Assembly (NCBI RefSeq): GCF_024172095.1
Contig: NZ_JAMZDX010000004.1
Coordinates: 372,001-436,000 of the forward strand
Reading direction: 5' to 3'
DNA from: Kitasatospora cinereorecta
Lineage (GTDB): Bacteria; Actinomycetota; Actinomycetes; Streptomycetales; Streptomycetaceae
DNA: 64,000 bases
Positions 1 to 64,000 of this stretch are shown here, in pieces. Position 1 is the first letter of the stretch; each line of letters begins with the position of its first letter. The notes under the pieces were generated by a model. It did no database searches and had not been told where the DNA came from. It worked only from the letters and a program-made list of their open reading frames with translations. The position numbers and the translations under genes are program-made.

Positions 1-2
1 TG

Positions 3-1397
3 GACGTGGTCCGCGCCGTCGAGCCGCGGGTCGCGGACGCGATCGGCGCCGAGATCGAGGACCAGCGGGCCTCGCTCAAGCTGATCGCCAGCGAGAACTA
101 CGCCTCCCCGGCCGTGCTGCTCGCCATGGGCAACTGGCTGAGCGACAAGTACGCCGAGGGCACGGTCGGCCGCCGCTTCTACGCGGGCTGCCGCAACGTG
201 GACACCGTCGAGGCGCTGGCCGCCGAGCACGCCCGCGAACTGTTCGGCGCGGACCACGCGTACGTGCAGCCGCACTCGGGCATCGACGCCAACCTGACCG
301 CGTTCTGGGCGGTGCTCTCGCAGCGGGTGGAGAGCCCGGCGCTGGCGCGGGCGGGCGTGCGCAACGTCAACGACCTGACCGAGCAGGACTGGGCCGAGCT
401 GCGCCGCGACCTCGGCAACCAGCGGATGCTCGGCATGTCGCTCGACGCGGGCGGCCACCTCACCCACGGCTTCCGGCCCAACATCTCCGGCAAGATGTTC
501 GAACAGCGCAGCTACGGCACCGACCCGGCGACCGGACTGCTGGACTACGACGCGATCCGGGCGGCGGCCCGGGAGTTCCGCCCGCTGATCCTGGTCGCCG
601 GCTACTCCGCCTACCCGCGCCGGGTGAACTTCCGTCTGATGCGGGAGATCGCGGACGAGGTCGGCGCCACCCTCATGGTCGACATGGCGCACTTCGCGGG
701 CCTGGTCGCGGGCAAGGTGCTCACCGGTGACTTCGACCCGGTGGCGCACGCCCAGATCGTCACCACCACCACGCACAAGTCGCTGCGCGGCCCGCGCGGC
801 GGCATGGTGCTGTGCAACGAGGAGCTCGCCGAGCACGTCGACCGCGGCTGCCCGCTGGTCCTCGGCGGGCCGCCGTCGCACGTGATGGCCGCCAAGGCGG
901 TCGCCTTCGCGGAGGCCCGCCGCCCCGAGTTCCGCCAGTACGCGCAGCAGGTGGTGGACAACGCGCAGGCGCTGGCCGAGGGCCTGCTGCGGCGTGGCAC
1001 CCGGCTGGTCACCGGCGGCACGGACAACCACCTGGTGCTCGCCGACGTCTCCGGCCACGGCCTCACCGGGCGGCAGGCCGAGGCGGCGCTGCTGGACTCC
1101 GGGGTGGTCACCAACCGCAACGCCGTCCCGCAGGACCCGAACGGTGCCTGGTACACCTCCGGCGTGCGGATCGGCACCCCCGCGCTCACCACCCGCGGGC
1201 TCGGCACCGCCGAGATGGACGAGATCGCCGACCTGATCGACACCGTGCTGCGGGCCACCGCCCCCGCCACGACCGCCGACGGTCGCCCGTCCAAGGCCCA
1301 GTACCGCCTGGACGCGGGCGTCCGCGAGGCGGTCACCAAGCGGGCCGCCGAGCTGCTCGCCGGCTTCCCGCTGTACCCGGGCGTCGACCTGGTCTGA
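3..1397 (+). CDS. glyA: Serine hydroxymethyltransferase, 5'-truncated by the window edge
   Basis: This PLP enzyme converts serine and tetrahydrofolate to glycine and 5,10-methylene-tetrahydrofolate in the cytoplasm. The frame is open from base 3, so the true start lies upstream; the GTG at base 6 is probably internal. Visible family marks are the N-terminal LIASENYAS segment, the [12 protein letters not shown] segment, the [15 protein letters not shown] region and the [14 protein letters not shown] motif, whose lysine (codon at 777-779) should form the Schiff base. The C-terminal [12 protein letters not shown] motif is also present. The form is somewhat longer than the E. coli enzyme between the YAGC and VDMAH regions, as in many actinobacterial paralogues. 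Any riboswitch or promoter lies outside the window. Confidence 0.95.
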
Positions 1398-1445
1398 TCT
1401 CCGCCTTCCGGCGGCCGTCCGCGATGGGCGGCCGTCGGGGTCGAC

Positions 1446-2165
1446 TCAGCGGCCGACCACGGCCCGGACGGGGTTGTGGTCGGAGAGGCCGCGGACGTCC
1501 TCGACGAGGGCGCCGCGGCTGTCCAGGCCGCGCACGACCACGTGGTCGATCCACTGCGACTTGGCCGCGCCGATGTCCCGCGGCCGGGTCGGCCCGGCAC
1601 CGGGCGGCAGTTCGGCGACGCGGTAGCCCTCCCCCAACTCGGCGGCGACGGTCGCCCGGTCGGCGTTGAAGTCGCCGAGCAGCACCGCCTGCTCGGCTCC
1701 GGCCTCGGCCACCACCTGGGCCAGCCGCGCCAGTTGACCGGGGCGCCGGTCGCCGGTGGCGACGTGGGTGGCCACCACCAGCACGTCGTCGACCCGTACC
1801 GCCAGCAGGCCCTTCCCCGGGGCGTCGGCGAACGCCTCGGCGGCGACCACCTCGGCCGTCCGGTCCAGGACCAGCACCAGGTGCTCGGTCCGGTCCGCGA
1901 GCCGGTTCGGGACGCGGCGCGGCTCGGGCACCCGCGGGTACCGCAGCGCGCGGATCGTCCGGCCTTCGGGCAATGCCTCGCGCAGTGAGGCGAGTTGGTC
2001 ACCGCTGACCTCCTGCAGCGCCACCACCTGCTCGGTCGTCGCCGCCACCCGGGCCGACACCGCGGCGATCCGCTCCGGCTCCTGCGGCCACCGGTCGAGG
2101 ACGTGGCTGCCCCAGTTCTCGGCGTGCACGCGGTGGAGGACGTTCCAGGTGGCGACGGTGAGCAT
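1446..2165 (-). CDS. Endonuclease/exonuclease/phosphatase (EEP) family hydrolase
   Basis: A 239-residue protein of the EEP fold, which covers DNase I-like nucleases and phosphodiesterases; the substrate cannot be told from sequence. Seen in order: the N-terminal ATWNVLH motif (metal-site Asn), ALQEVSGDQ (catalytic Glu), ATHVATGDR, LGDFNAD (Asp/Asn pair) and the C-terminal SDHNPV motif carrying the catalytic His. There is no signal peptide, so it should be cytoplasmic. The ATG at 2165 was chosen because it sits directly before the conserved first strand; longer in-frame extension runs into the neighbouring GNAT remnant. It points toward the convergent SHMT gene. Confidence 0.85.
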   Translation of the reverse strand: MLTVATWNVLHRVHAENWGSHVLDRWPQEPERIAAVSARVAATTEQVVALQEVSGDQLASLREALPEGRTIRALRYPRVPEPRRVPNRLADRTEHLVLVLDRTAEVVAAEAFADAPGKGLLAVRVDDVLVVATHVATGDRRPGQLARLAQVVAEAGAEQAVLLGDFNADRATVAAELGEGYRVAELPPGAGPTRPRDIGAAKSQWIDHVVVRGLDSRGALVEDVRGLSDHNPVRAVVGR

Positions 2166-2214
2166 GGCCGCGATCCTACGGCCGCCGCGGCCGGCGTCCG
2201 CCGGGGGGCGGGCG

Positions 2215-2900
2215 TCAGGTGCCGGGGGGTCGGAACGTGAGGCTGAGCTGGGTGCCGAGTTCGCGGAATCCCAGGGCGGCGGCCACGCCGCGGGAGGCGG
2301 CCGGGCGGGCGCGCCACTGCGGGAGGAGGGAGCGGTGAGGACCGACAGGTGGGCGGTGTCGCGCGGCCAGCGGCGGTAGCCCGCCGCCGCGACCACCCGG
2401 CCCGCGGGGTCGCGGACGGCGAAGGCCGGGGAGGTGATCCCGTCGAGACCGCACTCGTCGGCGTCTGCGGGGTCGACGGTGGCGAGCAGGGCGGTGACGC
2501 CGTCCCCGTCGACGGCGAGCTCCTCGACCGCGCGGCCGTCCGCCGCGGCCTGGGCCGGGGCCGGGGCCGGGCGGAAGTCGCTGGCGGCGACGTAGGCCAG
2601 GGCGGCCGGGCCGAGCGCGTCGCCGAGCGGCAGGTGGGCGGCGAGCCGGGCGGGGTCGGTCCAGTCGGTGGACGGCAGCTGCCCGAGGGCCTGCCGGAGG
2701 CAGCGCGCGGCAGCCTCGGTGGGCGCGGTGGCGAGGAGCTCGCCGCCGAGTACGACGACCCCGCTCCAGCCGGGCGGGCACAGCCCGGAGGCGGGCGCGA
2801 CGACCACGCTCTCCGGTCCGGGCGGGCCGAACACCGCGGGGGCGCCGGCGAGGTGGCACCACAGGTCACGGGCCCGGTCGAGCAGCTGGTCGGTCTCCAT
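2215..2900 (-). pseudogene. GNAT-type acetyltransferase with internal deletion and frameshift
   Basis: From ATG 2900 the frame reads a normal GNAT-like N-terminal half, ending near DTAHLSVLTAP. At about 2321-2330 the meaningful frame switches by one, and the downstream frame reads LLPQWRARPAASRGVAAALGFRELGTQLS to a stop at 2215. In this family roughly 20-25 residues holding the acetyl-CoA-binding RGRGLA-type loop normally lie between these two segments; here they are missing. The simplest reading is a deletion of some 70 bp that removed the cofactor loop and shifted the frame. An assembly error in this GC-rich stretch could look the same. If read through, the unshifted frame fuses to the EEP gene downstream. 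Confidence 0.7.
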
Positions 2901-3070
2901 GCGGGCGATCCTGGCAGCCGGGCGGCCGGCCCGGCACGCGGTTTTCGACGGCGGGGCGAACAACCGTGGAAGGAAGTTCGAACGACCGGCGCGGGAGGGG
3001 CGTCCGCGGACGGTGCGTGTGTGGCTGCTGTGGTTTGTGGACGACGCTCACGCGGAGAACGTGACATGTC
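2901..3070. other. Intergenic stretch without a recognised gene
   Basis: Between the divergent GNAT remnant and the rpfA control region I see no convincing coding sequence; short frames here lack codon bias and family similarity. It may hold the GNAT promoter. Confidence 0.5.
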
Positions 3071-3071
3071 C

Positions 3072-3105
3072 GTGATGCTCACGGTACGAGCTTGTGATCG
3101 GTCAC
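3072..3105 (+). promoter_or_regulatory. Crp-like operator region of rpfA
   Basis: Bases 3094-3105 read GTGATCGGTCAC, a perfect GTG-N6-CAC dyad matching the Streptomyces Crp consensus. A second imperfect half-site pair, GTGATGCTCAC with a 5-base centre, lies at 3072-3082. Crp control of rpfA is known in Streptomyces coelicolor, so position and motif agree. A small hairpin (GCCCGC-TGAA-GCGGGC, 3131-3146) follows, probably near the 5' end of the transcript. Confidence 0.65.
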
Positions 3106-3157
3106 CTCAACTGAATAGTGTTCGGTGTCAGCCCGCTGAAGCGGGCACCGAGCGCGG

Positions 3158-3337
3158 AACGCCTAGCCCTGTCCACCGTGCTGCGGGAGGGACGATCCGA
3201 CTCTGGACAGGGGCGGGGGACCCACGTTCATCTGCCGTCCCCACGCGGCTTGGGGTGAAGCCGTCCGTCGCGGTCTCCGCGGCGCCGGCCGGGCCGACTC
3301 CTTCCGGTCCGAACCCGACAGCTCACCTCGCAGGCGT
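3158..3337 (+). ncRNA. c-di-AMP riboswitch (ydaO/yuaA class)
   Basis: The leader contains the conserved blocks of this class in the right order: GCCTAGCCCTGTCC at the 5' side, GGGGGACCCACGTTCATCTG, TTGGGGTGAAGCCG, and the hallmark 3' block CCGAACCCGACAGCTCACCT followed by CGCAGGC. It ends about 18 bases before the rpfA start codon. This class binds cyclic di-AMP and turns genes off, often for cell-wall hydrolases in actinobacteria; the rpfA leader of S. coelicolor is a known example. No search was run, but the core match is close. Confidence 0.9.
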
Positions 3338-3355
3338 GCAGAGAGGGACTTGGTC

Positions 3356-4549
3356 ATGCTCTTCACGGGTTCGGGCCGGCACCGCCGTCAGACCCAGGCC
3401 GAGAAGGCGATCGCTGCTGCGAGCGTCGCCGGAGTCGGTATCGCACTGCCCCTGATGGCCGTCGGCGCGGCGCACGCCGCCCCGGTGTCCACCTGGGAGA
3501 AGGTCGCCGAGTGCGAGAGCGGCGGCAACTGGAGCGCCGACGCCGGGGACGGGTACTACGGCGGCCTGCGGCTCACCTCGGCCACCTGGGCCGCCTACGG
3601 CGGCACCGAGTTCGCCCCGCGGGCGGACCAGGCGACCCGCAGCCAGCAGATCGCGGTCGCCGAGCGGGTGCTGGCGGCCGAGGGCACCGGCGCCTGGGCC
3701 TCCTGCGCCCAGCAGAGCGGTCTGAGCATCGCCTCGGCGCCCGGCCAGCTGGACACCAACGACTCGGCCGACGAGACCGGTTCGCTGCGCGGCAGCCGCG
3801 GCGCGGAGACCGTCGGCGCACAGCCGGACGGCAGCCACCCGACCACGAAGGCCGCCCCGGTCTTCCCGGGCTACGGGGGGTACGACCTCCACTCGGGCGT
3901 CTACTGGTACCAGAAGGACGGCAACTGGTACTGGACCAGCCACCGCGACGTGTACGAGCAGAACACCCTCTCGGCCGCCAGGACTCCCGCGGCGGGCGAC
4001 ACCGCCCAGGCCCCGGCCACCACCGCGCCGACCACCCCGGCCCAGCCGGACACCGCCACCCCGACCGACCCGACCTCCCCCACGGCCACCCCGACCCTTC
4101 CGGGCGACCAGGGCGACCAGGGGAACCAGGGCAACCACAACGGTCAGAACGGTCAGGGCGCGACCACCACCCCGTCGCCGACCGACCCGTCGACCGGGGC
4201 GCCGACGACCGCCCCGACCGGTACGCCCGCCCCGGGCAACCAGGGGAACCAGGGCGACCAGGGGAACCAGGGGAACCACAACGGCCAGGGCGCCACCACG
4301 GCGCCCGGTGCGACGCCGTCCACGGCGACCGCCACCACCCCGCCGGCCGCCCAGGCCGACGCCGCGGCCACGCCGGCCTCGCCGCCCGCTCCGCAGCCGT
4401 ACACGGTGCACTCCGGTGACACGCTGTCCACCATCGCGGCGAACCAGAACGTCCAGGGCGGCTGGTCGCAGCTGTACCAGGCCAACCAGGGCGTGGTCGG
4501 CCAGAACCCCGACCTGATCCAGCCGGGCCAGGTCCTCCACCTCGGCTGA
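3356..4549 (+). CDS. rpfA: Resuscitation-promoting factor, secreted, with LysM domain
   Basis: A secreted muralytic enzyme that cleaves peptidoglycan during germination or resuscitation. The 397-residue protein has a signal peptide ending near AHAAP (about residue 40), then an Rpf domain with TWEKVAECESGGNWS, whose first Glu-Cys-Glu region holds the catalytic glutamate, a long Thr/Pro/Ala linker with repeated GNQGDQ / GNQGNHNGQ units (4100-4290), and a C-terminal LysM domain YTVHSGDTLSTIAANQ. ATG 3356 is preceded by GAGAGGGA at a good distance; the TTG at 3350 is too close to that site. Expression should be controlled by the upstream Crp-like site and c-di-AMP switch. Confidence 0.95.
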   Translation: MLFTGSGRHRRQTQAEKAIAAASVAGVGIALPLMAVGAAHAAPVSTWEKVAECESGGNWSADAGDGYYGGLRLTSATWAAYGGTEFAPRADQATRSQQIAVAERVLAAEGTGAWASCAQQSGLSIASAPGQLDTNDSADETGSLRGSRGAETVGAQPDGSHPTTKAAPVFPGYGGYDLHSGVYWYQKDGNWYWTSHRDVYEQNTLSAARTPAAGDTAQAPATTAPTTPAQPDTATPTDPTSPTATPTLPGDQGDQGNQGNHNGQNGQGATTTPSPTDPSTGAPTTAPTGTPAPGNQGNQGDQGNQGNHNGQGATTAPGATPSTATATTPPAAQADAAATPASPPAPQPYTVHSGDTLSTIAANQNVQGGWSQLYQANQGVVGQNPDLIQPGQVLHLG

Positions 4550-4580
4550 GCCCGCGCAACCCCGGGTCCGACGACCGTGA

Positions 4581-4609
4581 CCGGCGGTGCGGTGCCTCCG
4601 CACCGCCGG
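4581..4609. terminator. Bidirectional hairpin between rpfA and the diiron oxygenase gene
   Basis: A perfect 12-bp stem (CCGGCGGTGCGG / CCGCACCGCCGG) with a 5-base loop lies between the two convergent stop codons. There is no U-tract, as is usual for actinomycete terminators. Confidence 0.7.
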
Positions 4610-4616
4610 TCCGGCG

Positions 4617-5510
4617 TCAGTGGACGACGCCCGCCGCCCGTAGCATCCACCGGTTGGCGCGTCCGACGAGGCCGGCCCGGTCGAGCACGCCGACGACCTT
4701 CGCGGCCAGCTCGACCTTGGCGGCTCGCCAGTGCGGGTTGCGGCGGGCCGCTGCACGGCCGGTCCTCGGGTCGATGCCGACCGCCGCGTACAGGCGCGGA
4801 TTGATCAGGCTGGTCGTCGAGTAGTAGACGATCAGTCCGATGAACAGTTGCTCGTAGCGGCGGCGGATCGGTCCGAGCCGGCGGCGCATCAGTTCCTCGC
4901 GGGCGTAGCTGATGTGCCGCGCCTCCTCGATGACGTGGATCCGCGAGACCTGCCGGGTCAGCGGCTGCAGGCTCTCGTCGTTCATCAGCTCGCGCTGGAA
5001 GGCGTCGAGGATCTCCTCGACGTACATGGTGCCGCCGAAGGTCTGGCTGTGCGTGGAGATCGCCTTGAGCAGCCGCCCGAGGTTGTGCGCGACCCGCCCG
5101 GCGCCGTAGGCCGGGACCCCCATCCAGGAGATCATCCTCGCGAACATCACCGAGTGCCGGCACTCGTCGGCGATCTCGGTGAGCGCGTACTGCACGTGCG
5201 CGGTGGTGGGGTCGCGGTCGAAGGCGTGGCGCAGCAGCATCTGCATGAGGATCTCCTCGAACCAGATGCCGACGCTGGCGACGGAGGCGGTCTCGTGCTT
5301 GCTGAGTTCGATCCGCTGGTCCTCGGTCAGCGCGTCCCACAGCGCGGTGCCGTAGAGCGAGAGGTGACGGGGCGGGCAGTAGTAGCGGCCGGGGATCGGT
5401 TCGGCGGCCCAGTCCACGTCCTTGAGCGGGTCGAAGGAGAGCTTGGCGGACGAGGCGAGCAGGCGCTCGGCGGTGCGCTCGCGGTCGCGCAGGCTGTGGG
5501 GCGCGGACAT
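4617..5510 (-). CDS. AurF-like diiron oxygenase (p-aminobenzoate N-oxygenase family)
   Basis: A 297-residue helical protein of the AurF/DUF-diiron family, whose founder oxidises an aryl amine to a nitro group. The metal-ligand motifs are present in order: WFEEI, EIADECRH, MYVEEILDAF and HVIEEARH. These give the Glu and His ligands expected for a two-iron site. The ATG at 5510 is chosen because AAGGAG stands 7 bases upstream; a longer frame to 5591 crosses the likely promoter. No biosynthetic partners lie nearby, so the substrate is unknown and many family members in Streptomyces are stand-alone. A TetR-like operator overlaps its putative promoter. Confidence 0.85.
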   Translation of the reverse strand: MSAPHSLRDRERTAERLLASSAKLSFDPLKDVDWAAEPIPGRYYCPPRHLSLYGTALWDALTEDQRIELSKHETASVASVGIWFEEILMQMLLRHAFDRDPTTAHVQYALTEIADECRHSVMFARMISWMGVPAYGAGRVAHNLGRLLKAISTHSQTFGGTMYVEEILDAFQRELMNDESLQPLTRQVSRIHVIEEARHISYAREELMRRRLGPIRRRYEQLFIGLIVYYSTTSLINPRLYAAVGIDPRTGRAAARRNPHWRAAKVELAAKVVGVLDRAGLVGRANRWMLRAAGVVH

Positions 5511-5555
5511 GGCAGGCTCCTTCGCGGCGGTGGGTCTGTCCGCGAAGGTAGAAGC

Positions 5556-5575
5556 TATTAGACTGGCCGTCAATA
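5556..5575. promoter_or_regulatory. Operator-like inverted repeat upstream of the AurF-like gene
   Basis: The sequence TATTAGACTGGCCGTCAATA is an imperfect palindrome with arms TATTAGAC and GTCAATA. On the minus strand TTGACG overlaps it and TACCTT follows 17 bases later, so it lies over a plausible promoter. The form suits a TetR-family repressor, but no TetR gene is in the window. Confidence 0.45.
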
Positions 5576-5619
5576 CACTGCGCCCGCACACCGGCCGCCG
5601 CGCACCGGCGGACAGGCCG

Positions 5620-6552
5620 TCAGGGGCCGGGCCAGGCGCTCAGGGTGCGGCGACTGGTGAAGCGGAACCGTTCGCCGCTCAGCGGGTCGGCGAACTCCAG
5701 TGCCCTGGCGAGCAGTTGCAGCGGCGCGTCGTAGTCCTCGGGCTCCGAATCGGGCCGCACCACGGGGTAGAGCGGGTCGCCGAGGATCGGCACGCCGAGC
5801 GCGTTCATGTGCACCCGCAGCTGGTGGGTCCGGCCGGTGTGCGGCAGCAGCCGGTAGCGGGCCAGGCCGTCGCGGTGCTCGACCAGCTCCACCAGGCTCT
5901 CCGCGTTGGGCTCGCCGGGCACCTCGCGGGCCGCCATCACCCCGCGTTCCTTGACGATCCGGCTGCGGACCAGCGCGGGCAGCTCGAGCGCGGCGTCGTA
6001 CCGGGCGATCGCCTCGTACTCCTTGCCGACCAGCCGCCGTTCGAACAGGCCCTGGTAGGCGCCCCGGTGGCGCGGGTCCACGACGAACAGCACCACGCCG
6101 GCGGTCAGCCGGTCCAGCCGGTGGGCGGGGCTGAGCGCGGGCAGGTCGAGGTCGCGGCGCAGCCGGGCGAGCGCGGTGTCGGTGATGTGGCGCCCGCGCG
6201 GGGTGGTGGCCAGGAAGTGCGGCTTGTCGACCACCACCACGCGGTCGTCGCGGTGCAGCACCTCGATCCGGAACGGGACGGGCTCCTCGTACGGCGTCTC
6301 GTCCCGGTGGAACCACAGGTGGGCGCCCGGGGCGAAGGGCGCGTCGGGGCCGATCGGTCCGTCCACGGAGACGAACTCGCCGCGCGCCAGCATCGCGGCG
6401 ATGCGCTCGGGACCGACGGCGCGGCCGTAACGCTCCAGCAGGTACGCCCGGACGGTCGGCCACTCCCCCTCCTGGGGCAGCCGCAAGTGCACCGGGTCGA
6501 TCCCGTCCCGCTGCGGCAGCGGACTCGCCGGCACTCCGGACCTGCGCCTCAC
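5620..6552 (-). CDS. RluA-family pseudouridine synthase
   Basis: A 310-residue cytoplasmic enzyme that isomerises uridine to pseudouridine in rRNA or tRNA. The catalytic motif AHRLDRLTAG (catalytic Asp) is clear, followed by GKEYEAIARY and the family's LLPHTGRTHQLRVHMNALG and PILGDPLYP motifs. The N-terminal 80 residues carry an S4-like RNA-binding segment. A longer frame on the same strand to 6562 is a different reading frame and lacks the motifs. The target RNA site cannot be predicted. It stands alone, transcribed away from the large sensor gene at 6832, with about 280 bp between them in which I see no gene. Confidence 0.9.
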   Translation of the reverse strand: MRRRSGVPASPLPQRDGIDPVHLRLPQEGEWPTVRAYLLERYGRAVGPERIAAMLARGEFVSVDGPIGPDAPFAPGAHLWFHRDETPYEEPVPFRIEVLHRDDRVVVVDKPHFLATTPRGRHITDTALARLRRDLDLPALSPAHRLDRLTAGVVLFVVDPRHRGAYQGLFERRLVGKEYEAIARYDAALELPALVRSRIVKERGVMAAREVPGEPNAESLVELVEHRDGLARYRLLPHTGRTHQLRVHMNALGVPILGDPLYPVVRPDSEPEDYDAPLQLLARALEFADPLSGERFRFTSRRTLSAWPGP

Positions 6553-6831
6553 CGGCCCTCACTCCCCGTACTCATCCGGCCAGCCTACCGAGCCCCGTCG
6601 GCGGCCCCGCCGCCGCGCTGCGCGGACCGAGCCGTCACGGCTCTCCGCACCCGCCGATGCACCTGGCCGCGCGCCGCGCAAGCGCCCGTCCGGGCGACCC
6701 CCTCGACCCGGGCGCGGCACACGCGTGGGGCTGCCGGAACCGCTTGTGGTTGCCGTATGGGCCCGGGACGGGCGTCATGGGAGGATGGCAGGGCGGAGCG
6801 CCCGGTGAGCGCCTGAGCGGCAGGTGGTCCG

Positions 6832-9800
6832 ATGGACACCGACAAGCACGGCAGGATCCCCCGAACGCGTCGGACTCCGGCCGAGGCCGAGGCCGACGAG
6901 TCGGTTTTCGACGGCCTGCTGACCATCCCCATCGCCACCGCGCTGATCTCCGAGGACGGCCGGATCCTGCACTGGAGCCCGGACGCGGAGGCGCTGCTCG
7001 GCTACCGGCCGGAACAGGCGGTGGGGCGGCCGGCCGCGCAGCTGCTGGTCACGGACGACCAGCGGCCCGAGGTGCTGGCGCTGTTCCGGGACATCCTGCA
7101 CGGGCGGGCCTGGTCGGGCGTCTTTCCGGTCCGCCACCAGCAGGGACACCACGTCAACCTGGAGTTCCGCACCCACCCGATTGCCGGCGCGGACGGGCGG
7201 CCGCTGGTGCTGGCGGTCGCCTCCGACGTGACGGCGCTGCGCCGGCTGCAGTCGGACCTGGCGGTGCTGGACGGGTTCTTCACCCAGTCGCCGGTCGGCA
7301 TGGCGGTGTACGACGCCCAGCTGCGCTTCGTCCGGCTGAACGAGGCCCTGGCCAGGATCAACGGCCTGCCGGTCGACCAGCACCTGCGGCGGCGGATCAC
7401 CGAGGTGCTGCCGGGCATCAACGGCCAGGAGATCGAGGCGGTGATGCGGCGGGTGCTGACCGAGGGCGAGGCGGTGGTCGACACCCGCTCCCACGGCCGT
7501 ACCCCGGGCGATCCGACGCACGATCACGCCTGGTCGGCCTCGTACTTCCGGCTGCAGCAGCCCGACGGCCGGATCCTCGGCGTCTCCTCGACCATCGTGG
7601 ACATCACCGAGCGCTTCCAGGCCGAGATCACCGCCACCCGGGCCCAGCAGCGGCTGACCATGCTGGCGGAGGCCACCGCGAGCATCGGCACCACCCTGGA
7701 CCTGCGGCAGACCGCGCGGGAGCTGGCCGACGCGGTGGTCCCGCAGCTGGCCGACGCGGTCGGGGTGTTCGCCCTGGAGCACCTGATCACCGGCCAGGAG
7801 GAGCAGCCGGGTGGCGCGCCGGCCCCGGACGGGGTCACCGCGGCCGGCGCGCCGCACCCCGACGGCCCGGCGGCGTCCGGCGGGCACCCGGTGGCGCACA
7901 AGGTGCGCCGGCTCGCCATGGCGACCGTCGACCCCGACCACCCGACCCGCCACCTGCCGACCGAGGCGGTGCTGGTGCTCCCCGACGACTCGGCGTACGC
8001 GCGGGCGATGGACACCGCCCGCACCGTCACGGCGCCCAACTGGGACCTGCCGCTGCTGGCCGAGGGCGTGCCCGCGGCCGAACTCAACGCCTACCTGGGC
8101 AAGCAGCCCCGGCCGGTGGCGATCACCCCGCTGGTGGCCCGCGGCACGGTGCTGGGCATGGTGGTCTGGTCGCGCCGCTCCGACCGGGAGCCGATCGCCC
8201 AGGCCGACATCACGCTGGGTGACGAGCTGGCGGGCCGGGCGGCGACCGCGATCGACAACGCCCGGCTGTACACCCGGGAGCGCAACGCGGCCGAGCAGCG
8301 GCGCCGGGCGCTGGCGGCGGCGGAGACCGCGCAGGAGCGGCTGGCGCTGCTGAACGAGGCGTCCGCCCGGATCGGCACCACCCTCGACCTGGCCACCACG
8401 GCCCGCGAGCTCGCCGAGACGGCGACGCCGCGGCTGGCCGACACGGTGATCGTGGAGGTGCTGGACGCCCTGGTGCGCGGCGAGCCGACGCCCTCCCCCG
8501 GCCAGGCGGACCGGTCGGCGGTGCTGCGCCGGCTGGCCTTCCACACCGTCCCGGGCAGCGGCATGCACCCGATCGCGCCGACCGGCTCGGTACACCGCTT
8601 CCACCCGACCACCCCGTACGCCTGGGCGCTGGCGCACCGGCGCCCGGTGCTGCTGCCGCGCACCGACGAGCGGGCGATGTCCTGGTTCGCCGACGACGCG
8701 GACCGGGCCCGGGCCGTCCGCGAGCAGGGGGTGCGCTCGCTGATGGTGATCCCGCTGATAGCCCGGGGCGCCGCGATCGGCACCGCGACCTTCTACCGGT
8801 CCACCACCGACCGGCCGTACGACCACGCCGACATGGCGCTCGCCTCCGAGCTGGCCGCCCGGGCGGCGGTCTCGATCGACAACGCGCTGCTGTACACCCG
8901 GGAGCGGGACGCCGCCGAGCAGCGCCAGCGGGCGCTGGAGGCGGCCGGCGCCGCGCAGGAGCGGCTGGCGCTGCTGAACGAGGCGTCCTCCCGGATCGGC
9001 ACCACCCTCGACCTCTACCGCACCGCGGAGGAGCTGGTCGAGGTGGTGATCCCGCGGTTCGCCGACTTCGTCACGGTGGACCTGCTGGAGTCGGTGCTGG
9101 AGGGCGAGGAGCCCAACCTGGTGCCGTCCACGGGTTCGGTGCTGCTGCGGGCGGTCGCGGTCGGCGAGATCGACGACAACGGCACCATGACGCACGCCGC
9201 CGATCCGGTCGGCGGCGCGTCCCGCTCGGCGCAGCTGTACGCGCAGAGCCTGCGCACCCGGCGCTCCATCCTGGTGCCGCACGTGGACGAGGCGGCGCTG
9301 CGCCGCATCGTGGCGCACCCGAGCCGGATCGAGCCGAGCCTGGAGGCGGGCGTCCACTCGTACATCATGGTGCCGCTGCTGGCCCGCGGGACGGTGCTGG
9401 GCGGCGCGGAGTTCATCCGGACCCGCAATCAGGAGCCGTTCACCCCGGCGGACGTGGCGCTCGCGGAGGAGCTGGCGGCGCGGGCGGCGGTGTGCATCGA
9501 CAACGCGCGGCTCTACCGGCGGGAGCGGGACACCGCGCTGACCCTGCAGCGCAGCCTGCTGCCGCAGGACGTGCACCGCACCCCGGGTCTGGAGATCGCC
9601 TACCGCTATCTGCCGTCCAGTGTGATCAGCGAGGTCGGCGGCGACTGGTTCGACGTGGTGCCGCTGACCGGCGGGCGGGTGGCGCTGATCGTCGGCGACG
9701 TGATGGGGCACGGCATCCGGGCCGCCGCCACGATGGGCCAACTGCGCACCGTGGCACGGACGCTGATCACCCTGGACATGGATCCGGCCCGGGTGCTGCG

Positions 9801-10620
9801 CCGGCTGGACGAGGCGACCGCGGCGCTCGGCGAGGGGCAGTTCGCCACCTGTGTCTGCGTGGTGTTCGACCCGGTCGACCGGATCTGCACGCTCTCCAGC
9901 GCGGGCCACCTGCCACCGGTGGTCTCCGAGCGGGACGGCAGCGCCCGGCTGCTGGACCCGCCGCCGGGCGCGCCGCTGGGTGTGGGCGGGGTGCCGTTCG
10001 AGTCGATGCACTTCGAACTGCCCGACGACGGGCTGCTGGTGCTCTACACCGACGGCCTGGTCGAGCGGCGCGGGCACGATCTGGACGAGGGCCTGGACCT
10101 GCTGCGCCGGACCGTCGCCGAGCGCCAGCCCACCCTGGAGGGCGCCTGCGACGTGGTGCTGACGGCGCTGGCCGCAGACGCGGGGCAGGACGACGTGGCC
10201 GTGATCATGGCGCACGCCGGTCCGGTCGGCGGGGACCAGCTGGCCACCCTGACCCTGGAGGGCGACCGGGCGATGGTCCGACACGCCCGGCGCTTCACCC
10301 GGCAGACGCTGCAGCGCTGGGGGCTGACCTCGCTCGGCGACCTGGCCGAGCTGCTCACCAGCGAGCTGATCACCAACGCCCTGGTGCACGCCGGTGCGCC
10401 GGTCCAACTGCGCTTGTTCCGCAACCAGTTGCTGACCGTCGAGGTGTCCGACGTGGACAGCCGGCTGCCCCGGCTGCGGCGGGCCCGCGAGGAGGACGAG
10501 GGCGGCCGCGGGATGCACCTGATCAACGAGCTGGCGCACCGCTGGGGCAGCCGCTCCACCCGCGACGGCAAGGTGGTCTGGTTCGAGCTGGAGCTCCCGA
10601 TCGGCACGCCCCACGGGTGA
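6832..10620 (+). CDS. PAS-PAS-GAF-GAF-GAF-SpoIIE phosphatase with C-terminal anti-sigma-type HATPase
   Basis: A 1262-residue soluble regulator. Two PAS domains (about 25-130 and 140-260) are followed by three GAF domains (about 290-470, 515-690, 725-890), a PP2C/SpoIIE Ser/Thr phosphatase domain from about 915 with VGGDWFDVV, VGDVMGHG and GQDDVAV metal-site motifs, and an HATPase_c_2 domain from about 1135 with ELITNALVHA and GRGMHLI. Such proteins dephosphorylate or phosphorylate anti-anti-sigma partners in stress-sigma partner switching; this one has both opposing activities in one chain. No STAS partner is adjacent. GAF2 and GAF3 share a nearly identical DNA block (8329-8391 and 8953-9015). 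Start ATG 6832; the SD is weak (AGGTGG). Confidence 0.9.
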   Translation: MDTDKHGRIPRTRRTPAEAEADESVFDGLLTIPIATALISEDGRILHWSPDAEALLGYRPEQAVGRPAAQLLVTDDQRPEVLALFRDILHGRAWSGVFPVRHQQGHHVNLEFRTHPIAGADGRPLVLAVASDVTALRRLQSDLAVLDGFFTQSPVGMAVYDAQLRFVRLNEALARINGLPVDQHLRRRITEVLPGINGQEIEAVMRRVLTEGEAVVDTRSHGRTPGDPTHDHAWSASYFRLQQPDGRILGVSSTIVDITERFQAEITATRAQQRLTMLAEATASIGTTLDLRQTARELADAVVPQLADAVGVFALEHLITGQEEQPGGAPAPDGVTAAGAPHPDGPAASGGHPVAHKVRRLAMATVDPDHPTRHLPTEAVLVLPDDSAYARAMDTARTVTAPNWDLPLLAEGVPAAELNAYLGKQPRPVAITPLVARGTVLGMVVWSRRSDREPIAQADITLGDELAGRAATAIDNARLYTRERNAAEQRRRALAAAETAQERLALLNEASARIGTTLDLATTARELAETATPRLADTVIVEVLDALVRGEPTPSPGQADRSAVLRRLAFHTVPGSGMHPIAPTGSVHRFHPTTPYAWALAHRRPVLLPRTDERAMSWFADDADRARAVREQGVRSLMVIPLIARGAAIGTATFYRSTTDRPYDHADMALASELAARAAVSIDNALLYTRERDAAEQRQRALEAAGAAQERLALLNEASSRIGTTLDLYRTAEELVEVVIPRFADFVTVDLLESVLEGEEPNLVPSTGSVLLRAVAVGEIDDNGTMTHAADPVGGASRSAQLYAQSLRTRRSILVPHVDEAALRRIVAHPSRIEPSLEAGVHSYIMVPLLARGTVLGGAEFIRTRNQEPFTPADVALAEELAARAAVCIDNARLYRRERDTALTLQRSLLPQDVHRTPGLEIAYRYLPSSVISEVGGDWFDVVPLTGGRVALIVGDVMGHGIRAAATMGQLRTVARTLITLDMDPARVLRRLDEATAALGEGQFATCVCVVFDPVDRICTLSSAGHLPPVVSERDGSARLLDPPPGAPLGVGGVPFESMHFELPDDGLLVLYTDGLVERRGHDLDEGLDLLRRTVAERQPTLEGACDVVLTALAADAGQDDVAVIMAHAGPVGGDQLATLTLEGDRAMVRHARRFTRQTLQRWGLTSLGDLAELLTSELITNALVHAGAPVQLRLFRNQLLTVEVSDVDSRLPRLRRAREEDEGGRGMHLINELAHRWGSRSTRDGKVVWFELELPIGTPHG

Positions 10621-10757
10621 GGGCAGGCCGGCCCCCGCCTGCGTCAATCGGACGTACACCCATCACCCTACGGGTGACGACACGCGCCGGCTGACCGGTG
10701 CGGGGGCGGGGGCGACGGATAGTCGGTGGCGACCACACCAATCCCCTGGAGGACTTG

Positions 10758-11063
10758 ATGCGTCCCAGCATTGCCAAGGTCACCGCCGTCTCCTTCGCCG
10801 CGGGCATCGCGCTCTTCGCCGCCGCGGGCTCCGCGTCCGCGTACGGCGGCGGGCACCACATGAAGCCGCACATGGAGAAGCACTGTCCGCACCACCACTC
10901 GGCGGCGATCGTCACCGGCGGCGACGCGACGATCGACGACTCGGACGACGCCGGCTTCGCCGTGGTCACCGGCGGCGACGCGACGATCGACGGCGGCGGC
11001 CGGGCCATCGTCACCGGCGGCGACGCGACCATCACCGACTCGGACGACGACGACGACTGCTGA
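10758..11063 (+). CDS. Small secreted His- and Asp-rich protein with three VTGGDATI repeats
   Basis: A 101-residue protein I do not recognise. GGAGGA lies just before ATG 10758. A signal peptide runs to about residue 30 (AAGSASA). The mature part begins with a His-rich stretch (GGGHHMKPHMEKHCPHHH) and continues with three copies of VTGGDATI at DNA positions 10911, 10965 and 11010, each followed by acidic or glycine-rich spacers, and ends DDDDDC. The His and Asp clusters suggest metal binding at the cell surface, but that is inference. The last residue is cysteine, giving two Cys in the mature chain. It is followed by a strong hairpin. Confidence 0.75.
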   Translation: MRPSIAKVTAVSFAAGIALFAAAGSASAYGGGHHMKPHMEKHCPHHHSAAIVTGGDATIDDSDDAGFAVVTGGDATIDGGGRAIVTGGDATITDSDDDDDC

Positions 11064-11078
11064 CCCACGCGGCCGACG

Positions 11079-11120
11079 GAACGGGCCGGGCACCCCGCTG
11101 TGGGGGCGCCCGGCCCGTTC
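11079..11120. terminator. Strong hairpin terminator after the His/Asp-rich protein gene
   Basis: GAACGGGCCGGGC and GCCCGGCCCGTTC form a long GC stem around a short loop, between convergent genes. The end of the stem is followed by a 16-bp tandem duplication (11111-11142). Confidence 0.75.
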
Positions 11121-11142
11121 GCGTCCCGGCCCGTTCGCGTCC
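11111..11142. repeat. Perfect 16-bp tandem duplication
   Basis: CGGCCCGTTCGCGTCC occurs twice head to tail; the first copy is the 3' arm of the terminator stem. Likely replication slippage. Confidence 0.7.
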
Positions 11143-11166
11143 CGGTCCGCCGCGGTCCGGTGCGGA

Positions 11167-11943
11167 CTACTGCGGGGTGACGTACGCCCCGGAGATGCCG
11201 CCGTCCACCAGGAAGGTGTTGGCGGTCATGAAGGAGGAGTCGTCGCTGGCCAGGAAGGCGACCGCAGCCGCGATCTCCTCCGGCTCGGCGAACCGGCCGA
11301 GCGGGATGTGCACCAGTCGGCGGGCGGCCCGCTCCGGGTCCTTGGCGAACAGCTCCTGCAGCAGCGGGGTGTTGACCGGCCCCGGGCACAGCGCGTTCAC
11401 CCGGATGCCCTCGCGGGCGAACTGCACGCCCAGCTCCCGCGACATCGCCAGCACGCCGCCCTTGGAGGCGGAGTAGGAGATCTGCGAGGTGGCCGCGCCC
11501 ATCACCGCCACGAACGAGGCGGTGTTGATGATCGAGCCCTTGCCCTGGCGCTGCATGTGCGGGATCGCGTACTTGCAGCACAGGTACACGCTGGTCAGGT
11601 TGACCTCCTGGACCCGCTTCCAGGCGTCCAGGCCGGTGACCAGGATGGAGTCGTCGTCCGGCGGGGAGATGCCGGCGTTGTTGAAGGTGATGTCCAGGCT
11701 GCCGTAGGTGTCCACCGCGGTCTGGTACATCGCGCGGACCGCGTCCTCGTCGGTGACGTCGGCCTGGATGAACAGGCCGCCCACCTCGGCGGCGGCCTTG
11801 CGGCCGCTCTCCTCGTCGAGGTCGACGCAGACCACCTTCGCCCCCTCGGCGGCGAAGCGCTTCGCGGTGGCCAGGCCGATGCCGCTGCCGGCGCCGGTGA
11901 TGACCGCCACCCGGCCGTCAAGTCGCTTGGTCATGCTGCTCAT
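11167..11943 (-). CDS. Short-chain dehydrogenase/reductase of the amine-utilisation operon
   Basis: A 258-residue classical SDR. The N-terminal TGAGSGIG nucleotide-binding motif, NNAG, the catalytic Ser (NTASFVAV), and YSASK (Tyr and Lys) are present, with LVDGG near the C-terminus. An acidic residue after the second strand (VDLDEE) favours NAD(H). Its ATG overlaps the stop of the aldehyde dehydrogenase gene (ATGA at 11940-11943), so it is translated last in the five-gene operon. It may oxidise or reduce an alcohol or aldehyde from amine breakdown; family names such as 3-oxoacyl-ACP reductase are generic and not supported by context. Confidence 0.85.
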   Translation of the reverse strand: MSSMTKRLDGRVAVITGAGSGIGLATAKRFAAEGAKVVCVDLDEESGRKAAAEVGGLFIQADVTDEDAVRAMYQTAVDTYGSLDITFNNAGISPPDDDSILVTGLDAWKRVQEVNLTSVYLCCKYAIPHMQRQGKGSIINTASFVAVMGAATSQISYSASKGGVLAMSRELGVQFAREGIRVNALCPGPVNTPLLQELFAKDPERAARRLVHIPLGRFAEPEEIAAAVAFLASDDSSFMTANTFLVDGGISGAYVTPQ

Positions 11944-13307
11944 TCCTCCGTGGAGATGAAGACGTTCTTGGTTTCGGTGAAGGCGTTGAGGGCGTCCGGG
12001 CCGAGCTCACGGCCGAGGCCGGACTGCTTGAACCCGCCGAAGGGGGTCCAGTAGCGCACCGAGGAGTGCGAGTTGACGGACAGGTTGCCCGCCTCCACGC
12101 CGCGGGCGACGCGCAGCGCCCGGCCCACGTCGCGGGTCCAGATCGAGCCGGACAGGCCGTACTCGGTGGCGTTGGCGATCCGCAGCGCGTCCTCCTCGCC
12201 GTGGAAGGGGATCACGCTGACCACCGGGCCGAAGATCTCCTCGGTGAAGGCGCGGTCGTCGTGCGAGGCGGGGGTGAGCACGGTGGGCGGGAACCAGAAG
12301 CCGGGGCCGTCCGGCGCCGCGCCCTGGAAGGCGGGGTCGCCGACGAAGGAGGCCACCCGCTCCCGGTGCGCGGCCGAGATCAGCGGACCCATCTCGGTCT
12401 TCTCGTCGTTCGGGTCGCCGACCCGCACGCCGCGCACCGCGGTCTCCAGCCGGGCCATGAAGTCCTCGTACACCGAGGCCTCGACCAGGATCCGGGAGCG
12501 CGCGCAGCAGTCCTGCCCGGCGTTGTCGAAGACCGCGTACGGCGCGGTGGCGGCGGCCTTGGCGAGGTCGGCGTCGGCGAACACGATGTTGGCGCTCTTG
12601 CCGCCGAGCTCCAGGGTGACCGGCTTCACCTGCTCGGCGCAGCCGGCCATGATCGCCTTGCCGACGGCGGTGGAGCCGGTGAACACCACCTTGCGCACGT
12701 CGGGGTGGGTGACGAAACGCTGTCCGACCACCGGACCGCGGCCCGGGAGGATCTGCAGCACGCCCTCCGGCAGGCCCGCCTGCAGGGCGAGTTCGCCGAG
12801 TCGCAGGGCGGTCAGCGGGGTGAGTTCGGCGGGCTTGACGATCACCGTGTTGCCGGCGGCCAGCGCCGGGGCGAAGCCCCAGGCGGCGATCGGCATCGGG
12901 AAGTTCCACGGCACGATCACGCCGACCACGCCGAGCGGTTCCTGGAAGGTGACGTTCAGGCCGCCGGCCACCGGGATCTGCCGGCCGAACAGCCGCTCGG
13001 GGGCGGCCGCGTAGTACTCGATGACGTCGCGGGCGTTGCCGGCCTCCCAGCGGGCGTTGCCGACGGTGTGGCCGGCGTTGGCGACCTCCAGGGCGGCCAG
13101 GTGCTCGCGGTCGGCGTCCACGGCGGCGGCGAAGGCGCGCAGCAGCCGGGCCCGGTCGGCGGGGGCGACCCGGCGCCAGCCCTCGAAGGCGGCCTTGGCG
13201 CGGGCGATCGCGGCGTCGGTCTCGGCGAGGCCGGCCAGGTCGACGGTGGTGATCACCTCCTCCGTCGCCGGGTTGACCACGTCGTAGCGGTCGGGCTGGT
13301 CGTTCAT
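11940..13307 (-). CDS. Aldehyde dehydrogenase, PuuC/gamma-glutamyl-aminoaldehyde type
   Basis: A 455-residue NAD(P)-dependent aldehyde dehydrogenase. Motifs: PWNFPMPIAAWG, the FTGSTAVGK nucleotide site, ELGGKSANIV with the general-base Glu, and GQDCCARSR with the catalytic Cys. In operon context it should oxidise a gamma-glutamylated amino-aldehyde, as PuuC does for putrescine. Coupling is by ATGA overlaps at both ends (with the hydrolase gene at 13304-13307 and the SDR gene at 11940-11943). The usual alternative, betaine-aldehyde or generic aldehyde oxidation, is less likely beside a glutamine-synthetase-like ligase. Confidence 0.88.
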   Translation of the reverse strand: MNDQPDRYDVVNPATEEVITTVDLAGLAETDAAIARAKAAFEGWRRVAPADRARLLRAFAAAVDADREHLAALEVANAGHTVGNARWEAGNARDVIEYYAAAPERLFGRQIPVAGGLNVTFQEPLGVVGVIVPWNFPMPIAAWGFAPALAAGNTVIVKPAELTPLTALRLGELALQAGLPEGVLQILPGRGPVVGQRFVTHPDVRKVVFTGSTAVGKAIMAGCAEQVKPVTLELGGKSANIVFADADLAKAAATAPYAVFDNAGQDCCARSRILVEASVYEDFMARLETAVRGVRVGDPNDEKTEMGPLISAAHRERVASFVGDPAFQGAAPDGPGFWFPPTVLTPASHDDRAFTEEIFGPVVSVIPFHGEEDALRIANATEYGLSGSIWTRDVGRALRVARGVEAGNLSVNSHSSVRYWTPFGGFKQSGLGRELGPDALNAFTETKNVFISTEE

Positions 13308-14038
13308 GCGGCTCCTTGCGCGTCGCGTGCGTTCTGATCAGCGGTGGTGGCTGCGGTCGCGGCGGTCGCCAGGGCGCGGAACAGCCGCAGGTCCTCGGGG
13401 TCGGTCTCCGGGTGCCACTGGACGCCCAGGACGAAGCGCCGGCCGGGCAGTTCGAGCGCCTCCACGGTGCCGTCCTCGCTCCACGCGGTGGGCAGCAGTC
13501 CGTCCCCGAGCCGGCCGACCGCCTGGTGGTGGTAGCAGTTGACCTTGGCGGAGCGGCCGAGGATCCCGGCCAGCCGGCTGCCGTCGGCCGCCCGTACCGC
13601 GGTGGCGACGAAGCGGGCCGGCACGTGCTGGTGGCTGTCGTCCGGCAGGTGCTGGACCAGGTCGCCGCCGAGCGCCACGTTGAGCAGCTGCATGCCGCGG
13701 CAGACGCCCAGCACCGGCAGGTCCGCCGCCAGGGCGGCGGTCAGCAGCGCCGACTCCCAGTCGTCGCGGGCCCGGTGGGGCGGGCCGGTGCGCGGGTGCG
13801 GCTCGGCGCCGTACCTGGCCGGGTCGAGGTCGGAGCCGCCGGCCAGCACCAGGCCGTCCAGGGTCGCGGCGAGGCGCTCGGCGCCGCCGGCCTGCGGCGG
13901 CAGCAGCACCGGGATGCCGCCGGCCCGGGCCACCGCGTCGACGTACGTCTGTGGGACGAGCGAGGCCGGCTGCTGCCACACCGACCACTGGGCGGGTTCC
14001 TGGTAGGTGGTGATGCCGATCAGTGGTGCGTTTGTCAC
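13304..14038 (-). CDS. Gamma-glutamyl-amine hydrolase, class I glutamine amidotransferase fold (PuuD-like)
   Basis: A 244-residue peptidase C26 protein that frees glutamate from gamma-glutamylated products such as gamma-glutamyl-GABA. Seen: LVLAGGSDLDPARY, the nucleophile elbow LGVCRGMQLLN with the catalytic Cys, and VQWHPE with catalytic His and Glu. The GTG start at 14038 overlaps the synthetase stop (GTGA), and its own stop overlaps the dehydrogenase start. The longer frame that runs through the synthetase gene in another phase is a shadow. Together with its neighbours it closes the gamma-glutamylation cycle. Confidence 0.88.
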   Translation of the reverse strand: MTNAPLIGITTYQEPAQWSVWQQPASLVPQTYVDAVARAGGIPVLLPPQAGGAERLAATLDGLVLAGGSDLDPARYGAEPHPRTGPPHRARDDWESALLTAALAADLPVLGVCRGMQLLNVALGGDLVQHLPDDSHQHVPARFVATAVRAADGSRLAGILGRSAKVNCYHHQAVGRLGDGLLPTAWSEDGTVEALELPGRRFVLGVQWHPETDPEDLRLFRALATAATAATTADQNARDAQGAA

Positions 14039-15393
14039 AGCCGCTCGAATCCGCGGCGCCGCTCCCAGTCGGTCACCGCCGCGTCGTAGGCGGCCAGTTC
14101 GGTCCGGCCGGCGTGCGCGTAGTGGCGGACCATGTCCTTGCCGAAGGCCTCGGTGGCGGCCTCGCTGTTGTCGAAGGCGTCCACCGCGTCGCGCAGCGTG
14201 GACGGCACCCGGGGCGCGTCGGAGGCGTACGCGTTGCCGGTGAACTCGCCCTCCAGCTCCAGCTGGTGCTCCACACCGTGCAGTCCGGCGGCGATCAGCG
14301 CGGCCACTGCCAGGTACGGGTTGACGTCGCCGCCGGGCACCCGGTTCTCGAAGCGCAGCGAGGGGCCGTGGCCGACCACCCGCAGGGCGCAGGTGCGGTT
14401 GTCGCGGCCCCAGGCGATCGCGGTGGGGGCGAAGCTGCCCGCCACGTACCGCTTGTAGGAGTTGACGGTGGGGGCGAGCAGCAGGGCGAACTCGCCCAGG
14501 CAGGCGAGCTGTCCGGCGAGGAAGTGCTCCATGGTGCGGGAGAAGCCGTGCTGCCCCTCGCCCGCCATCACCGGCCGGCCCTCGCCGTCGCGCAGGCTGA
14601 GGTGGATGTGGCAGGAGTTGCCCTCGCGCTCGTTGTACTTGGCCATGAAGGTCAGGCTGTAGCCCTCCTGCGCGGCGATCTCCTTGGCGCCGGTCTTGTA
14701 CACCGAGTGGTCGTCGCAGGTGGTGAGCGCCTCGGCGTACTTGAAGGCGATCTCGTGCTGGCCGAGGTTGCACTCGCCCTTGGCGGACTCCACCGTGAGG
14801 CCGGCCCCGGCCATGCCGTTGCGCAGGCGGCGCAGCAGCGGCTCGATCCTGGCGGTGCCGAGGATGGAGTAGTCGACGTTGTACTGGTTGACCGGGGTCA
14901 GGCCCTGGTAGTTCTTGTCCCAGGCCTGCTCGTAGCTGTCCTTGAAGACGATGAACTCCAGCTCGGTGCCGACGTACGCGTGCCAGCCGTAGGCGGCGAG
15001 CCGGTCCAGCTGGCGGCGCAGGATCTGCCGCGGCGAGACGGTGACCGGCCGCCCGTCGTGGTGGGTGACGTCGCACTGCACCATGGCGGTCGCCGGGTGC
15101 CAGGGCACCATCCGCAGGGTGTCCAGGTCGGGGACCATGACCAGGTCGCCGTAGCCGCTCTCCCAGGAGGAGATCTCGTAGCCGTCCACGGTGTTCATGT
15201 CGATGTCGACGGCCAGCAGGTAGCCGCAGCCCTCGGCGGCGTGCGGGACGACGTCGCTGAGGAAGTACTCGGCGGCGACCCGCTTGCCCTGGAGCCGGCC
15301 CTGCATGTCGGTGAGGGCGAGGACGACGGTGTCCACCGCGCCCTCGGCCACCAGATCGCGCAGCCGGTCGAGGGTGAGCCTCGGGGTACTCAT
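14035..15393 (-). CDS. Glutamine synthetase-like gamma-glutamyl-amine ligase (GlnA3/GlnA4/PuuA type)
   Basis: A 452-residue protein with the GS fold: TELEFIVF, ECNLGQHEIAF, NSCHIHLSL (metal and ATP site), APTVNSYKRYV and RFENRVPGGDVNPYLAVAA. It would use ATP to join glutamate to an amine. The NLGQHE version of the glutamate/ammonium region and the operon partners match the gamma-glutamylpolyamine or gamma-glutamylethanolamide synthetases known from Streptomyces (GlnA3, GlnA4), not the nitrogen-assimilating GlnA. Which amine is used cannot be told here. Start ATG 15393 overlaps the permease stop (ATGA). The C-terminal adenylylation loop of GlnA is absent, as in these paralogues. Confidence 0.88.
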   Translation of the reverse strand: MSTPRLTLDRLRDLVAEGAVDTVVLALTDMQGRLQGKRVAAEYFLSDVVPHAAEGCGYLLAVDIDMNTVDGYEISSWESGYGDLVMVPDLDTLRMVPWHPATAMVQCDVTHHDGRPVTVSPRQILRRQLDRLAAYGWHAYVGTELEFIVFKDSYEQAWDKNYQGLTPVNQYNVDYSILGTARIEPLLRRLRNGMAGAGLTVESAKGECNLGQHEIAFKYAEALTTCDDHSVYKTGAKEIAAQEGYSLTFMAKYNEREGNSCHIHLSLRDGEGRPVMAGEGQHGFSRTMEHFLAGQLACLGEFALLLAPTVNSYKRYVAGSFAPTAIAWGRDNRTCALRVVGHGPSLRFENRVPGGDVNPYLAVAALIAAGLHGVEHQLELEGEFTGNAYASDAPRVPSTLRDAVDAFDNSEAATEAFGKDMVRHYAHAGRTELAAYDAAVTDWERRRGFERL

Positions 15394-16979
15394 CGGATCT
15401 CCAATTCTGCGGGCCGGTCGCCGGTCTCGTCCGTCGGGCCGTGGACGCGCGGGCCGGTGAACCACTTGCGGGCGGAGAGCAGCCACCACAGGCCGGCGAA
15501 GCCGAGCACCACGGTGACCGCGACGGGTGTGTAGTTGAAGCTGACGGCGGTGATCGGGCTGACGGTGGGGAGCATGAACAGGACCGTGATCACGGCCGTC
15601 CAGCCGACCGCGACGGTGCCGATCATCCTGCTCCAGCGGCCCAGATGCCACGGGCCACGCGGGAAGGCGTCGCCCTGCCGCAGCCGGAGCCAGACCGGGA
15701 TCACGTACGAGATGTAGAGCCCGATCACCGAGATCGAGGTGACCGCGGTGTACGCGGTGGAGTTCCACAGCGCGGGCAGGCCCAGCAGCAGGGCGCCGCC
15801 GGTGGCCAGCCACACCGCGCTGGTGGGGGTCTGGGTGCGCGGGTTGATCCGGTGCCACAGCCGGGAGCCGGGCAGCGCGCCGTCCCGGGAGAAGGCGTAG
15901 ATCATCCGGGAGTTGGCGGTGACCGAGGCCATGCCGCAGAAGAACTGGGCGCCGATCACGATCAGCAGCAGCAGCTTGGCGCCGCTCGGGCCGATCGCGT
16001 CGATGAAGATCTGCGCGGGCGGCACGCCGGTCGAGGAGCCGAGTTCGCCGTCGTAGTCCTGGATGGCGAAGGTGATGCCGAGCAGCAGCACCCAGCCGGC
16101 CACCAGCGAGACCACGATCGCGTTCACGATGCCGCGCGGGCCGGAGCGGGCGGCGTCGTGGGTCTCCTCGGTCATGTGGGCGGAGGCGTCGTAGCCGGTG
16201 AGCGTGTACTGGGCGAGCAGCAGGCCGAGCAGTCCGACGTAGAAGCCGTTGGAGAAGCCGGTCTTGTTCACGAACTCGGTGAACACGAAGGACGCCGAGG
16301 CGTGGTGGGACGGCACCAGGACGAGCGCGCCGACGATCACCGCGACGCCCGCCACGTGCCACCAGACGCTGACGTTGTTCAGCAGCGCGACCAGCCGCAC
16401 CCCGCGGGTGTTCAGCAGGCCGTGCAGCAGCAGGATCACCGCGAAGATCTCGATGGTGTGCTGCGGGGTCGCCGACAGGCCGAACTGCAGGTCCAGGAAG
16501 GCGTTGGTGAAGAACGCCGCGCCGTAGTCGACGCCCGCGGTCACCGCGACCTGGCCCATGAAGTTGCACCAGCCGGTGAACCACGCCGCGGCCGGCCCCT
16601 TGGTGCGGGCCAGCTTCGCCGCCCAGTAGTACAGGCCGCCCGCGGTGGGGAAGCTGGAGCAGATCTCGGCCATCGCCAGGCCGACGCACAGCGTCAGCAG
16701 GCCGACCAGCGGCCAGCCCCAGGTGATCACGGCCGGGCCGCCGGTGTTCATGCCCATCCCGTACAGGGTCAGGCAGCCGGAGAGGATGGAGACGATGGAG
16801 AAGGAGACCGCGAAGTTGGAGAAGCCCGACATCGAGCGGGCCAGCTCCTGGGTGTAGCCGAGTTCGCGCAGGCGCAGTTCGTCGGCGTCGAGGGCTTCGG
16901 TGCCGGTGTCCGCGGCGGTGCTATCTGCCGGAAACACGGATGTGCCATGGTGCTCAAGCGAATGCTGCTCGGGAGTCAT
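15390..16979 (-). CDS. APC-superfamily amino acid/amine permease
   Basis: A 529-residue inner-membrane transporter with about 12 hydrophobic segments, starting with the family hallmark SMSGFSNFAVSFSIVSILSG and later GYDASAHMTEETHDAARSGPRGI, typical of the amino acid/choline transporter branch. It is the first gene of the five-gene operon and should import the amine substrate. ATG 16979 is preferred over GTG 16985 because AGGGG sits at the right distance only for the ATG. The intergenic region to the divergent regulator (16980-17146) should carry both promoters. Confidence 0.88.
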   Translation of the reverse strand: MTPEQHSLEHHGTSVFPADSTAADTGTEALDADELRLRELGYTQELARSMSGFSNFAVSFSIVSILSGCLTLYGMGMNTGGPAVITWGWPLVGLLTLCVGLAMAEICSSFPTAGGLYYWAAKLARTKGPAAAWFTGWCNFMGQVAVTAGVDYGAAFFTNAFLDLQFGLSATPQHTIEIFAVILLLHGLLNTRGVRLVALLNNVSVWWHVAGVAVIVGALVLVPSHHASASFVFTEFVNKTGFSNGFYVGLLGLLLAQYTLTGYDASAHMTEETHDAARSGPRGIVNAIVVSLVAGWVLLLGITFAIQDYDGELGSSTGVPPAQIFIDAIGPSGAKLLLLIVIGAQFFCGMASVTANSRMIYAFSRDGALPGSRLWHRINPRTQTPTSAVWLATGGALLLGLPALWNSTAYTAVTSISVIGLYISYVIPVWLRLRQGDAFPRGPWHLGRWSRMIGTVAVGWTAVITVLFMLPTVSPITAVSFNYTPVAVTVVLGFAGLWWLLSARKWFTGPRVHGPTDETGDRPAELEIR

Positions 16980-17134
16980 GCGCACCCCTGGGGGTCAGTG
17001 GGGGTTAATGGTCTGCTTTCGTTCCATTGGGTGGTTGGGCCGTATCGTTCACCCCGGCGGGGCACCACGTCAAGAGCTGACGATCAACCGACCGAAGCTC
17101 CCCTCCGCACCCCCGTCCCCGGCCCGCACGTGGG

Positions 17135-17140
17135 TACGAT
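17135..17140 (+). promoter_or_regulatory. -10 element TACGAT of a leaderless FadR-type regulator gene
   Basis: TACGAT ends 6 bases before the GTG at 17147, so transcription would begin at or next to the start codon. There is no Shine-Dalgarno site. Confidence 0.55.
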
Positions 17141-17146
17141 GCCCGC

Positions 17147-17887
17147 GTGGATCAGGCAGCGCAGACACCCATGAACGGCCAGGTCGACGCGGCCTTCCGG
17201 CCGGTCAGGACCGGCAACGCCTTCGAGGAGACCGTCGAACGCATCCTTCAGGCGATCAAGCTCGGCGTCCTCGCCCACGGCGACCGCCTGCCCGCCGAAC
17301 GCGACCTCGCCACCCGCCTCGGCATCAGCCGCGAGACCCTCCGCGAAGCCCTCCGCTCCCTCCAGGAAGCCGGCTACGTCGAAGCCCGCCGCGGCCGGTA
17401 CGGCGGCACCTTCGTCACCTACCGGCTCCCCGCCCCCGACGTCGACCAGCTCCGCCGCGCCGCCCAGGACCTCGGCGCCGAACTCGAGGACGCCCTCGCC
17501 TTCCGCCTCGTCCTGGAGACCGGCGCCGCCGACCTCGCCGCCAGACGCGAACTCTCCGACGACCAGCGCGCCTACCTGCTGCAACGCCTCGCCGACGCGG
17601 ACGGCGCCAGCGTCGAGCAGTACCGCCAGTGCGACTCCCGCTTCCACCTCGCCATCGGCGAACTCACCGGCTCACCGTCCCTCGCCGCCGCCATCGCCGA
17701 CGCCCGCATGCGCCTCAACGACCTCCTCAACGCCATCCCCATGCTCGGCCGCAACATCGACCACGCCTCCCACCAGCACCACGCCATCACCCACGCCATC
17801 CTCGGCGGCGACCCCACCACCGCCCGCCGCGCCACCGAGGAACACCTTCAGGCCACCGCCACCCTGCTCCGCGCCTTCCTCGCCTGA
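17147..17887 (+). CDS. FadR/GntR-family transcriptional regulator, divergent from the amine operon
   Basis: A 246-residue regulator. The N-terminal winged helix reads ILQAIKLGVLAHGDRLPAERDLATRLGISRETLREALRSLQEAG (about 33-78) and ends in the GRYGGTFV wing. The C-terminal all-helical FCD ligand domain (about 105-240) contains the conserved D...FH..I and H..I..AI..GD pattern, with His residues likely binding a metal and ligand. It is divergent from the permease and should control the operon. A candidate dyad, AATGG (17007-17011) with CCATT (17024-17028), lies between the genes. The GTG start is supported by the leaderless promoter; ATG 17171 is an alternative. Confidence 0.88.
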   Translation: MDQAAQTPMNGQVDAAFRPVRTGNAFEETVERILQAIKLGVLAHGDRLPAERDLATRLGISRETLREALRSLQEAGYVEARRGRYGGTFVTYRLPAPDVDQLRRAAQDLGAELEDALAFRLVLETGAADLAARRELSDDQRAYLLQRLADADGASVEQYRQCDSRFHLAIGELTGSPSLAAAIADARMRLNDLLNAIPMLGRNIDHASHQHHAITHAILGGDPTTARRATEEHLQATATLLRAFLA

Positions 17888-17889
17888 AC

Positions 17890-17921
17890 CGGGGCGCCCG
17901 CAGGCCGGGGCGCCCGCAGGC
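17890..17921. repeat. Perfect 16-bp tandem duplication after the regulator gene
   Basis: CGGGGCGCCCGCAGGC is repeated exactly once, starting three bases after the stop codon. Each unit contains GC-rich self-complementarity that could serve as a terminator. Confidence 0.7.
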
Positions 17922-18005
17922 GACGGCCGCAAATCCGCTTGCCCGCGCTCCCCCGCAGCTGGTTCCGTACCGGCGAGTCGATCACCGCCGCAGCCTGGAG
18001 CCCCC

Positions 18006-18887
18006 TTGACCGTCCGCATCACCGCCCCGCTCACCGACACCGAGGCCACCTCCGGCCGCCGCCTGGTCTGGCTGGCCTCCGCCGCAGCGGGGCATCCGCT
18101 CGGGAGCGCCTCACTGCGCCTGTTCACCGCGCCCGGCCAGCAGCACCTCGCCGAGCTCGACCTCCAGGTCCACCCCGCCGAGCGCCGCCGAGGCACCGGC
18201 AGCCGCCTCCTCGCCGCCGCCACCGACGCCGCCCGCGCCGACGGCCGCCGCAGCCTCCTCGCCCAGGCCGACGAGGGCTCCCCCGCCGACGCCTTCCTCG
18301 CCGCCCGCGGCTTCCGCCCCGTCCTCACCCTCCGCCACGCCCGCCTCCCCCTCGCGGACACCGACCCCGCCGCCCTCGCCGCCCTCGTGGCACGCCCCCA
18401 CCCCGGCTACCGGCTGGTCTCCTGGGACGGCGCCGTCCCCGACGAGCTGCTGGCCACCTTCACCGCCTCCCGCCGGGCGATGGACGACATGCCGATGGAC
18501 GAGACCGACTACGGCACCGTCACCTGGGACGCCGCACGCGTCCTCGACGCCGCCGCCGCGGTCGCCCGCCGCGGCGAACTGCTCCACACGGTGGCCGCCG
18601 TCGACGAGTCCGACGGCTCCGTCGTCGGCTTCACCGAACTGGTCGTCCCCGGCGACGGCACCGGCGACGCCCAGCACTACGGCACCGGCGTCCTGCCCGA
18701 GCACCGCGGCCGCGGCCTCAGCACCTGGATGAAGGCCGAGTCCGTCCTCGCCGCCCGCCGCCGCCACCCCCGCCTGGCCGGCCTGCTCACCGACACCGCC
18801 GACTCCAACGCCCCCATGCGCGCCGTCAACCACGTCCTCGGCTACCGCCCCACCCACACCGCGCTCACCTACCAGCTCGACCTCTGA
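18006..18887 (+). CDS. Tandem GNAT-domain acetyltransferase
   Basis: A 293-residue protein with two GNAT domains. The first (about 20-115) has VHPAERRRGTGSRLL and the second (about 130-290) has VLPEHRGRGLSTWMKAE, each carrying the acetyl-CoA-binding RxxGxG/A loop. This layout resembles mycothiol synthase and many Streptomyces paralogues; the substrate is unknown. The start is TTG 18006, with GGAG ending 5 bases upstream; no other start in the region has such a site. It follows the regulator gene by 118 bp that contain the 16-bp duplication. Confidence 0.8.
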   Translation: MTVRITAPLTDTEATSGRRLVWLASAAAGHPLGSASLRLFTAPGQQHLAELDLQVHPAERRRGTGSRLLAAATDAARADGRRSLLAQADEGSPADAFLAARGFRPVLTLRHARLPLADTDPAALAALVARPHPGYRLVSWDGAVPDELLATFTASRRAMDDMPMDETDYGTVTWDAARVLDAAAAVARRGELLHTVAAVDESDGSVVGFTELVVPGDGTGDAQHYGTGVLPEHRGRGLSTWMKAESVLAARRRHPRLAGLLTDTADSNAPMRAVNHVLGYRPTHTALTYQLDL

Positions 18888-18902
18888 CCTCGCGGACCTC
18901 GG

Positions 18903-18908
18903 TAGGGT
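18903..18908 (+). promoter_or_regulatory. -10 element TAGGGT of a leaderless gene
   Basis: TAGGGT ends 7 bases before ATG 18916, and no ribosome-binding site is present. Confidence 0.5.
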
Positions 18909-18915
18909 CGCCCGT

Positions 18916-19350
18916 ATGGGAGCGAGCAGTTGGTCGTACGTCACGCCCTTGCAGCACAGCGAGCAGGCGGCACTCGACAGCCTCCGCGCGGCCGTCTTCG
19001 CGCGCGACGCCGAGTACTACCGCGAGGAGGGCATCGAGACGTTGGCCGCGCTCACGGAGAGCGGACGGCTCGACGAGGAGCCGGCGCACTCGGTGCTCGA
19101 CGTCGACCGCGTGGTCCGCTGCGAGCCCGACACCGAGGAGCCCGGCGAGGTCCGAGTGGTCGAGGGCCCGGAGGTCGTCGAGCTGTTCGGGACGGCGAGC
19201 CCCACCAGGGAGACCGTCGAGCAGGCCGTCGAACGCGCCGGTGACGGCTGGTTCCCGCCGTTCGGTCGAGGTTCCGGCTGCTGCACCGTCGTCCACGACG
19301 CGGCAGGCCGTCCGACGGAGCTGTTCTTCTGGGGCACCACCGGTGACTGA
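18916..19350 (+). CDS. Hypothetical protein, 144 residues
   Basis: I do not recognise this protein. It is acidic and soluble, rich in Glu and Asp, with no signal peptide or membrane segment. The N-terminal half looks helical (HSEQAALDSLRAAVFARDAEYYREEGIETLAALTE) and the C-terminal half more beta-like, ending in TELFFWGTTGD with a CC pair. Codon use fits the genome. It appears to be leaderless, with TAGGGT just upstream, and stands alone. Confidence 0.65.
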   Translation: MGASSWSYVTPLQHSEQAALDSLRAAVFARDAEYYREEGIETLAALTESGRLDEEPAHSVLDVDRVVRCEPDTEEPGEVRVVEGPEVVELFGTASPTRETVEQAVERAGDGWFPPFGRGSGCCTVVHDAAGRPTELFFWGTTGD

Positions 19351-19651
19351 TCCGGTGGCCCACGCGCAGAGTTGACGCTCCGACGGGTCGCAGACCGCTC
19401 CGTCCCCGACCGGGCGTGCGGCGAGTGTCGAATCCATCATGCCCGGTCGGGGCCGTCCTGCGGTAGGACCGAGAGCACCCTTTGTCGATCTTGTCGGGCG
19501 CCGTGCCGCCGGGCAGACTCGTGCGCATTCCACTCCTCCCCCGTACCGGGATCCCGTCGCGCCGTCGACCGGGGTTCCGGTGCGTGCGTCGTCCTGCCCC
19601 GCCGGCCCGGCGGGGCGCGACCGGGAGGGGTGGTCGAACGAAGGGGGACCC
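19351..19651. other. 301-bp intergenic region
   Basis: No credible gene is seen. Several long frames cross this region but none has codon bias or similarity. It should carry the promoter for the gene at 19652; I could not pick a convincing -35/-10 pair. Confidence 0.5.
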
Positions 19652-20029
19652 ATGGAGAACGACATCGTGACCAGCGCCCGGGTGCTGCTGCTCAGCTCCG
19701 GCAAGCTCACCGCGTCCGAACTGGTGTGGGCCTTCCGCCTGCTCGCCCCGATCAGCCCGGACGTCTACCGGCCCAAGCTCACCCGGGCGCTCCTCAAGCT
19801 CGCCCGGCAGACCGCCCACCTGCCCGAGGCCCGACTCGCCCTGCTCGCCGAAGCCGTCGCCTCCGCCGAGGCCATGGACCCGGCCGACCCGATCCGCCGC
19901 ACCCCGCTGCTCGCCGCCCTCGACGCCTACCAGCACCACCTCGACACCCTCGGCCGCCCCGCCGAGGCCCACGCCGCCCGCACCCGCATGACTGCCATCG
20001 ACCCCACCGTCGTTCCCACCACTGGCTGA
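19652..20029 (+). CDS. Small helical protein, possibly TPR-like
   Basis: A 125-residue soluble protein without a recognised family. AAGGGGGA lies 3-10 bases before the ATG, which decides this start over the long upstream extension in the same frame. The chain is almost wholly predicted helical (LLLSSGKLTASELVWAFRLL, ALLKLARQT, EARLALLAEAVASAEAM, LLAALDAYQHHLDTLGRPAEAHAARTRM); the last 40 residues resemble a tetratricopeptide hairpin. A role in protein contact is possible but is inference. Confidence 0.65.
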   Translation: MENDIVTSARVLLLSSGKLTASELVWAFRLLAPISPDVYRPKLTRALLKLARQTAHLPEARLALLAEAVASAEAMDPADPIRRTPLLAALDAYQHHLDTLGRPAEAHAARTRMTAIDPTVVPTTG

Positions 20030-20080
20030 CCTTCGCCGGCCGGTGCGGGCCCCGCGCCCGCACCGGCCCGGCCGCTCCAC

Positions 20081-20086
20081 GACAAT
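20081..20086 (+). promoter_or_regulatory. -10 element GACAAT of a leaderless gene
   Basis: GACAAT ends 6 bases before GTG 20093. An ATG at 20085 is in another frame and is part of this region, not a start. Confidence 0.45.
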
Positions 20087-20092
20087 GAGCAC

Positions 20093-20515
20093 GTGCTGCT
20101 GACCTGGATCGCCGAGATCGCCGACGAACCCCTCGCCCTCAATCCCGCCGACCGCCGCGAGGAGTGGGGCACCAACACCTGGCTGATCCTGGCCGACCAT
20201 GAGGACCGGGCCGCCGTCACCGCCCCCGCCGTGGTCGCCGCCTTCGAGCGCACGGCCGACACTCTCCGCACCCGCATCCGCGCCACGCACCACACGGGCC
20301 CGGCCACCTTCTACGTCTGGCACGATGTCCAGGCCGACCAACTCCGCTGCTGCACCGGCTCCGTCCCCGCCGACGACCTGCCCTTCGGCAGCGCCTACAC
20401 CCCCACCGACGACCTCCACCCGATCGTCGAACGCTTCCTCACCGGCACCCGGCCCAACCTCACCCCGTTCCCCGTCTGGACCCGCGCCGTCGGAACGGAC
20501 CCGACCGGCCGTTGA
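20093..20515 (+). CDS. Hypothetical protein, 140 residues
   Basis: Not recognised. A soluble protein with [14 protein letters not shown] and [28 protein letters not shown] segments that suggest an alternating beta/alpha fold like a small immunity-type or DUF protein. No signal peptide or membrane segment is seen. Codon use is normal for the window. The GTG start is supported by the leaderless -10 just upstream. It is convergent with the acyltransferase gene and ends 27 bases from it. Confidence 0.6.
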
Positions 20516-20542
20516 CCCGCGCGCTGCACAAACGCGCGCAGG

Positions 20543-21910
20543 TCAGCCGCCTGCCTGCGCTTCCTCGGCGGCTCGGGCCGGCCGGTGTTGCGGGGGCGGC
20601 AGCAGGATCAGTCCCACGCCCGCGGCGAAGGCCACGACCGCCGCCGGGGACGGGGTGCCGTCGGGTGCGAAGCCCCGGGTGGCCCAGGTGGCGAGGGGGA
20701 CGACGGTGCACACGACTCCGGCGAGCAGCGCGTACGGGCGGCGAACGGGTGCCTGCGGCCGGGCTGCCGCGGCGAGGGCGGTCAGCGCCCGGCCCAGGGG
20801 TCGGAGAGCGGCGAGCAGGCCGAGCAGGCCGACCACCAGCACGGCGAGCCACACCGGCCGCCAGGCCCACCACGCACCGGACCCGACGGCCGGTTCGGGC
20901 GCGAGGTCGGTGAGGTAGAAGGCCGCCGCCACCACCAGAACCGGCACCATGTGCCACAGGTACAGGGTCATGCTGGCCCGGCCGAGCGGCCGGACCGTCC
21001 GCCACAGCCGTTCCGAGCGCAGCAGTCGTTCGACCGGCCGCGCGGCGACCAGGCACAGGCCGCACTGCGCGAGCACCCAGGCGAGCATGGCGACCGAGGG
21101 CGGGTCGGTGTTGCTGACCTCCTCGCCGGTGACCAGGATCAGGCTGACCGGGAACGGCCCGTACCCGACCAGCAGCGCGAACCCCGCCGCGCCCCCGCCT
21201 GCGAGCGCCCACCCGAGCCACGGCCGCCCGGTGAACTCCCCTCCCTGCCAGGCGAATCCGAGCTCGTACGCGACCGCCCACACCAGCAGGTAGTTCAGCG
21301 TGCCGACCCAGCCGTGCCAACTACCGCGCCCGGCCAGGTCGATGACATCGGCAACCACCGCCGCTCCACCCAGCGCGGCGACGGACCCCAGCCCCCACCG
21401 CCGGTACGCCGCGTACAGCCACGGCGTCGCCGCACTGATCACCAGGTACACCGGCAGGAACCAGAACTGCATCGCCAGCGCCCACCCCACCATCCCGAGC
21501 AGCCCCGGATCCGCCCCCGCGGCGCGGGCCACGCCGAGCCCGGCGAGCGCGAGACCGGTGTACGTGGCGGCGGGAAGCAGCAGCCGGACGGCCCGAGCCC
21601 GCACCCAACCGGCCGCCGCACCGCCACCTGGATCGCATGCGCCGCCCGCGCCGCCCGCGAGGTGGCGGGACCAGGACGCGCCGGCCGCGTAGCCGCCGGC
21701 GAGGAAGAACATCGGCATGATCTGGAAGCCGAGGGTCAGCCACTGCGTCCACCGCACGGTGGCGAGGAGTTCGGGCGCGGTGATGGTGCCGTCGGGGTGG
21801 CGGACGAGAGCGGTGATCAGCCAGTGGCCGAGGACCACCAGCAGGATGGCGACCCCGCGGAGCAGGTCGACGTAGCGGGCGCGGTTCGCGTCGGGGCCTG
21901 GTGCGGGCAT
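20543..21910 (-). CDS. Acyltransferase-3 family integral membrane protein
   Basis: A 455-residue membrane O-acyltransferase with about ten transmembrane segments. The N-terminal RYVDLLRGVAILLVVLGHWL motif carries the family's Arg and catalytic His, and GFQIMPMFFLAGGYAAG and LYLWHMVPVLVV are also typical. Such enzymes acylate sugars, peptidoglycan, glycolipids or natural products at the membrane; no partner gene suggests which. The ATG at 21910 places the first conserved helix 10 residues in; longer frames enter the divergent promoter region. Confidence 0.85.
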   Translation of the reverse strand: MPAPGPDANRARYVDLLRGVAILLVVLGHWLITALVRHPDGTITAPELLATVRWTQWLTLGFQIMPMFFLAGGYAAGASWSRHLAGGAGGACDPGGGAAAGWVRARAVRLLLPAATYTGLALAGLGVARAAGADPGLLGMVGWALAMQFWFLPVYLVISAATPWLYAAYRRWGLGSVAALGGAAVVADVIDLAGRGSWHGWVGTLNYLLVWAVAYELGFAWQGGEFTGRPWLGWALAGGGAAGFALLVGYGPFPVSLILVTGEEVSNTDPPSVAMLAWVLAQCGLCLVAARPVERLLRSERLWRTVRPLGRASMTLYLWHMVPVLVVAAAFYLTDLAPEPAVGSGAWWAWRPVWLAVLVVGLLGLLAALRPLGRALTALAAAARPQAPVRRPYALLAGVVCTVVPLATWATRGFAPDGTPSPAAVVAFAAGVGLILLPPPQHRPARAAEEAQAGG

Positions 21911-22001
21911 GGCCCCACTCTGGTCGTACGGGCACGGCCCCGTCCAGCGCGCCCCCGTTGCGGTTCGATCAAAATCGTTGGGCGCCCGTCGGCCCGGTCG
22001 C

Positions 22002-22007
22002 GATACT
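22002..22007 (+). promoter_or_regulatory. -10 element GATACT of a leaderless small-gene pair
   Basis: GATACT ends 6 bases before ATG 22014, with no ribosome-binding site. Confidence 0.45.
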
Positions 22008-22013
22008 CCGCGC

Positions 22014-22163
22014 ATGCACTTCCGCAGCGCAACCCACCACTTCGCGGGCCTGCCGTGCCGGGCCTCCGTCAAGAAGCGGGCGGGCTGGGCTAGTCGGGCG
22101 CACCGCTGCCCGTGCCGTGGCAGCCCGACCGGCGCGGGTCAGAACCGTGGCGGCGGCCGGTGA
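22014..22163 (+). CDS. Small basic Cys-containing protein, 49 residues
   Basis: A short frame that is supported by its leaderless -10 and by a GTGA overlap with the next gene (22160-22163). It is strongly basic, with a CPC pair inside HRCPCRGSP and another Cys near the middle. The function is unknown. A zinc-ribbon fragment or nucleic-acid-binding peptide is possible. The main doubt is its size. Confidence 0.45.
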   Translation: MHFRSATHHFAGLPCRASVKKRAGWASRAHRCPCRGSPTGAGQNRGGGR

Positions 22164-22351
22164 GCGGGCGGCGCCGCTACGTGGCCCGCGGGGTGCCGGG
22201 CGGCTACCGCATCCGGGACAACAAGGTCGGGCGCTGGTGGGGCGACCACTACGAGCTCTGCCCGGACGACCTGGTGCGTGAACTCAACGGCGCCGCCGAC
22301 CCGGTGAGGCTCACGGCGCTGCTCAAGCGCTATCGCGCGCTGCGGCGGTGA
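22160..22351 (+). CDS. Small hypothetical protein, 63 residues
   Basis: The GTG at 22160 overlaps the stop of the previous small gene (GTGA), so the two are probably translationally coupled. The protein reads ARGVPGGYRIRDNKVGRWWGDHYELCPDDLVRELNGAADP, a pattern I associate with short conserved Streptomyces proteins of unknown role: a beta-strand pair with a WW, then a helical tail. The longer frame from 22112 starts inside the previous gene in another phase and is not preferred. Its stop is also close to the next start. Confidence 0.6.
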   Translation: MSGRRRYVARGVPGGYRIRDNKVGRWWGDHYELCPDDLVRELNGAADPVRLTALLKRYRALRR

Positions 22352-22382
22352 CCCACCTGGCAGGGTCGCCCGGCGCGCCTGG

Positions 22383-22388
22383 GACGAT
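22383..22388 (+). promoter_or_regulatory. -10 element GACGAT of a leaderless gene
   Basis: GACGAT ends 7 bases before ATG 22396, which supports that start over GTG 22348. Confidence 0.45.
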
Positions 22389-22395
22389 CACGCCC

Positions 22396-23115
22396 ATGAC
22401 TCCTCCCTCCGCCGCCGAGCGCGACGCGCTGATCGACGAACTCGCCCGTTCCGGCCGCCGGATCGGGGCCGCCGCGGACGCGCTCACCGCCGACGGTCTC
22501 CGCGAGCCGTCCGCCCTCCCCGGCTGGACCCGCGCGGACGTGCTGACCCATCTGGCCCGCGCCGCCGACGCCTACCGCCGCCTGATCACCCTGGCCCGTA
22601 CCGGCGCCGAGCCGCAGCACCCCCAAATCGGCGCCGAGGACGCCGATGACGCCGATCCGGTCGCCGACTTCCGCGGGAGTCTCGCCGCCTTCCTGGTGGA
22701 CGCCCGCCGCATGCCCGCCCCGGCCTGGGACGCCACGGTGACCGCACTGGCGGGCTGGCCGCACCCCGCCTGGTTCACCCTGTACCGCTGCCGGCGCGAA
22801 CTGGAGACCCACCACACCGACCTGGCGACCGGACACACCACCGCCGACTGGCCGGCCGACTACGTGGCGTGGGCGCTGGACGACACCCTCGCCGCCTTGG
22901 CCGCCCGCGACTTCCCGCTCCACGCCGTCCACGCCGTCGACCTGGACCGTCGCTGGACGCTCGCCGCGACCGGCCCGGCCGTCGCCGCGCCCGCGCACCT
23001 CCTCCTCGGCTGGCTCAGCGGCCGGTCCCCCGCCGCCGTGCTCACCACCGACCGCCCGGGCGAGCTCCCCGCGCCGCCCACCTGGCCGCTCCCGCCGGTG
23101 CGGTCCTGGACCTGA
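22396..23115 (+). CDS. Maleylpyruvate isomerase-like mycothiol-dependent (DinB/MDMPI fold) protein
   Basis: A 239-residue protein with the MDMPI N-terminal four-helix domain: LPGWTRADVLTHLARAADAYRRL contains the first metal His, and RRELETHHTDL carries the later metal ligands (Glu/His). The C-terminal domain (about 165-239) ends in the family's LLGWLSGRSP segment. Family members use mycothiol, the actinobacterial thiol, for isomerisation or detoxification. The substrate is unknown. A longer frame from GTG 22348 overlaps the previous stop, but the extra residues look non-coding and a leaderless promoter precedes ATG 22396. Confidence 0.8.
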   Translation: MTPPSAAERDALIDELARSGRRIGAAADALTADGLREPSALPGWTRADVLTHLARAADAYRRLITLARTGAEPQHPQIGAEDADDADPVADFRGSLAAFLVDARRMPAPAWDATVTALAGWPHPAWFTLYRCRRELETHHTDLATGHTTADWPADYVAWALDDTLAALAARDFPLHAVHAVDLDRRWTLAATGPAVAAPAHLLLGWLSGRSPAAVLTTDRPGELPAPPTWPLPPVRSWT

Positions 23116-23143
23116 TGCGCTGACGCCCTGACGCCTCGACGGC

Positions 23144-23710
23144 TCAGGTCTGCTCTCCCACCGTCAGGCCGTACGCGGCGAGCCGCTCCCGGACGGGCTC
23201 CGGCCCGTCCCAGGCGAGCGCTCCGCCGCGGAAGACCGGGTCGTCCGTCACCTCGGCCAGCACCTCGGCCGCCACCTCCGCCGGCACCCGGAACGCCTCC
23301 GCCTGCTCCTCGTCGTCGAACTCGGCCTCGGCCAGCACCAGTCCGGCCAGCGGCGGGCCGAAGACGTCGACGCCGAACGGCGGTACGGCGAGCCGGGTCT
23401 TGCGCAGCTCGGCCGCCGGGAGCGCGGCCAGCACCCGGTACTCCTCGGGTGAGAGGTACAGGTTGGTGATCAGTCCCTGCACGTGCCCGTCCTGCCCGGA
23501 CGGCAGCTTCTGGGTGAGCTTGTACACCACCTCCCCACCCTCTCCGATCTCCTCGACCCGGCGCAGCCGCAGCCGCGTCCCCGCCAGATACCGGTCGGTG
23601 ATCCGCCGCTCGGCCACCACCCGCGCCGGGTCGGGCGGCGCGGCCAGCAGGAAGCGCCGCTCGCGCTCGATCCGGGCGTACTTCCCCTCTTTCGGCAGCT
23701 CGTGGCTCAC
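23144..23710 (-). CDS. CYTH-like domain protein
   Basis: A 188-residue soluble protein. The N-terminal IERERRFLL, then RLRLRRVEE, YKLTQKL, LVLAEAEFDDEEQAEAF and alternating charged strands match the CYTH triphosphate-tunnel fold, which binds triphosphates or long polyanions with metal. Known members include thiamine triphosphatase and class IV adenylate cyclase; the true substrate here is unknown. The GTG start at 23710 overlaps the upstream acetyltransferase stop (GTGA), so both are one unit. Confidence 0.75.
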   Translation of the reverse strand: MSHELPKEGKYARIERERRFLLAAPPDPARVVAERRITDRYLAGTRLRLRRVEEIGEGGEVVYKLTQKLPSGQDGHVQGLITNLYLSPEEYRVLAALPAAELRKTRLAVPPFGVDVFGPPLAGLVLAEAEFDDEEQAEAFRVPAEVAAEVLAEVTDDPVFRGGALAWDGPEPVRERLAAYGLTVGEQT

Positions 23711-24144
23711 GGCGCCGCCGGCCCGGGGATGATCATCAGATTCTGCGGCTCGGCGAAGGGGACGAACCCGGCCCGCGCGTACACCTCGTGGGCGTCCAGG
23801 GTGGAGAGCATCAGCCGCTTGAGCCGGTACGGCGCGAGGTGGTCGCGGACCGCCTCGGCGAGGCGGGTGCCGAGCCCCTGCCCGCGGTGCTCGCGGTCGA
23901 CGTACACGTCGCACAGCCACCCGAAGGTGGCCAGGTCGGTGACCACCCGCGCGTACGCCACCTGGCGGCCCTCGCCGTCGTACGCGCCGAAGTTGATCGA
24001 GGCGCCGGCGGCCTTCTCGACGGTCTCGCGGCTGCGGCCGAGGGCCCAGAAGGCGTCGGTGGAGAGCCAGTGGTGGACGAGGTCGAGGTCGAGCAGGTCG
24101 GGATCGGTGGAGATGCGGTACGCGCCGGCGGTCGGTGTGATCAT
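23707..24144 (-). CDS. GNAT-family N-acetyltransferase
   Basis: A 145-residue single-domain GNAT. VDREHRGQGLGTRLAEAV holds the acetyl-CoA loop and YARAGFVPF the end of the fold. Many relatives are annotated only as acetyltransferase. It is the first gene of a two-gene unit with the CYTH protein and appears leaderless: TACGAT ends 7 bases before the ATG at 24144. Confidence 0.85.
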   Translation of the reverse strand: MITPTAGAYRISTDPDLLDLDLVHHWLSTDAFWALGRSRETVEKAAGASINFGAYDGEGRQVAYARVVTDLATFGWLCDVYVDREHRGQGLGTRLAEAVRDHLAPYRLKRLMLSTLDAHEVYARAGFVPFAEPQNLMIIPGPAAP

Positions 24145-24151
24145 GCGTCGG

Positions 24152-24157
24152 ATCGTA
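24152..24157 (-). promoter_or_regulatory. -10 element TACGAT of a leaderless GNAT gene
   Basis: On the minus strand TACGAT is followed by 7 bases and ATG 24144. Confidence 0.5.
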
Positions 24158-24247
24158 CGAGCGGGCGGGCCCGCACGCACGTGTCATTTCCCGCGCCCGC
24201 GGCCGGCCGGGTCGGAGACGACCCGGCCGGCCCGGCGCCTGCGGACC

Positions 24248-26305
24248 TCACTGGGCGGGGGCGGAACCAGGTCCGGCCGGGCTGCCGTACGAGGACGCGC
24301 CGGCCGCCGACGACGGGCCCGCCACCCCGGCCGAGTACGACGACGCCGACGAGGCGCCGGACTGCCCACCGGACTTCGGCGACTGCGACCCGGGTAGCTT
24401 CGACGAGGGCCCGCCGGGCGATCCCGAACCGGAGCCCGAGGACGAACCCGAGGAGGGACCGTGCGAGGACGAGCCGCCGGAGGCAGGCGCGGACGGCGAG
24501 GCACTGGTGTCGTTCTGCCCGGTCCCGCCGACCGGACGGGTGAACGGCTTGCCGGTCTTCGGGTCGATCAGCACCATCGAGTCGACCTTCTTCGGCGCCG
24601 GAGTCACCGTCACCACGTGGTCCGGCGAGAACGAGGACCACGCCGAGCCCGAGTACGAGGTGCTCGCACCGGTGTCCGCCGGCGGCTTCAGCGGGTTCCC
24701 GCAGGCGCAGCGCACCCGCGGCACCCCGTACGAGTCGACCAGCACGGCGGTGCCGGACTGCAGCACCGCCTGGTACGGCGTCGCCTGGCCGTTGCTGTAC
24801 CCGTGGTTGGTCACCCGGGTGTCGGCCCGCAGCACCACCGGGGTCAGGCCCTTCAGGTACGCGTCGATGGTGTTCGGCTGGATGCCCTCGACGCCCGCCC
24901 AGGCCTGCGCCTTGTCCGGGTTGGCGGCGAGGTACCCGGAGAGCTTCGGCACGTCGCAGCTCGCCACCTTCTGGCTGCCGCCGTACAACCCGGCGTCACC
25001 ACCGCTGAGAGTGCCGCTCGGTGAGGCGTACGGGGTCGCCCCCGCCGGCGAGGCGTACGCGGAGGAGGCGGGCTGCTCGGCGGCGACCGAACCGGTGAAC
25101 GGGTCCTGACCCGTCGCCGCGACCGGCTGGAGCGCCACCTGCTGCTGACCCGACGCCTGGTTGCTCGAGTTGGTGGACGACTGGCTGGTCAGCACCACGC
25201 CCAGGACCACCCCCGCCACGATCACGCCCGCCGCCACCGCCAGGATCCGCGGATTGCGCCACCAGGGCGGACGCCCGCCGCCACCCGCACCGGGCACCTC
25301 CCGCACCGGCGGCTCCGACGCCCCGCCACCGCCCGCCGCCCCGAGCGGTGTGGCACCGCCCGGCACCGCCCCGGTCCCCGCGGTCAGACCGGCGTCCGCC
25401 CCGCCGCCGGACGGCTGCGCCGCCCCCGGCCCGGACAGCGGCCCCGACGGCGGCCCGGCCGGAGGTCCGGACGGCGGCTGCGACGCCCCCGACGCCCCGG
25501 ATGCCGCCGCTGCCCCGGCCGCCAGGCCGGCCACCGCCCCCGGCGTGCGCGGCCCGGTCCCGCCCCCGGACGGCGGCGGCTCCGACGGCCGCCCCGACGG
25601 CGGAGGTTCGGACGGCCGGGACGGCGGCGGCTGCGACGGCGGCGCGCCGGGGGCAGCCCCGGCCAGTTCGGTTGGCGGCCCCTCGTCCGAAGCGGCCCGC
25701 GCCGCGGCCCCGAGACCCGACGGCGGCGCCTCGGCAGCCACCTCGGTCGGCGCAGGCGGCGTACCGGCGAGTTCGGTCGGGGCAGGCGGGGCGGGCGGCG
25801 AATCGGCCACCTGGGTCGGCGGCGCCGGAGGCGTCGCCTTCTCGTCCACCGCCGGTACGACCCGCGTGGGCTCCGGCGGTTCCGCGCCCGAGGCCGCCGG
25901 GGCCACCGGAGTCTCCTCGCCCGCCACCGGAACGACCTGCGTCGGCGCGGGCGGCGCGACGCCCTTGCCGGCCTCGCCCACCCCCTCCGGCTCAGCTGCC
26001 ACCGGCTCACCTGCCACCGGCGCGGCCCCACTCGGCGACGCCGGGGTCACCGCAGCCTTCTCGTCCCCGCCCTCCGCCGGAGGCGCCGGGTGGGCGACCT
26101 CCGTCGGCCGCGCCGGGGTCACCTCGGTCGGGGTCTCGTCGGGATCCGTCCCGTCCGCCGGGTCCGCCGAATCCGACGGCTCAGACGGCTCAGACGGATC
26201 CGGCGGCTCCGGCGGGCCGGGTGGCTCCGCGGGTGGCTGGGAGGCGGCGGGGACGGTCGGCTGCCGGTCCGGCGGTTCTGGCTGGGACGGCGGTTGGGAA
26301 CTCAC
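24248..26305 (-). CDS. DUF6777-type single-pass membrane protein with long Pro/Glu/Ala-rich N-terminus
   Basis: A 685-residue protein. The first 350 or so residues are low-complexity Pro/Ala/Glu/Gly/Thr with repeated PTEV / PTQV units and are probably disordered and cytoplasmic. A transmembrane segment follows (RILAVAAGVIVAGVVLGVVL), then an extracellular domain with VASCDVPKLSGYLAANPDKAQAWAGVEGI and VRCACGNPLKPP, which I recognise as DUF6777, and finally a Ser/Gly/Pro tail. The GTG at 26305 is chosen for GGGAGGAG 5 bases upstream. Thr in the PT[EQ]V units could be kinase targets, but that is speculation. Function unknown. Confidence 0.75.
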   Translation of the reverse strand: MSSQPPSQPEPPDRQPTVPAASQPPAEPPGPPEPPDPSEPSEPSDSADPADGTDPDETPTEVTPARPTEVAHPAPPAEGGDEKAAVTPASPSGAAPVAGEPVAAEPEGVGEAGKGVAPPAPTQVVPVAGEETPVAPAASGAEPPEPTRVVPAVDEKATPPAPPTQVADSPPAPPAPTELAGTPPAPTEVAAEAPPSGLGAAARAASDEGPPTELAGAAPGAPPSQPPPSRPSEPPPSGRPSEPPPSGGGTGPRTPGAVAGLAAGAAAASGASGASQPPSGPPAGPPSGPLSGPGAAQPSGGGADAGLTAGTGAVPGGATPLGAAGGGGASEPPVREVPGAGGGGRPPWWRNPRILAVAAGVIVAGVVLGVVLTSQSSTNSSNQASGQQQVALQPVAATGQDPFTGSVAAEQPASSAYASPAGATPYASPSGTLSGGDAGLYGGSQKVASCDVPKLSGYLAANPDKAQAWAGVEGIQPNTIDAYLKGLTPVVLRADTRVTNHGYSNGQATPYQAVLQSGTAVLVDSYGVPRVRCACGNPLKPPADTGASTSYSGSAWSSFSPDHVVTVTPAPKKVDSMVLIDPKTGKPFTRPVGGTGQNDTSASPSAPASGGSSSHGPSSGSSSGSGSGSPGGPSSKLPGSQSPKSGGQSGASSASSYSAGVAGPSSAAGASSYGSPAGPGSAPAQ

Positions 26306-26473
26306 CGGATCTCCTCCCGGTCGGGACTCCCCCGCACTCCCCCGCGAGCGTGCGGGGACGCCTGCTCGTCTCATTCTCTGCGCGCGTCCGGGACCGCCCG
26401 CAACTCGCCGTCCGCCCGGCCGTGGACCAAGCTGGAAAGGTCCGGCCCACCCCCAACTCCCCGGGAGCCCGGC

Positions 26474-27736
26474 GTGCAGGTGAGTCAGAGTGCCCCGGTC
26501 GCCGTCCGCGGCTGGGCGTCCGCCCTGCTGGCGACGGTGGCGGCGTTCGCGGCGATGCTGGTGGTCGCGTCGCTGGGCCTGTGGCTGGCCGGGGCGGATT
26601 CGCTGCCGGGCGGCGGGTTCGGCTCCGTGGTGGCGGCGACCGTCCTGATGTCGTTCGGCACTCCGGCGCAGCTGGACGGCAGCGCCGTGTTCGTGGCGAC
26701 GGCGCAGGGCGGTATCACCGCGCTGCCGCTGTCGGTGAGCGTGACGGGAGCGCTGGTGGCGGGGGTGCTGTTCCTGCGTCCGCTGCGCCGCCACGCCGTG
26801 GTCGGGGGCCGTGAGCTGCTGTTACGGCTGGTGCAGTTCGCGGTGGTCTGGACGGCCGTGACCCTGGTGCTGTCGGCGGCCGCGCGACACACGTTCACGG
26901 TGTCGACCGGTGAGCCGCTGCTGGACGAGATCGGCGGGGCGATCGGTGCCGAGCCGGTGGTGGGGTTCCGGGTGGATCCGGGTCCGGCGGTGGGCCATGC
27001 GCTGCTCTGGCTGCTCATCGCGGTGGTGCTGGCCGTGGCGGTGTCCAGCCGGACGCCGCTGCCGAGCCGGCTGGTGCGCTTCCACGCGTCGGTGCGTCCG
27101 GCGGCGCACGCGGTGCTGACGCTGGTGCTGGTGTACCTGGGGCTGGGCGTGGTCGGCGGTGTGGTGGCGCTGGTGGTGGGCAGTCAGCCGCGCGAGACGC
27201 TGGCGGTGATCGTGCTGGGGCTGCCGAACCTGGCGTGGCTGGCGCTCGGGGTGGGTCTCGGGGCGTCCTGGGACGGCCATGTGTCGGGCAGTCTGGGGTT
27301 GCCGTTCCCCGAGCCGCTCGCGGCGGTGCTCCGTTCGCGGCAGAACGTCACCCTGGACCTGTCCACCCTCGCCGACCAGGACGGCCGCATGTGGCTGCTG
27401 CTGCCGCTCGCCGCGGTGCTGGTGCTGCTCGCGGGCGTGGCGACGGCCTGGCGGGCGCCCGTCGCGCTGCCCGCCTGGCGGCACGCGCTGCACCTGGCCG
27501 TGGCGCTCGCGGTGGCGATGCTGCTGATCGGCCTGGCGACCCGGATCTCGGCGGTGTACGGGCTGTCGCTGCTGGGTCTGGGTGGCAACGGGTCGGTGTC
27601 CCTCCAGCCGAACCTGCTCACCGCCGTGCCGATCGCGGCCGGTTGGGGCGCGGTCGCCGGACTGCTCGGCGGCCTGGCCGCCCCGCACCTGCGGCGCCCC
27701 GGCCGGCAGCAGCCCGTACCGCCCGCCACCGGCTGA
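26474..27736 (+). CDS. Streptophobe-family polytopic membrane protein
   Basis: A 420-residue protein with around ten hydrophobic helices, matching the streptophobe family of Streptomyces membrane proteins of unknown function. The N-terminal helix (ASALLATVAAFAAMLVVASLGL) and LVSGGFGSVVAATV-like loop are typical in layout. GTG 26474 is preceded by GGGAG at 6 bases. The long in-frame extension to 26090 is antisense to the DUF6777 gene and is a shadow. Divergent from DUF6777, so the 168 bp between should hold both promoters. Confidence 0.75.
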   Translation: MQVSQSAPVAVRGWASALLATVAAFAAMLVVASLGLWLAGADSLPGGGFGSVVAATVLMSFGTPAQLDGSAVFVATAQGGITALPLSVSVTGALVAGVLFLRPLRRHAVVGGRELLLRLVQFAVVWTAVTLVLSAAARHTFTVSTGEPLLDEIGGAIGAEPVVGFRVDPGPAVGHALLWLLIAVVLAVAVSSRTPLPSRLVRFHASVRPAAHAVLTLVLVYLGLGVVGGVVALVVGSQPRETLAVIVLGLPNLAWLALGVGLGASWDGHVSGSLGLPFPEPLAAVLRSRQNVTLDLSTLADQDGRMWLLLPLAAVLVLLAGVATAWRAPVALPAWRHALHLAVALAVAMLLIGLATRISAVYGLSLLGLGGNGSVSLQPNLLTAVPIAAGWGAVAGLLGGLAAPHLRRPGRQQPVPPATG

Positions 27737-27824
27737 ATCCGGTCAATCTCCCCGCACACCTGGGCGCCCCTCCCCGCCCCGGCCGTACGCTCGTACGCAC
27801 ACGACGGTCCGGAGGGGGAGCCAA

Positions 27825-28490
27825 GTGGCAGGACGACCCGTATCCCGCCGGACCGGACCGCGCAGGCCCGTGCGCCGCCGACCGGCCCGCCGTGCGCGGT
27901 CGTCCCGGGACAACGCGCTGCTGCTGATCGCGGGCGCCCTGGTGGCGATCGTCGTGGTGAGCGCGGTGGTCTCCTGGCTGGCCCGGCACCTGGTCGTGGT
28001 GGTGCTGCTGATCGTGGTCGGGGCGGTGGTGGCCGCCGTGCTGCACCGGCGCCGGGCGGCGGCGAGCCGGCAGCTGTTCCAGGCGCGGGCCGCGCAGTCC
28101 CGGCACATCGGCGGGTACCTCGCGATGACGCCGAAGCAGTTCGAGCACGCGCTCGCCTTCCTGTGCGAGCGTGACGGCTGCACCCGGGTGCGGGTGGTCG
28201 GCGGCGCGGGCGACCTGGCGGCCGATGTGCTGGCCGTGGCGCCGACCGGCCGGCGGATCCTGATCCAGGCGAAGCGGTACGGGCCGCGGACCATGGTGAC
28301 GTCGGCGGACGTGCAGAAGGTCAACGGGACGTACCGGGATGTGCACGGCTGTGACCTGGCGGCGGTCGTCACCACCAGTGGTTTCACCCGGGCGGCGGCC
28401 GATTTCTGTCGCCTGGTCGGCATTCGGGCGTACGACCGGCGCTCGCTCGCCCGCTGGGCCGAGGGCACCGGCGCACCGCCCTGGGTGTGA
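27825..28490 (+). CDS. Membrane-anchored Mrr/RecB-like restriction endonuclease-fold protein
   Basis: A 221-residue protein. Residues about 1-30 are very basic, then two adjacent hydrophobic segments (LLLIAGALVAIVVVSAVV and VVVVLLIVVGAVVAAVL), then an Mrr-cat nuclease domain: TPKQFEHALAFLCERDGC, GDLAADVLAVAPTGRRILIQAKRY (Asp and QxK active site) and AAVVTTSGFTRAAADF. Such proteins cleave modified or foreign DNA; here the nuclease would face the cytoplasm at the membrane. GGAGGGGGAG precedes GTG 27825. No methyltransferase is next to it. Confidence 0.82.
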   Translation: MAGRPVSRRTGPRRPVRRRPARRARSSRDNALLLIAGALVAIVVVSAVVSWLARHLVVVVLLIVVGAVVAAVLHRRRAAASRQLFQARAAQSRHIGGYLAMTPKQFEHALAFLCERDGCTRVRVVGGAGDLAADVLAVAPTGRRILIQAKRYGPRTMVTSADVQKVNGTYRDVHGCDLAAVVTTSGFTRAAADFCRLVGIRAYDRRSLARWAEGTGAPPWV

Positions 28491-28504
28491 CGTCCGACCG
28501 GCCG

Positions 28505-29572
28505 TCACCCCACCCAGGTGGCCTTCAGCGCGGAGACGGCGAAGCCCGGGCCGAAGCCGATCAGCAGGCCGGTCGCGCCGGCCGGGGGCGGGGCGGCGTG
28601 GGTGCGGTCGAGGACGTCGAGGACGCTGGCTCCCCCGAGGTTGCCGGACCGGTCGAGCGAGTCCCAGGAGTGCCGCAGGGCTTCGTCGCCGAGGCCGAGC
28701 TGCTCGCCGAGGTCCCGGAGGATGGCCGGGCCGCCGGTGTGCGAGACGGTGAAGTCGAGCGGCCACGGCCCGCCGTCCGCGGCCGGTGCCCCGGGCAGGG
28801 GTCGGGCGAGCCAGCGGCGCAGGGCCGGGGAGATGCCCTTGATGCTCTGCGGGGCGCTGCGTTCGGAGTCGAAGTGGACGCCGGTCTCGTCGAGGCGTTT
28901 GCGGTAGCGGCGGTGGCTGTCGGGGAGCAGGTACTCCCAGGTGTCCTCGACCCGCAGGCCGGGGCCGAGCGGCCGGTCGGAGACCAGGACGGCGGTGCCG
29001 GAGTCGCCCCACAGCGCCTTGTACACCATCATCTCCACGCCGGTGTCGCCGTGGTGGTAGATGCTGGACAGCGATTCGGCGACCACCAGCAGGACCAGTG
29101 AGCCGGGGTTGGCGCGGACGGCTTCGACGGCCATCACCAGGCCGTGGGCGCCGCCGTTGCAGCCGAGCTGGGTGAGGGGGCGGCGCCGGACGTCGGGGCG
29201 CAGGCCGAGTTCGGCGGCCAGGTGGACGTCGAGTCCGGGGACGGCGTCGCCGGTGGAGTGGCTGGTGACCACGCAGTCCACCCGGTCCGGTGCCACGCCG
29301 TACCGGTCGAGCAGGTGCCGGGCCGCGGTGGTGCCCATCGCGGCCAGGTCGGCGAAGGCGGTGCGGTTGCGCTCGGCGAGGCCGCGCTCGGCCACCACGA
29401 CCTCCCAGGGCTGGGAGAACCGCCGCTCGGCGGGCATCTGAGCGAGGATCCGCCGGACGGTGCCGAGCCGGGGGTGGTCGCCGTGGCGGTCCACCATGTC
29501 GTCGTGGATCCGCTGCCGCGGGATCAGGTGGGCGGGCAGGTGGACCGCCGGTCTGCTGATGTACACGCCCAT
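28505..29572 (-). CDS. Type III polyketide synthase (chalcone/stilbene synthase family)
   Basis: A 355-residue homodimeric ketosynthase that would extend an acyl-CoA starter with malonyl-CoA. The catalytic triad is visible: Cys in QLGCNGGAHG, His in DFTVSHTGGPAIL and Asn in DRSGNLGGASV. The C-terminal GFGPGFAVSALKATW motif is the family's GxGPG signature. ATG 29572 is chosen over GTG 29584 because the upstream AGGTGGG fits only the ATG. No methyltransferase, P450 or oxygenase lies nearby, so the product is not predictable; pyrones such as germicidin-like compounds are the nearest known types. It has no close relation to the kinase operon beside it. Confidence 0.88.
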   Translation of the reverse strand: MGVYISRPAVHLPAHLIPRQRIHDDMVDRHGDHPRLGTVRRILAQMPAERRFSQPWEVVVAERGLAERNRTAFADLAAMGTTAARHLLDRYGVAPDRVDCVVTSHSTGDAVPGLDVHLAAELGLRPDVRRRPLTQLGCNGGAHGLVMAVEAVRANPGSLVLLVVAESLSSIYHHGDTGVEMMVYKALWGDSGTAVLVSDRPLGPGLRVEDTWEYLLPDSHRRYRKRLDETGVHFDSERSAPQSIKGISPALRRWLARPLPGAPAADGGPWPLDFTVSHTGGPAILRDLGEQLGLGDEALRHSWDSLDRSGNLGGASVLDVLDRTHAAPPPAGATGLLIGFGPGFAVSALKATWVG

Positions 29573-29732
29573 CCGGATGCCCACCTCTCACCGCCGGGAC
29601 GCCGAGTCCGACGATCACACAATGTGGCACACCACCCGTCCGACCAGGAATATGCGGCCCCCGAACCCCCACACACCCTCCCCACACCGCCCGGTGGCCG
29701 TACCACCGTGCAGTCGTACCGCCACGCACAGC

Positions 29733-30812
29733 TCAGGCGCCGGCCACCCCGCCGGGGTCGAGGACGCCGAACACCGGCCAGGCCCACGGCGGGGGCGGCA
29801 CGGGCTCGGCCTCGACCTCGGCCTCCGCCGCGATGTCACCGGACCCGACCGCAGCCTCCGCCACGGCCGCCGCGGGCCGCGCGGGTGCGACCGGCTGCTC
29901 CGACACGGCGGTCGGTTCGGCCACCGGTACGGCCGCGCCGCCGCCCCCGCCGGCGGTGTGCTCGGCGAGCCGCAGCGCTCCGACGAATTCCAGGCAGCTG
30001 CCGTACCGTTCGTCGGGGGCCTTGGCGAGGGCCCGGGCGAGCACCCGGTCGAGCTCGGGCCCGAGCTCGGGGCGGCGCTCGGAGAGGGTCGGGGGCGGGT
30101 CGTTGAGGTGGGCCCAGAGCAGGGCGAGGTCGTCGTCGCGCTGGTAGGGCGGGCTCCCGGTGAGCATCTCCCAGACCACGCAGCCCAAGCTGTAGACGTC
30201 GCAGCGGCCGTCCACCGGCTTGCCGGAGATCTGCTCGGGGGCGACGTAGTCGAGCGTGCCGACGAACTGTCCGACGCTGGTGAGGCCGGTCAGCGAAAGG
30301 GACTTCTTGGTGAGGCCGAAGTCGGTGAGGTACGCGTGCTCGGGGTGCTCGCTGTCGGTGCCCTCGGCGATCAGGATGTTGCCGGGTTTGACGTCCCGGT
30401 GGACCAGTTCGCGGGCGTGGGCGGCGTCCAGCGCGCTGGCGACCTGGACGCCGATCCTGGCCGTCTTGCGGACCGAGAGCGGGCCCTCCCGGTCGAGCAG
30501 GGCGCGCAGGTCGCGGCCGCGGACGTAGCGCATCGCGATGTAGAGGATGCCCTCGGCCTCGCCCGCCTCGTAGACCGGGACGATGTTGGGGTGGTCGATG
30601 GCGGCGGCGATCCGGGACTCGCGGGCGAAGCGCTGGCGGAAGACGTCGTTGCGGGCGAGTTCGGGGGCGAGCAGTTTGACGGCCACGATCCGGCCGAGCC
30701 GGAGGTCCTCGGCGCGGTAGACGACCGCCATGCCGCCGCGTCCGATCAGCTTCTCCAGGCGGTAGCCGGCCAGTTGGTGGCCGGTGAGGTCGGCTCGCGC
30801 GGAGGTGGTCAT
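29733..30812 (-). CDS. Soluble Ser/Thr protein kinase of the FHA-ABC operon
   Basis: A 359-residue Hanks-type kinase: GRGGMAVVYRAED glycine loop, VAVKLL with Lys46, HRDVKPGN (138-144), DFG (164-166) and APEQ. The C-terminal 80 residues are Ala/Glu/Pro-rich and carry no transmembrane segment, so it should be cytoplasmic. Its ATG overlaps the stop of the SH3-like gene (ATGA), and it is the last gene after the FHA-ABC transporter and SH3-like genes. By analogy with mycobacterial PknF and Rv1747, it probably phosphorylates the FHA-bearing transporter. Confidence 0.9.
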   Translation of the reverse strand: MTTSARADLTGHQLAGYRLEKLIGRGGMAVVYRAEDLRLGRIVAVKLLAPELARNDVFRQRFARESRIAAAIDHPNIVPVYEAGEAEGILYIAMRYVRGRDLRALLDREGPLSVRKTARIGVQVASALDAAHARELVHRDVKPGNILIAEGTDSEHPEHAYLTDFGLTKKSLSLTGLTSVGQFVGTLDYVAPEQISGKPVDGRCDVYSLGCVVWEMLTGSPPYQRDDDLALLWAHLNDPPPTLSERRPELGPELDRVLARALAKAPDERYGSCLEFVGALRLAEHTAGGGGGAAVPVAEPTAVSEQPVAPARPAAAVAEAAVGSGDIAAEAEVEAEPVPPPPWAWPVFGVLDPGGVAGA

Positions 30813-31306
30813 CGCCGCTCACCCGGTTCCACGGTGGCGTAGGTCTGCAGGCGGGTGCCGTCGCAGTAGTACCAGCGGCCCTGGTCGAGGTCGAGCAGCC
30901 AGGCCGAGGAGCCGTCGACGACGGCGCCGAGCCGCAGGTCGCGGGTGCCGTCCCGGAAGGTCTCCAGGTCGATGGTGCCCTCGGCCAGGTCGTCGAGCAG
31001 GCGACGGTAGGAGGCGAGGGAGCGTTCCAGGGCGGCGAGCAGCGGGCGCGGGTCCTCCTCGGTGCCGAGCGGCTGTCCGGTGCCGGGCGGGCGCTGCGGG
31101 AGGGGCACCAGCAGCCGGCCGTCGACCCACGCGGACCAGCCGTTGGAGCAGACGATGCGGCCCCAGTTGCCGCTGGCGTCGACCAGTTGGACGGGCAGCA
31201 GCGGGTCGAGCCGGATCGAGGGGCTGGACGGGTCGGGTCCGGCCCAGGTCTGCATGCCGTCGCCGGGGGCGACGTGGGTCGGGCGGAAGTCGTAGGGCGC
31301 GTTCAT
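30809..31306 (-). CDS. SH3-like small protein between FHA-ABC transporter and kinase genes
   Basis: A 165-residue protein without signal peptide. Residues about 30-70 (LLPVQLVDASGNWGRIVCSNGWSAWVDGRLLVPL) form a bacterial SH3-like barrel, and the C-terminal part (WLLDLDQGRWYYCDGTRLQTYA) has a WYY motif seen in small interaction domains. It likely bridges or tunes the kinase and transporter; this is inferred from position alone. Start ATG 31306; it ends in ATGA overlap with the kinase gene and lies 17 bp after the transporter stop. Confidence 0.75.
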   Translation of the reverse strand: MNAPYDFRPTHVAPGDGMQTWAGPDPSSPSIRLDPLLPVQLVDASGNWGRIVCSNGWSAWVDGRLLVPLPQRPPGTGQPLGTEEDPRPLLAALERSLASYRRLLDDLAEGTIDLETFRDGTRDLRLGAVVDGSSAWLLDLDQGRWYYCDGTRLQTYATVEPGERR

Positions 31307-31323
31307 CGGCTGCCGTCCGCCGT

Positions 31324-33669
31324 CTACCGCCGCATCACGGCCGGTTCGTGGCGGCGCAGCAGCCTGGCGACCACCAGACCGTAGACCACGGCGAGGACGA
31401 CCAGCATGCCCATGTCGATCAGCCAGATGCCCGGCCGGTGGGCGAACAGCGGGTCGTCGGCCAGGTTGCCGGGGACGAGTTGGTGCAGGTCGACGGTGGA
31501 GGCCATGGCGGCGAACGCCCAGCGGGAGGGGATCAGCCAGGACAGCTGGTTGAGGCCGGGGATCTGGTCGAGCTGGAGCAGGGCGCCGCAGAACACCACC
31601 TGGACGATGGCGACCAGCACCAGCAGCGGCATGGTCACCTCTTCCTTCTTGACCAGGGCGGAGATCAGCAGGCCGAGCATCATCGCGGAGACCGACAGCA
31701 GGGCGACGGCGAGGGTGATCTCCAACAGGGGCGGCAGGTACACCCCGCCGCCCGGTATCTTGACGCCGGCCAGGGCGACCATGGTGAGCACCACCGACTG
31801 CACCACGGTGATGGTGCCGAGCACGATGACCTTCGAGCACAGGTACGCCGATCTGGACAGGCCGACGGCTCTCTCGCGCTGGTAGATGGTGCGTTCCTTG
31901 ACCAGTTCGCGGACCGCGTTGGCGGCGCCGGTGAGCACGCCGCCGACGCACAGGATGAGCAGTGCGTTGAGCGCGGTGTCCGCGTTGAGGGTGGAGCCGG
32001 CCAGCGCGTGGGCCATCGCGCCCATGATGAACGGCAGGGCGATCATCACGGCGATGAAGGTGCGGTCGGCGGCGAGCGCGCTGGCGTAGCGCCGGCACAG
32101 CGTGCCGACCTGCTTGCGCCAGCGGCGGGGCTTGGGGCGCGGCGGCGCCGGGACGGCCGCCGCCGCACTCGGCTCGGGGCCGGGCGGGACGGGGCGTTCG
32201 GTGACGCCGGCGATGTAGCGGCGGAACGGTTGGGAGGCCCGGAACTGGCCCGCCCAGTCGCGGTCGCGCTCGTTCTCGAACGCCTCGAAGGCCTCCGGCC
32301 AGTTGTGGTAACTGAAGTGGTCGAGGGTCTCCTCGGGCGGCCCGTACCAGGCGATCCGTCCGCCGGGGGCGAGCAGCAGCAGCCGGTCGCACAGGTCGAG
32401 GCTGAGCACGCTGTGGGTGACCACGATGACGGTGCGTCCGTCGTCGGCGAGGCCGCGCAGCATCTGCATCACCGAGTGGTCCATGCCGGGGTCGAGCCCG
32501 CTGGTGGGTTCGTCGAGGAAGAGCAGGGACGGTTTGGTGAGCAGTTCCAGGGCGACGCTGACCCGCTTGCGCTGGCCGCCGGAGAGGCTGGAGATCACCT
32601 GGTCGGCGCGCTGGGTGAGGCCGAGTTCGGTGATCACCTCCTCGACCCGGGCGTCGCGTTCGGCGGCGGCGGTGTCGCCGGGGAAGCGCAGTTCGGCGGC
32701 GTAGGACAGGGCGCGGCGGACCTTCAGCTGGGTGTGCAGGATGTCGTCCTGCGGGACCAGCCCGATCCGGCTGCGCAGTTCGGCGTAGTCCCGGTAGAGG
32801 TCGCGGCCGTCGTAGCGGACCGTGCCCTGGTCGGCGGGGCGCAGCCCGGTGAGCGCGTTGAGCAGGGTGGACTTGCCGGCGCCGCTCGGTCCGGCGACCG
32901 CCAGCAGGCACTTCTGGCCGACCGGGAAGGTCACCTGGTCCAGCAGGACCTTGCCGCCCGCCACCTGGACGGTCAGCCCCTCGACGTCGAGGTCGATGTC
33001 GCCGGTGTCGGCGAACTCCTGCAGCTCGTCGCCGACCAGGCAGAACACCGAGTGGCCGATGCCGATCAGGTCGCCAGGGCCGACCAGTGCCTGCAGCACC
33101 GGCTGGCCGTTGAGGAAGGTGCCGTTGTGGCTCTCCAGGTCGGCGATCTCGTACCGGCCGTCGGCGCGGGCCCGCAGTTCGGCGTGGTGCCGGGAGACCG
33201 ACAGGTCGCCGACCACCAGGTCGTTGTCGGGGGCGCGGCCGATCCGCACCACCTTGGCCGGGAGCGGCCGCACCGTGGTCGGTGGCCGGAACGAGCCGGT
33301 GATGGAGGTCAGTCCGGACGGCTGCCGGGCACTGACGGCGGTCGGTTCGGGCAGCGCGCTGAGCCGGCAGCAGGCGCCGTCGGCGGGGCTGCCGAACCAG
33401 ATCACCGTCCCGGGGCCGACGTCCAGATGGGCGACGCGGTGGCCCTCGCAGAAGGTGCCGTTGGTGGAGCCGGTGTCGTCGAGCACCCAGTGTCCGTCGC
33501 CGACGTGCAGCACCGCGTGGTGCCAGGACACCCGCGGATCGCTGAGCACGATGTCGCTCGCTGGATCCCGCCCGACGGCGTACGTGCGACTCGGGCTCAT
33601 CACCTGCGAGTCGCCGTCGGTCTCGAGTACGAGCTGCGGCGCGGTGAGCGCGAACTCTCGCTCTCCCAT
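31324..33669 (-). CDS. ABC transporter with two FHA domains (Rv1747-like)
   Basis: A 781-residue half-transporter of ABCG type. FHA1 (about 30-100; VGRDPASDIVLSDPRVSWHH, DTGSTNGTF) and FHA2 (about 140-210; IGRAPDNDLVVGDLSVSRHH, ESHNGTF) recognise phosphothreonine. The linker (110-135) holds several Thr that may be kinase sites, as in Rv1747. Then the ATPase: Walker A GPSGAGKST, signature LSGGQRKR, Walker B LLFLDEPTSGLD; and about six C-terminal membrane helices. It leads the operon with the SH3-like and kinase genes and appears leaderless: TAGCAT ends 6 bases before ATG 33669. The cargo is unknown, possibly a cell-envelope lipid or glycan. Confidence 0.9.
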   Translation of the reverse strand: MGEREFALTAPQLVLETDGDSQVMSPSRTYAVGRDPASDIVLSDPRVSWHHAVLHVGDGHWVLDDTGSTNGTFCEGHRVAHLDVGPGTVIWFGSPADGACCRLSALPEPTAVSARQPSGLTSITGSFRPPTTVRPLPAKVVRIGRAPDNDLVVGDLSVSRHHAELRARADGRYEIADLESHNGTFLNGQPVLQALVGPGDLIGIGHSVFCLVGDELQEFADTGDIDLDVEGLTVQVAGGKVLLDQVTFPVGQKCLLAVAGPSGAGKSTLLNALTGLRPADQGTVRYDGRDLYRDYAELRSRIGLVPQDDILHTQLKVRRALSYAAELRFPGDTAAAERDARVEEVITELGLTQRADQVISSLSGGQRKRVSVALELLTKPSLLFLDEPTSGLDPGMDHSVMQMLRGLADDGRTVIVVTHSVLSLDLCDRLLLLAPGGRIAWYGPPEETLDHFSYHNWPEAFEAFENERDRDWAGQFRASQPFRRYIAGVTERPVPPGPEPSAAAAVPAPPRPKPRRWRKQVGTLCRRYASALAADRTFIAVMIALPFIMGAMAHALAGSTLNADTALNALLILCVGGVLTGAANAVRELVKERTIYQRERAVGLSRSAYLCSKVIVLGTITVVQSVVLTMVALAGVKIPGGGVYLPPLLEITLAVALLSVSAMMLGLLISALVKKEEVTMPLLVLVAIVQVVFCGALLQLDQIPGLNQLSWLIPSRWAFAAMASTVDLHQLVPGNLADDPLFAHRPGIWLIDMGMLVVLAVVYGLVVARLLRRHEPAVMRR

Positions 33670-33675
33670 ACGTCG

Positions 33676-33681
33676 ATGCTA
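33676..33681 (-). promoter_or_regulatory. -10 element TAGCAT of the leaderless FHA-ABC operon
   Basis: On the minus strand TAGCAT is followed by 6 bases and ATG 33669. Confidence 0.5.
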
Positions 33682-33789
33682 GACCCCACCCTGGGCACCC
33701 GCCCGAGGGGCGGTTTTCGGCCGACCGGGTGACAGTGGGAGGCGGTGCCCCGAGGCTGGGTACCTGATGGGGCAAAGCAGATCGGCGCG

Positions 33790-34083
33790 ATGGGAGCGGT
33801 GCTGGTGAACACCTGGGCGACCTGGACGACGCAGGGCATCCAAGCCGGTACCGGCGGGGTGAAGACGGTGGAGATCGGGGTGATCACCGGTGACCTGACG
33901 CTGCACACCACCTGGATCGAGGGCGAGGCACGGGTGACCGTGCAGTACAGCGGGGCACTGGACTGGTTCACCGTCGAGGGCAGCCCGGTGCCGGCCGCCG
34001 ACGAGAAGACCGCCCGGGAGATCCACCAGCGGATGGTCGAGGCGGTGAAGGCCGGCGGTGGTGCGACGGCTCCGCAGGTCTGA
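33790..34083 (+). CDS. Small hypothetical protein, 97 residues
   Basis: A short beta-rich protein (VKTVEIGVITGDLTLHTTWIEGEARVTVQYSGALDWFTVEGSPV) with a helical C-terminus (AREIHQRMVEAVKAGGG). It seems to be a conserved Streptomyces protein of unknown function. The start is uncertain: ATG 33790 is used, but GTG 33805 has GGGAG at a better distance, and a longer frame begins at 33745. Its end overlaps the lipoprotein gene by 26 bp. It is divergent from the FHA-ABC operon. Confidence 0.6.
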   Translation: MGAVLVNTWATWTTQGIQAGTGGVKTVEIGVITGDLTLHTTWIEGEARVTVQYSGALDWFTVEGSPVPAADEKTAREIHQRMVEAVKAGGGATAPQV

Positions 34084-35449
34084 GCGGGCCGCGGCGCTGC
34101 TGTCGGCGGCGCTGCTGCTGGCCGGTTGCTCCTCCGGCGGCGCGGGCGGCGGCGCACCGGGTCCGTCCACCCTGACGGCCGGTCCCCGCTCCCCCACCCC
34201 GGCGGCGGCCGGCGACTGGCCCACCTACCACCGGGACGCGCTGCGCACCGGTACGGCGCCGGACGCCGCCCCGGTCGGGCCGCTCGCCCGGGCCTGGGCG
34301 GCGCGGCTGGACGGCGCGGTCTACGGGCAGCCGCTGGTGGTCGGCGGCCGGATCCTGGCGGCGACCGAGAACAACACGGTGTACCTGCTCGACCCCGGCA
34401 GCGGGGCGGTGGTGTGGAGCCGCAACCTGGGCGCACCGGCCCGCGCCGCCGAGCTGCCCTGCGGCAACATCGACCCGCTGGGCATCACCTCCACCCCGGT
34501 CTACGACCCGTCGACCGGGCTGGTCTTCGTGCTCGCCGAGCTGGCCGGCGGGCGGCACGTGCTGAACGGCCTGGACGCGGCCACCGGCGAGCCGGTGGTC
34601 CGGCGCGACGCCGAGCCGCCCACCGGCGACCGGCTCGCCCACCAGCAGCGCTCGGCGCTGGCCCTGTGGGACGGCCGGGTGGTGATCGCCTACGGCGGCC
34701 TGTTCGGCGACTGCGGCAACTACCGGGGCGCGGTGGTCTCGGTGCCGGTCTCCGGCGCGGGCGAGCTCCGCTCCTACGTGGTGCCGACCGGCCGCGAGGG
34801 CGGCATCTGGGCGAGCGCGGGCCCGGTGGTGGACGGCGACCGGCTGCTGGTGTCGGTCGGCAACGGCGAGTCCACCGGCGGCGCGTACGACGGCTCCGAC
34901 TCGGTGCTCGCCCTCACCCCCGAGCTGACCCGGGCGGACCTGTTCGCCCCGGCGAGCTGGGCCGCGGACAACGCGGTCGACGCCGACCTCGGCTCGCTCT
35001 CCCCGGTCCGGGTGGACCGCTTCGTGCTGGCCCTCGGCAAGCGCGGCACCGCGTACCTGCTGGACGCCGCACATCTCGGCGGCGTGGGCGGTCAGCTGAC
35101 CGAGGCCCAGGTCTGCCCGGCGTACGGCGGGGCCGCGGTTGACGGCTCGGCGGTGTACCTGCCCTGCGAGGACGGCCTGGTCCGGCTGGGCGTGGGCGCG
35201 GACGCCTCGCTCTCGGTCGCCTGGAAGCTGCCGCTGGGCCGGGCCGGTTCGCCGGTGGTCGGCGGCGGTGCGGTCTGGGTGCTCGACTGGCAGAACGGCG
35301 TCCTGGACGCGGTGGACCCGGCGAGCGGACATGTGCTGCAGCACGCCGAGGTCGGCGCCGAGCTCCCGCACTTCGCCTCACCGGTCCTGGCCGGCGGCCG
35401 GGTGCTGGTCGGCACCGCGGACGGGGTGACCGCCTTCACGTTCGGTTGA
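34058..35449 (+). CDS. PQQ-binding-like beta-propeller lipoprotein
   Basis: A 463-residue exported protein. The N-terminus (LLSAALLLAGCSSG) is a lipoprotein signal with the lipobox LAGC. The rest is repeated beta-propeller blades (GRILAATENNTVYLLDPGSGAVVWS, VGGGAVWVLDWQNGVLDAVDPASGHVL and similar), like YVTN/BamB-type or quinoprotein dehydrogenase folds, but the catalytic Asp-Asn set of true PQQ dehydrogenases is not evident, so it may be a scaffold. Start GTG 34058 overlaps the previous gene. Four Cys in the mature part could form disulfides. Confidence 0.8.
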   Translation: MVRRLRRSERAAALLSAALLLAGCSSGGAGGGAPGPSTLTAGPRSPTPAAAGDWPTYHRDALRTGTAPDAAPVGPLARAWAARLDGAVYGQPLVVGGRILAATENNTVYLLDPGSGAVVWSRNLGAPARAAELPCGNIDPLGITSTPVYDPSTGLVFVLAELAGGRHVLNGLDAATGEPVVRRDAEPPTGDRLAHQQRSALALWDGRVVIAYGGLFGDCGNYRGAVVSVPVSGAGELRSYVVPTGREGGIWASAGPVVDGDRLLVSVGNGESTGGAYDGSDSVLALTPELTRADLFAPASWAADNAVDADLGSLSPVRVDRFVLALGKRGTAYLLDAAHLGGVGGQLTEAQVCPAYGGAAVDGSAVYLPCEDGLVRLGVGADASLSVAWKLPLGRAGSPVVGGGAVWVLDWQNGVLDAVDPASGHVLQHAEVGAELPHFASPVLAGGRVLVGTADGVTAFTFG

Positions 35450-35521
35450 TATCTCGTGACGCACGGTTATGTCGCTCGTTCGCAGGGAAACCAGCTGGCA
35501 GGCGAGCGGTGGGAGGACGAA

Positions 35522-36256
35522 ATGGCGGGCGCGCGAGCGATGATCGACCGGGCCGAGGGCTGGGTCGGCTACCGGGAGGGGCCGAACAACGCCAACCGGT
35601 TCTCCAGCGAGATGGGCCGGCCGGCCGAGAGCTGGTGCGCGGACTTCGTCAGCGCGGTGGCCCGGGAGAGCGGCAACGGCGCGCTCTTCCCCAACACCGC
35701 CTCCTGCTCGGTCGGCCGGGCCTGGTTCCAGCGGCGCGGACGGCTCTCCGTCTACCCGGCGGTCGGCGCCCAGGTGTTCTTCGGCGAGCCCGGCAACCCG
35801 TCCGGCCCCGGCGGCGAGCACACCGGCATCTGCACCGCGTACACCGCCACCACCATCACCGTGGTCGCCGGCAACACCAACGACGACGGCTCCCCGCAGG
35901 GCGACGGCGTCTACCGCCGGGTGTACCGGCGCCGCTCCGACTACGTCGAGTCGTACGGCTACCCGGCCTACCCCGAGGGGCTGGTCTGCGCCGACCCCGG
36001 ATGGCGCGGGCGGCCCGGCGTCACCTATTTCGGGCAGGAGGCGAGCGAGGACGACCTGCCGGCCGGGTCGGCGCCGCAGCGCGCGGCGTCGGCGTCAGCG
36101 GCGTCAGCGGCGGAGGAGGCGGCGGACGCACCGGACCTGGGCGGGGCACCCGCGCCGGAGGCCGCCGAACCGGCCGGGGCCGCCGCCCCCGACCCGTCCG
36201 AGCCCACCGACCTGCCCGGCCAGCGGCGCGACGGCAGCCGCGACCTCACCTCCTGA
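35522..36256 (+). CDS. CHAP-domain-like amidase/peptidase
   Basis: A 244-residue protein with an NlpC/P60-CHAP-like core: WCADFVSAVARE (catalytic Cys), then GEHTGICTAY (His) and VVAGNTN (polar third residue). This fold cleaves peptidoglycan stem peptides or bridges. No signal peptide is visible, which is unusual for a wall hydrolase, and the last 70 residues are Ala/Pro/Glu-rich. ATG 35522 follows GGGAGG at 5 bases; the longer frame to GTG 35456 is weaker. It follows the lipoprotein gene by 72 bp and may be co-transcribed. Confidence 0.75.
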   Translation: MAGARAMIDRAEGWVGYREGPNNANRFSSEMGRPAESWCADFVSAVARESGNGALFPNTASCSVGRAWFQRRGRLSVYPAVGAQVFFGEPGNPSGPGGEHTGICTAYTATTITVVAGNTNDDGSPQGDGVYRRVYRRRSDYVESYGYPAYPEGLVCADPGWRGRPGVTYFGQEASEDDLPAGSAPQRAASASAASAAEEAADAPDLGGAPAPEAAEPAGAAAPDPSEPTDLPGQRRDGSRDLTS

Positions 36257-36285
36257 CACCCCCGGACCCGTCCCGCCCGACCGGC

Positions 36286-37380
36286 TCAGCGCAGGACCGC
36301 CTCCAGCAGGTCCGCGCCGAGCCTGGCGCTGGCGCCCAGGTCCAGCTCGTACAGCACGTACCGGCCGCGCCGCCGGGTGGTGAGCAGGCCGGCCTTGCGC
36401 AGCACCGCAAGGTGCCGGGAGACCTCCGGGGCGGTCAGCTGCCAGGCGTCGGCGAGTTCACCGGTGGTGTGCGGCCCGCGGGCGATGGTGCGGGCGAGCC
36501 GCAGCCGGAGCGGGTGGGCCAGCGCCTCCAGCCGCTGCTGCACCAGCGCCAGCGACACCGGGTCGTCCGAGCCGCCCTCCGCCATCGGGTACTGCAGCAC
36601 CGGCTGCCAGCCGCGGGCGTGCACCACCAGGAGGTGGGGGCGGCCGAAGGCGGTCGGCACGAAGGTCACCCCGCCGCGGTCGGTGGCGCTGGCCGTGTTG
36701 TCCTGCAGCTTGTCGACGACGATCCGGCGCCGGCCGCCGCCCTCCTCCAGCGTCACGGCCGGGGAGATCGCGGCCAGTGCCCCGGCGAGGCCGTGCCGGG
36801 CCAGCAGGTCCGCCTTGTGCCGGGCGTCCGCGGCGAGGTCCGGCAGCACCCGCCGCCACGCGTCGGCGAAGAACGCCTGCTCGCAGTCCTCCAGCAGCCG
36901 CCGCACCAGGGCCCGTACGGCCGGCGGGTCGGCCAGCAGCCGGTCCGCGAACGCCGCCTGGCGCGGGCCGCGGGCCAGCGCCAGCTCGCGGGCGCGCTCC
37001 CGGTCCTCCGGGTCGGTCAGCGGCGATCCGGAGCGGAAGTGCAGCCGGGACGAGCCGCAGGTGGTGACCAGCGCGGCTGCGACGTACAGCTCGTCGTCGA
37101 TCCGGTCGACCGCGTCCAGCTCCTCCGTCAGGCTCGCCCCGGGCCGGGCCGGGACCAGGAAGTCGGCCCGCGAGGAGCGCCACAGGAAGTCCGCCTCCAG
37201 CAGCCGGTCCGCCAGCTCCGGCTTGATCGCGGTGGTCGTCGCGGCCGCCCAGCCGTGCAGGGTGGGGTGGTGCGCGGGCTCGGCGAGCACGTGCAGCATC
37301 GCGTTCAGCTCGCCGAGCGGGGAGGGCGCGAACAGCAGCCGCTCCGGCGGCAGCCCGGTGATGTCGATGCTCAGGCTCAT
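36286..37380 (-). CDS. ArsR-type regulator with N-terminal DUF5937 domain
   Basis: A 364-residue transcription regulator. Residues 1-245 match a DUF5937-like sensor region (start SIDITGLPPERLLFAPSPLGELNAMLHVL), and the C-terminal 90 hold a winged helix: RLEALAHPLRLRLARTIARGPHTTGELADAWQLTAPEVSRHLAVLRKAGLL plus RRRGRYVLYEL wing. No Cys metal box is seen in the HTH, so it is not an arsenic sensor of the classic type. It is divergent from an MFS exporter, with a perfect inverted repeat between them, so it likely represses that gene. Confidence 0.85.
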   Translation of the reverse strand: MSLSIDITGLPPERLLFAPSPLGELNAMLHVLAEPAHHPTLHGWAAATTTAIKPELADRLLEADFLWRSSRADFLVPARPGASLTEELDAVDRIDDELYVAAALVTTCGSSRLHFRSGSPLTDPEDRERARELALARGPRQAAFADRLLADPPAVRALVRRLLEDCEQAFFADAWRRVLPDLAADARHKADLLARHGLAGALAAISPAVTLEEGGGRRRIVVDKLQDNTASATDRGGVTFVPTAFGRPHLLVVHARGWQPVLQYPMAEGGSDDPVSLALVQQRLEALAHPLRLRLARTIARGPHTTGELADAWQLTAPEVSRHLAVLRKAGLLTTRRRGRYVLYELDLGASARLGADLLEAVLR

Positions 37381-37422
37381 GGCGCCGATCCTGCCAGGGC
37401 TCGCGGGCGGGCCCGCCACCGG

Positions 37423-37439
37423 TTGACGGGAGTCGTCAA
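37423..37439. promoter_or_regulatory. Perfect inverted repeat TTGACG-N5-CGTCAA between regulator and exporter
   Basis: TTGACGGGAGTCGTCAA lies at the middle of the 101-bp divergent region. TTGACG also reads as a -35 element on both strands, so a bound repressor would block both genes. Confidence 0.6.
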
Positions 37440-37481
37440 TCCGCGTGCCCGGCCAGGGCGCGGCGGCGCACCGTTGCCGCC

Positions 37482-38726
37482 ATGACCACGACTCTCGCCC
37501 CCGCTCACCGGCCGGTCCGCCGGCCCACCGCCCGACCGGCCCTGCGCCCCTGGAGCCACCTGCCCCGCCGCTACGCCGTCGCCCTCGGCGTCGACGCGCT
37601 CGGCGCCGGCCTGCTGCGCCCCTTCCTCCTGCTGTACGGCGTGAGCGTGCTGCACCTGACCGCCGGGCGGACCGGACTCGCGCTCACCGTCGGACTGTTC
37701 GCCGGCCTGGCAGCCGTCCCGCTCACCGGCCGCTGGATCGACCGGGGCGCGCGCAGCTCCGCGGCCGCCCTCGCCCTGCTCCTTCGCGCCCTCGGTGTGG
37801 TGGTCCTGATGGCGGCCGACGGACCGGTCGGCTTCACCGCGGCCGTGGTGGTCCTCGGCGTCGGCAACCAGTCCTGGCCGACCGCCCACGCCGCCGTGGT
37901 CACCGCCGTGACGGAGGGTCGGGCGCGCGACGCGGCACTCGCCGCCGGCCGCTCGCTGCGCAACGCCGGCCTCGGCCTCGGCGCGCTGATCGCCACCGTC
38001 GTCCTGGCCGGCGGCGCCGGGGCGCTGCGCACCCTGGCCGCCGTCACCGGCATGGCCTTCCTCGCCGCCGCCGCGCTGACCTTCTCGCTCCGCCTCACCG
38101 GCACCCGCCGTCGGGCAGCCGGCCGGCCTGCGGAAACGCCGGACGCCCCCGCCGTCCCCGTCGCACCGGCGCGGCTCGGGGTGCTGGGCATCGCCAACCT
38201 GCCGTACGCCTTCTGCTTCGACGTGCTCGAAGTCGCGCTGCCCGCCCTGCTGGTGACCCGGCTGCACGCCTCCGCCGCCTGGGCGTCCGGCATCTTCGTC
38301 GGCAACACCGTGCTGGTCATCGCGGCCCAGGTGGCCGTGGTGGTGTGGCTCGGCCGCCGGGCCCGCCGCTCGGCCCTGGCCGGGGCCGGCCTGCTGCTCG
38401 CCGCCTCCTACCTGGGCTTCTGGGCCGCCGGTTCGCTGGGCGGCACGGCCGGTGCGATCGGCCTGGTGGCGGTCGCGGTGCCGTACACCCTCGGCGAGAT
38501 CCTCTACACCGGCTCCGGGACGGCCCTGGTGGTGGCCTCCGCACCGCCGGAGCGCCTCGGCCGCACGCTGGCCCGCTGGGAGCTGTCCACCGGCCTCGGC
38601 AAGGCGCTCGCACCGGCCGCCCTCACCGCGTTGCTGGGCGTCGGTCCCGGCGCGCTGTGGGGCGCCCTGGCCGCCGCGACCGCGCTCGGCGCGGCCGCCG
38701 TCCGCCGCTGGGGCCCGGCGATCTGA
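37482..38726 (+). CDS. MFS transporter, likely efflux pump
   Basis: A 414-residue membrane protein with 12 predicted helices in two halves split by a basic Pro-rich loop (TGTRRRAAGRPAETPDAPAVP). The loop-2/3 motif GRWIDRGARSS matches the MFS signature. The divergent ArsR-like gene and operator suggest substrate-induced export, possibly of a drug or secondary metabolite. It has no clear SD at ATG 37482; a weak or leaderless start is possible. Confidence 0.85.
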   Translation: MTTTLAPAHRPVRRPTARPALRPWSHLPRRYAVALGVDALGAGLLRPFLLLYGVSVLHLTAGRTGLALTVGLFAGLAAVPLTGRWIDRGARSSAAALALLLRALGVVVLMAADGPVGFTAAVVVLGVGNQSWPTAHAAVVTAVTEGRARDAALAAGRSLRNAGLGLGALIATVVLAGGAGALRTLAAVTGMAFLAAAALTFSLRLTGTRRRAAGRPAETPDAPAVPVAPARLGVLGIANLPYAFCFDVLEVALPALLVTRLHASAAWASGIFVGNTVLVIAAQVAVVVWLGRRARRSALAGAGLLLAASYLGFWAAGSLGGTAGAIGLVAVAVPYTLGEILYTGSGTALVVASAPPERLGRTLARWELSTGLGKALAPAALTALLGVGPGALWGALAAATALGAAAVRRWGPAI

Positions 38727-38797
38727 CCGCCCGTCCGCCCGGCGCTGCCCCTACCCCTGCCCCGCAACCCTGGGGCGGCGACCGACCGGACCTCTGA

Positions 38798-38803
38798 GAG
38801 ACT
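38798..38803 (+). promoter_or_regulatory. Possible -10 element GAGACT of a leaderless gene
   Basis: GAGACT ends 5 bases before ATG 38809. The match is weak. Confidence 0.3.
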
Positions 38804-38808
38804 GCAGC

Positions 38809-39348
38809 ATGCGACTCTTCAAACGCCCCACCGGAGCGGCCCGTACCGGGCGCGGCCCGTCCGAACTCGCGGCCCTCCTGCGGGAGGGCGAGGAGATGGT
38901 CGCGCACCTGGCCGAGGCACACAGCGGCTGGGGCCTCGGTACGGCCGACCGGTGGGACCTCGACCAGGCCACCGGCCTGCTCACCTGGACCTTCCCCGAC
39001 CGCACCGCCACCGCCCCGGCCCAGATCCTCGGCACCCACAACGCCGCCGCCGGCAGCTGGCTGTGGGCCTGGGCCAACCCCAGCATCCTCCCCGAACTCA
39101 GCCGGGACTCCCGCACCGTCCGCGACTGGGCCCAGCACCGCGGCCACACCGCGCTCACCGAGCCCAAGGTCGACGCCGACCAGGAACACGCCGCCACCCT
39201 CGCCGCCCTCGCCCTGCGGATCACCCGCGCCGGCGGCTTCTACCGCGGTACCGGCGCCGCCGCCGTGCCCTACCTGACCTTCGGCACCGTCACCCTCACC
39301 CGCCGCGACGAGCCCCCCACCACCTTCCGCGTCGCCACGGACGACTGA
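38809..39348 (+). CDS. DUF6882-like hypothetical protein
   Basis: A 179-residue soluble protein. Segments GWGLGTADRWDLDQATGLLTWTFPD and GSWLWAWANPSILPELSRDSRTVRDWAQ resemble the DUF6882 family, whose role is unknown. The stop (TGA) overlaps the ATG of the next gene as TGATG, so the two are probably co-translated. No signal peptide. Confidence 0.7.
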   Translation: MRLFKRPTGAARTGRGPSELAALLREGEEMVAHLAEAHSGWGLGTADRWDLDQATGLLTWTFPDRTATAPAQILGTHNAAAGSWLWAWANPSILPELSRDSRTVRDWAQHRGHTALTEPKVDADQEHAATLAALALRITRAGGFYRGTGAAAVPYLTFGTVTLTRRDEPPTTFRVATDD

Positions 39349-39788
39349 TGTCCCGTCACCCCCTCCCGCGCATCCTCCCCGCGCTGGACGACCGGACGAT
39401 CCTGCTCAACCGCCTGGCCCAGGAGCTGCACCCGCTCGACGACGGCATCACGTGGTTCACCGACCTGGCCGCCCCGGAGCGGACGGCGGTCCTGACCGTG
39501 CTCGCCGAGCTCTGCCTCCACGCCCGCGCCACCACCGAGGACGCCCCCGAGGCCACCGCCCGCTCCGGCATCAGGCCCACCCACACCCCCGCCGTCCTGC
39601 TCGCGCGCGGCCACCTCGCCCCGCAGCTGCACCGGATCGCCACCCTGCCCGGGAACGAGCAGCTCAAGTCCTTCCGGCTGCTGATCGCCCTCTTCACCGT
39701 CGCCGACCGCCGGCGCCGCGAGCGGTCCTGCACCCCGACCTGCCACCACCCCTGGCACCATCTCGGGCCAGCCGCACCCTCCGCCTGA
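39348..39788 (+). CDS. DUF5958-family protein
   Basis: A 146-residue soluble protein. ILLNRLAQELHPLDDGITWFTDL, GIRPTHTPAVLLARG and RRRRERSCTPTCHHPWHHL match the DUF5958 family as I remember it; its function is unknown. The C-terminal Cys/His cluster could hold a metal. The start overlaps the previous stop. A long frame from 38952 is only the upstream extension. Confidence 0.7.
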   Translation: MSRHPLPRILPALDDRTILLNRLAQELHPLDDGITWFTDLAAPERTAVLTVLAELCLHARATTEDAPEATARSGIRPTHTPAVLLARGHLAPQLHRIATLPGNEQLKSFRLLIALFTVADRRRRERSCTPTCHHPWHHLGPAAPSA

Positions 39789-39805
39789 CCGGGCGGCGAA
39801 CGAGA

Positions 39806-39851
39806 CCGGCCCGGCCCGCCGGGACTCGGGAGTCCGCGGGGGCCGGGCCGG
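39806..39851. terminator. Bidirectional hairpin between convergent genes
   Basis: CCGGCCCGGCCCGCCGGGACT pairs with AGTCCGCGGGGGCCGGGCCGG around CGGG, with one or two mismatches, between the DUF5958 and repeat-protein genes. Confidence 0.65.
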
Positions 39852-39867
39852 CGCCGGGCCACTGGGT

Positions 39868-41262
39868 TCAGCGGCAGGCGTACGTGAAGGACGTCGCCGC
39901 ACTCTGCGTGGTCGGGCTGAGCACCTCGAGGGTGGCGGTCGCCGCCATCTCGCCCCGGCCCTGGAAGGTCCACCGGAGGACCACCTCGGTCCGGTTCCGA
40001 CCGGCGGGCACGTGCTGGCTCAGCGTCCCCGAGTCGGTGCCGTCGCTGCGCAGCCAGTGGTACGTCACCACGCCCGCGCCGCCGTCCGTCTCCAGGGTGC
40101 CGGTGATCACCGCGGTGCCGTCGCACGCCGGACCCTCGGAGTCGCTGCGCACCTCCACACCGCTGACCGTGACCGGCTTCCCGTACCGCTCCCAGCCGAG
40201 GAAGCCCGCGACACCGAGCAGGAGGACCAGCGGCAGCACCAGCCAGCGGCCGCGCTTGCGCTTCTTCGGCTCGGTCGGCTCGGCCTGGGCCGCGCCGTGC
40301 CACACGGCCGCCGCCTGCGGGGGCACACCGGGGCCGAAGCGGCGCAGGGACTCGTCCCCGGCGGGCGGCGCCGGCGACGAGACGGGCGTGGGCCAGACCT
40401 CGGGGTCGAGATGGGTGGCACTCTCGAACCCGCCCGGCCGCAGCTTCACGGTGCCGTCGGCGTCGCCCTGCGGCGGTACGTGCAGTTGCACGGTGTCACC
40501 GGGCGCCCCGGCCGGACGCAGCCGGACGGTGCCCTCGCCGCCGTCCGTCACCGGCATTTCGACGGTGGAACCGACCGGGACACCGGGCGGCAGCCGGACA
40601 GTGCTCTCCAGGTCGGCCGCGGGCTTCGCCCCGAGGCGGACAGTGCCGTCCTCGGCCCCCGTGACGGCTGCGGGTACGGACAGTTGGACGGTGTCGCCGC
40701 CACGGACGGGCGGCTGCGGCGCGAGGCGCACGGTGCCGTCGGGGTCGGGCGCCGGCTTGGGCAGGCGCACGGTGCCGTCCGGGTCCGCCGCCGGGGCGGC
40801 CACCGGCTTCGCGCCGAGGCGGACGGTGCTGTCCAGGTCGGCCGCCGGGGCGGGCGCGGGCTTCGCGCCGAGGCGGACCGTGCCGTCGGGATCGGCGGGG
40901 GTGGCCCCGGGCTTGGGGCCGAGGCGCACCGTGCCGTCCAGGTCGGCCGCCGGGGCGGGCGCAGGCTTTGCACCGAGGCGGACCGTGCCGTCCTTGGGCA
41001 TCACGAGCTGGACGGTTCCGCCGTCAGTGGGCGGCGGCGCAGGGGTGGGCGTGGCGGCAGGGGCCGCCTGCTCGGGCTGAGCGGCCTCGGTGGTCGTCGC
41101 CTCGGGCTCCTCGGCGGGAGCGGGCTCAGGCACGGACGCGGGCTCGGGCTCCGGCGCGGGTGCGGGCTCCGGCGCGGGTGCGGCGGGACGGCGGACCGGT
41201 CCGAGGACGAGCCCGGAGGCGGGGTCGGTGCCGGGCTGGGAGGGCGGCGGGTTGGTGGTCAT
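39868..41262 (-). CDS. Single-pass membrane protein with fourteen TVxL-type repeats, partner of the adjacent kinase
   Basis: A 464-residue protein I do not recognise. Residues 1-80 are Pro/Ala/Glu-rich. Residues 83-274 hold 14 copies of [GSD]-T-V-[RQK]-L (one reads TVEM) spaced 10-18 residues apart, many as DGTVRLGAKPAPAP. KKRKR then precedes a membrane helix (340-357), which places the repeats in the cytoplasm. An external domain follows (360-464) with Cys380 and Cys463. The gene lies 19 bp after a transmembrane Ser/Thr kinase gene. A phosphorylated TVRL would give pT-x-x-L, a type FHA domains bind. That it is the kinase's substrate is inferred. Confidence 0.75.
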   Translation of the reverse strand: MTTNPPPSQPGTDPASGLVLGPVRRPAAPAPEPAPAPEPEPASVPEPAPAEEPEATTTEAAQPEQAAPAATPTPAPPPTDGGTVQLVMPKDGTVRLGAKPAPAPAADLDGTVRLGPKPGATPADPDGTVRLGAKPAPAPAADLDSTVRLGAKPVAAPAADPDGTVRLPKPAPDPDGTVRLAPQPPVRGGDTVQLSVPAAVTGAEDGTVRLGAKPAADLESTVRLPPGVPVGSTVEMPVTDGGEGTVRLRPAGAPGDTVQLHVPPQGDADGTVKLRPGGFESATHLDPEVWPTPVSSPAPPAGDESLRRFGPGVPPQAAAVWHGAAQAEPTEPKKRKRGRWLVLPLVLLLGVAGFLGWERYGKPVTVSGVEVRSDSEGPACDGTAVITGTLETDGGAGVVTYHWLRSDGTDSGTLSQHVPAGRNRTEVVLRWTFQGRGEMAATATLEVLSPTTQSAATSFTYACR

Positions 41263-41281
41263 GGTGGTGTGTCGTCCTTCC

Positions 41282-43096
41282 TCAGCCGATCACGACGCAG
41301 GTGCTCGCCTGCACGTCGGACCAGGAGTTCTGGCCCCGCAGGGCGGCGGGCACGGTGGCGACGCTCGCGCCCCAGTACGGCTTGGTGGAACTCGCGAACG
41401 AGAAGCTGAAGCTACCGCTGATCGCCGTCTGGCCCTTCGGCAGGGTGATGGTCTTGGTGCCGAGGACGGTCCGACGGCCGCCCTTGGTGGGTTCGTCGAA
41501 CCAGGTGATGGTCAGCGAACCGTCGGCCGCTCCGTCGGTGGTGCCGGACAGGGTGACGAAGGCCCAGTTGTTGCGGCAGCTGAGGCTGAGGCCGACCGAC
41601 ACCACCCTGAGGGTGGGGGTCGGGGTGGGCGTCGGCGTGGGTGTCGGGGTGGGGGTGGAGCCGCCGCCGGTGGGCGGGGCGGCGGATGCGGTGGTCGGCT
41701 TGAGGGTCGGCTTCACCAGGCTCGGCGAGGCCGAGGGGCTGGTGCTCGCGCTCGCGGAGGGCGAGGCGCTCGCCGAGGCGGACGCGGAGGCCGTGGGTGA
41801 CGGCGGGGCGTCGGTGCCGGCGATGGGCGGGAGGGCGAGGAAGCTGGTGGTGGCCTCCGGCACGGGGACGTCGGTCTGTCCCTCGGTCGCGTTGCCGCCC
41901 GCGGAGGCGACGCCGGCGAGTGCGCCGCCGGCGAGGACCAGGGCGCCGGCGGCGCTGGCGATCCGGGCCCGCGGCCCGAACCGGCGGGCGGCGCGTCCGG
42001 CCCCCGCACCTGCGGAGGCGCCGGCCCCGAGGACGGTGGTGGCGAACGAGGTGCCGCCGGCGGCGGGTGCGCCGCCGGCCATCGGGAGCAGCAGCGGCAG
42101 CAGCGCGACCAGGGCGGCGAGGCGGCGGCGGCCGCGCTCCTCCCAGTCCTCGCCGTACGCGGCGCCGGCGACCTCCTCCAGCTGGGCAACGAGCTCGGCG
42201 GCGCCGTCGGGCCGCTCGTCGGCGGTCTTGGCGAGTCCGGCGCGGATCAGCGGGCGCAGCGCCTCGGGCGCGTCGCTGTCGGGGATCTCGGCCTCGGAGT
42301 GCTGGACGGCGAGTTCCATCAGGGTGGCGCCGTCGAAGGGCTTGGCGCCGGTGAGGCACTCGAAGAAGGTGGCGGTGGCGGCGTACACGTCGGTGGCCGG
42401 GGAGGCGGGCGCGCCGGTCCACTGCTCGGGGGCCATGTAGGCGGGGGTGCCGGCGACGGTGCCGCTGTCGCCGCTGCGGACGGCGATGCCGAAGTCGACC
42501 AGCTTGGACTCGCCGTCGACGGTGACCAGGACGTTGCCCGGCTTGTAGTCGCGGTGCACGACGCCGGACCGGTGGGCGGCGGCGAGGCCGAGCAGGGAGC
42601 CCTTGAGGACGGTGAGGGCCGCCTCGGGTCCGGTGGCGCCCTCGGCGCGCAGCAGGTCGCGCAGCGAGATGCCGTCGACGAGTTCCATCACGATGGCGGC
42701 GCCGCGCGGGCCCTCGACGTACTCGTAGAGGCGGGTGACGTGCGGGGACTCCAGGGCCGCCAGCAGCTCCGCCTCGGTGCGGAAGGAGGCGTGGTCGGCG
42801 CTCTCTCCGGTGAGGTACTTGATCGCGACGGGGGTGCCGGTGGCCCGGTGGTGGGCGAGGACGACCCGTCCGGAGGCGCCGGCGCCGAGCTCGCGCTCGT
42901 GGCTGTAGTCGGGGAGCTCCCAGCGGGCGTCCACGGGCGTTCCGCCCACGGTGGTGGGGCCCACCGGGGCCGACGCTGCGGCGGGCGCCGTGCCGGGCGC
43001 GTCCGGGCCGGGCCCCGCGGCGGGGCCGGAGGGGTCCTTGGCCGGGCCGGCGGGCTCGTCCGCACGGCTGTCGGGCATGGGTCTGTCGTCGTTCAC
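41282..43096 (-). CDS. Transmembrane Ser/Thr protein kinase with extracellular beta domain
   Basis: A 604-residue receptor-like kinase. The kinase domain (about 65-320) has GAGASGRVV, AIK (Lys93), HRDYKPGN (181-188), DFG (201-203) and APEQ. Membrane helices lie near 325-345 and 378-400, then a Ser/Ala and PT-repeat linker, and a C-terminal beta-sandwich domain with two Cys whose layout (SLSCRNNWAFVTLSGTTDG...VTTIW-like strands) resembles the ectodomain of the neighbouring TVxL protein. GTG 43096 is chosen for AAGGG 8 bases upstream; ATG 43078 is an alternative. It heads the pair and probably phosphorylates the repeat protein. Confidence 0.88.
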   Translation of the reverse strand: MNDDRPMPDSRADEPAGPAKDPSGPAAGPGPDAPGTAPAAASAPVGPTTVGGTPVDARWELPDYSHERELGAGASGRVVLAHHRATGTPVAIKYLTGESADHASFRTEAELLAALESPHVTRLYEYVEGPRGAAIVMELVDGISLRDLLRAEGATGPEAALTVLKGSLLGLAAAHRSGVVHRDYKPGNVLVTVDGESKLVDFGIAVRSGDSGTVAGTPAYMAPEQWTGAPASPATDVYAATATFFECLTGAKPFDGATLMELAVQHSEAEIPDSDAPEALRPLIRAGLAKTADERPDGAAELVAQLEEVAGAAYGEDWEERGRRRLAALVALLPLLLPMAGGAPAAGGTSFATTVLGAGASAGAGAGRAARRFGPRARIASAAGALVLAGGALAGVASAGGNATEGQTDVPVPEATTSFLALPPIAGTDAPPSPTASASASASASPSASASTSPSASPSLVKPTLKPTTASAAPPTGGGSTPTPTPTPTPTPTPTLRVVSVGLSLSCRNNWAFVTLSGTTDGAADGSLTITWFDEPTKGGRRTVLGTKTITLPKGQTAISGSFSFSFASSTKPYWGASVATVPAALRGQNSWSDVQASTCVVIG

Positions 43097-43249
43097 CTTG
43101 TCCACCCTTGGCGGCGTGGTCCGCACGGGTGCGCGGCCACCGAGAGTGACGCGCCCGCGGGTCGGCAGGTTCCGGCCCACGGGCGCTGAAAGGTCACGAT
43201 TCAGCTGTTTCGCACACTACTTGTCGCCGTTCCGGGAACTTTCCTTGGA

Positions 43250-43266
43250 ACGTCCGGGTCGGACGT
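43250..43266. terminator. Inverted repeat ACGTCCG-GGT-CGGACGT between DUF1876 and kinase genes
   Basis: A perfect 7-bp stem with a 3-base loop sits 6 bases after the DUF1876 stop and upstream of the kinase operon. It may end the DUF1876 transcript or act as an operator. Confidence 0.4.
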
Positions 43267-43272
43267 ACACAG

Positions 43273-43560
43273 TCACTGTCCGTCGCGACTGCGGGCCGTG
43301 TCGGCGGCCTCGGCGGCGACCGAGCCGGCTCGCAGCAGGCGGTGCCCGAGGTCCATCAGCGCCCGGCCGGCGGCGAGCTCGTCGCCGATCGCGGGGTCGG
43401 ACGGGTCGAGCGGGCTGCGGCGGGCCTCGGCGTCGGTCTCGATCAGGCCGGTGCCGGTGTCCAGCGCGGCGTGGGCCCGGGTCAGGTCGCCGTCCTCGGT
43501 GACCCGCAGCCGGACCGCCCACTCGGTGACGTGCGGCCCGGGGGCGACGGCGCCGCTCAC
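43273..43560 (-). CDS. DUF1876 domain protein
   Basis: A 95-residue small protein matching DUF1876: TEWAVRLRVTEDGDLTRAHAALDTGTGLIET, then DPAIGDELAAGRALMDLGHRLL. The fold is described as dsRBD-like, the role is unknown, and it is common in actinobacteria. GTG 43560 overlaps the stop of the upstream small gene (GTGA), so the two are coupled. Confidence 0.8.
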   Translation of the reverse strand: MSGAVAPGPHVTEWAVRLRVTEDGDLTRAHAALDTGTGLIETDAEARRSPLDPSDPAIGDELAAGRALMDLGHRLLRAGSVAAEAADTARSRDGQ

Positions 43561-43724
43561 CGCGCGCCGTCTTCCGCCGAGTCGTCCCGGTCGCCCTCGG
43601 CGAGGGACTCCTCCTGCGCATGCAGGTTCTGGTAGGAGGTGATGCCTTCCTCGGGGTCGGCCGCGCGTACGTCGTCCTCGTCGCGCGCGGCCTTGTCGCT
43701 CAGCCTGTCGTTCATCTCGGACAT
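43557..43724 (-). CDS. Small acidic protein coupled to DUF1876
   Basis: A 55-residue highly acidic protein (NDRLSDKAARDEDDVRAADPEEGITSYQNLHAQEE), likely disordered. TGGAG lies 7 bases before ATG 43724, which decides against the long upstream frame. Coupled by GTGA to the DUF1876 gene. Function unknown; the 203 bp upstream to the HD gene hold no recognised feature. Confidence 0.65.
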   Translation of the reverse strand: MSEMNDRLSDKAARDEDDVRAADPEEGITSYQNLHAQEESLAEGDRDDSAEDGAR

Positions 43725-43927
43725 CGCCGGCTCCAGGGTGCTCGGATGTTCCGGCGTCCCGCGCGGCCGGGGGTGCCGCCGCGGGACCGATGGGGCGGGC
43801 GCGGCATACGCGACCGGGCGGACGCGTTTCTCCCTACCAGCGTGCTCCCGCGCGGGCCGCGGGGCCACCGCCGACCGGGTACGGCCGCGCGGCGACACTG
43901 CATACGGCCGGACGGCGGCCCGGCCGG

Positions 43928-44461
43928 TCAGCCGAGCTCGGCCAGCAGGGCCGGGTTGACGACGGCGACCACGGCACGGACGTCCGCCGCGGCGACCGCC
44001 GGCCAGAGCACCGCGCGGGCCGCCCGGTACCGCTCGGCGAGCCGGAGCCGGTCGGCCTCGGGCAGCAGGGCGGCCCGGTCGGGCCGGGAGTTGTGGGCGT
44101 TGTCGGCGATCTTGAGGAGGGTGGCGGAGTGGTCGGTGACGACCTGGCGCAGCATCTCCTCGTACCCGGTGCCCGGCACCCGGGTCACCCGCCGCACGGT
44201 CGCCACCACGGCGGCGGGCACCCCGGCCCGCAACAGGTCGTCGGCGGTGAGCGGGGTGTCCTCCAGGACGTCGTGGAGCAGCCCGGCCATCTGCAGTCCG
44301 GCACCGAACGGCGCCAGCCCGGCGGCCACCGCGCGGACGTGCTCGACGTACGGGACGCCGATCCGGTCGGTCTGGCCGGCGTGCGCCGCGGCGGCGAGGG
44401 CGTCGACCTCGTCGAGGGTCAGCGCGCCGACGACAGGGGACTCAGAGGCGGGCTCGGGCAT
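43928..44461 (-). CDS. HD-domain hydrolase, possibly a small (p)ppGpp hydrolase
   Basis: A 177-residue protein with AAAAHAGQTDRIGVPYVEHVRAVAAGLA, the HD motif AGLLHDVLEDT, and LLKIADNAHNSRPDRA. This order (H...HD...D..HN) is that of SpoT/Mesh1-type phosphohydrolases, though these need extra residues for ppGpp that I cannot confirm. No synthetase domain is present. The gene is divergent from the uridine kinase-like gene. Confidence 0.75.
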   Translation of the reverse strand: MPEPASESPVVGALTLDEVDALAAAAHAGQTDRIGVPYVEHVRAVAAGLAPFGAGLQMAGLLHDVLEDTPLTADDLLRAGVPAAVVATVRRVTRVPGTGYEEMLRQVVTDHSATLLKIADNAHNSRPDRAALLPEADRLRLAERYRAARAVLWPAVAAADVRAVVAVVNPALLAELG

Positions 44462-44572
44462 CGGTGCGGTTCCTCGGCAATCGTGGTGCGATCCGGTCGG
44501 TGCGATCCGGCCGGTGCGGTCCGGTCAGTTTCCGGGCAATATAGTCGACTTGGCGACAAGGAGTGGCTCAGC

Positions 44573-45208
44573 GTGCAGGTGACCCCGATCTCTCCGGACC
44601 GGTTGGCCGAACTGGTCGCCGACCGGATCGACACCCTCCCCGCCGAGGGCGACCGGCGGCTGCGGGTGGCGTTCGACGGCGCCCCGGCCGCCCGGCCCGG
44701 CGAGCTGGCGGACGCGGTGGAGGAGCGGCTGCGGCTGCGCGGGCGACCGGTGCTGCGGGTGTCCGCCGCCGACTTCCTGCGGCCCGCGTCGGTGCGGCTG
44801 GAGTACGGCCGGCACGACGCCGACGCCTTCCACGACCTCTGGCTCGACGAGGGCGCGCTGCTGCGCGAGGTGCTCGACCCGCTGGAGCCGGGCAGCAGCG
44901 GACGGGTCCTGCCGACCTTCTGGGACCCGGCGACCGACCGGGCGACCCGGGCCAGGTACGTGGAGCTGCCGCCGCGCGGGGTGCTGCTGCTGGACGGTCC
45001 GCTGCTGCTGGGCCGCTGGCTGCCGCTGGAGCTGACGGTCCATCTGGCGCTCTCCCCCGCCGCACTGGCCCGCCGCACCCCCGAGGAGGAGCGGTGGACG
45101 CTGCCCGCCTTCGCCCGGTACGAGACGGAGACCGCGCCGGGCGAACTCGCCGACCTCACCGTCCGCAGCGACGACCTGCGCCACCCCGCCCTGGTCGAGC
45201 ACTCCTGA
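44573..45208 (+). CDS. Uridine kinase-like protein lacking a canonical P-loop
   Basis: A 211-residue protein of the type usually annotated uridine kinase in Streptomyces. VAFDGAPAARPGELADAVEERLRLRGRPVLRVSAADFLRP aligns with the kinase N-terminus, but the segment GAPAARPGEL stands where GxxGxGK[ST] is expected, so the usual phosphate-binding lysine is missing. The later VLLLDGPLLLG strand and LSPAALARRTPEE are kept. It may bind a nucleoside without normal catalysis or use another ATP site. AAGGAG precedes GTG 44573; TATAGT (44541-44546) may be its -10. Confidence 0.7.
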   Translation: MQVTPISPDRLAELVADRIDTLPAEGDRRLRVAFDGAPAARPGELADAVEERLRLRGRPVLRVSAADFLRPASVRLEYGRHDADAFHDLWLDEGALLREVLDPLEPGSSGRVLPTFWDPATDRATRARYVELPPRGVLLLDGPLLLGRWLPLELTVHLALSPAALARRTPEEERWTLPAFARYETETAPGELADLTVRSDDLRHPALVEHS

Positions 45209-45218
45209 ACCCGGGCCG

Positions 45219-46007
45219 TCACGGCGGGGTCGGGCCGCGCTGGCAGGACGGGCACCAGTAGGCGGGCCGGTCCTCGGCGTGCGCGGTGGTCCGGATCGGC
45301 GTGCCGCAGCGGTCACAGGTACGGCGGGACCGCCCGTACACCCAGTTCTGCCGCCCGGGGCGGGTGTCGCCGGTGGTGACGTGCCCGTTGCGCAGCTTGT
45401 TGGCGTCGAGGATCTGCCGGGCACGCGCCAGCAGCCGGTCGAGGACGGCGACCTCGCCGACCGGCGTCCACGGGGTGATGCCGGCCAGGAAGCACAGCTC
45501 GTTGGCGTACACGTTGCCGATGCCGGCCAGATTGCGCTGGTCGAGCAGCGCCTCCCCGATCGGACGCTCCGGAGCGGCCAGCAGTCGCCGCCGGGCCTCG
45601 TCGGCGTCCCAGTCGGCGCCGAGCAGGTCCGGGCCGAGGTGGCCGACCGCGCGCTCCTCCTCCGCGGTGCGCAGCAACTCGACCACCGGCAGCCGGTAGC
45701 CGACCGCGGTGCTGCGCTCGTTGCCGAGCACCGCCCTGATCTGGAACGCCGGACCGCCCGTCCACCGCTGCCCGGTCGGGAAGACCTGCCAGCGGCCGTC
45801 CATCCGCAGGTGGGTGTGGAGGGTGACCCCGCCCTCGAACCGGGTCAGCAGGTGCTTGCCGCGCGGCACCGTCTCCAGCACCAGCCGGCCGCGCAGGTCG
45901 GCCGTGGCATGCGCGGGCACCCGCAGGTCGGCGGCGGTCAGCACCTGTCCCGACAGGGCCTGGTGCAGTTGCGCGGCGGCGCGGTAGACGCTGTCTCCTT
46001 CGGGCAC
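45219..46007 (-). CDS. nei: Fpg/Nei-family DNA glycosylase/AP lyase
   Basis: A 262-residue base-excision repair enzyme. It must begin (M)PEGDSVYRAA, since Pro2 and Glu3 are the catalytic residues; GTG 46007 gives this N-terminus, and the ATG at 46022 would bury it. LLDQRNLAGIGNVYANELCFLAGI is the H2TH DNA-binding region, and the C-terminal zinc finger (TCDRCGTPI...YWCPSCQRG) has four Cys. This C-terminal finger with PEGD start is typical of actinobacterial Nei2-type endonuclease VIII. CATGAT ends 6 bases before GTG, so it may be leaderless. Confidence 0.9.
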   Translation of the reverse strand: MPEGDSVYRAAAQLHQALSGQVLTAADLRVPAHATADLRGRLVLETVPRGKHLLTRFEGGVTLHTHLRMDGRWQVFPTGQRWTGGPAFQIRAVLGNERSTAVGYRLPVVELLRTAEEERAVGHLGPDLLGADWDADEARRRLLAAPERPIGEALLDQRNLAGIGNVYANELCFLAGITPWTPVGEVAVLDRLLARARQILDANKLRNGHVTTGDTRPGRQNWVYGRSRRTCDRCGTPIRTTAHAEDRPAYWCPSCQRGPTPP

Positions 46008-46013
46008 TCCCCC

Positions 46014-46019
46014 ATCATG
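46014..46019 (-). promoter_or_regulatory. -10 element CATGAT of a leaderless glycosylase gene
   Basis: On the minus strand CATGAT is followed by 6 bases and GTG 46007, with no ribosome-binding site. Confidence 0.4.
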
Positions 46020-46094
46020 CAACGCCGGGTGCCCACGGCGGCATGCCGGCGGCTCCCCACCCGAAAACCGGACGACCGATCCGCCATGATCGTC

Positions 46095-46100
46095 TAGGGT
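46095..46100 (+). promoter_or_regulatory. -10 element TAGGGT of a leaderless hydrolase gene
   Basis: TAGGGT ends 7 bases before ATG 46108. Confidence 0.5.
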
Positions 46101-46107
46101 CGGCCGG

Positions 46108-46875
46108 ATGACGCTCTCTCATGACGTGGCCGGTGACGGCCCTGCCGTGGTCCTGCTCCACTCCGCCGTCTGCGACCGGCGGATGTGGGAGCCCCAATGG
46201 TCGGCGCTGCTGGCGGCCGGCTACCGGGTGGTCCGCTGCGACTTCCGCGGCTTCGGCGGGACCCCCGTCCCCGACGGCCCGTACAGCCCGCACGGGGACG
46301 TCGCCGCGCTGCTCGACACCCTGGGCATCGAGCGCGCCGCGCTGATCGGCGCCTCGTACGGCGGCCGGATCGCCCTGCGACTCGCCGCACTGCACCCGGA
46401 CCGGGTGAGCGCGCTGGCGCTGCTGTGCGCCGGCCGGGACGGCCATCAGCCGACCGCCGAACTGGAGGCCCTCGACGAGCGGGAGAACGCCCTGGTCGAG
46501 GCGGGCGACATCGCGGCCGCCGTCGAGCTGAACGTCGACACCTGGCTCGGCCCCGAGGCCGACGAGGACGCCCGGGCCCTGGTGCGCACCATGCAGCGCC
46601 ACGCCTTCGACGTGCAGCTGGCCGCCGAGCAGGAGTTCGCCTCCGACCGCCCGGAAGTCGACCCGACCGCCGTCCGGGCCCGCTGCCTCGCCGTCGCCAG
46701 CGCCCACGACTTCGCCGACTTCCGCACCATCGCCGCCGAGCTCGCCGACCTCGTCCCCGACGCCCGCCACCTCGAACTCCCCTGGGCCGGCCACCTGCCC
46801 AGCCTGGAGCGCCCCGCCGAGATCACCGACCTCCTGCTCGCCTTCCTCGACGAGACGGTGCCCACCGCGAAGTGA
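46108..46875 (+). CDS. Alpha/beta-fold hydrolase
   Basis: A 255-residue serine hydrolase. The oxyanion region (VVLLHSAVCDRRMWEPQW), nucleophile elbow LIGASYGGRIALRLA and the final WAGHLPSLERP with the catalytic His are clear; AVASAHDF supplies a likely acidic residue. The layout matches 3-oxoadipate enol-lactonase and related esterases; the substrate is open. It is leaderless and ends just before the folD leader. Confidence 0.85.
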   Translation: MTLSHDVAGDGPAVVLLHSAVCDRRMWEPQWSALLAAGYRVVRCDFRGFGGTPVPDGPYSPHGDVAALLDTLGIERAALIGASYGGRIALRLAALHPDRVSALALLCAGRDGHQPTAELEALDERENALVEAGDIAAAVELNVDTWLGPEADEDARALVRTMQRHAFDVQLAAEQEFASDRPEVDPTAVRARCLAVASAHDFADFRTIAAELADLVPDARHLELPWAGHLPSLERPAEITDLLLAFLDETVPTAK

Positions 46876-46883
46876 CCGGCCGG

Positions 46884-46889
46884 TAGGGT
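46884..46889 (+). promoter_or_regulatory. -10 element TAGGGT of the folD transcript
   Basis: TAGGGT lies about 7 bases before the first bases of the ZTP riboswitch, so the RNA would begin with the aptamer. Confidence 0.5.
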
Positions 46890-46893
46890 TGGG

Positions 46894-46975
46894 GCGGGTC
46901 GTGACTGGCGCTGAGGTGGGCCACCACCGGGAAGCGGCCTGGCGGACCACGCCGTTGCCGCGCGCCTGGGCGATC
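46894..46975 (+). ncRNA. ZTP riboswitch (pfl motif) in the folD leader
   Basis: The leader carries the two conserved halves of the pfl aptamer: GGGTCGTGACTGGCG at the 5' side and CCGCGCGCCTGGGC at the 3' side, with a GGTGGGCCACCACCGGG stem between. It ends about 25 bases before the folD ATG. This class senses ZTP/ZMP, signals of folate shortage, and turns on one-carbon and purine genes, which fits FolD. Confidence 0.9.
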
Positions 46976-46999
46976 CACCGCGACGTCCGGGAGACGCCG

Positions 47000-47866
47000 A
47001 TGCCCCAGCCCACCGCCCGCCTGATGGACGGCACCGCCCTCGCCCGCCGGACGATCTCGGCCGCCGCCGACCGGGCCGCCGAGATCACCCGTCGCACCGG
47101 CACCGCCCCCTGCCTGGCCACCGTCCTGGTCGGCGAGGACCCGGCGTCCGTCACCTACGTGCGGATGAAGCGCAACCGCTGCGAGCAGGCAGGCATCCGC
47201 TCGCTGCACGTGGCGCTCCCCGCCACCGCCTCCACCGCCGAACTCGTCGACACCATCGGCGCGCTCTCCGCGGACCCGGCGGTCCACGGGATCCTGCTGC
47301 AGCACCCGGTCGGCCCGCACATCGACGAACGGGCCGCCTTCGAGGCCATCGCGCCGGAGAAGGACGTCGACGGCGTCACCATGCACTCCTTCGCCGCCAT
47401 GGGCTTCGGCCTGCCCGGCTTCGTCTCCTGCACGCCCGGCGGCATCCTGCGCCTGCTCGACGCGTACGGCGTGGAACTGGCCGGCCGCCACGCCGTGGTG
47501 GTGGGCCGCAGCCCCATCCTCGGCAAGCCGACCGGCCTGCTGCTGCTCGGCCGCGACGCCACCGTCACCTACTGCCACTCCCGCACCGGCGACCTGCCCG
47601 CGCACCTCGCCCGGGCCGACGTGCTGGTCGCCGCCGTCGGCCGGCCGCGACTGATCCTCGGCGAGCACCTCAAGCCGGGCGCGGTCGTGGTCGACGCCGG
47701 CTACAACCCCGGCAACGTCGGCGACGTCGACTTCGACAGCGCCGCCGCCCGCGCCTCGCTGATCACCCCGGTGCCGGGCGGCGTCGGGCCGATGACCATC
47801 GCGGTCCTGCTGGAGCAGACCGTCCACGCCGCCGGCCGGCAGCTCGGCGTGCCCGCGACGGCCTGA
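47000..47866 (+). CDS. folD: Methylene-tetrahydrofolate dehydrogenase/cyclohydrolase
   Basis: A 288-residue bifunctional enzyme making 10-formyl-THF from methylene-THF. Motifs: YVRMKRNRCEQAGI with the catalytic Lys region, LLQHPVGPH, EKDVDG, CTPGGIL, VVVGRSPILGKP and the C-terminal TPVPGGVGPMTIA. Note LLQHPVGPH replaces the common VQLPLP; several actinobacterial paralogues show this. GGGAG stands 6 bases before ATG 47000. The ZTP switch just upstream should raise its expression when folate is low. Confidence 0.95.
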   Translation: MPQPTARLMDGTALARRTISAAADRAAEITRRTGTAPCLATVLVGEDPASVTYVRMKRNRCEQAGIRSLHVALPATASTAELVDTIGALSADPAVHGILLQHPVGPHIDERAAFEAIAPEKDVDGVTMHSFAAMGFGLPGFVSCTPGGILRLLDAYGVELAGRHAVVVGRSPILGKPTGLLLLGRDATVTYCHSRTGDLPAHLARADVLVAAVGRPRLILGEHLKPGAVVVDAGYNPGNVGDVDFDSAAARASLITPVPGGVGPMTIAVLLEQTVHAAGRQLGVPATA

Positions 47867-47881
47867 CGCCCGATCCGGGCG
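47867..47881. terminator. Small hairpin between convergent folD and DUF6193-like genes
   Basis: CGCCCG and CGGGCG pair around ATC immediately after the folD stop. Short, but in the right place. Confidence 0.4.
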
Positions 47882-47891
47882 GCCGCACGGC

Positions 47892-48593
47892 TCAGCGCGC
47901 CGGACCGACCTCGTCCGGGAGATGGGCCACCACGACCGCCACCGACTCCTCGGCGGTCGCGGCCGTGGTGACGTGCTTCCCGCCTGCCCGGACGACGAAG
48001 CCGTCGGGCCGCGGATCGACCGAGTACCCGACCCTCTCGTAGGGCCACTCGACGGTCGCCGAGAACCAGAGCATGAAGTGGCTGGTGACCGGCATCAGCC
48101 GGCGCAGCCTCGGCTGCGCGTGGGCCGCCTCCAACAGCGCCCGCACGTAAGGGCGGTCGTTCCGCGCGGGCAGCCCGGCCAGGTCGATCTTCGCCCGCCA
48201 CGCCACCTCGACCCGGTCGAACGGCTCCCGCTCGTGGTCCAGCGCCCACGCGTTGAAACCGACGAACGGGGCCGCCGCCCGCGTCCCTTCCAGGTCGGCG
48301 CCACCCGTCCACGCGGCCACCGCCCGGGCCGCCTCCCCGAGCTCACCGGTCACGCCGTACGCCAGCCAGGCCCCCTGCTTCCGGCAGCGCACCCGGTAGC
48401 GGAGGTCGCTCCGGTACTGGACCACGACCACCAACCGGTCGTCCATCACACCGAACTCGACCCGCCCCTCCCGGACCTCCGCCGGTTCGGGCAGCTCCAG
48501 CCCGAGCTCGGCGGCCGCCCGGGCCAACGCCACGGCAAGGGCGTCCTCGCCGCCCGGTTCGATCGGGTCGGGCTCGACTGCTGCAGAGATCAT
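47892..48593 (-). CDS. DUF6193-like hypothetical protein
   Basis: A 233-residue soluble protein. The C-terminal half (ALLEAAHAQPRLRRLMPVTSHFMLWFSATVEWPYERVGYSVDPRPDGFVVRAGG) matches the DUF6193 family as I remember it, sometimes described as natural-product-associated; the role is unknown. The N-terminal half has a beta-rich segment (RVEFGVMDDRLVVVVQYRSDLRYRV). No biosynthetic genes are nearby. Confidence 0.6.
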   Translation of the reverse strand: MISAAVEPDPIEPGGEDALAVALARAAAELGLELPEPAEVREGRVEFGVMDDRLVVVVQYRSDLRYRVRCRKQGAWLAYGVTGELGEAARAVAAWTGGADLEGTRAAAPFVGFNAWALDHEREPFDRVEVAWRAKIDLAGLPARNDRPYVRALLEAAHAQPRLRRLMPVTSHFMLWFSATVEWPYERVGYSVDPRPDGFVVRAGGKHVTTAATAEESVAVVVAHLPDEVGPAR

Positions 48594-48729
48594 GCGCGCC
48601 AGTGTGCCCGGAAATCCGTTCGTACGTTCACCGATCCGAGTTCGCGGGCTTCACACAGGCTCCACCGCCCGGCTGGCCGCCGAGGAAAATCCCGCGCGGT
48701 GTCCCGCCCGACCGGGCACCATCAGTGGC

Positions 48730-49046
48730 ATGACCGAGCGACACGAACCCGAGTGGGTGACCCTGTTCTCCTTCCCCAACGTCGCCGGCGCGCCGCGCCC
48801 CGGCCGTCTGATCACCCTTTGACTGCGTGACCGGGGATCGACTGGTTCCCGTTCTCGGGCGAGGACATCCGCATCGACCTGATGTGCGGCATCGGATCTG
48901 ACGGGCACTGGCACGGCACCGTCGCGGTCAACATCGCCGCGCCCGCCCTCCGCGCGCTCGGCCTCCATCCCGACCAGCCGACCTCCGCGCCCGCGGACCC
49001 GCCGCCGCCCGCCTGGTGGGGGCCGTGGCTGCGCGGACGGGCGTGA
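48730..49046 (+). pseudogene. Frameshifted small gene remnant
   Basis: ATG 48730 opens MTERHEPEWVTLFSFPNVAG...LITL and stops at 48822. From 48831 another frame continues with protein-like sequence (GIDWFPFSGEDIRIDLMCGI, then HWHGTVAVNIAAPALRALGL, PPAWWGPWLRGRA) to a stop at 49046, with no start codon at its head. The two parts read like one protein of about 105 residues broken by a small indel or deletion near 48820-48830. Codon bias is normal on both sides. Sequencing error is possible. Confidence 0.5.
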
Positions 49047-49102
49047 GTCGGATGCCCGGGCTCGCCGGGTGGCGCGTACGGGACGGCGTCGGGCCCGGCC
49101 CC

Positions 49103-49108
49103 TATCCT
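49103..49108 (+). promoter_or_regulatory. -10 element TATCCT of a leaderless VOC gene
   Basis: TATCCT ends 7 bases before ATG 49116. Confidence 0.5.
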
Positions 49109-49115
49109 CGGGGCC

Positions 49116-49556
49116 ATGGCCATTCAGCGCATGGACAACGTCGGCATCGTCGTCGACGACCTCGACGCCGCCGTCGCCTTCTTCACCGAACTCGGCATGG
49201 AGCTGGAAGGCCGGATGCCGATCGAAGGACGCTGGGCGGAGACCGTCGTCGGGCTCGACGACATGCGCAGCGAGATCGCGATGATGCGGATCCCGAACGC
49301 CCCGGGCCGGCTCGAACTGGCGAAGTACCACACGCCGAAGGCGATCACCCCCGAACCGGAGATCACCCCGGCGAACACGCTGGGCCTGCACCGCGTCATG
49401 TTCGCCGTCGACGACATCGAGGACACCCTCGCCCGCCTCCGCCCGCACGGCGCCGAACTCGTCGGCGAAGTGACCCGCTTCGAGGACAGCTACCTGCTCT
49501 GCTATCTCCGCGGGCCGAGCGGCATCATCCTCGCGCTGGCCGAGCAGCTGAGCTGA
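49116..49556 (+). CDS. VOC-superfamily (glyoxalase/bleomycin-resistance-type) protein
   Basis: A 146-residue protein with two beta-alpha-beta-beta-beta modules: MDNVGIVVDDLDAAVAFFTELGMELEG and LHRVMFAVDDIEDTLARLRPHGAELVGE. Both end in the Glu/His metal-type positions of the family (RLELAKYHTP and CYLRGPSGIILALAEQL). It could be a lyase, dioxygenase or antibiotic-binding protein; the substrate is unknown. Leaderless. Confidence 0.85.
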   Translation: MAIQRMDNVGIVVDDLDAAVAFFTELGMELEGRMPIEGRWAETVVGLDDMRSEIAMMRIPNAPGRLELAKYHTPKAITPEPEITPANTLGLHRVMFAVDDIEDTLARLRPHGAELVGEVTRFEDSYLLCYLRGPSGIILALAEQLS

Positions 49557-49709
49557 GAGCACTCGCGCAGGGGTCGAACCGGACGCCGACGCCGGCGGCG
49601 GTTCGTCGTCGCACGGCCCGAAGGTGATCGGGCCCACCGCGGTTCGGCCGTGCGTCCACGAAAGCGTGATGCTCCGGCGCGCCGGGCGTTCCGCCAGTCG
49701 GCCGATCCC

Positions 49710-49715
49710 TACGAT
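49710..49715 (+). promoter_or_regulatory. -10 element TACGAT upstream of the peptidase/ATP-grasp cassette
   Basis: TACGAT lies 5 bases before GTG 49721, but a strong SD further downstream favours ATG 49769, giving a leader of about 47 bases. Confidence 0.4.
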
Positions 49716-49768
49716 CCGTAGTGGATGCGTCACGATACGCCGCCCCCATCCGTTCCGAGGGAGCCGCC

Positions 49769-51670
49769 ATGCCCGAACTCGTCCCGCCGCGCCACGGTGC
49801 GCGTGCCGTCTGGTCCGACTTCTGCGCCGTCGCCCCCAGTCCCGAACTCCGCCAGCGTCTGCAGGACCAGCTCACCAGGGCCCGTTCGGGCGCGGACGAG
49901 CTGGCCGGGCAGCTGGCGGTCTCCCGCGCGCCGCGCCACCTGGGGTTCGACGACGGCACGATCTTCCCGCCCGCCGAGTTCCCGCTGGGCACGCCGTACA
50001 CCACGATCCAGGCGGCGGCGGCCGACCGGGCGCCGCTGCGCGGCCCGGTGCGGGTGATCGTGGTGCTGGCGGACTTCTCCGACCGGGAGATGACCGCGAC
50101 GGCCCAGCACTTCGAGGACCTCTTCTTCTCGCTCGGGGTGCTGCCGAACGGCAGTGTCCGCGAGTACTACCGCGAGGTGACGCACGGCCTGGTCGACATC
50201 GTCGGCGAGGTGGTCGGTCCGCTGCGGCTGCCGCAGACGCTGGACTGGTACGCCAACGGCAACTTCGGCATCGGCCGGCCGAGCGGGGAGGCCAGGGCCA
50301 ACATCATGGCGCGGGACGCCGCGCAGGCGGCCGACCCGGCGGTGGACTTCGGCCCGTACGACAACGACGCCAACGGGTACGTGGACGCGTTCATCGTGGT
50401 GCACGCCGGGTCGGGCGGCGAGGCGACCGGCAACTCGGGCGACATCTGGTCGCACAAGTGGACGCTGCCGGGCGAGCTGAACGCCGACGGCACCAAGATC
50501 TTCGCCTATCTGACCATTCCCGAGGACGCCAGGATCGGGGTCTGCGCCCACGAGTTGGGCCACCTGCTGTTCGGCTTCCCGGACCTGTACGACACCGACG
50601 GCACCTCGGAGGGGGTCGGCAACTGGTGCCTGATGGGCGCCGGTTCGTGGGGCGGCGGCGGTGACGTGCCGGTCCACCCGTCCGCCTGGTGCAAGGTGAA
50701 CCAGGGGTGGGCGGCGTCGACCGTGGTCACCTCCGGCGGCACGCTGTCGTTCGAGGACGTGAAGTCCAGCCACACCGTGCACCGGCTGTGGAAGGACGGC
50801 GGCGGGGGCAGCGAGTACTTCCTGGTGGAGAACCGGCAGTTGACCGGTTACGACCGCTCGCTGCCGGGCCCGGGCCTGCTGGTGTGGCACATCGACGAGG
50901 CCAAGCCGGGCAACACCGACGAGAACCACTACAAGGTCGGGCTGCTGCAGGCCGACAACAAGCGCGACCTGGAGACCGCCCACAACCGCGGCGACGCCGG
51001 CGACCCGTTCCCCGGCAGCGCGGCCAACACCGCGCTCAGCGGCTCCACTTCGCCGAGCACGCAGTCGTACGCGGGCGCGGACACCTGCGTCACGCTGTCG
51101 GCCATCTCGGCGGCCGCGCTGACCATGACCGCCAGCGTCTCGGTCTCCTGCGGCAAGCCGCTGGCGAAGGAGTTGAAGGACGGCGGCAAGGAGCGCAAGG
51201 ACGCGGGCAAGGAGACCAAGGAGCCGCTGAAGGAGCGGAAGGACGCCCGCAAGGAGACGAAGGAGCCGTTCAAGGAGCGCAAGGACGTCCGGAAGGAGTT
51301 CAAGGAGCCCTTCAAGGAGCGCAAGGACCTCAAGGACCGGATCGAGGTGAAGCAGTTCGACCTGCCGGTCCGCCCGCCGGAGGGCGGCACGGCCGACGAT
51401 TCGGTGGCCGCGGTGCTGGCCGATCTGCAGGCCCGGCTGGAGGCGGTCGAGGAGGTCCTGGCGGGCGAGTACGGGCCGGAGGGCGGCCGCGAGGGCGGGT
51501 ACGGGGACGTGGGCGGCGAGCCGGCGGGCGAGCCGTTCATCGGCTCGGCGCTGCGGCCCGACCTGCCCGGCGGTCCGGTGTTCGACGCGGGTTCGGAGGC
51601 GCTGCGGCAGGCCATGGGCGACGCCGACCCGCAGGCCAAGCGGGCCTTCGACACCCTGCCCTCGCAGTGA
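49769..51670 (+). CDS. M6-family (immune inhibitor A-like) metallopeptidase with 14-residue Lys/Glu repeat
   Basis: A 633-residue zinc protease. The zinc motif HELGH is at 261-265, with GFPDLYDTDG and NWCLMGAGSWGG after it, as in the M6 family. No signal peptide is visible, which is odd for a family that is mostly secreted. Residues 474-523 form three exact 14-residue units beginning KERKD (KERKDAGKETKEPL type) plus a partial fourth. The last 100 residues are acidic with a coiled-coil-like stretch. GAGGGAG precedes ATG 49769. The stop overlaps the next start (GTGA), joining it to the ATP-grasp genes. Confidence 0.88.
   Translation: MPELVPPRHGARAVWSDFCAVAPSPELRQRLQDQLTRARSGADELAGQLAVSRAPRHLGFDDGTIFPPAEFPLGTPYTTIQAAAADRAPLRGPVRVIVVLADFSDREMTATAQHFEDLFFSLGVLPNGSVREYYREVTHGLVDIVGEVVGPLRLPQTLDWYANGNFGIGRPSGEARANIMARDAAQAADPAVDFGPYDNDANGYVDAFIVVHAGSGGEATGNSGDIWSHKWTLPGELNADGTKIFAYLTIPEDARIGVCAHELGHLLFGFPDLYDTDGTSEGVGNWCLMGAGSWGGGGDVPVHPSAWCKVNQGWAASTVVTSGGTLSFEDVKSSHTVHRLWKDGGGGSEYFLVENRQLTGYDRSLPGPGLLVWHIDEAKPGNTDENHYKVGLLQADNKRDLETAHNRGDAGDPFPGSAANTALSGSTSPSTQSYAGADTCVTLSAISAAALTMTASVSVSCGKPLAKELKDGGKERKDAGKETKEPLKERKDARKETKEPFKERKDVRKEFKEPFKERKDLKDRIEVKQFDLPVRPPEGGTADDSVAAVLADLQARLEAVEEVLAGEYGPEGGREGGYGDVGGEPAGEPFIGSALRPDLPGGPVFDAGSEALRQAMGDADPQAKRAFDTLPSQ
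51188..51337 (+). repeat. 42-bp coding tandem repeat (KERKD units)
   Basis: Units at 51188-51229, 51230-51271 and 51272-51313 each encode 14 residues; a fourth partial unit ends at 51337. The DNA has diverged more than the protein, so the repeat is kept by selection or is old. Confidence 0.8.
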
Positions 51671-52647
51671 CCGGCCCGGAACCAGGCCCCGGCCTCACCG
51701 GGACGGCCGCGGCGGCCGCGTCCACGGCCGTCCTGGTGCGGCCGGTGCCGGCCGTCGGCGCGGCGGTCGGGCTGCCGGCCAGCCGGCCGGCGGGCGATCC
51801 GGTCACCCTTCCTGGGCGCCGCAGGGCGGCGGCGCGGGCGCAGGCGGGTCGGCCGGTGGCGGTGCTGGCGGAGCGCGGGGACATCGGGGCGGCCGGGGTG
51901 GCGCGGGAGGTCGCGGCGCGCCTCGGCGGCGAGCGGGTCCTGCTGCTGACGCCGGGGATGCTGGCCCGCTCCCGGTGGAGCCACCGGGTCGGCCCGGACG
52001 GCCGGGCGAGCACCCGTATCGTGCTGCCGGACGGCCGGCTGCTCGACTCGGCCCAGACCGGCGCGGTGCTGCACCGCCTCGACCGGCTGCCGGCGGTCGG
52101 CCTGCGCCGCGCCGACGCCAAGGACCTGGCCTACGCCCGCACCGAACTCCTCGCCCTGCTGGCCAGTTGGCTGCTGGGGCTCGGCCCGCGGGTGCTGGGT
52201 CCGGTGAGCGCGTCCGGCGCCGCCCGGGGGTCGCTCTCGCCCACCGCGGCGCTCGCGCACGCCGCCCGCTGCGGCCTCCCGGTGGCCCGGCGCGGCGGGG
52301 CCACCCGGGTCGGCCTGCTGGACCGGCCGGCGCCGGGCGAGCGGCTGGTCCCGCACCTGGACTGGCCGGGCGGCCGCGGCGCGCCGGTCCCGGCGGACCT
52401 GCTCCCCGACCCCGGTGCCGGCCCGAGCGAGCGGCTGCTGCTGTGCGGCGAGCGCCTCGTCGGCGCGCTCGCCGGGCGGTACGCGGAGCCGTCCCGCCGG
52501 CTGGGCGCGCTGCTCGGCAGCGACCTGCTGGAACTGCGCTTCACCCGCGGCGTGCTGGCGGAGGTGGACGCGTGCCCGCCGCTCGCGGCGGCGGAGCAGC
52601 GGTCCGCGGTGGCCGAGCACCTGGTCGCCCTGGCGGAGGCCGCGTGA
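51667..52647 (+). CDS. ATP-grasp-like protein lacking the ATP-binding half (degenerate partner)
   Basis: A 326-residue protein. The segment LLDSAQTGAVLHRLDRLPAVGLRRADAKDLAYARTELLALLASWL resembles the pre-ATP-grasp region of RimK/graspetide-type ligases, and GLPVARRG follows where the first ATP-grasp strand begins, but the later metal- and ATP-site motifs (VYKS, E.N) are not found. It may be an adaptor or precursor-binding subunit for the complete ligase encoded next. It is coupled at both ends: GTGA at 51667-51670 and at 52644-52647. This family call is an inference. Confidence 0.6.
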   Translation: MTGPEPGPGLTGTAAAAASTAVLVRPVPAVGAAVGLPASRPAGDPVTLPGRRRAAARAQAGRPVAVLAERGDIGAAGVAREVAARLGGERVLLLTPGMLARSRWSHRVGPDGRASTRIVLPDGRLLDSAQTGAVLHRLDRLPAVGLRRADAKDLAYARTELLALLASWLLGLGPRVLGPVSASGAARGSLSPTAALAHAARCGLPVARRGGATRVGLLDRPAPGERLVPHLDWPGGRGAPVPADLLPDPGAGPSERLLLCGERLVGALAGRYAEPSRRLGALLGSDLLELRFTRGVLAEVDACPPLAAAEQRSAVAEHLVALAEAA

Positions 52648-53570
52648 TCCTCTTCTACGGCTGCCCGGACGACGATCCGCTCACCCGCGCCGTCGCGGCC
52701 GCCCGTGCGGCGGGCGTGGACCACCTGCTGCTGGACCAGACCCGGCTGGCCCGCTACGACCTGGTCTGCGGTCCGGGTCTGGCGGGCCGGGTCGGCGCCG
52801 AGGGCCGCACCGTGCCGCTGGACGCGGTGACCGCGGTGTACGCGCGCCCGCTCGACCCGCCGGCGGACCGCGCCGACCCGGCGGCCCGGGCCCGGACCGC
52901 GGCCTTCCACGGGTGGTTCACCGACTGGCTGGACACGGCGGACGCCCTGGTGGTCAACCGGCCGCGGGCGATGGAGTCCAACGGCTCCAAGCCGTACCAG
53001 GCGCAGCTGATCGCCCGCGCGGGCTTCGCCGTACCGGACACCCTGGTCAGCGACGACCCGGAGGAGATCCGGGCCTTCCACCGCGGCCACGGCCGGGTGG
53101 TGTACAAGTCGCTGAGCGGGATCCGGTCCATCGTCCGGGAGTTGACGGAGGCGGACGGTGCCCGGCTGCATCTGGTGCGGGCGCTGCCGACGCAGTTCCA
53201 GGCGTACGTGCCGGGGCGGGACGTGCGGGTGCACGTGGTCGGCGAGCGGGTGTTCGCGGCGGCGGTGGACTGCGCCGCGATCGACTACCGCTACGCCGGG
53301 CGCGACGGCCTGCACGCCGAGTTGAGCCGGTACGAGCTGCCGCCGGAGGTGGCGGAGCGCTCGGTGGCGCTGGCCGCCGGCCTCGGGCTGTCGCTGGCCG
53401 GGATCGACCTGCGGGTCCGCCCGGACGGGACGTGGGTGTGCTTCGAGGTCAACCCGATGCCCGCCTACAGTTACTACGAGTCGCACACCGGGCTGCCGAT
53501 CGCGGCGGCCCTGGTCGAGTTGCTGGCCGCCGCCGACCTCGGTGCGGCGCCGGCCCGTGTGGAGGTGTGA
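52644..53570 (+). CDS. ATP-grasp carboxylate-amine/ester ligase
   Basis: A 308-residue enzyme. After an N-terminal pre-grasp domain (ILFYGCPDDDPLTRAVAAARAAGVDHLLLDQ) come GSKPYQAQLIARAGFAVPDTLV, VVYKSLSGIRSIVREL (ATP-binding Lys), QFQAYVPGRDVRVHVVG, and AGIDLRVRPDGTWVCFEVNPMPAYSYYE with the metal-binding Glu and Asn. The layout matches RimK-like and graspetide-synthesising ligases, which form amide or ester bonds on peptide side chains. GTG 52644 overlaps the previous stop. Confidence 0.85.
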   Translation: MILFYGCPDDDPLTRAVAAARAAGVDHLLLDQTRLARYDLVCGPGLAGRVGAEGRTVPLDAVTAVYARPLDPPADRADPAARARTAAFHGWFTDWLDTADALVVNRPRAMESNGSKPYQAQLIARAGFAVPDTLVSDDPEEIRAFHRGHGRVVYKSLSGIRSIVRELTEADGARLHLVRALPTQFQAYVPGRDVRVHVVGERVFAAAVDCAAIDYRYAGRDGLHAELSRYELPPEVAERSVALAAGLGLSLAGIDLRVRPDGTWVCFEVNPMPAYSYYESHTGLPIAAALVELLAAADLGAAPARVEV

Positions 53571-53573
53571 GCC

Positions 53574-53876
53574 ATGGTCGCTCCGGTCGAGAACCTCACC
53601 GCCCTGCGCATCCGGGTGGCCGCGATCGGCCCCCATCCGCGCCTGCCCGACTGGGACCTGGCCGCGGTGGACGTGCTGTCGGCCGCGCCCGTCCCGGGGC
53701 TGAGCGATCTGCTGTCCTCGCGGGTCGGGCAGCGGATCGACCTGGCCGTGCCGGCCAAGCAGGCCGACGGGCTGCACCCCGGGATCGTGGCCGACCTGCG
53801 CGCCCGCCTCGCGGTGGGCGAGGTGCTGGCCGAACGCGACCCGGCCGAGGGCGACTTCACCATCGAGAACCCCTGA
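53574..53876 (+). CDS. Small hypothetical protein of the ATP-grasp cassette, 100 residues
   Basis: Unknown. It reads ENLTALRIRVAAIGPHPRLPDWDLAAVDVLSAAPVPGLSDLLSSRVGQRIDLAVP with a beta-strand-rich middle and an acidic end (ERDPAEGDFTIENP). It starts 3 bases after the ligase stop, so it belongs to the same transcript. No leader-core layout or Cys/Lys/Thr-rich tail typical of RiPP precursors is present, so it is more likely a third component than the substrate. Confidence 0.65.
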   Translation: MVAPVENLTALRIRVAAIGPHPRLPDWDLAAVDVLSAAPVPGLSDLLSSRVGQRIDLAVPAKQADGLHPGIVADLRARLAVGEVLAERDPAEGDFTIENP

Positions 53877-53952
53877 CCGGGCCGCCCTCGTCGGGGGCGG
53901 CACCAAGGCGCAAATCGGGTGCGGCGGGGACTTGCAACTGCTTGGATGCCCC

Positions 53953-54777
53953 GTGACCATTTCTGACGCCACCCTGCTCGACCGGATCGAGCGCTTCTAC
54001 GACGCCGTCCCCCGCGCCGCCGCCCGCGCGGAGGACTTCGGCCCGCTCACCCTGTTCGTCCGCAAGGACCCGGGCTTCGCGTACTACGCCCGCCCGACGG
54101 TCGACGGCTGCGCCGAGGTGGGCGCGGCGGAGGTGGCCCGGGTGCGGGCCCGGCAGCGGGAACTCGGCGTGCCGGAGAGCTTCGAGTGGGTGGCCGAGAC
54201 CGCCCCGGCGCTGCGGGCCGCCGTCGAGGCGGACGGCCTGCCGGTCAACGAGCACCCGCTGATGGTCCTCGACGGCGACGGTCCGGCGCCCGGCGGCGAC
54301 CCGGACGGCATCGAGGTCCGGATCGTGCCGGCCGGCGACCCGCTGCTCGCCGCGGCGATCGCCGTTCCCCGCCTCGCCTTCGGGGAGCCCGGCACCGGGG
54401 TCGGCTCCGCCGGTCCGGCCGAACTGGCCGACGCCACGGCGGAGGCCGCCCGGGACGGCTCGGTGGCGCGGCTGACCGCGCGGATCGACGCCGGGCTGTC
54501 CGCGGTCGCGGTGGCCGTCGACGCGGACGGCACGGTGCTCTGCTCGGGCCAGCACCAGTGGGTGGACGAGGTCGCCGAACTGGTCGGCATCGGCACCCTG
54601 CCCGCCGCCCGCCGGCGCGGCCTGGCCCGGGCGGTCACCGCCTGCCTGGCCGCCGACGCCCGTGCGCGCGGCGTGCGGACGGTCTTCCTCAGCGCGAGCG
54701 ACGACGCGGTGGCCCGGGTGTACGGCTCGGTGGGGTTCCGGCGGATCGCCACCGCCCTCATCGCCGAGCCGCACTGA
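53953..54777 (+). CDS. GNAT-family acetyltransferase with N-terminal extension
   Basis: A 274-residue protein. The C-terminal domain has ELVGIGTLPAARRRGLARAVTACLAADARARG, the acetyl-CoA loop, and VARVYGSVGFRRIATALI. The N-terminal half (about 1-120) is a divergent GNAT-like or substrate domain. GTG 53953 is used; TTGGAT ends 5 bases upstream, so it may be leaderless. It follows the ATP-grasp cassette but with its own likely promoter. Confidence 0.78.
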   Translation: MTISDATLLDRIERFYDAVPRAAARAEDFGPLTLFVRKDPGFAYYARPTVDGCAEVGAAEVARVRARQRELGVPESFEWVAETAPALRAAVEADGLPVNEHPLMVLDGDGPAPGGDPDGIEVRIVPAGDPLLAAAIAVPRLAFGEPGTGVGSAGPAELADATAEAARDGSVARLTARIDAGLSAVAVAVDADGTVLCSGQHQWVDEVAELVGIGTLPAARRRGLARAVTACLAADARARGVRTVFLSASDDAVARVYGSVGFRRIATALIAEPH

Positions 54778-54813
54778 GCCCGCCGCACCTGGCCCGGTGC
54801 ACGGAACCCGCGG

Positions 54814-55707
54814 TCACTCCGGCGGGAGCGGGTCCGCCCGTTCCAGCAGCCCCGCCAGCAGGTCGCCGTGCTCGGCGACCCGGGCGAGCACCTGCTCGGG
54901 GCTGAACGCGAGGTCGTCCGGCGAGCCGCACTGCTCCACCTCGGTCCAGGCGAGCGGGGTGGAGACGCCGGGGACGGCGGTGGCCCGCAGGGTGTAGGGC
55001 GCGGCGGTGGTCTTGGCGGTGGCGTTCTGCGACCAGTCGACGAAGACCCGGCCGCTGCGCAGCGCCTTCGCCATCCGGGCGACCACCAGGGTCGGGTGCT
55101 CGCGGGCGAGCGTCTCGGCGAGCGCCCGCGCGTAGCCGCCGACCCGGGCGGCGGGGGTGGGCGGCAGCGCCGCGTACAGGTGCAGGCCCTTGCTGCCGGA
55201 GGTCTTGGGGTGGGCGGTGAGGCCGTCGGCGGCAAGCCGGTCGCGGATCAGCAGGGCGACCCGGCAGCAGTCGGTGAGGTCGGCGCCGGGTCCGGGGTCG
55301 AGGTCGACGACCAGGCGGTCGTGGTGGTCGGGTCCGGTGTCGGCCGTCCACTGGGGGACGTGCAGTTCCAGGGCGTAGCCGTTGGCGACGGTCATCAGGG
55401 TGGCGAGGTCGTCGACGGCGACGCGTTCCTTGGGGCCCTCGTGGCTGGGGGCGGTGACGGTGCGTACCCAGGCGGGCAGGCCGGGTGGCGGGTTCTTGGC
55501 GAAGAAGCCCTCCTCGCCGATGCCGGCGGGGAAGCGCAGGAAGGTCGCGGGCCGGCCGCGCAGGTGCGGCAGCAGGGCGGGCGCGACCTGGGCGTAGTAG
55601 TAGAGGGCCTCGCCCTTGGTCCATCCGGTGGCCGGCCACAGCACCTTGTCGAGGTGGGACAGGACCAGTCGGCGGCCTTCGACTTCCGTGACCTGGCGCT
55701 CGGGCAT
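54814..55707 (-). CDS. ligD: Non-homologous end-joining DNA ligase D polymerase-domain protein
   Basis: A 297-residue stand-alone archaeo-eukaryotic primase-type polymerase (LigD-Pol). SHLDKVLWPATGWTKGEALYYYAQVAP, FLRFPAGI, LVVDLDPGPGAD with the metal-binding Asp pair, KTSGSKGLHLY and FVDWSQNATAKTTAAPYTLRA are all family motifs. It adds nucleotides at broken ends before ligation. No ligase domain is fused here. It is divergent from ku across 32 bp, so the two are probably co-regulated. Confidence 0.92.
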   Translation of the reverse strand: MPERQVTEVEGRRLVLSHLDKVLWPATGWTKGEALYYYAQVAPALLPHLRGRPATFLRFPAGIGEEGFFAKNPPPGLPAWVRTVTAPSHEGPKERVAVDDLATLMTVANGYALELHVPQWTADTGPDHHDRLVVDLDPGPGADLTDCCRVALLIRDRLAADGLTAHPKTSGSKGLHLYAALPPTPAARVGGYARALAETLAREHPTLVVARMAKALRSGRVFVDWSQNATAKTTAAPYTLRATAVPGVSTPLAWTEVEQCGSPDDLAFSPEQVLARVAEHGDLLAGLLERADPLPPE

Positions 55708-55739
55708 ACCGTGGTAAATCCCCGCGAAAAGGACCGGTT

Positions 55740-56702
55740 ATGCCGCAGGTCACCTGGAAAGGCGTCATCACGTTCGGGCTGGTCAGCGTGCCCGTCCAGC
55801 TGTACTCGGCGACCGAGGAGCACAGCGGTCCCACCCTGCACCAGGTGCACGCCGAGGACGGCTCCCGGATCCGGCTGAAGCGCTTCTGCGAGGCCGAGGG
55901 CGTCGAGGTGCCGTACGGCGAGATCGCCAAGGGCTACGAGAGCGAGGACGGCCGCCAGGTGGTGCTGGACGACGACGACCTCGCCCAGCTGCCGCTGCCC
56001 AGCAAGAAGGTGGTCGACGTGCTCGCCTTCGTGCCGGCCGAGACCATCGACCCGCTGATGTACTCCAAGGCGTACTACGTGGCCACCGCCGACAAGGCGC
56101 CCGCCAAGCCGTACGTGCTGCTGCGCGACGCGCTGCGCGAGTCGGGCCAGATCGCGGTGACCAAGGTGACCATGCGGACCCGCGAGTCGCTGGCGGTGCT
56201 GCGGGTGCACGGGGACGCGCTGGTGCTGCAGACCTGCCTGTGGCCGGACGAGGTGCGCTCGGCGGAGGGGATCGCGCCGGACGAGAAGGTCACCGTCCGC
56301 CCGCAGGAGCTGAAGATGGCCCGCTCGCTGATGGACACCCTCTCCGAGGACTTCGACCTCTCCGCCCTGCACGACGAGTACCAGGCGGCGCTGCAGCAGG
56401 TGATCGACGCCAAGCTGGCCGGGGTGGAGGCCCCGCACGGCGAGGAGCCCGCGCCGGCGGGCGGTGCCGATGTGATCGACCTGATGGCGGTGCTGCGCAG
56501 CAGCGTGCAGGCGGCCCGGAGCGAGCACGCGAAGGCGGCCGGCCGGGCCGAGCCGGCGCCCGCCGAGGAGGCGGAGCCGGCGCCGAGGAAACGGGCCGCG
56601 CCGCGCAAGAAGGCCGCCGCCGAGAAGCCGGCCCCGGCGAAGAAGACCGCCGCCGCCAAGAAGACGGCGGCCAAGAAGTCCGCCCCGCGCCGGGCCTCCT
56701 GA
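55740..56702 (+). CDS. ku: Ku protein, DNA double-strand break end binding
   Basis: A 320-residue bacterial Ku. The core (WKGVITFGLVSVPVQLYSATEEHS, YESEDGRQVVLDDDDLAQL, AKPYVLLRDALRESG, PQELKMARSLMDTLSEDFD) binds ends as a homodimer ring. Residues about 255-320 are a Lys/Ala/Pro/Glu tail (AKKTAAAKKTAAKKS) typical of actinobacterial Ku and able to bind DNA or recruit ligase. AAAGGA precedes ATG 55740. Confidence 0.95.
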   Translation: MPQVTWKGVITFGLVSVPVQLYSATEEHSGPTLHQVHAEDGSRIRLKRFCEAEGVEVPYGEIAKGYESEDGRQVVLDDDDLAQLPLPSKKVVDVLAFVPAETIDPLMYSKAYYVATADKAPAKPYVLLRDALRESGQIAVTKVTMRTRESLAVLRVHGDALVLQTCLWPDEVRSAEGIAPDEKVTVRPQELKMARSLMDTLSEDFDLSALHDEYQAALQQVIDAKLAGVEAPHGEEPAPAGGADVIDLMAVLRSSVQAARSEHAKAAGRAEPAPAEEAEPAPRKRAAPRKKAAAEKPAPAKKTAAAKKTAAKKSAPRRAS

Positions 56703-56871
56703 CCGTCCGCCACCCACCGGCGGCGCCCGTGCGGCGGCACGGGCCGGTGCACGGGCGGATGCACGGGCGATTGCCGCGAACTCGTGCGGGCGGCCCGCTT
56801 TGGAACGAGGCCGCGGCGGGCACCACCAAGGGGCGCGGGCAACGATGCCCGCTGGCACCGGAGGTGAGCCG

Positions 56872-57183
56872 ATGGACGGGCCCGCACTCTCCCACCGTGA
56901 ACTGCTGATCCTCGGTCAGATCGAGGCCGCGCTGCGCACCGACCGCCTGCTGGAGCGCCGGCTGCGCACCATGCGGTTCTCCCGTTCCGGCCGGCTGCGC
57001 CGCGCGCTCCGCCGCCGCCCGCAGCTGCTGGTCGGCGTGCTGGCGGTGCTGCTCGTCCTCTCCTCCGCCCTGCTCGCCACCGGCGTGGTGCTCGGGCTGC
57101 CGCTGCTCATCGCGGCGGTGGCCTCCGCCTGGGCGGCCGGGTTCGCCGGCCTCCTGCTCTTCACCCGCCGCCACGCACCGTGA
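56872..57183 (+). CDS. DUF3040-family small membrane protein
   Basis: A 103-residue protein. The N-terminus (LSHRELLILGQIEAALRTDRLLERRLRTM) is the DUF3040 pattern, and two hydrophobic segments follow (LLVGVLAVLLVLSSALLATGVVL and LIAAVASAWAAGFAGLLLF). GGAGGTGA precedes ATG 56872 by a few bases, which decides against the 24 extra residues upstream. Function unknown; common in Streptomyces. Confidence 0.75.
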   Translation: MDGPALSHRELLILGQIEAALRTDRLLERRLRTMRFSRSGRLRRALRRRPQLLVGVLAVLLVLSSALLATGVVLGLPLLIAAVASAWAAGFAGLLLFTRRHAP

Positions 57184-57195
57184 CCGGAGGGGGCA

Positions 57196-58044
57196 TCAGA
57201 GACCCGGGAGGCCGGTCCGGACGCCGTCGAGGGCGTGCGAGCAGACGCAGTCACGGGTGGCGGGGAGGCTCTCCAGGGCCTTGAAGAGCACGGTGCGCAG
57301 CCGGTCCACATTGCGGGCGAACACGGCGAGCACCTCGGCGTGGGTGACGCCCTCGCCGGTCTCCACGCCCGCGTCGAGGTCGGTGACCAGGGCGAGGGAG
57401 GTGTAGCAGACGCCGAGCTCGCGGGCGAGGGCCGCCTCGGGGTGGCCGGTCATGCCGACCACGGACCAGCCGTTGGCGGTGTACCAGCGGGACTCGGCGC
57501 GGGTGGAGAAGCGCGGCCCCTCGATCACCACCAGCGTCCCGCCGTCGACCGGCTCCCAGGCGTGGTCCCGGGCCGCGGCGACGACGGCGCGCCGGCCGTC
57601 CGGGCAGTACGGGTCGGCGAGCGACACGTGCACCACCTCGGGCACGGTGCCGTCGGGCAGCGGCAGTCCGTCGTAGAAGGTCTGGACGCGGCCGGAGGTG
57701 CGGTCGGCGAACTGGTCGGGGACGACCAGCGTGCCGGGGCCGTACTCGGGGCGCAGTCCGCCGACGGCGCACGGGCCGAGCACCTGGCGCACTCCGAGCG
57801 CGTGCAACGCCCAGAGGTTGGCGCGGTAGTTGATCCGGTGCGGGGGCAGCCGGTGGCCGCGGCCGTGCCGGGGCAGGAAGGCGACCGGGCGGCCGGCCAC
57901 CGCGCCGAGGAAGACCGAGTCGCTGGGCGGGCCGTACGGGGTCTCGACGGCGACCTCGACCACGTCGTCGAGCAGGGCGTACAGGCCGGAGCCGCCGATC
58001 ACGCCGATCTCGGCGGCGGGCGTGCCGGTGGTGACGTCGGCCAT
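57196..58044 (-). CDS. 5'-methylthioadenosine phosphorylase-type nucleoside phosphorylase
   Basis: A 282-residue PNP-family phosphorylase cleaving MTA or a related nucleoside to adenine and methylthioribose-1-phosphate. EIGVIGGSGLYAL, FLPRHGRGHRLPPHRINYRANLWAL, GTLVVPDQFADRT, VIEGPRFSTRAESRWY and MTGHPEAALARELG mark the phosphate, ribose and base sites. In the base pocket the final segment reads LVTDLDAG, with two Asp, favouring an amino-purine. No methionine-salvage partners are nearby. Confidence 0.9.
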   Translation of the reverse strand: MADVTTGTPAAEIGVIGGSGLYALLDDVVEVAVETPYGPPSDSVFLGAVAGRPVAFLPRHGRGHRLPPHRINYRANLWALHALGVRQVLGPCAVGGLRPEYGPGTLVVPDQFADRTSGRVQTFYDGLPLPDGTVPEVVHVSLADPYCPDGRRAVVAAARDHAWEPVDGGTLVVIEGPRFSTRAESRWYTANGWSVVGMTGHPEAALARELGVCYTSLALVTDLDAGVETGEGVTHAEVLAVFARNVDRLRTVLFKALESLPATRDCVCSHALDGVRTGLPGL

Positions 58045-58217
58045 GGCTCTCCCTGGTTCACCGGGGTCCGGGTCGCGGGGGCGGCGCCGCCCCCGCCGTC
58101 CACCCTACGGTCCCGGGGCCCCGGCAGCGCCCGGTACGGGACGGACGACCCTGCGGTCCTTACCGCGGCGGGGCGGCGAAGCGTACAGTGACAGCCTCGG
58201 CGGACAGGAGTGACGGG

Positions 58218-58955
58218 ATGGACATCCGGACGGCGGCGCACCACCCGACGGTGGGTGCGCACCGGGCGCTGGGCTGGCGGGTGCGGCCCGAGTCGCCGAC
58301 GGCGGCGGTCCTGGTGCTGCACGGCGGCCAGGAGTACGGCGAGCACGCGCCGGGCCGGGTGAACCTGCCGGGTCTGCGGATGCGCGGCTTCGCCCGCTCG
58401 GTGGAGCGCGGGACGGCCGGGGCGGGGGTGGCGGTCGGCGTGGTGCGCTACCGCTGCCGCGGCTGGAACGGCGACCGGGCGGACGCGGCGCAGGACGCGC
58501 TGGCCGCGCTGTCGGACCTGGCGGAGGAGCTGGGCCCGGTGCCGACGGTGCTGATCGGGCACTCGATGGGCGGCCGGGCGGCGCTGCGGGCGGGCGGGCA
58601 TCCGTGCGTGACCGGGGTGGTGGCGCTGGCGCCGTGGTGTCCGCGGGACGAGCCGACCGGGCACCTGGCGGGCCACCGGGTGCTGATGCTGCACGGCGAC
58701 CGCGACCGGGTGACCTCGCCCGCCGACACCGACCTGTTCGCGGCCCGGGCGCGGGCGGCGGGCGCGCAGGTGGCCGGCTACCGGGTGACCGGCAGCGGGC
58801 ACACCCTGCTGCGGCGGGCCGCCGACTGGCACCGGACCACCGCCGCGCTCACCCTCGGCCTGCTGGGCCTGGCCGAGCTGCCCGCCGACATCGCGGCGGC
58901 GCTGGCGGCCGACGACCCGGACGCATCGGGCGGTCTGGCGCTCCCGCTGGGCTGA
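58218..58955 (+). CDS. Alpha/beta hydrolase (dienelactone hydrolase-like)
   Basis: A 245-residue hydrolase. VLVLHGGQEYGEH is the oxyanion region, LIGHSMGGRAALRA the nucleophile elbow, LMLHGDRDRVTS the acidic residue and GSGHTLLRRA the catalytic His. AGGAG stands 7 bases before ATG 58218; a longer frame from 58188 is weaker. TACAGT upstream may be its -10. Substrate unknown. Confidence 0.85.
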   Translation: MDIRTAAHHPTVGAHRALGWRVRPESPTAAVLVLHGGQEYGEHAPGRVNLPGLRMRGFARSVERGTAGAGVAVGVVRYRCRGWNGDRADAAQDALAALSDLAEELGPVPTVLIGHSMGGRAALRAGGHPCVTGVVALAPWCPRDEPTGHLAGHRVLMLHGDRDRVTSPADTDLFAARARAAGAQVAGYRVTGSGHTLLRRAADWHRTTAALTLGLLGLAELPADIAAALAADDPDASGGLALPLG

Positions 58956-58989
58956 CCGCGGGCCGGTCCGAAAAAACTTTTCGCCGGCG

Positions 58990-59016
58990 TTGAACCCATC
59001 CGGGGCGGCAGCCGTG
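58990..59016 (+). promoter_or_regulatory. ECF-type promoter of the lipoprotein gene (TTGAACC-N16-CGTG)
   Basis: TTGAACC at 58990-58996 and CGTG at 59013-59016 are spaced 16 bases apart. The same pair with the same spacing precedes the ECF sigma gene (59798-59824), and the preceding base is G in both. This points to recognition by the sigma factor encoded nearby. Confidence 0.65.
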
Positions 59017-59082
59017 TGGAGGGTGCACGCGCCTTTACGGCGCATCCCACACCAACACACCTGTCACCAGGGGGAGTTCGCC

Positions 59083-59676
59083 ATGCCCGTTACCGTTCGC
59101 AACCGCCGTCTGCTCGCCGTCTCCGGGCTCGCCGCCCTGCTGCTCACCGCGACCGCGTGCAGCAGCAGCGGCGACCAGGGCTACGGCAAGCCCGCCGCCG
59201 CCCCGGCGGCCGCGGCCCCCGCGTCCGCCGCGGCCGGCGCCGCCGCGGGAGCCGCCACCGAGGGCACCAAGCTGCTCGCCGCCACCTCGGCCGGCCTCGG
59301 ACCGATCGTCACGGACGCGGCCGGCCGCACCCTGTACCGCTTCGACAAGGACACCGCCAAGCCCTCGGCCAGCATGTGCACCGACGCCTGCGCCGCGAAG
59401 TGGCCGCCGGTCCCGGCCCAGGACAAGGTCGACGTCACCGGCGTCGACTCGGCGCTGGTCGGCAGCATCATCCGGCCCGACGGGACCAAGCAGCTGACCC
59501 TGGGCGGCTGGCCGCTGTACCGGTACGCGGGCGACAGCTCGCCGGGCCAGACCAACGGGCAGGGCGTCGGCGGCACCTGGTTCGCCAGCACGCCCGCCGG
59601 CAAGAAGGCCCAGGCGCAGACGCAGTCCGCCCCGGCGCAGAGCCAGCCCACCGGCGGCACCTCGTACGGGTACTGA
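59083..59676 (+). CDS. COG4315-type lipoprotein
   Basis: A 197-residue exported lipoprotein. The N-terminus ends in the lipobox-like LTATACSS. After an Ala/Pro-rich linker come two COG4315 repeats: GPIVTDAAGRTLYRFDKDTAKPSASMCTDACAAKWPPV and GSIIRPDGTKQLTLGGWPLYRYAGDSSPGQTNGQGVGGTWF. The Cys pair and Trp pattern suggest a redox or ligand-binding surface role; not known. GGGGGAG precedes ATG 59083. It shares a promoter motif with the ECF operon downstream. Confidence 0.88.
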   Translation: MPVTVRNRRLLAVSGLAALLLTATACSSSGDQGYGKPAAAPAAAAPASAAAGAAAGAATEGTKLLAATSAGLGPIVTDAAGRTLYRFDKDTAKPSASMCTDACAAKWPPVPAQDKVDVTGVDSALVGSIIRPDGTKQLTLGGWPLYRYAGDSSPGQTNGQGVGGTWFASTPAGKKAQAQTQSAPAQSQPTGGTSYGY

Positions 59677-59797
59677 CCGTCCCGGCCCGCCCCGGAACCG
59701 ACCGGCCGCCGGACGGGAGGCCCACCCCGCAGCCTCCCGCGCCCGGCGGCCGGTCATCCGCCGTTCCGGGCACCGGGCATGATTTCCGCCGGAACGG

Positions 59798-59824
59798 TTG
59801 AACCGGTCGGCCGCGTCGTACGTG
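59798..59824 (+). promoter_or_regulatory. ECF-type promoter of the sigma/anti-sigma operon (TTGAACC-N16-CGTG)
   Basis: TTGAACC at 59798-59804 and CGTG at 59821-59824 match the lipoprotein promoter exactly in both boxes and in spacing. This implies autoregulation. Confidence 0.65.
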
Positions 59825-59859
59825 CTGCTCCCCGGTACCTGATGACGGAGGAATGGCGG

Positions 59860-60420
59860 ATGGCGAGGACACGAGCCGGTGCCCGGCGTGACGCGGCCGA
59901 CGAGGCGCTGATCCGGACGCTCTACGAGCAACACGGCGGGGCGCTGCTCGCGTACGCCGTCCGGCTGACCGGCGACCGCGCGGCGGCCGAGGACGTGGTG
60001 CAGGAGACGCTGATCCGCGCCTGGCGCAATCCCGAGGCGCTGACCGAGGCCCGGGGTTCGGTGCGCGGCTGGCTGCTGACCGTGGAGCGCAACCTGATCA
60101 CCGACCGGTTCCGGGCCAGGGCGGCCCGCCCGGCCGAGGTGGCCGAGGTGTCGGAGGAGATCGCCACCGTGCCGGTGGAGCGCGACCACGCCGACGGCGT
60201 GGTGGAGACGCTGGTCATGACGCAGGCACTGGACCGGCTCTCGCCGGAGCACCGCGAGGTGCTCCGCTCGATCTACTTCCAGCGGCTGTCGGTCGCCGAG
60301 GCGGCGGCCCAGTTGGGCATACCGCCCGGCACGGTCAAGTCCCGGGCGCACTACGCGCTGCGGGCGTTGAAGAAGTCGTACGCCGGCGGTTCGGGCAGCC
60401 TGAAGGAGGTGGCGGTATGA
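59860..60420 (+). CDS. ECF RNA polymerase sigma factor (SigK-like)
   Basis: A 186-residue ECF sigma factor. Region 2 reads LIRTLYEQHGGALLAYAVRLTGDRAAAEDVVQETLIRAWRNP, with SVRGWLLTVERNLITDRFRAR; region 4 reads LDRLSPEHREVLRSIYFQRLSVAEAAAQLGIPPGTVKSRAHYALRALK. ATG 59860 is chosen over 59842 because GGAGGA lies 7 bases upstream. Its stop overlaps the RskA-type anti-sigma gene (ATGA). The pair resembles SigK-RskA of mycobacteria, which also controls surface lipoproteins. Confidence 0.92.
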   Translation: MARTRAGARRDAADEALIRTLYEQHGGALLAYAVRLTGDRAAAEDVVQETLIRAWRNPEALTEARGSVRGWLLTVERNLITDRFRARAARPAEVAEVSEEIATVPVERDHADGVVETLVMTQALDRLSPEHREVLRSIYFQRLSVAEAAAQLGIPPGTVKSRAHYALRALKKSYAGGSGSLKEVAV

Positions 60421-61142
60421 GCGCCGAGCTGCACGATCCGGGCGCTGAGCTGGTCGGCGCCTACGTCCTTGGCCTGCTGGAGCCGGCGGAGGTGGCGGAG
60501 GTCGAGCGGCACCTGTCCGGGTGCGCGTCCTGCCGGCGGGAGGTGGCCGAGTTGCGCGAACTGGAGGGCGTTCTGGGCGAGGTCCCGCCCGAATTCCTGA
60601 TCGACGGGCCGCCGGAGGGCGGCGACCTGCTGCTGCAGCGGACCCTGCGGCGGGCCCGCCGGGAGCGCGGCTCGGAGCAGGTGCGGCGCCGGGCGTGGCT
60701 CGGGGCGGGCGCGGTGGCCGCGGCCGCGGCGGTGCTCGCCGTCGGGCTGTCGGTGGGCCGGGGCACGGCGCCCGAAGCGCCCCCGGTGGCGGTCGGTCCC
60801 GTCCCGTCGGCGTCCACCGGGTCGCCGCCGCCGGCCGGGACCAGGACGGCCGCGCTGACCGATCCGACCACCGGCGCCCGGATGACCGTGACGGTCACCC
60901 CGGCGATGGGCTGGGTACGGGTGAACGCGGCGGTCGCCGGCCTCCCTCCGGGCGAGCGCTGCCATCTGGTGGTCAACGGCCGCAGCGGGGCGAAGGCGGA
61001 CGCGGGCAGCTGGCTGGTCTCACCGGCCGGCGCCAAGGCCGGCACCACGCTGAACGGTTCGGCCCTGGTCGACCCGGCCGACGTGGCCTCGGTGTCGGTG
61101 GTGAACGAATCCGGCACGACGTTCGTCACCGTGCCGGTCTGA
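60417..61142 (+). CDS. RskA-type transmembrane anti-sigma factor
   Basis: A 241-residue membrane protein. The N-terminal zinc anti-sigma domain has AYVLGLLEPAEVAEVERHLSGCASCRREVAEL (HxxxCxxC), then a membrane helix (RAWLGAGAVAAAAAVLAVGLSVG, about 100-120) and an extracellular RskA domain (MTVTVTPAMGWVRVNAAVAGLPPGERCHLVV, GTTLNGSALVDPADVASVSVV). It should hold the sigma factor until proteolysis. ATGA overlap with the sigma gene. Confidence 0.9.
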   Translation: MSAELHDPGAELVGAYVLGLLEPAEVAEVERHLSGCASCRREVAELRELEGVLGEVPPEFLIDGPPEGGDLLLQRTLRRARRERGSEQVRRRAWLGAGAVAAAAAVLAVGLSVGRGTAPEAPPVAVGPVPSASTGSPPPAGTRTAALTDPTTGARMTVTVTPAMGWVRVNAAVAGLPPGERCHLVVNGRSGAKADAGSWLVSPAGAKAGTTLNGSALVDPADVASVSVVNESGTTFVTVPV

Positions 61143-61190
61143 CGGGTCGTGGTGGTCGGCGGGCCCGACGGCCCGTCGGCCACCGCGCCG

Positions 61191-61859
61191 TCACTGGAGG
61201 ATGTTGATCGCCCGGGCGATCACCAGGCCCGCCACCGCCAGCGAGGTGGCCGCCTCGATCATCATCAGGAACTTGGCCCAGCGCCGGATCGCCGAGACGT
61301 CGGTCGGGCTGAACGCGGTGGCGGTCCAGAACGACAGCGACAGGTAGTCGGCGAAGTTCGGCAACCAGTCGGCCGGCGCGTATGCGCTGTGCTGCATCTC
61401 GGGGAAGACGAAGGCGATCTTGACGGCCGGCCGGTGGGCGCGGGCGGCAGCCCCGCCGCGGTCCAGGTCCCAGTACCAGAGCGCGAAGGCGATCACATTG
61501 GTGGCCCAGGCCACTCCCCCGGTGGCCAGCAGGCCGGTGGCGTTGTTGGCGAACAGCTTGTTGTTGGTCAGGATGTCGGTCACCAGGTGGACCCCGGCGT
61601 ACAGGTTGGCCGCGGTGACGAAGGCGATCATGGCCTCGATGACCACCCGCAGCCAGGTCCGCTGCCGGTCGATCCGCCCGGGGTCGCCGATCACCAGCAC
61701 CGCCAGCAGGACGCCCAGCACCGCCAACACCGTCCAGGCCGGCTCCAGCCGGTAGGCCGGGGGCAGCGCCACGTGCAGCAGCCCGGCCGTCACGATCGCG
61801 GTCGCCACCGGCCACCAGTGCTCGCCGCGCTCCGCGGCCGGGTCCTCAGTCGCTGCCAT
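61191..61859 (-). CDS. Polytopic membrane protein with channel-like C-terminus
   Basis: A 222-residue protein with about five to six hydrophobic segments. The sequence DYLSLSFWTATAFSPTDVSAIRRWAKFLMMIEAATSLAVAGLVIARAINIL resembles the pore and last helix of two-helix ion-channel domains, with TATAFSPTD in place of the K+ selectivity TVGYGD. It is thus not a normal potassium channel. Function unknown. It is convergent with the anti-sigma gene. Confidence 0.65.
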   Translation of the reverse strand: MAATEDPAAERGEHWWPVATAIVTAGLLHVALPPAYRLEPAWTVLAVLGVLLAVLVIGDPGRIDRQRTWLRVVIEAMIAFVTAANLYAGVHLVTDILTNNKLFANNATGLLATGGVAWATNVIAFALWYWDLDRGGAAARAHRPAVKIAFVFPEMQHSAYAPADWLPNFADYLSLSFWTATAFSPTDVSAIRRWAKFLMMIEAATSLAVAGLVIARAINILQ

Positions 61860-61962
61860 GCCTCATTGTCGCCTCGCCCGCGCCGCGGGCCGCGGATGTC
61901 GCCCGACGGAACCGGTCCCGTGTGTTGCGGCCCCGCTCGCCGGGGTGGCGCGGGACGCCGGC

Positions 61963-62955
61963 TCAGCCGGGGACGGTCCGGAAGCGGCGCCGGTACTCGC
62001 CCGGGGTGGTGTCCAGGGTCCGGCGGAAGGCCCGGACCAGCGTGTCGGTGGTGCCGAACCCGCAGACGGCGGCGAGCCGTTCGAGGGTCATGTCGCCGGA
62101 TTCGAGGTGGTGGCGGGCCCGTTCCACCCGGGCCGACTCGACGTAGGCGCTCGGGGTCAGGCCCAGTTCGGACTTGAAGATCCGGGTGAGCTGCCGCTCG
62201 CCGATGTGGGCGTGGGCGGCCAGGTCGGCGACGGTGAGCGGGCGGTCGAGGTGGCGGGCGATGTACAGGCGCAGGTCCTCGATCCGCCGGGTGGTGGAGA
62301 CGGGCTCCAGCGGCACGCTGAACTGGCTCTGCCCGCCGGGCCGCTTCAGGTACATCACCAGCTGGCGGGCGACCCGCAGCGCCACCGTCTCGCCGAAGTC
62401 CTCGGCGACCAGGGCGAGCGAGAGGTCGAGGCAGGCGCTGATGCCGGCGCCGGTCCACACCGAGCCGTCGCGGATGAAGATCGGGTCGGCGTCGACCTCG
62501 ATCTGCGGGTGTTCGTCGGCCAGTTGGCGCGCGGTCGACCAGTGGGTGGTGGCGCGCCGGCCGTCCAGCAGTCCGGCGGCGGCCAGCAGGTGCGCGCCGA
62601 CGCAGACCGAGGCCAGGCGGCGGGAACGGGCGGCAAGCACCCGGACCTGCTCGACCACGGCCGGGTCGGCGAGGGCGTGCACCCGGCGGTGCTCGTCGAC
62701 CTCGACCGCGCCGGGCACCAGCAGGGTGTCGATGCGCTGTTCGGCGGCCTGCGCAACGGTGAGGTCGGGCAGGATCCGCACCCCGGCGGCGGTGGTGACC
62801 GGATCCGTGGTCCGCGCGGCGAGCACGACCCGGTAGCCGGTCTCCTCGCCGGTCTCCCGGCGCACCAGCGAGAACACCTCGGGCGGCCCGGTCACGTCGA
62901 GCAGGTCGACGCCCTCGAACAGCAGGATGACGACCAGTCGGTCCACCGCGCCCAT
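61963..62955 (-). CDS. GlxA-family regulator (DJ-1/PfpI domain plus AraC-type HTH)
   Basis: A 330-residue regulator. The N-terminal DJ-1/PfpI-like domain (VVILLFEGVDLLDVTGPPEVFSL; SVCVGAHLLAAAGLLDGRRATTHW with a Cys at the nucleophile elbow) is followed by an AraC HTH pair (ADLAAHAHIGERQLTRIFKSELGLTPSAYVESARVERARHHLESGDMTLERLAAVCGFGTTDTLVRAFRRTLDTTPGEYRRRF). It is divergent from an isochorismatase gene, and the AraC domain likely binds in the 136-bp space between them. Confidence 0.9.
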   Translation of the reverse strand: MGAVDRLVVILLFEGVDLLDVTGPPEVFSLVRRETGEETGYRVVLAARTTDPVTTAAGVRILPDLTVAQAAEQRIDTLLVPGAVEVDEHRRVHALADPAVVEQVRVLAARSRRLASVCVGAHLLAAAGLLDGRRATTHWSTARQLADEHPQIEVDADPIFIRDGSVWTGAGISACLDLSLALVAEDFGETVALRVARQLVMYLKRPGGQSQFSVPLEPVSTTRRIEDLRLYIARHLDRPLTVADLAAHAHIGERQLTRIFKSELGLTPSAYVESARVERARHHLESGDMTLERLAAVCGFGTTDTLVRAFRRTLDTTPGEYRRRFRTVPG

Positions 62956-62973
62956 GAATCCTCCGCCCCGGCG

Positions 62974-63010
62974 ATGTCGGTTTCTGCATGCTAGACGACA
63001 TTGCCGACAT
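62974..63010. promoter_or_regulatory. Inverted repeat ATGTCGG-N23-CCGACAT in the regulator/hydrolase intergenic region
   Basis: Arms at 62974-62980 and 63004-63010 are perfect complements 30 bases apart (three helical turns), a spacing that suits a dimeric regulator on one DNA face. Confidence 0.5.
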
Positions 63011-63091
63011 GACGGGGCCGGTCATAGCGTTCCTGGTGCGGGCTCACCACGGGCGAGCCGCACCCACCGACATCATCTAGGGGGAACTCCC

Positions 63092-63670
63092 ATGTCCTCG
63101 ACGACCCTGCGCGAGCTCACCGGCCTCGACCCGGCTCCCGCCGCGCTCTCCGCGGCGACCCTGGTCCTGATCGACTACCAGAACACCTACACCACCGGCG
63201 TGCTGGAGCTGACCGGGTGGCGGGAGGCGCTGGACTGCGCCGCCGACCTGCTGGCCCGGGCCCGGGCGGCCGGCACCCCGGTGGTCCACGTGGTCAACGA
63301 CGCCGGCCCGGGCACCCCGTACGACATCACCGCCGGGATCGGCGCGATCCACCCGGCGGTGGCCCCGGTCGACGGCGAGGAGGTGGTGGTCAAGCGGGTG
63401 CCCGACGCCTTTGTCGACACCGGGCTGGCCGAGCTGCTCGACGCCGCCGGCCACCGGGACGTGGTGGTGGCCGGCTTCATGACCCACATGTGCGTGGCGT
63501 TCACCGCGGCCGGCGCCTTCCTGCGCGGCCACCGGCCGACCGTGGTCGCCGACGCCTGCGCGACCCGGCCGCTCGGCGCGACGGGGGCCGAGCAGCTGCA
63601 CCGGGCCGCGCTCGCCACCGTCGCCGACCTGTACGGCGTGGTGGTCCGGTCGCCGGCCGACCTGGGCTGA
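63092..63670 (+). CDS. Isochorismatase-family cysteine hydrolase
   Basis: A 192-residue cytoplasmic hydrolase. The triad is visible: Asp in LVLIDYQNTYT, Lys in VVKRVPDAF and Cys in VVVAGFMTHMCVAFTA. Family members act on nicotinamide, carbamates or isochorismate; the THMCV context is common in amidases of this family. GGGGGAA precedes ATG 63092. The divergent GlxA-type gene probably regulates it. Confidence 0.88.
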   Translation: MSSTTLRELTGLDPAPAALSAATLVLIDYQNTYTTGVLELTGWREALDCAADLLARARAAGTPVVHVVNDAGPGTPYDITAGIGAIHPAVAPVDGEEVVVKRVPDAFVDTGLAELLDAAGHRDVVVAGFMTHMCVAFTAAGAFLRGHRPTVVADACATRPLGATGAEQLHRAALATVADLYGVVVRSPADLG

Positions 63671-63677
63671 CCGGGGT

Positions 63678-64000
63678 TCAGCCGCGGGCGGCGGCCGTGC
63701 CCAGGATCGCCGGGTCCTCGGCGAGTTCGGCCAGCAGGGCGTCCAGCTTGGCCCGGTCGACCGAGGGCATCAGGAAGACGTGCACGTAGCTGCGGCGGGT
63801 GGACTCGTCGCCCGGCACCATCAGCACGTCCTGGGAGGAGAGCGACCACTTGGCCACCAGCTCGGCGCTGGGCTTGCGGAAGCGCACCGTGACCGCGCCC
63901 GGGGTACGGGCCGGCCAGAGCTCGACGCCCGCCGCCCGCTCGATCTCCCGCAGACGCCGCTCCAGGTAGCCGGCCAGCTCCTGGGCGCCGCGGATCCGGT
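63678..64000 (-). CDS. C-terminal part of a PLP-dependent (histidine-type) decarboxylase, cut by window edge
   Basis: The minus-strand frame is open to the end of the window; the ATG near 63887 is internal. The visible 107 residues read GAQELAGYLERRLREIERAAGVEL...VTVRFRKPSAELVAKWSLSS...YVHVFLMPSVDRAKLDALLAELA, like the C-terminal domain of group II histidine/aromatic amino acid decarboxylases found in Streptomyces. The PLP lysine and most of the enzyme lie outside. It is convergent with the isochorismatase gene, 7 bp apart. Confidence 0.6.
   Translation of the reverse strand, partial: RIRGAQELAGYLERRLREIERAAGVELWPARTPGAVTVRFRKPSAELVAKWSLSSQDVLMVPGDESTRRSYVHVFLMPSVDRAKLDALLAELAEDPAILGTAAARG

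Follow-up and report, generated by a model that had tools for sequence, protein, structure and literature searches.

Within the window, the 64,000-nucleotide stretch of Kitasatospora cinereorecta DNA analysed here, four forward-strand genes form a cassette. The first gene (49769..51670) encodes the predicted substrate, a leaderless M6 zinc metallopeptidase body with a modifiable C-terminal tail. It is followed by P2 (51667..52647), encoding a pseudo-ATP-grasp partner with the graspetide-synthetase fold, by P3 (52644..53570), encoding an ATP-grasp ligase of the graspetide-synthetase type, and by P4 (53574..53876), encoding a beta-rich accessory protein of 100 residues. The coordinates and junctions given in the earlier note were confirmed, the M6/P2 and P2/P3 junctions being 4-bp GTGA overlaps and P3 and P4 being separated by 3 bp. 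None of the four proteins returned a defence-system match in PADLOC.

Profile searches placed the M6 peptidase with TIGR03296 (8.9e-74) and Pfam PF05547 (5.3e-23), and its HELGH zinc motif lies at residue 261. Hydropathy revealed no hydrophobic signal sequence at the N-terminus, as the earlier note had held. Behind the body lies a Lys-[Glu/Asp] repeat (51167..51340, forward strand; residues 467-524) of heptad-like K[DE]xK[DE]xx pattern, which is the predicted core for modification. This repeat had been described as three exact 14-residue units plus a partial fourth; a degenerate extra unit is indeed present (KELKDGGKERKDAG, preceding the other three and having 8-9 of 14 residues in common), but the three units KETKEPLKERKDAR, KETKEPFKERKDVR and KEFKEPFKERKDLK are similar only, with 10-12 of 14 residues in common overall and 11-12 of 14 between neighbouring full units. 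A short coiled-coil-like segment, VLADLQARLEAVEEVL (51413..51460, forward strand), separates the repeat from two elements absent from the earlier note. The first, better conserved than the repeat itself, is a C-terminal tag, FIGSALRPDL (51536..51565, forward strand; residues 590-599; motif F-I-x4-R-P-[DE]-[LV]), a predicted recognition element for P2 and P3. The second, AKRAFD (51635..51652, forward strand; residues 623-628), represents an AKxx[FY]D motif conserved in all tails of one class (class A) and has the K-x3-D spacing of the corallotide isopeptide motif (PMC13097080). A search of the organism's own genome for further tag proteins gave seven DNA matches and, besides the M6 gene, no C-terminal tag following a Lys/acid segment.

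The ligase and its degenerate companion

The P3 profile matched solved graspetide synthetases best (PsnB 2.1e-45, MdnC 2.5e-33, PruB 4.3e-33 and CdnC 4.8e-31, with MdnB and AMdnB also among the matches), against 1.4e-13 for RimK. Residues K155, R195, R216, D255, E268 and N270 are invariant across 35 P3 sequences, with the ATP/Mg and substrate residues intact, and R195 and R216 align with arginines of PsnB. Judged by sequence comparison, P3 falls in the graspetide-synthetase family, above other ATP-grasp families. It also matches the Pfam RimK domain (1.4e-8) and, more weakly, RimK structures, and the tails are acid-rich; the pair might therefore be imagined to act like RimK, adding free amino acids (e.g. 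Glu, Lys) to the tail carboxylates or the C-terminus without internal crosslinks. We consider this improbable, given that graspetide synthetases are better matches to P3 by some 30 orders of magnitude and that such tailing would leave the K-before-acid order and the absence of KK, described below, without a role. RimK and LysX belong to the same superfamily and share ATP-grasp chemistry with P3 at a much lower level of similarity, and we know of no comparable partner, tag or repeat for these ligases.

The earlier note's description of P2 as a degenerate ATP-grasp protein was borne out by profile alignment, lost catalytic residues and fold. P2 aligns with the P3 profile at an hhalign probability of 98.7%, lacks the segment around the catalytic Lys155, and has the Mg-binding Glu-x-Asn (Glu268, Asn270) replaced, mostly by G/D/A/S and T/D/S respectively. 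The AlphaFold model of P2 (pLDDT 94) superimposes on AMdnB, PruB and MdnC at a Z score near 18 (2.9-3.7 A over 231-243 residues), against about 13 for RimK. Because this fold match accompanies the loss of the Lys155 segment and the Glu/Asn residues, P2 is, as modelled, a graspetide-synthetase-like pseudoenzyme. Its gene has two candidate starts, GTG at 51667 (in the overlap) or GTG at 51856, where homology to relatives begins. Neither P2 nor P4 was assigned a family by Pfam, NCBIfam or PADLOC. The P4 model is confident (pLDDT 92.6) and its structural matches, which are OB/NTR-like, are weak (best E 1.6e-3); among the surveyed loci, P4 was seen beside class A tails only.

A constant tail on unrelated bodies

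We scanned 84,980 species with two P3 peptide patterns and recovered 46 loci, chosen by P3 alone and with divergent members missed. The loci are distributed among Actinomycetota, Pseudomonadota, Chloroflexota, Nitrospirota, Acidobacteriota, Myxococcota, Verrucomicrobiota and Thermomicrobiota, prevalence outside Actinomycetota being read solely from this two-pattern scan. A protein ending in [PHAST]-F-I-x4-R-P-[DE]-[LV], in which F and R were fixed by the search pattern and so constitute no evidence in themselves, adjoins P3 in 41 of the 46 loci. Its gene lies directly upstream of P2 in nearly all loci; the partner is downstream in L043, L050 has a fusion of tag and P3, and the tag is present in degenerate form in L051 and L053. 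Five loci are without a tag protein, two of them at contig ends (L030, L048), two with decayed ligases (L040, L049) and one without P2 (L052).

At a distance of 14-232 residues (mostly 30-70) ahead of the tag, nearly all partners carry a Lys-[Asp/Glu] segment; in L019, L035 and L036 this segment is weak, and L051 has none. Counted with a simple, crude gene caller over loci that are related by descent and hence not independent, a Lys/acid-rich segment was present in 37 of 40 partner proteins as opposed to 2 of 368 other genes of the same loci, one of the two being the L043 partner itself; the strict tag pattern was found in none of the 368. Chance falls far short of accounting for this association. 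The tag was also present in three of four later loci that had been kept out of the motif definition (L062, L063 and L065; L064 is decayed) and was absent from all seven outgroup loci of other graspetide ligases.

Compared across loci, the bodies ahead of this tail are unrelated. They include M6, S8 subtilase, trypsin-like, Big_2/TIG, DUF6519/DUF4815, kelch, NBR1-type Ig and phage-tail-like domains together with several unknown ones, and in about eight partners the tail is all that can be recognised. Partner proteins range from 160 to 1700 residues, and none has an evident signal peptide as judged by hydropathy only, with some start codons uncertain. The co-occurrence of repeat and ligase that the earlier note had proposed to examine is thus upheld: the repeat accompanies the ligase pair in different phyla, despite the unrelated N-terminal domains. 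Since a Lys/acid stretch with a fixed tag adjoins the pair almost always, whatever the body, the tail is very probably the substrate that P2 and P3 modify.

Several peptidase families, unrelated to one another, are found repeatedly in the loci, as they are in those described by Makarova et al. 2022 (PMC8939145), where peptidases were proposed to supply peptides to the ligases of branches 7 and 8. That peptidases feed the ligase here, or that the M6 enzyme serves to mature or release a product of other origin, is nevertheless very improbable. The peptidases themselves bear the repeat and tag, and in many loci the corresponding position is taken by a tail protein that is not a peptidase or has no recognisable domain. 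The maturation role suggested for the peptidase in the earlier note accordingly gives way to a view of M6 as one of many interchangeable N-terminal domains.

The M6 cassettes provide a natural control. The earlier note had held that an M6 cassette keeping both ATP-grasp genes and lacking the repeat would speak against its proposal; no such cassette was found among the window, L005, L010-L016, L019, L020 and L038. The repeat of L019 is weak, though its cassette has the ligase pair, and L026 is truncated at the beginning of its contig. Conversely, four M6 peptidases 68% identical to that of the window occur in genomes of the same family without the pair, where the only graspetide-like ligases are distant (best E 1e-33 to 1e-37 versus 1e-131 to 1e-134 for true members). 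In these four orthologues the body and the short coiled coil are kept, and the repeat, tag and AKRxFD are gone; one of them (L078) keeps EAFLRQNLRPES, resembling a tag remnant. All four belong to one genus of Streptomycetaceae, so the correlated loss seen in this comparison may count as a single, shared event. Together with the tracking across phyla, this loss supports the earlier idea of a ligase acting on the charged repeat with the degenerate ATP-grasp protein as adaptor.

Three tail classes can be distinguished, and in the P3 tree they fall in three separate clades: class A (PFIGxxLRPDLxGGP ... AKxx[FY]D; 12 rows, support 95/92), class B (HFIxxxxRPDLSxGALxxEPD; 15 rows, support 98/97) and class C ([AST]FIxPxERP[DEP]VG; 14 rows, support 92/94). 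The conservation of AKxx[FY]D in class A, with the corallotide K-x3-D spacing (PMC13097080), invites the view that modification by the pair is confined to the C-terminal part, near the tag or beyond it, with the repeat as a passive charged spacer. We hold this to be unlikely: classes B and C are without AKxx[FY]D, the tails of L033, L039 and L053 end a few residues past the tag and still have the Lys/acid segment, and M6 orthologues that have no ligase pair have lost the repeat as well.

In several class C loci the cassette is accompanied by genes for baseplate and tail proteins, as found in contractile injection or phage-tail-like systems. These neighbours include Pfam matches to Baseplate_J, Tail_P2_I and AAA-WHD, with PHROG baseplate or tail matches in L025, L033, L039, L044 and L046 and Tail_P2_I in L037. 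The class A cassette of the window has no such neighbours, and a literature search of limited reach found no link between ATP-grasp ligases and contractile injection. The position of class C partners among genes for multimeric structures would suit an intermolecular conjugation, in which the tail is linked to another protein or between copies, polymerising or anchoring it. Long repetitive Lys/acid tails would lend themselves to chain-to-chain links, and assembled chains can be crosslinked by ThfB (PMC12291112). No conserved second acceptor gene was, however, found to adjoin all loci, and the links of characterised graspetides are intramolecular; we therefore give conjugation between molecules little probability.

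Order within the repeat and the predicted chemistry

The repeats follow an ordered grammar, which we counted over 37 segments containing 676 lysines. KK occurs twice where about 200 would be expected, and adjacent acids 29 times where 220 would be expected. Lysine precedes the acid in 491 neighbouring pairs (K-[DE]) and follows it in 221 ([DE]-K). The same order holds at +4, with 303 K-to-acid as opposed to 136 acid-to-K pairs (26 segments versus 5, sign p 2e-4), and at +4/+5 taken together, with 569 as opposed to 416 (29 segments up, 4 down); an acid is present at +4 or +5 of 548 of 620 lysines. The spacing varies between families (K[DE]x, (KE)n, KxE), and K-acid dipeptide repeats could arise partly from DNA slippage or reflect selection for a soluble linker.

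A helix stabilised by E(i)-K(i+4) salt bridges would be expected to place the acid before the lysine, the reverse of the order observed. We considered and rejected the reading of the repeat as a classical single alpha-helix, E(i)-K(i+4) pairs being depleted, not enriched. The plain charged helix that the earlier note had offered as its alternative fails likewise on the co-occurrence of repeat and ligases, the correlated loss, the ordered K-before-acid pattern and the common tag. In graspetides the nucleophile is typically N-terminal to the acid (PMC12291112), and the repeats of the tails follow this order. Furthermore, the corallotide ligase, which like P3 is of the TIGR04187 type, forms an isopeptide between Lys and Asp of K-x3-D (PMC13097080).

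These patterns point, with reasonable probability, to a graspetide-type system with a whole-protein precursor, in which the P2/P3 pair recognises the tag and P3 joins Lys to Asp/Glu of the tail. P2, the dead ATP-grasp copy, would serve as a docking or activating partner of P3, and the pair would bind the C-terminal F-I-x4-R-P-D-L. P3 would then phosphorylate Asp/Glu side chains of the same tail, and the activated acids would form isopeptide bonds, with loss of water, to lysines located a few residues N-terminal to them. Most sites would lie in the K-[D/E] repeat, with AKRAFD a probable further site in class A. That the modification is an intramolecular isopeptide within the repeat is a proposition for which we see about even chances. 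The product would be a stapled, protease-resistant rod terminating a leaderless protein, in the window an M6 peptidase and in other loci other proteases, Ig-like proteins or tail proteins of contractile injection systems. Perhaps stapling stiffens the tail into such a rod; candidate purposes of the modified tail would be a stiff stalk, protection, assembly or export.

In known graspetides the recognition leader is N-terminal to the core, as in PFFARFL. The present tag is C-terminal to the repeat, and the nearest approach to a short precursor with an N-terminal leader is found in the domain-free K/E tails of 160-226 residues. The homology of P3 to the graspetide enzymes (MdnB/MdnC of microviridin, PsnB of plesiocin, ThfB of fuscimiditide, PruB and CdnC) extends along the entire protein, and its catalytic residues are preserved. 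The systems share a K/T/S nucleophile N-terminal to Asp/Glu and a short hydrophobic-Arg recognition motif, the class A tag beginning PF as PFFARFL does. They differ in that the precursor here is a whole, often enzymatic protein, that a dead ATP-grasp partner appears obligate, and that the cassette is not flanked by an exporter or by a protease acting on a released peptide. Corallotide CorA/CorB (graspetide group 15; PMC13097080) has a TIGR04187-type ligase and a large precursor in which isopeptides are formed at repeated K-x3-D motifs; this spacing recurs in class A tails, the comparison being one of spacing and not of the CorA sequence, whereas the oxygenase or beta-lactamase partner found there has no counterpart in the present cassette. 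MirB is a ligase needing a co-encoded partner protein, as P3 would be, but MirC is PPIase/chaperone-like and P2 is a dead ATP-grasp copy (PMC13097080).

The published graspetide ligases of branch 8 look like the present system. Makarova et al. 2022 (PMC8939145) reported for this branch an ATP-grasp companion that is truncated and inactive, peptidases from a variety of unrelated families in the neighbourhood, and the lack of any detectable precursor, features that match the present loci as far as the text of that paper describes them. They placed the precursors elsewhere in the genome; here, the neighbour, peptidase or other, would be the precursor itself. If branch 8 is the present group, its missing precursor would be that neighbouring protein. 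It is possible that some tails are already listed as precursors in the supplementary tables of the cited papers.

Taken together, our comparisons suggest, tentatively and with doubt still outweighing confidence, a bacterial tail-stapling system in several phyla, in which a ligase and its dead twin read a portable tag and turn the Lys-acid repeats of whole leaderless proteins into isopeptide-crosslinked rods. For the apparent branch 8, hitherto without a known substrate, the tag and repeat provide a concrete candidate that can be tested, and the portable C-terminal tag could serve protein stapling in the laboratory. If tail stapling is true, graspetide chemistry builds or exports proteins, beyond small peptides. 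This reading would extend graspetide chemistry to whole proteins and link it with contractile injection systems.

A possible tag remnant and a tag joined to the ligase

Two comparison loci bear on the C-terminal tag, the predicted recognition element of the degenerate ATP-grasp partner P2 and the graspetide-synthetase-type ligase P3. In L078, from a genome lacking this ligase pair, the C-terminus of the M6 peptidase orthologue (1477-3120) contains EAFLRQNLRPES, which resembles a degenerating vestige of the tag. In L050, a tag-bearing segment (AFIPASERPTL) is joined to the C-terminus of P3, making this gene (1460-2938) a natural ligase-tag fusion.

P2, P4 and flanking genes in the window

P2 of the window carries approximately 63 additional N-terminal residues (51667-51855) that are absent from its relatives; either the real start is the GTG at 51856 or the segment is an insertion. 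P4 (53574-53876) encodes a conserved, beta-rich protein of 100 residues (VENLT...HPR...VPG) with weak OB/NTR-like fold matches. It is confined to class A loci and may pair with either the class A tail or the M6 body. Beyond the cassette, a GNAT acetyltransferase gene (53953-54777) precedes divergent LigD-like (-) and Ku-like (+) ORFs (54814-56702), by appearance an ordinary NHEJ pair.

Substrate number and class C surroundings

Locus L017 possesses a second domain-free, K/E/H-rich tail protein (8636-9286, - strand) bearing the tag HFIGPELRPDL, the two tail protein genes lying some kilobases apart on opposite strands. One ligase pair may, therefore, serve several substrates. Class C cassettes at L033, L037, L039, L044, L025 and L046 adjoin contractile injection-like clusters, with baseplate J/wedge, Tail_P2_I and AAA-WHD genes as neighbours; for the partners at these six loci, a role as tail fibres or as attached proteins is possible.
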